Notes under the pieces: model-generated
Databases searched by the model: none
Seen by the model: the letters and a program-made list of their open reading frames with translations, nothing else
Told to the model about the DNA's origin: nothing
Made by a program: the position numbers and the translations under genes
Shown here: one piece after another, positions 1 to 10,629 of the stretch
Layout: each line of letters opens with the position of its first letter
How positions within the stretch are numbered: position 1 is the stretch's first letter
NCBI GenBank assembly: GCA_017430675.1
Contig: JAFRMM010000033.1
Coordinates: forward strand, 1 to 10,629
Reading direction: 5' to 3'
DNA length: 10,629 nucleotides
Source: Prevotella sp.
Lineage (GTDB): Bacteria; Bacteroidota; Bacteroidia; Bacteroidales; Bacteroidaceae

Positions 1-30
1 CCCTCCCTATAGGGAGGGTGAGGGGTGGGT
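1..30. repeat. G/C-run palindromic repeat, copy A (single unit seen)
   Basis: The unit has a perfect 7-bp hairpin (CCCTCCC, loop TATA, GGGAGGG; 1-18) followed by an arm that continues the G-runs. On the plus strand positions 12-29 hold four G-runs with loops of 1, 3 and 1 nt (GGGAGGGTGAGGGGTGGG), which fits the G-quadruplex motif. It lies 3 nt beyond the holB stop codon. Read in the sense of holB it runs from the C-rich arm to the hairpin, as do copies B-D relative to their upstream genes. The window edge cuts the far side, so a second, inverted unit could lie outside. No T-tract follows the hairpin within the window, so it is not a typical intrinsic terminator. Confidence 0.85.
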
Positions 31-33
31 CTT

Positions 34-1188
34 CTATTTTTGCAACAGCAACACGATAATATTCAGGGCCATATCGAAAAACACGATTTTAGGGTTGGCA
101 TTCTGTCCGATGTCACGAATGGCCTTCTGCATCAGTTCCGAGATGCCTATCACGTTACTTTCATTGATGAACCGAGAAAAGTTGCGTGCGAAGTTTTCCT
201 CATCCTGTGTCATATAGCACAGTTCGGGTTGATGGAAGTTGTACATGAAGTTCTCTCTGACTAATCGTAGGAAATAGGTCAGCATGCGACGTTGCTTTTC
301 GCGTCCGTACCCGCTCACGATTTCGCTCCATTTCTTTAGTTCCTTCACGTTTCGTTGCCAGGCTAACCGCATCATCATGATAAACATGTCGAGAAAGAGG
401 CGGTTTTCGTTACCAGTGTCAAGTTCTTCAAGGGCTTTTAGCCACGAACCGTTGGCTACACGAGCCAGCCGGTGAGCTTCTTCCTTGTCGATGCCTCTCC
501 GCTCAGTCAGTGCTTTTTCTATGTGATCGGTATCAATTTTCTTAACGTCAACCCGTTGGGTACGACTGGTGATGGTTTCCAGAAGCTTCTCTGGTTCTTC
601 ACAGACCATCAGAAACACCGTCTGTGTGGGTGGCTCCTCGATGAGTTTCAACAACTTGTTGGCACAGGCCAGATTCATGCGTTCAGGCAGCCATACGATG
701 CAGACTTTATACCCTCCCATCGAAGATTTCAGCGAGAGTTTGCGGTTCAGTTCGTCACTTTCAGCCTCGTAGATAATGGCCTGCTGGTTATCAGCGCGCA
801 TCATCTGCAGCCATTGGTCCATCGTGAAGTATGGACCTTCCATGAGCAGCGTGTTCCATTCCTTGGCGAAGTCATCACTGACCATTTTATGCTCCGCACT
901 CGTCCCCTTGGGCTTGACGACAGGGTAGGAGAACTGGAGGTCAGGATGCTGCCATTTGCGGAGCATGGCCTCGGCATTGGTGGTCAGTTGTGAGTTGAAT
1001 CCAGGCAACTGGCTGCCGTCTTCCTGACGTTCACCGAGCAGATAGGAAGCAAAGGCCAGTGCCAAGGCCATCTTGCCGCTGCCTGCAGGACCGCAAAGCA
1101 GCAGGGCGTGTGGCAGTCTTCCTTCCTCCACCATCTGCATCAGCCGTTGCCGGGCTTCCTCTTGTCCGATGACCTCACTGAATTTCAT
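34..1188 (-). CDS. holB: DNA polymerase III delta-prime subunit (clamp loader)
   Basis: This 384-aa AAA+ protein is the delta-prime subunit of the clamp loader, which loads the sliding clamp onto primed DNA. Seen: an N-terminal 'VIGQEEARQRL' start, a P-loop GPAGSGKM (residues 33-40), 'ACANKLLKLIEEPP' (174-187) and a sensor segment 'TITSRTQR' (205-212), followed by a helical C-terminal region. The P-loop ends in Lys-Met rather than Lys-Thr/Ser, and the Walker-B position reads 'CIVWLPERMN' without the usual DE pair, fitting a non-hydrolysing subunit. The stretch between the P-loop helix and 'HPDL' (about 52-80) contains no cysteine, although delta-prime and DnaX relatives usually carry a four-Cys zinc module there. 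The gene lies 16 intergenic nt downstream of metF; the gap carries a repeated purine stretch (AAGGACAAAGGACAAGG on the coding strand) just before ATG that may serve as ribosome binding site. DnaX (tau/gamma) is less likely because of the weak ATPase motifs and length. Confidence 0.9.
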   Translation of the reverse strand: MKFSEVIGQEEARQRLMQMVEEGRLPHALLLCGPAGSGKMALALAFASYLLGERQEDGSQLPGFNSQLTTNAEAMLRKWQHPDLQFSYPVVKPKGTSAEHKMVSDDFAKEWNTLLMEGPYFTMDQWLQMMRADNQQAIIYEAESDELNRKLSLKSSMGGYKVCIVWLPERMNLACANKLLKLIEEPPTQTVFLMVCEEPEKLLETITSRTQRVDVKKIDTDHIEKALTERRGIDKEEAHRLARVANGSWLKALEELDTGNENRLFLDMFIMMMRLAWQRNVKELKKWSEIVSGYGREKQRRMLTYFLRLVRENFMYNFHQPELCYMTQDEENFARNFSRFINESNVIGISELMQKAIRDIGQNANPKIVFFDMALNIIVLLLQK

Positions 1189-1204
1189 CCTTGTCCTTTG
1201 TCCT

Positions 1205-2167
1205 TTAGCAAATTGTCTTCACCACTTCCTTGACCGATTCCACGGCACTTACCGTATAGAAGTGAATGTTGTTTACCCCGTGTGCATAGAGGTCACGACA
1301 CTGCTGGACGGCCCATTCCACGCCCAGTTGCCTGGCATCGTCGTCGGTTTTGCATTTCACCACCTCACGGGCCAGTTCCTCGGGAATGTCACAATGGAAG
1401 GTCTTTGGCACCACCGTCAGTTGCGAGAGTTTGGCAAAGGGCTTCAGCCCCGGCACAATGGGAATGGCGATACCCATCGCACGCGCCTTCTCTACGAACC
1501 GGAAGTATTTCTCATTGTCATAGAACAACTGTGTCACGGCATATTTTGCACCGAGGTCCTGCTTCTTTTTCAGGTATTCCATGTCGCGTTCCAGATTCGG
1601 CGCTTCTTCGTGCTTTTCCGGATAGCAGGCCACGCCGAACGAGAATTTCTCTCCGGGATGCTTGATGGGTGTGCCGTCGCGGAAATAGCCGTCGTTGAAC
1701 TTCACCACCTGCTCGATGAGTTGTGTCGTATGGCGGTAGCCTCCGCGGATCGGCGTGAATGTCTTCTGGTCCTGTGCCTTGTCGCCTCGGAGCAGCAGCA
1801 CGTCGTTGATGCCTAAGAACTGCAGGTCGATGAGTTCATACTCAATGTCTTCAGCCGTGGCACCACTACAGATGATGTGCGGAATCACCGGCAACTGATA
1901 GCGTTGCTGAATGGCGGCGGCAATGGCGATTGTGCCGGGTCGGCGGCGTATGCGCTGGCGCTCAAAGTTACCGTCTTCCAGTTCCCGATAGACATATTCC
2001 GAGTGGTGGGTGGTGATGTTGATATATTTCGGATTAAACTCCTTCAGTATGTCGATGGTGCTGAACAGCGCCTCCGTGCCGTTACCCTTCAGGGGCGGCA
2101 ATACCTCAAACGAGAAGCCTTTTTCCTCTTTTACCTGTCCGTTTTCCAGTAAGTCGATGACTTTCAT
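1205..2167 (-). CDS. metF: 5,10-methylenetetrahydrofolate reductase
   Basis: The gene encodes a 320-aa FAD-dependent enzyme that reduces methylene-THF to methyl-THF, the methyl donor for methionine synthesis, in the cytoplasm. Family signatures are visible in order: 'FSFEVLPP' near the N-terminus (matching the SFEFFPP block with the catalytic Glu), 'NITTHH', 'HIICSGAT' followed by 'LGINDVLLLRGD' (FAD/folate pocket), 'FGVACYPEKH', 'GAKYAVTQLFYD' and 'PIVPGLKP', then C-terminal 'GVNNIHFYTV'. Length agrees with bacterial MetF (about 300 aa). The ATG at 2167 (MKVIDLLENG) is preferred over an in-frame ATG at 2191, because a good -7 promoter box (2189-2196) would otherwise lie within the coding region and the extra 8 residues do not resemble the family. 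It probably leads a metF-holB transcript. Confidence 0.93.
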   Translation of the reverse strand: MKVIDLLENGQVKEEKGFSFEVLPPLKGNGTEALFSTIDILKEFNPKYINITTHHSEYVYRELEDGNFERQRIRRRPGTIAIAAAIQQRYQLPVIPHIICSGATAEDIEYELIDLQFLGINDVLLLRGDKAQDQKTFTPIRGGYRHTTQLIEQVVKFNDGYFRDGTPIKHPGEKFSFGVACYPEKHEEAPNLERDMEYLKKKQDLGAKYAVTQLFYDNEKYFRFVEKARAMGIAIPIVPGLKPFAKLSQLTVVPKTFHCDIPEELAREVVKCKTDDDARQLGVEWAVQQCRDLYAHGVNNIHFYTVSAVESVKEVVKTIC

Positions 2168-2188
2168 TTCTATTATTGTAAATCGGTG

Positions 2189-2196
2189 CAAATTTA
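2189..2196 (-). promoter_or_regulatory. Putative -7 box for metF
   Basis: On the minus strand this reads TAAATTTG, an exact match to the Bacteroidetes sigma-ABfr -7 consensus TAnnTTTG, placed 21 nt before the chosen metF start. The nearest upstream TTG lies about 23 nt away, slightly beyond the usual spacing, so the -33 element is weak. The rest of the 134-bp divergent gap is AT-rich. On the plus strand a weaker candidate for the sugar transporter is TTG (2237-2239), 21 nt, then TAATTTAA (2261-2268). Confidence 0.5.
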
Positions 2197-2301
2197 CGAA
2201 ATTTTCTTGTCATTCCATTCAATTTAACAATAAATCTTGGGGAAAACGGTTATTAAAACGTAATTTAAAGTAGAAATATCATACAAAACACCTTAATAAA
2301 A

Positions 2302-3771
2302 ATGAATCAAACTCAGAATGGTAGCAAAGCCTACCTTATTTCTATCGTGATGGTAGCCGTCTTAGGCGGCTTGCTCTTCGGTTACGACACCGCAGTTATC
2401 TCTGGAGCCGAGAAGGGTCTCCAGGCGTTTTTCATGGAAGCCAAGGATTTCGCCTACACAGATGGGTGGCATGGCTTTACGTCAGCATCAGCCCTTATTG
2501 GCTGTATCATCGGTTCTGCCCTTTCGGGTTATCTGGCCACCAACCTTGGGCGCAAGAAGTCGCTCATCATTGCCGGTTTGCTGTTCTTTATTTCTGCTTT
2601 AGGCAGCATGGATCCCGAGTTCCTTTTCTTTGAGCATGGCGTCCCGACCTATTCGCTGCTGCTGATGTTCAATGTTTACCGTATTATCGGCGGTATTGGC
2701 GTGGGACTGGCTTCGGCTATCTGCCCAATGTATATTGGTGAGGTGGCTCCCTCAAACATCCGCGGTATGCTTGTCTCTTGGAACCAGTTTGCCATTATCT
2801 TCGGTCAGTTGGTGGTCTATTTCGTCAACTTCTTCATCTTGGGCGACCATATTCAGCCGCTCGTGGAAGAGATGGGTAAGGGCCTTGCCGCCATCGACCC
2901 CAGGGCACAGTGGACGGTGACCACCGGATGGCGTTATATGTTCGGTTCTGAAGCCGTTCCTGCAGGACTCTTCGCCCTGCTCATCTGCTTCGTGCCCGAG
3001 ACTCCGCGCTATCTTGTCAGTATCAATCAGGATCAGAAGGCACTCGGTATTCTGTCGAAGATTAACGGCAGTGAGCGTGCCATGCAGATTCTGCAGGACA
3101 TCAAGGATACCATGGTCGTGAAGACCGAGAAGTTGATGACCTACGGCTTTATGTGCATCTTCATCGGCATCATGCTCAGCGTGTTCCAGCAGGCAGTAGG
3201 TATTAACGCCGTGCTCTACTACGCTCCGCGTATCTTCGGTGACATGGGCATGGACAACCCGATGATGATTACTGTCTTCATGGGTATCATCAACATCCTG
3301 TTCACCCTCGTGGCTATCTTCACCGTAGAGAAATGGGGCCGCAAGCCGCTGCTTATCTACGGTTCTCTGGGTATGGCTCTCGGCGCCTTCGGTGTTGCCG
3401 TCACCTTCGGACATACCGGTCTTGAATTCCTCACGGCAGCCAGTCTGTTGGTCTATAGTGCCTCGTTCATGTTCTCGTGGGGTCCCATCACCTGGGTGCT
3501 CATTGCCGAGATATTCCCCAACACCATCCGTGGTGGAGCCGTTGCCATTGCTGTGGCCTTCCAGTGGATATTCAACTTCATCGTGAGCAGCACATTCGTT
3601 CCGATGTTCAACATGCACCTCACCGAGGGCGACGACTTCGGACACTGGTTCACCTATGGTCTCTACGGCGTTATCTGTGTGATTGCTGCCATCTTCGTTT
3701 GGAAACTTGTTCCTGAAACCAAGGGCAAGACGCTTGAAGACATGACGGCTCTCTGGAAAAACCGGAAATAG
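2302..3771 (+). CDS. xylE: XylE-type sugar:proton symporter (MFS sugar porter)
   Basis: This 489-aa, 12-helix inner-membrane protein of the sugar porter family has nearly the length of E. coli XylE (491 aa). Signature motifs seen: GYDTAVISG with Asp29 (proton-coupling position), 'NLGRKK' (81-86), 'YIGEVAPSNIRG' (144-155), 'PETPRYL' (232-238), 'QQAVGIN' (296-302), 'EKWGRKP' (343-349), 'WGPITWVLIAEIFP' (393-406), 'FQWIFN' (420-425) and 'VPETKGKTLE' (470-479). The Gln-Gln, Asn, Trp and Gln-Trp positions that line the D-xylose/glucose site of XylE are kept, so an aldopentose or hexose substrate is likely; the exact sugar cannot be told from sequence. The gene stands alone on its strand, divergent from metF and convergent with the esterase, and ends at a shared terminator. 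Given its neighbours, uptake of a plant-wall sugar is plausible (inference). Confidence 0.88.
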   Translation: MNQTQNGSKAYLISIVMVAVLGGLLFGYDTAVISGAEKGLQAFFMEAKDFAYTDGWHGFTSASALIGCIIGSALSGYLATNLGRKKSLIIAGLLFFISALGSMDPEFLFFEHGVPTYSLLLMFNVYRIIGGIGVGLASAICPMYIGEVAPSNIRGMLVSWNQFAIIFGQLVVYFVNFFILGDHIQPLVEEMGKGLAAIDPRAQWTVTTGWRYMFGSEAVPAGLFALLICFVPETPRYLVSINQDQKALGILSKINGSERAMQILQDIKDTMVVKTEKLMTYGFMCIFIGIMLSVFQQAVGINAVLYYAPRIFGDMGMDNPMMITVFMGIINILFTLVAIFTVEKWGRKPLLIYGSLGMALGAFGVAVTFGHTGLEFLTAASLLVYSASFMFSWGPITWVLIAEIFPNTIRGGAVAIAVAFQWIFNFIVSSTFVPMFNMHLTEGDDFGHWFTYGLYGVICVIAAIFVWKLVPETKGKTLEDMTALWKNRK

Positions 3772-3793
3772 CAGTCGTCACCTCAAACCCATA

Positions 3794-3836
3794 AAAAAAC
3801 GCAGGAGTGCATAGTTTTTGTGCTCCTGCGTTTTTT
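3794..3836. terminator. Bidirectional intrinsic terminator
   Basis: An 18-bp stem (left arm 3794-3811, right arm 3819-3836) with a 7-nt loop joins an A-run on the left and a T-run on the right. The GC-rich core is ACGCAGGAG/CTCCTGCGT, extended inward by two G-U-type pairs and outward by six A-T pairs. With A6 on one side and T6 on the other it gives hairpin plus U-tract on either strand, serving both the symporter gene and the convergent esterase gene. The right arm ends directly against the esterase stop codon at 3837. Confidence 0.9.
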
Positions 3837-5150
3837 CTATTTCAACTGTTTCAACAGCCATTCCATGTGGCTGTACTCCGTGGCCTCCGATGTCCAATGC
3901 TCGTTGACGGGCGTGATGAGCGATTCCTTTTCACACGTCAGCGTGTTCCATACGGCATAACTGGTGGTAGGCGGACAAGTGTCATCGTTGTAACCCCATG
4001 TAAGACGGATCCTGGCCTTCACGTAGCGGGCAAAGTTCACCACATCGTAGTAGGCCATCGTATGGATCTTTTCCGTAGTGAGCATCCCGTTCATACGGTT
4101 GAAATGGGGATAGCCGCCCGTGCGTCCTTTTTCTGCATAGCCCGCCATGTCGCTCAGGGCAGGATGGTTGGCCACACAGAGCGTGACACGAGGATCAAGT
4201 CCTGCGGTGACGATGGCCAATGCCCCTCCCTGAGAACCTCCCTGAACGGCCACATTGCGACCGTCCCATTCAGGCAGTGAAGTGAGCAGGTCAATGCAGC
4301 GCACACAAGCCAGATAGACACGTTTCATGTAGTAGTTGTCGCAGTTGTCAAGTCCCTGGCAGAGATAGCCGTTGGGATCCGTATTGAGCGCGCGGCTGAT
4401 TTCGTTGAACTGTTCCGTGGTCATACGGGGGTCAAGTCCGTGGATTTCCATCTCCAGACGGATGAAACCGTTCTCTGCATAATACTTGTGACGCAGGGGC
4501 TCCTTGATGGTCTTCACACCGGCACCCGGCGGACAGAGTACCACAGGGCAACTGCCTTTCCCGGCATTCTTCGGATAGAACAGATAGCCGTAGATACACT
4601 GGCCGCGCCGGTTGAGTTGCAGGCGGATGAGCCAGCAATCTACCTTGTCTGTGCAATATTCCGCAGCCCTTTCGCGGGTGTAGGTCAGGGGGAAAGCGGC
4701 GGCCTCCTCCTTGGCCTTGTCCCAGAAAGCCTTGAAGTCGGCAGGCTCCTTGGTGTAAGGCTGGATTTTGTCAGCAGAAAAGCCTACCTTGATGTGATGG
4801 CCGTATTCCTTTCCGTCGCAGGTGATGTGCAGGCGCAGGTCACGGAACCCCGGCGTCTTCCGCGTTCCCATATTGATCAGCGCGCGTCCGTTCCTGAGTT
4901 TGACAGAACCCTGCTCATCGTCGGGCAGCATATCGTTGCCGATGGAGTAACTGACCGTTCCCTCCTGCGGAATGCCATACTTGAAGAACTGCACCTCCAC
5001 CGTGGCCTTCTGCCCCGTTTCATAGAGCCAGTCGGCATGGTCGGGCGTAGTCACCCACAGGTAATCAGAACGATAGGGATAATTTTCCGCCCGCAAGGCA
5101 GCGCAGAAAACAAGTGCCGTCAAGGCAACCGTCATGCATAATCTTCTCAT
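3837..5150 (-). CDS. Secreted CE7-like acetyl (xylan) esterase
   Basis: The 437-aa product has a signal peptide (MRR, hydrophobic core to about residue 19, likely cleavage after ALRA-21), a beta-rich Ig-like N-terminal region (about 25-125), and an alpha/beta-hydrolase domain of the acetyl xylan esterase (AXE1/CE7) type. Nucleophile elbow GGSQGG gives Ser306; 'GYNDDTCPP' gives Asp389 at the position equivalent to the CE7 catalytic Asp three residues before the conserved CPP; 'VNEHW' gives His418. 'PPGAG' (207-211) probably shapes the oxyanion region. The family removes acetyl groups from xylan or xylo-oligosaccharides and some members also act on cephalosporin C; the polymer acted on here is unknown. 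Export fits action in the periplasm or outside. The gene is divergent from aldA, across a 191-bp shared promoter region, and next to rhamnoside-related genes, so acetylated pectin is another possible target (inference). Confidence 0.82.
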   Translation of the reverse strand: MRRLCMTVALTALVFCAALRAENYPYRSDYLWVTTPDHADWLYETGQKATVEVQFFKYGIPQEGTVSYSIGNDMLPDDEQGSVKLRNGRALINMGTRKTPGFRDLRLHITCDGKEYGHHIKVGFSADKIQPYTKEPADFKAFWDKAKEEAAAFPLTYTRERAAEYCTDKVDCWLIRLQLNRRGQCIYGYLFYPKNAGKGSCPVVLCPPGAGVKTIKEPLRHKYYAENGFIRLEMEIHGLDPRMTTEQFNEISRALNTDPNGYLCQGLDNCDNYYMKRVYLACVRCIDLLTSLPEWDGRNVAVQGGSQGGALAIVTAGLDPRVTLCVANHPALSDMAGYAEKGRTGGYPHFNRMNGMLTTEKIHTMAYYDVVNFARYVKARIRLTWGYNDDTCPPTTSYAVWNTLTCEKESLITPVNEHWTSEATEYSHMEWLLKQLK

Positions 5151-5182
5151 AATCTTTTTTTTGATGTGCTTAGTAGTGCTTG

Positions 5183-5190
5183 CAAAAATA
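5183..5190 (-). promoter_or_regulatory. Putative -7 box for the acetyl esterase gene
   Basis: On the minus strand this reads TATTTTTG, matching TAnnTTTG, 32 nt before the esterase ATG. No convincing TTG-type -33 element was seen at 19-21 nt upstream, and the region is AT-rich, so a chance match is possible. Confidence 0.45.
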
Positions 5191-5288
5191 AGGATAATCT
5201 TTGAAAGCCGATGCTTGAAAAATGATAAAACAGTCTTTATTTTTGATTTTTTTGCGATGGGGGAGAAGCAAGTATGGAGTTTTTTCTT

Positions 5289-5296
5289 TATATTTG
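5289..5296 (+). promoter_or_regulatory. Putative -7 box for aldA-GH106
   Basis: TATATTTG matches TAnnTTTG exactly and lies 45 nt before the aldA ATG. A second match, TATTTTTG at 5238-5245, lies about 50 nt further upstream and could be an alternative promoter. No clear -33 box was found for the proximal site. Between the esterase and aldA promoters no clear palindromic operator was recognised. Confidence 0.5.
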
Positions 5297-5341
5297 CGGT
5301 CAGAAACTTTTAACTAATTACTAACAAACAATCTGAAAGAC

Positions 5342-6781
5342 ATGAAAGATTTGAAAATGTACATCAACGGCCAGTTTGTGGAGAGCCGTTCGGGTGAGTG
5401 GATTGAAGTATTGAACCCCAGCACGGAGGAAGTGACCTCGCGCCAGCCTGCAGGTACGGTGGAGGATGTGAACGAAGCCGTGGAGGCTGCATACGCGGCC
5501 CAGAAGAAATGGGCGAAGGTGCCTGCTGCCGAGCGTGCCGTCTATCTGCATAAGATTGCCGACGGCATCCGTGCCAACTTCGACAAGTTCCAGGAGATCA
5601 TTGTCCGTGAGCAGGGTAAGACACAGGCGCTTGCCGGTGTGGAAGTGGGTGTCACTGCCACTTATTTCGACTATATGGCTGAGTTTGCCCGCCGCATTGA
5701 GGGTGAGGTGATTCAGAGTGATGCCCCCAACGAGACGATGATTCTCGTGAAGAAGCCTATCGGTGTGGCTGCCGGTATCCTGCCTTGGAACTTCCCGTTC
5801 TTCCTCATTGCCCGTAAGGCTGCCGCCGCCCTGATAACAGGCTGCTCCATCGTTATCAAGCCTGCTCAGATTACGCCCGAGAACTGTACGGAGATCTGTA
5901 AGGTGGTTCATGAGAGTGGTCTGCCTGCCGGTCTGTTCAATGTGGTGACAGGTAAGGGTTCCGTGGTTGGTAATGCGCTGGCCAGTCATCCCAAGGTGGG
6001 CATCGTGAGCCTGACAGGTTCTGTTGGAGCCGGTGTGAAGATTATGGAAGCCGCTGCTCCGAATATCACCAAGGTGAGCCTCGAACTGGGTGGTAAGGCC
6101 CCGGCCATCGTATTCCCCGATGCCGACCTTGAACTGGCTGCTCAGGCCATTCTGGAGAGCCGCATCGGCAACACCGGTCAGATTTGTAACAATGCCGAGC
6201 GCGTTTATGTACACAAGGATATCAAGAAGGAATTCACCGATCTCATCGTGAAGAAGTTCAAGGCCGTGAAGTATGGCAATCCTGCCATTGAGAAGGATGT
6301 CGATATGGGGCCGCTGGTGGAGAAGGCTGCACTGGAGAGTGTGACGAAGAAGGTGAACCACGCCGTGGAGCAGGGAGCCAAGATTCTTTGTGGCGGTGCT
6401 CCCGTTGAGGGCAAGGGCTACTTCTATCCTGCAACGGTGCTTGACAACTGTACTCAGGATATGGACATCATCCATGAGGAGACCTTCGGCCCGGTGCTGC
6501 CATTGGTGGAGTTCGACAACATCGACCAGATCATCGAGTGGGCCAACGATTGCGAATACGGTCTTGCCTCTTCGGTATTCACCAAGGACATCGACACCGC
6601 TACACGCATCTGCCGTGAGATTGAGTTCGGCGAGACTTATATCAACCGCATGCACTTCGAGGCCATCCAGGGCTTCCATGCAGGTGTGAAGAAATCAGGT
6701 ATTGGTGGTGCTGATGGTAAGCATGGCATGGAGGAATACCTCGTCACGAAGGTGGTCTATCTTGATACTCACTATGAGTAG
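5342..6781 (+). CDS. aldA: Lactaldehyde dehydrogenase (AldA-type aldehyde dehydrogenase)
   Basis: The cytoplasmic 479-aa enzyme is the same length as E. coli AldA and recognisably similar throughout. AldA oxidises L-lactaldehyde, formed by aldolase cleavage in L-rhamnose and L-fucose breakdown, to L-lactate with NAD; glycolaldehyde is also a substrate. Seen: 'GILPWNFPFFLIARK' with Asn150, 'IVIKPAQITP' with Lys173, 'LTGSVGAG' (224-231), 'LELGGKAP' with Glu248, 'NTGQICNNAERVY' with nucleophile Cys282, 'HEETFGPVLP', and near the C-terminus 'FGETYINR' and 'QGFHAGVKKSGIGGADGKHG', the latter two very like AldA. The ATG follows an AT-rich leader. Its stop overlaps the start of the GH106 gene (ATGAGTAG), so the two are probably translated from one mRNA, linking rhamnoside hydrolysis with lactaldehyde oxidation. 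Glycolaldehyde or another aldehyde as main substrate cannot be excluded. Confidence 0.9.
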   Translation: MKDLKMYINGQFVESRSGEWIEVLNPSTEEVTSRQPAGTVEDVNEAVEAAYAAQKKWAKVPAAERAVYLHKIADGIRANFDKFQEIIVREQGKTQALAGVEVGVTATYFDYMAEFARRIEGEVIQSDAPNETMILVKKPIGVAAGILPWNFPFFLIARKAAAALITGCSIVIKPAQITPENCTEICKVVHESGLPAGLFNVVTGKGSVVGNALASHPKVGIVSLTGSVGAGVKIMEAAAPNITKVSLELGGKAPAIVFPDADLELAAQAILESRIGNTGQICNNAERVYVHKDIKKEFTDLIVKKFKAVKYGNPAIEKDVDMGPLVEKAALESVTKKVNHAVEQGAKILCGGAPVEGKGYFYPATVLDNCTQDMDIIHEETFGPVLPLVEFDNIDQIIEWANDCEYGLASSVFTKDIDTATRICREIEFGETYINRMHFEAIQGFHAGVKKSGIGGADGKHGMEEYLVTKVVYLDTHYE

Positions 6782-9560
6782 AAAAAAACAACCCCGACAG
6801 ACCCTCCCCCTGCCCCTCCCTATAGGGCGGGGGGCGATTACATTTAAGAGTAGGAAGTATCTACTCCCCTCCATTCAGGGAGGGGCAGGGGGGAGGGTCT
6901 GCTGCTGGTGGGTCTGTGTGGTTATTCTTCTTCTCTTTTTCCCGTTGATGACCGTGGGCCAGCAATGGCCGACAGTGAATCCCGAGGCCAAGCCCGGTGC
7001 CCGCTGGTGGTGGCTGGGCTCTGCCGTTGACAAGGAAAATCTGCAATGGAATATGCAGGAGTATGCCCGTCATGGCATCGGTGCCTTGGAGATTACCCCT
7101 CTTTACGGCGTGCAGGGGAACGACCGGAACAATATTCCCTATCTGTCTGATAAATGGATGGAAATGCTGCGCTATACTGAGGAACTGGGCCGCCAGAACG
7201 GTATCGAGATAGACATGGCCACGGGCACGGGATGGCCTTTTGGCGGTCCGTGGGTGCCGTTGGAGGAGAGTGCCTGCCGGGCGGTGTTCGTGGAACAGTC
7301 CTTCATTGGTGATAAGGTGGCGAATATGGACCTGCGGCCTACTGAGGAGAAAGACCGCAAGAATGCCGTGCTCCATAAGGCGATGCTTTTCGGACATGAC
7401 AGTTCTGTCGTTGATGTCACGGATTGCATGACCGACGGCTTCCTGAACTGGAAAGCCTCGAAGGCAGACAGCAAACTCCTGGGCGGCAAGGACGACAGCA
7501 AGACCGTCGTGGTGCTCTATATCAAGTACGGCGTGATGAAGGTGAAGCGGGCGGCTCCCGGAGGAGAGGGACTGGTCATCGACCACTTTGACCGCAAGGC
7601 TGTGGCCAACTACCTGAAGCACATCGAGGAGGCCTTTGAGCGCACCCATACGCCTTATCCCCATACGTTCTTCAACGACAGTTACGAGGTGGCCGATGCC
7701 ACTTGGACACCAACGCTCTTCGAGGAGTTCTACAAGCGGCGCGGCTATCGTCTGGAAGACCATCTGCTGGCTTTCACCCACGGAGATGTGAAACTCGTTT
7801 CTGACTACCGTGAGACACTTTCTGATCTGCTCTTGGAGAACTTCACCCGGCAATGGACGGATTGGGCCCATAGCCACGGGGCCATCACCCGTAATCAGGC
7901 ACATGGTTCTCCGGCAAACTTGATTGACTGCTATGCCGCGGTGGATATTCCGGAGATTGAAGGCTTTGGCCTTTCTGACTTCGGCATCAAGGGATTGCGC
8001 CAGGATCCGGGCAAGACCCGCAAGAACGATTCCGACTATTCCATGTTCAAGTATGCTCCGTCGGCAGCCCATATCTGCGGTAAGCCCTATACGAGCAGCG
8101 AGACCTTCACATGGCTTACGGAGCATTTCCGCACCTCGCTCTCACAACTCAAGCCCGACCTTGACCTGATGTTCTGCGCCGGCGTGAACCACATGTTCTT
8201 CCACGGTACTTGTTATTCGCCGAAAGATGACCCGTGGCCGGGGTGGAAGTTCTATGCCTCGATAGACATGAGTCCCACGAACACTATCTGGCGCGATGCA
8301 CCTGCATTTATGGAATATGTGGAGCGTTGCCAGAGTTTCCTTCAGTGGGGACAGCCTGACAATGACTTCCTGGTCTTCCTACCCGTTCGGGATATGTGGA
8401 AGAAAAACCCCGACAAACTGCTGATGCAGTTCTCCATCCACGCGATGGGCAAACTGGCTCCTGAATTTATCAAGACCATCCTCGACATCGACAAGGCTGG
8501 TTTCGATTGTGACTATATCTCCGAGCGTCTGCTGATGGGCTGCAAGGTGGTGAATGGTGGAATCGAGACAGCCGCCGGAACCCGCTACAAAGCCCTCATC
8601 ATTCCCGGTAGCGGAGATATGCCCGAGCAGGTGAAGGCCCACATCGAAGCGATGAAGGCTCAGGGTGCAAAGGCTATCTATGGTACGGATGTGAAAGAGA
8701 TGAATGCTGCCGCCAAGCCTGAGACCATGAAGACGAAGTATGGGCTGAATGCTATCCGTCGCAAGAATCCCACGGGCTATCATTATTTCATTGCCAACCT
8801 GACGCCTCAGGATATTGAGACGGACGTTCCGTTGGGCGTTGACTTCAAGCGTGCTTGCTTCTTCAATCCTCTCAACGGTGATATCACGCCTGTTCCCATC
8901 GCTTTGGCCGACCATAAGATTCATCTCGCCCTGCGAAGCGGAGAGAGCATCATCGTGCAGACCTTTGATGACGCCCCTCAGCAACAGTCTGCCGATTTAC
9001 TGAAGGACCTGGTTTCCGTCTATCACCAAGCATCCACGGCCCATCCGCAGGAATATCCGCTCAACGGCCCGTGGACACTCTCGTTCATCGAAGAGGCTCC
9101 GAAGGTGGGGCAGACCTTCACTCTCGATAAACTTCAGACGTGGGAGACATTGAGCGATGAGACCCGCGTCACGATGGGGACCGGTGTCTATGAGACCACC
9201 GTCAAACTGAAGAAGAAGGATCTGAAGGATGCCACGGATTGGAAGATTGACCTTGGCGACGTGCGTGAGAGTGCCCGTGTCTATATCAACGGGCAGTATA
9301 TCGGTTGTGCATGGTCGGTACCCTTTGTGCTTGATTGCAAGAATACGCTGAAGGCAGGCCTGAACACCATCCGCATCGAGGTGACCAACCTGCCTGCCAA
9401 CCGCATTGCCGACCTAGACCGCCGTGGCGTGAAATGGCGTAAGATGGAGGAAATCAACGTGGTGGACATCAACTACAAAAAGACCTTATACGACACTTGG
9501 GAGCCCATGCCCAGCGGCCTGAACTCACAGGTGAAACTAATATCCACCATCAATCGCTAA
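6774..9560 (+). CDS. Secreted GH106-family glycosidase (alpha-L-rhamnosidase type)
   Basis: The product is 928 aa from the ATG at 6774. GH106 enzymes remove alpha-L-rhamnose, notably from pectins. Family features: 'PGARWWWLGSAVDKENLQWNMQEYARHGIGALEI' region (74-107), 'GTGWPFGGPWV' (151-161), 'FFNDSYEV' (299-306), 'DIPEIEGFG' (391-399) and 'YTSSETFTW' (439-447); acidic residues in the last three blocks are catalytic candidates. A jelly-roll, carbohydrate-binding-like domain is seen near the C-terminus ('ESARVYINGQYIGCAWSVPF'). The start is chosen because ATG 6774 overlaps the aldA stop and gives the basic start MSRKK. The hydrophobic core VCVVILLLFFPLMTVG (47-62) ends just before GQQ, a likely signal peptidase site. 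Between these, residues about 9-42 are encoded by repeat copy B, giving an unusually long n-region. Alternatives are GTG at 6918 or ATG at 6951; the latter would lose the signal peptide. Confidence 0.85.
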   Translation: MSRKKQPRQTLPLPLPIGRGAITFKSRKYLLPSIQGGAGGRVCCWWVCVVILLLFFPLMTVGQQWPTVNPEAKPGARWWWLGSAVDKENLQWNMQEYARHGIGALEITPLYGVQGNDRNNIPYLSDKWMEMLRYTEELGRQNGIEIDMATGTGWPFGGPWVPLEESACRAVFVEQSFIGDKVANMDLRPTEEKDRKNAVLHKAMLFGHDSSVVDVTDCMTDGFLNWKASKADSKLLGGKDDSKTVVVLYIKYGVMKVKRAAPGGEGLVIDHFDRKAVANYLKHIEEAFERTHTPYPHTFFNDSYEVADATWTPTLFEEFYKRRGYRLEDHLLAFTHGDVKLVSDYRETLSDLLLENFTRQWTDWAHSHGAITRNQAHGSPANLIDCYAAVDIPEIEGFGLSDFGIKGLRQDPGKTRKNDSDYSMFKYAPSAAHICGKPYTSSETFTWLTEHFRTSLSQLKPDLDLMFCAGVNHMFFHGTCYSPKDDPWPGWKFYASIDMSPTNTIWRDAPAFMEYVERCQSFLQWGQPDNDFLVFLPVRDMWKKNPDKLLMQFSIHAMGKLAPEFIKTILDIDKAGFDCDYISERLLMGCKVVNGGIETAAGTRYKALIIPGSGDMPEQVKAHIEAMKAQGAKAIYGTDVKEMNAAAKPETMKTKYGLNAIRRKNPTGYHYFIANLTPQDIETDVPLGVDFKRACFFNPLNGDITPVPIALADHKIHLALRSGESIIVQTFDDAPQQQSADLLKDLVSVYHQASTAHPQEYPLNGPWTLSFIEEAPKVGQTFTLDKLQTWETLSDETRVTMGTGVYETTVKLKKKDLKDATDWKIDLGDVRESARVYINGQYIGCAWSVPFVLDCKNTLKAGLNTIRIEVTNLPANRIADLDRRGVKWRKMEEINVVDINYKKTLYDTWEPMPSGLNSQVKLISTINR
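6799..6900. repeat. G/C-run palindromic repeat, copy B (paired, inside GH106 5' end)
   Basis: Two units face each other as imperfect inverted repeats: left 6799-6834 (AGACCCTCCCCCTGCCCCTC...) and right 6866-6900, whose complement begins AGACCCTCCCCCCTGCCCCT. Each has its own small hairpin (left with loop TATA, right CCCCTCC/GGAGGGG). A 31-nt AT-richer spacer separates them. G-quadruplex motifs lie on the minus strand at 6802-6820 and on the plus strand at 6878-6897. The end-to-end length is 102 bp, exactly 34 codons, and the frame stays open. No target-site duplication was recognised. Confidence 0.88.
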
Positions 9561-9650
9561 AACCCACCCCTGCCCCTCCCGAAGGGAGGGAAGTCTGGAA
9601 AGTAAGACGAAATAAGAGAACCCCTCCCTTGGGAGGGGCAGGGGTGGGTT
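9561..9650. repeat. G/C-run palindromic repeat, copy C (paired, convergent gap)
   Basis: Left unit 9561-9590 and right unit 9621-9650 are inverted copies: the first 20 bases (AACCCACCCCTGCCCCTCCC) are identical to the complement of the last 20. Each has a hairpin (CCCTCCC, GAA, GGGAGGG; and CCCCTCCC, TT, GGGAGGGG). The spacer is 30 nt and A-rich. The element begins on the base after the GH106 stop and ends 7 nt before the convergent hydratase stop, so it occupies 90 of 97 intergenic bases. G-quadruplex motifs are at 9563-9580 (minus strand) and 9631-9648 (plus strand). It may slow or stop transcription from both sides, but lacks U-tracts of intrinsic terminators. Confidence 0.92.
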
Positions 9651-9657
9651 GTTGGGT

Positions 9658-10122
9658 TTATTGAAAATAATACAAAAACGATGCAATACCCTCGAGGGCT
9701 GGCTTGCGCTGGCCCTCGATTTCTATCTTGAAGTCAATCTCAGCCTTGCAGATGCCACGCAGGTTCTGGATGTTGTGGAGTTTGGTCACCAGTCGCACAC
9801 GGCTGCCCGTGATGACAGGCTGTCCGAAGCGCATCTTGTCCATACCGTAGTTCACCAGCATCTTGATGTTGTTCACCTCGATAATCTGGTCCCACATATA
9901 GGGGAGCAAAGATAGTGTCAGATAGCCGTGGGCAATGGTGCTCTTGTACTGGCTTTCTTTCTGTGCACGCTCCACATCCACGTGAATCCACTGATGATCC
10001 AGCGTGGCATCGGCAAAGAGGTTGATACGTTCCTGATCTACCTGGAGCCAGTCAGAGGCTCCCAATTCCTCGCCCAAGTGGGCGGCAAACTCGTCGTACG
10101 AGTTAATCACTAATTTGTTCAT
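9658..10122 (-). CDS. MaoC-like (R)-specific hydratase/dehydratase
   Basis: The 154-aa protein has the hot-dog fold signature of MaoC/NodN-type hydratases: 'FADATLDHQWIHVDVERAQ' (36-54), with Asp42 and His47 at the catalytic Asp/His positions of the hydratase-2 motif, followed by 'STIAHGYLTLSLLP' (61-74), the conserved A-H-G-Y/F helix start. Length agrees with stand-alone members of the family. Relatives hydrate or dehydrate acyl-CoA-type substrates; the substrate here is not evident and no fatty-acid or polyhydroxyalkanoate genes are adjacent. It starts 22 nt after the stop of the upstream MFS transporter gene on the same strand and is probably co-transcribed with it. Start ATG at 10122 (MNKLVINSYDEF) fits the family N-terminus. 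Its 3' end faces the GH106 gene across repeat copy C. Confidence 0.85.
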   Translation of the reverse strand: MNKLVINSYDEFAAHLGEELGASDWLQVDQERINLFADATLDHQWIHVDVERAQKESQYKSTIAHGYLTLSLLPYMWDQIIEVNNIKMLVNYGMDKMRFGQPVITGSRVRLVTKLHNIQNLRGICKAEIDFKIEIEGQRKPALEGIASFLYYFQ

Positions 10123-10152
10123 GAGTTATTAAGTTTATGAGTTTTTAAGTTT
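10121..10152. repeat. Tandem 16-bp duplication at the MFS/hydratase junction
   Basis: Two adjacent 16-mers, ATGAGTTATTAAGTTT (10121-10136) and ATGAGTTTTTAAGTTT (10137-10152), differ at one base. They cover the space between repeat copy D and the hydratase start; the second copy contains the MFS stop codon and the first overlaps the hydratase ATG. Confidence 0.8.
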
Positions 10153-10629
10153 CAAGAAGTCCCTCCCTTCGGGAGGGGGTAGGGGTGGGCATCCTCCGGC
10201 TCTCAAAGAACCCGCGGGTCTTTATGATAAAGAGCAATGTGCCTGATACCTGAACTGCCGCAACGAGCCAGAAGGCAGGCACGTACCCCAGATACTCTGA
10301 AGCCACACCGCCGATGAGCACACCAAGCCCCATGCCTACATCCCATGAGACAAGAATCGTGCTGTTGGCTGTTCCGCGCTGATTGTTTCTTGCCACACTG
10401 ATAATCATGTTCTGGAAGGCAGGCCATATATGGCCGTTGCCCAGTCCGATGAGCAGGGCCGACGTGTAGTAACCGAAATCATTCGGACAGGCCACAAAGA
10501 GTGTATAGCCGAGTGCTGAGAGCACCACGCCTTCAGCCCCGTTCTGACTCAGTTTCCCTTCCCTGAGACCCTTGCTCCCTTGCAATCGGGAGGCAATCAG
10601 TCCTACGGAAAGCAGAGCGAAATAGACAC
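10145..10629 (-). CDS. MFS transporter, C-terminal part (5' end outside window)
   Basis: The frame is open to the right edge, so only about 160 C-terminal residues are present. Hydrophobic segments alternate with short loops as in the second half of a 12-helix MFS carrier: 'VYFALLSVGLIASRLQG', 'GVVLSALGYTLFVACP', 'SALLIGLGNGHIWPAFQNMIISVA', 'ILVSWDVGMGLGVLIGGVASEYLGY' and 'PAFWLVAAVQVSGTLLFII'. The 'NNQRGTANSTILVSWDVGMGLG' region resembles drug/metabolite efflux-type MFS carriers (helix 11 region), but the substrate is unknown. A TTG within the frame at 10585 is not the start, because membrane-protein sequence continues upstream of it. The last residues, MPTPTPSRREGLLET, are encoded largely by repeat copy D. 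The gene leads into the MaoC-like gene 22 nt downstream. Confidence 0.8.
   Translation of the reverse strand, partial: VYFALLSVGLIASRLQGSKGLREGKLSQNGAEGVVLSALGYTLFVACPNDFGYYTSALLIGLGNGHIWPAFQNMIISVARNNQRGTANSTILVSWDVGMGLGVLIGGVASEYLGYVPAFWLVAAVQVSGTLLFIIKTRGFFESRRMPTPTPSRREGLLET
10161..10190. repeat. G/C-run palindromic repeat, copy D (single unit, inside MFS 3' end)
   Basis: The unit has a perfect 7-bp hairpin (CCCTCCC, TTC, GGGAGGG; 10161-10177) and the G-run arm; plus-strand positions 10171-10189 form a four-run G-quadruplex motif with loops 1, 2 and 1. No inverted partner follows toward the hydratase gene, so this is a solo unit. It lies within the reading frame of the MFS transporter and encodes most of its last 15 residues. 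Orientation relative to that gene is the same as for copies A-C. Confidence 0.88.

Follow-up and report, generated by a model that had tools for sequence, protein, structure and literature searches.

A REPIN-like palindromic repeat probably translated as part of the signal peptide of a GH106 enzyme from Prevotella

Background

Is a palindromic repeat that separates the putative start codon of a secreted enzyme from the hydrophobic core of its signal peptide translated into protein, or does translation start behind it? Genes with internal repeats have been described for Rickettsia and a few further bacteria, and where such a repeat is N-terminal an annotation error is suspected (according to the accessible part of PMC3733652). 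Secreted proteins can settle this doubt, because their start must precede the charged n-region. The case considered here lies in the window, by which we mean the whole analysed stretch of 10,629 nucleotides from Prevotella sp. (assembly GCA_017430675.1, contig JAFRMM010000033.1); the genome is a draft, 85% complete and with 5% contamination. The features around the repeat are:

5342 to 6781, + strand: aldehyde dehydrogenase gene aldA (Pfam PF00171), its TAG stop lying in the first GH106 codons (ATGAGTAG)
6774 to 9560, + strand: secreted GH106-type glycoside hydrolase (PF17132, homologue N-termini), ATG 6774 being the most likely start
6774 to 6797, + strand: n-region MSRKKQPR preceding the element
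6798 to 6901, + strand: inverted pair of palindromic repeats, REPIN-like, covering residues 9-42 and part of codon 43 of the translation
6799 to 6846, + strand: first half-element (half-element HMM, 51.3 bits)
6853 to 6898, - strand: second half-element (half-element HMM, 45.0 bits)
6900 to 6959, + strand: hydrophobic core and cleavage region of the signal peptide, CCWWVCVVILLLFFPLMTVG, read from the sequence and followed by a mature start, QQWP/QSWP, conserved in homologues

The repeat and its reading frame

The element runs from CAGACCC (6798) through GGGTCTG (6901) and measures 104 bp by its inverted-repeat boundaries, not 102 bp as the sequence-only reading had it. The halves were scored with a 50-nt profile HMM built from copies in the same genome, those of the window included (nhmmer --max). 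This genome holds 64 blastn matches to the element (both strands counted, a palindromic place being able to count twice), and the palindrome core CCCTCCCNNNNGGGAGGG occurs there with at most 1 mismatch at 48 places, versus 0 for the reversed control pattern. Measured against dinucleotide shuffles, the fold of 6796-6903 as single-strand DNA (-36.2 kcal/mol, z -6.5) and that of 6744-6960 as RNA (-95.5 kcal/mol, z -4.1) are both unusually stable. The matches, the core counts and the folds exclude chance as the origin of the repeat pattern. No Rfam family matches in the window at gathering cut-offs, and no target duplication is visible at the element.

The enzyme matches Pfam Glyco_hydro_106, and its frame is open on the + strand from TTG 6702 to the stop at 9560, right across the repeat, as had been proposed for an in-frame insertion in the signal peptide region. 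The product from ATG 6774, an uninterrupted frame of 928 residues, begins with MSRKKQPRQTLPLPLPIGRGAITFKSRKYLLPSIQGGAGGRVCCWWVCVVILLLFFPLMTVG followed by QQWP, that is, MSRKKQPR, 34 element residues, the hydrophobic core with the cleavage region, and the mature start. The proposals that the stop-free element encodes residues ~9-42 and that the hydrophobic core comes directly after its second half thus hold. In-frame starts upstream of 6774 (TTG 6702 to TTG 6762) lie deep within aldA, whose end (stop at 6779-6781) is overlapped by the GH106 start at ATG 6774 (CACTATGAGTAG). There is no in-frame ATG, GTG or TTG within the element; downstream of it follow GTG 6918, TTG 6945, ATG 6948 (earlier misplaced at 6951) and GTG 6954.

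If one of these four codons were the start, the element would be leader or intergenic DNA. This alternative agrees with the strong hairpin lying immediately upstream and with the view of Di Nocera and colleagues, who suspect an extragenic position for many N-terminal REPs (PMC3733652, accessible part), but we consider it unlikely, as none of the four provides a basic n-region before the full hydrophobic core: the GTG 6918 product (VVILLLFFPLMTVG) has no basic residue, and the three later starts yield no signal peptide at all. Moreover, a six-frame reading over the whole element meets stops in five frames, and the sole open one is the frame in use.

N-termini of GH106 homologues

Further evidence on the start comes from the 120 best GH106 homologues, which we sorted by N-terminal type, their starts being database predictions. 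The element is absent from 63 of them, comprising 51 of the type ...VKSLLWLVLSGLPLMVAA, 8 of the type MKRPVRILLSL... and 4 of the type MFNMEIK.... A short hairpin type as in the relative L079 (MNNRLISFPALIGKGRVHW...) is present in 37, an element-length segment occupies the site in 11 (cluster P0001 and ten clusters with a different segment, E2), and 9 have later predicted starts (6 very late, 3 with an E2-type core). The VKSLLWLVLSGLPLMVAA-type proteins begin with MSRK, MSRR or MSRQ in 15 cases and with MRRQ or MRRK in 36. Because 15/63 element-free homologues begin with MSRK, MSRR or MSRQ, ATG 6774 is a plausible inherited start, in keeping with the basic MSRKK start suggested from the sequence and at odds with an extragenic repeat. 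The orthologues do not all start after the element, the outcome named beforehand as fatal to a translated repeat; yet the three proteins with an E2-type core (P0063, P0109 and P0112) are predicted to do so, which speaks for the extragenic alternative unless it reflects the choice of the gene caller.

P0001, a 99%-identical homologue of 927 residues (4 members, 10 contigs), shares 858/864 residues of the mature part with the window. It starts with MSRKKQPL, and all 34 element residues are unchanged, with the hydrophobic core one residue shorter; the frame has therefore survived a change of length with the element intact. The E2 clusters (P0002, P0018, P0061, P0064, P0065, P0070, P0078, P0080, P0090 and P0095) carry TLPRPLPVRAGSGYTQDSPKGFYSPPYREGPGVG or a near variant where the window has its element. 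Both the frame kept in P0001 and the different segment held in frame in ten clusters argue against an extragenic element. To judge from their likeness to repeat-encoded peptides elsewhere, read as protein, the E2 segments appear to be repeat-like themselves.

Alternatively, the insertion might have damaged the signal peptide, leaving a decaying 5' end and an enzyme that has lost its export. The n-region is indeed very long and, judged from known signal-peptide rules, the cleavage site TVG of the window looks weaker than AFA of P0001. Against this stand the uninterrupted frame, the near-identity of the mature part with that of P0001 and the retained hydrophobic core, and we regard decay as very improbable.

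The type of N-terminus varies between strains. The mature parts of P0061 and P0092, and likewise those of P0070 and P0100, are 849/851 identical, the first member of each pair being of the E2 type and the second element-free; in both pairs the difference spans the whole signal peptide, not the element alone. A rapidly built tree from the mature parts of 127 sequences, poorly supported at many inner branches, intermixes the E2 and element-free types, which points either to an exchange of 5' ends between strains or to a chimeric origin of some metagenome assemblies. Another signal-peptide type (MFNMEIKTIFAKAAAAFCLLIALPFSCFA) is found on closely related mature GH106 sequences in P0075, P0085, P0086 and P0102, a further hint that the 5' end is exchanged.

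Orthologous junctions

In a first set of orthologues (30 loci, less the window itself and the incomplete L077) the signal peptide shows no repeat in any of the 28 relatives with readable N-termini. In a second set (80 loci, less the incomplete L147 and L149) 76 of the 78 N-termini read from DNA are without one, the exceptions being L079 and L122. The two sets share genomes, so the counts are not independent, and repeats were sought as exact GGGAGGG/CCCTCCC heptamers and by eye, a check that degenerate repeats could escape. L079 has a single hairpin in its signal peptide (CCCTGCCCTTATAGGGAAGGGGAGGG; MNNRLISFPALIGKGRVHWFLSFLLLALPVMA), and L122 a repeat pair around the start codon (MNKIENVAKHPSLWEGLGRLFLIFLLIHLSFCPAGA). 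In this distant orthologue the start codon itself apparently lies in the spacer of the repeat pair, upstream of 2504.

Three relatives, L078, L079 and L102 (L078 being identical with L159, and L102 with L158), have aldA within the examined flank and a mature GH106 of the same kind as that of the window. The proposed alignment of aldA-GH106 junctions was borne out in part: the signal peptide is compact and free of repeats in two of them and has one small hairpin in the third, but a gene between aldA and GH106 in all three (Pfam Glyco_hydro_28 in L102) makes the junction differ beyond the insertion. The window has no GH28 gene at this place; a 77% identical GH28 is encoded elsewhere in its genome, and a deletion from one ATGAG stretch to another may have removed the gene from the junction. 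An exact empty site was not found among the relatives: those without the element have a different hydrophobic core as well, and those of them read from DNA have GH28 upstream.

The repeat family in the genome

The census of repeat units covered 40 stretches chosen for holding matches, plus the window. It resolved 94 halves into 71 units, with 23 inverted pairs spanning 79-204 bp among them. A simple codon model places 22 units within coding cores, 25 at one end of a called frame and the other 24 outside. Further copies in the window are:

1 to 33, - strand: half-element at the window edge (core pattern and HMM), another copy lying 65 bp before it on the contig
9559 to 9649, strand not assigned: diverged repeat pair (HMM) between the convergent GH106 and MaoC-like genes
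10161 to 10189, - strand: single degenerate half (HMM, 14.1 bits), encoding the C-terminal tail MPTPTPSRREG of an MFS gene

The C-terminal tail of this MFS transporter (MPTPTPSRREGLLET, 10145-10189) is encoded by the degenerate half-repeat.

Pfam assigns ten ORFs with internal repeats to an AAA_30/UvrD-type helicase, RNase R (RNB), RsmF, a BspA-type LRR protein, GMP synthase, the small chain of beta-galactosidase, alpha-L-rhamnosidase and an RNA pseudouridine synthase, two having no match. Ten ORFs with a repeat at the 5' end encode a DUF5074 protein, an MFS transporter, a semialdehyde dehydrogenase (ArgC-like), an S41 protease, a GyrB/ParE-type protein, a POTRA protein (BamA-like), a GH2 enzyme, a TPR protein, a DUF4369/AhpC protein and PdxA. 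The ORF of the RNA pseudouridine synthase (L239, 1751-3409) accommodates, in one open frame, two complete repeat pairs together with one weaker half. In the beta-galactosidase, which has several repeats (L233, 1263-4099), the TIM-barrel domain is spread over two overlapping frames, the gene being either broken or affected by a frameshift or sequencing error; therefore not every repeat-bearing gene is intact.

Where the repeat is translated in GMP synthase and RNase R, their PDB relatives (5tw7 and 8cdu, respectively) are each shorter by 8 residues. The GMP synthase loop TPSPLGRAGEG is absent from all 15 readable relatives (of 19; L357, L365, L367 and L373 were left out), which have other sequence there, mostly shorter and in L364 longer. 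The BamA-like protein has a repeat in its own signal peptide, and none of its 19 relatives has one. Of 68 merged units, 14 have coding sequence on both sides (of the rest, 53 are not clearly flanked by coding sequence on each side and 1 lies at an edge). Ten of the 14 are open and four frame-different, namely those in L221, L230 and L241, which lie between two different genes, and that in L235; at a chance of 1/3, the probability of at least 10/14 units in the same frame is 0.004.

These data bear on the idea that the element has been domesticated, i.e., that selection maintains its long basic n-region or its mRNA hairpin for adjusting secretion or the coupled translation behind aldA. The strong mRNA fold, the overlap of the aldA stop with the GH106 start and the identity of the 34 element residues in the window and P0001 despite a changed hydrophobic core would all fit such a role. 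Nonetheless, near-identical mature proteins vary in the presence and sequence of the element, and the same repeats in unrelated cytosolic enzymes argue for neutrality, which makes domestication improbable. As to a direct effect, it is only a possibility that hairpins of the element in the mRNA slow early translation of GH106.

A second genome and the genus

Genome G059 is 99% complete, and 30 stretches around core sites were taken from 62 sites in all. A hand count of 57 sites with at most 1 mismatch placed 27 within coding cores and 23 where no frame was called, the remainder lying at 5' ends (5 sites) or 3' ends (2 sites). With at most 2 mismatches there are 39 units, of which 14 have coding sequence on both sides: 9 open, 2 with a stop and 3 frame-shifted (9/14 open, probability 0.017 at a chance of 1/3). 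The GMP synthase of this genome, which is that of a second species (L376, 656 residues), has a tandem NDQTTSSP repeat and two inserts that resemble the repeats, all in one frame, one insert being in the same loop as in the genome of the window. Across the genus the exact core is found in 61 of 150 genomes, at 1 to 62 copies.

Repeats in signal peptides

In the genome of the window, 12 genes have an in-frame start ahead of a translated 5'-end repeat. The repeat is followed by a signal peptide or lipobox in 8 of them (the window, L210, L221:512, L230, L232, L237, L240 and L242:3571-3644) and not in the other 4 (L212, L216, L221:2553 and L241). The signal-bearing genes include those of the BamA-like protein, the S41 protease and lipoproteins. 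In G059 the count is 3/4, with two OMP-barrel proteins and a DUF5686 protein (L307, L317 and L330:4180) on one side and a UvrD helicase (L330:1932) on the other. Signal peptides were called by eye, L210 being doubtful with a further ATG after its first repeat, and the tally omits L205, L207, L215, L223, L225, L231, L235, L238 and L242:2040, as well as L323 and L331 of G059, on the grounds of an ambiguous start or of no in-frame start ahead of the element.

By a crude rule, 24/97 and 17/70 genes of the same stretches look signal-peptide-like, the repeat-bearing ones included. Against a background of 0.25, the probability of 11/16 is 0.0003 (0.0008 for 10/15 without L210); for the genome of the window alone it is 0.003 for 8/12, 0.006 for 8/13 with L207 counted as non-signal and 0.008 for 7/11 without L210, and for G059 alone 0.05. 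The enrichment of repeats in signal peptides is a post hoc comparison, a lead and not a proof.

Interpretation

Taken together, we are fairly confident that a REPIN-like repeat is translated here as a tolerated extension of the GH106 n-region, working like Rickettsia palindromic elements (RPEs). A non-autonomous REPIN-like palindromic repeat would have been placed just after the start codon of the secreted enzyme, where it happens to occupy the only stop-free frame of its six and would hence be translated, with initiation presumably at 6774. The n-region would thereby be lengthened from ~8 to ~42 residues, with five extra basic residues, and because the hydrophobic core and the cleavage region follow the element, export would be expected to continue; the element-bearing GH106 is thus probably still exported. 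We infer likewise the selective neutrality of the element and its route of insertion.

More tentatively, and with rather less than even confidence, we speculate that REP-type repeats of Prevotella use signal-peptide n-regions, along with protein loops, as safe landing sites. Secreted enzymes, BamA-like and outer-membrane proteins and lipoproteins could in this way gain export signals that are encoded by repeats and vary from strain to strain, the 5' end with its repeat might be swapped between strains as a module, and the added charge or the mRNA hairpin may alter secretion. If true, selfish DNA would have been turned into protein in gut Bacteroidota, in the very part that decides on export, and the element-free and element-bearing alleles of one enzyme make a direct comparison possible.

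Comparison with known systems

With REPINs the family shares the arrangement of two oppositely oriented REPs separated by a spacer (the pair in the window and 23 of the 71 units) and the occurrence as a multi-copy family in the genome. It differs from them in that the Y1 transposase genes of its own genome are flanked by other repeats. These two RAYT-like genes (L001, 1078-2036; L002, 1035-1103) were considered as mobiliser and rejected, the flanking repeats being of the types GGGGACGGTTCTTTGATT or GGGGACAGG. No cognate RAYT flanked by the element was found among 32 Y1 loci (the 2 own ones and the 30 best-scoring matches in the genus, mostly frames of ~150-200 residues against a RAYT size of 260-300), the half-element HMM exceeding 30 bits at only one of them (L267). 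The element thus has REPIN anatomy, and since the RAYT partner that defines REPINs was not found, we call it REPIN-like.

RPEs are described, in the accessible parts of PMC10969869 and PMC3733652, as palindromic repeats of ~150 bp, many of them in frame within unrelated genes. The resemblance to RPEs tolerated inside genes, noticed in the sequence-only reading, extends to in-frame insertion across many unrelated coding genes of the genome of the window; the phylum and the peptides are different, and here the repeats recur in signal-peptide n-regions. Di Nocera 2013 reports GTAG/CGTC REPs, single and paired, inside ORFs including their termini (PMC3733652, accessible part). Inspected by eye, some halves of the window's family have GAGTAG after the palindrome and others a different sequence such as AGCAATTACT, so that the tag is inconstant; Prevotella is not mentioned in the text of that paper, and the homologues considered here favour a translated N-terminal copy. 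Intragenic ERIC-like RU elements, including a predicted signal peptide partly made of the repeat, are described in the accessible part of Delihas 2007 (PMC2759123), which has one such signal peptide, with a repeat and a host that differ from those presented here. Among the best open-licence literature matches on REP/REPIN, Prevotella and Bacteroidetes we found no paper on in-gene REPs of Prevotella. Intragenic REPs themselves have already been published; new here are the group of hosts, the repeated occurrence in signal-peptide n-regions and the control by homologues.
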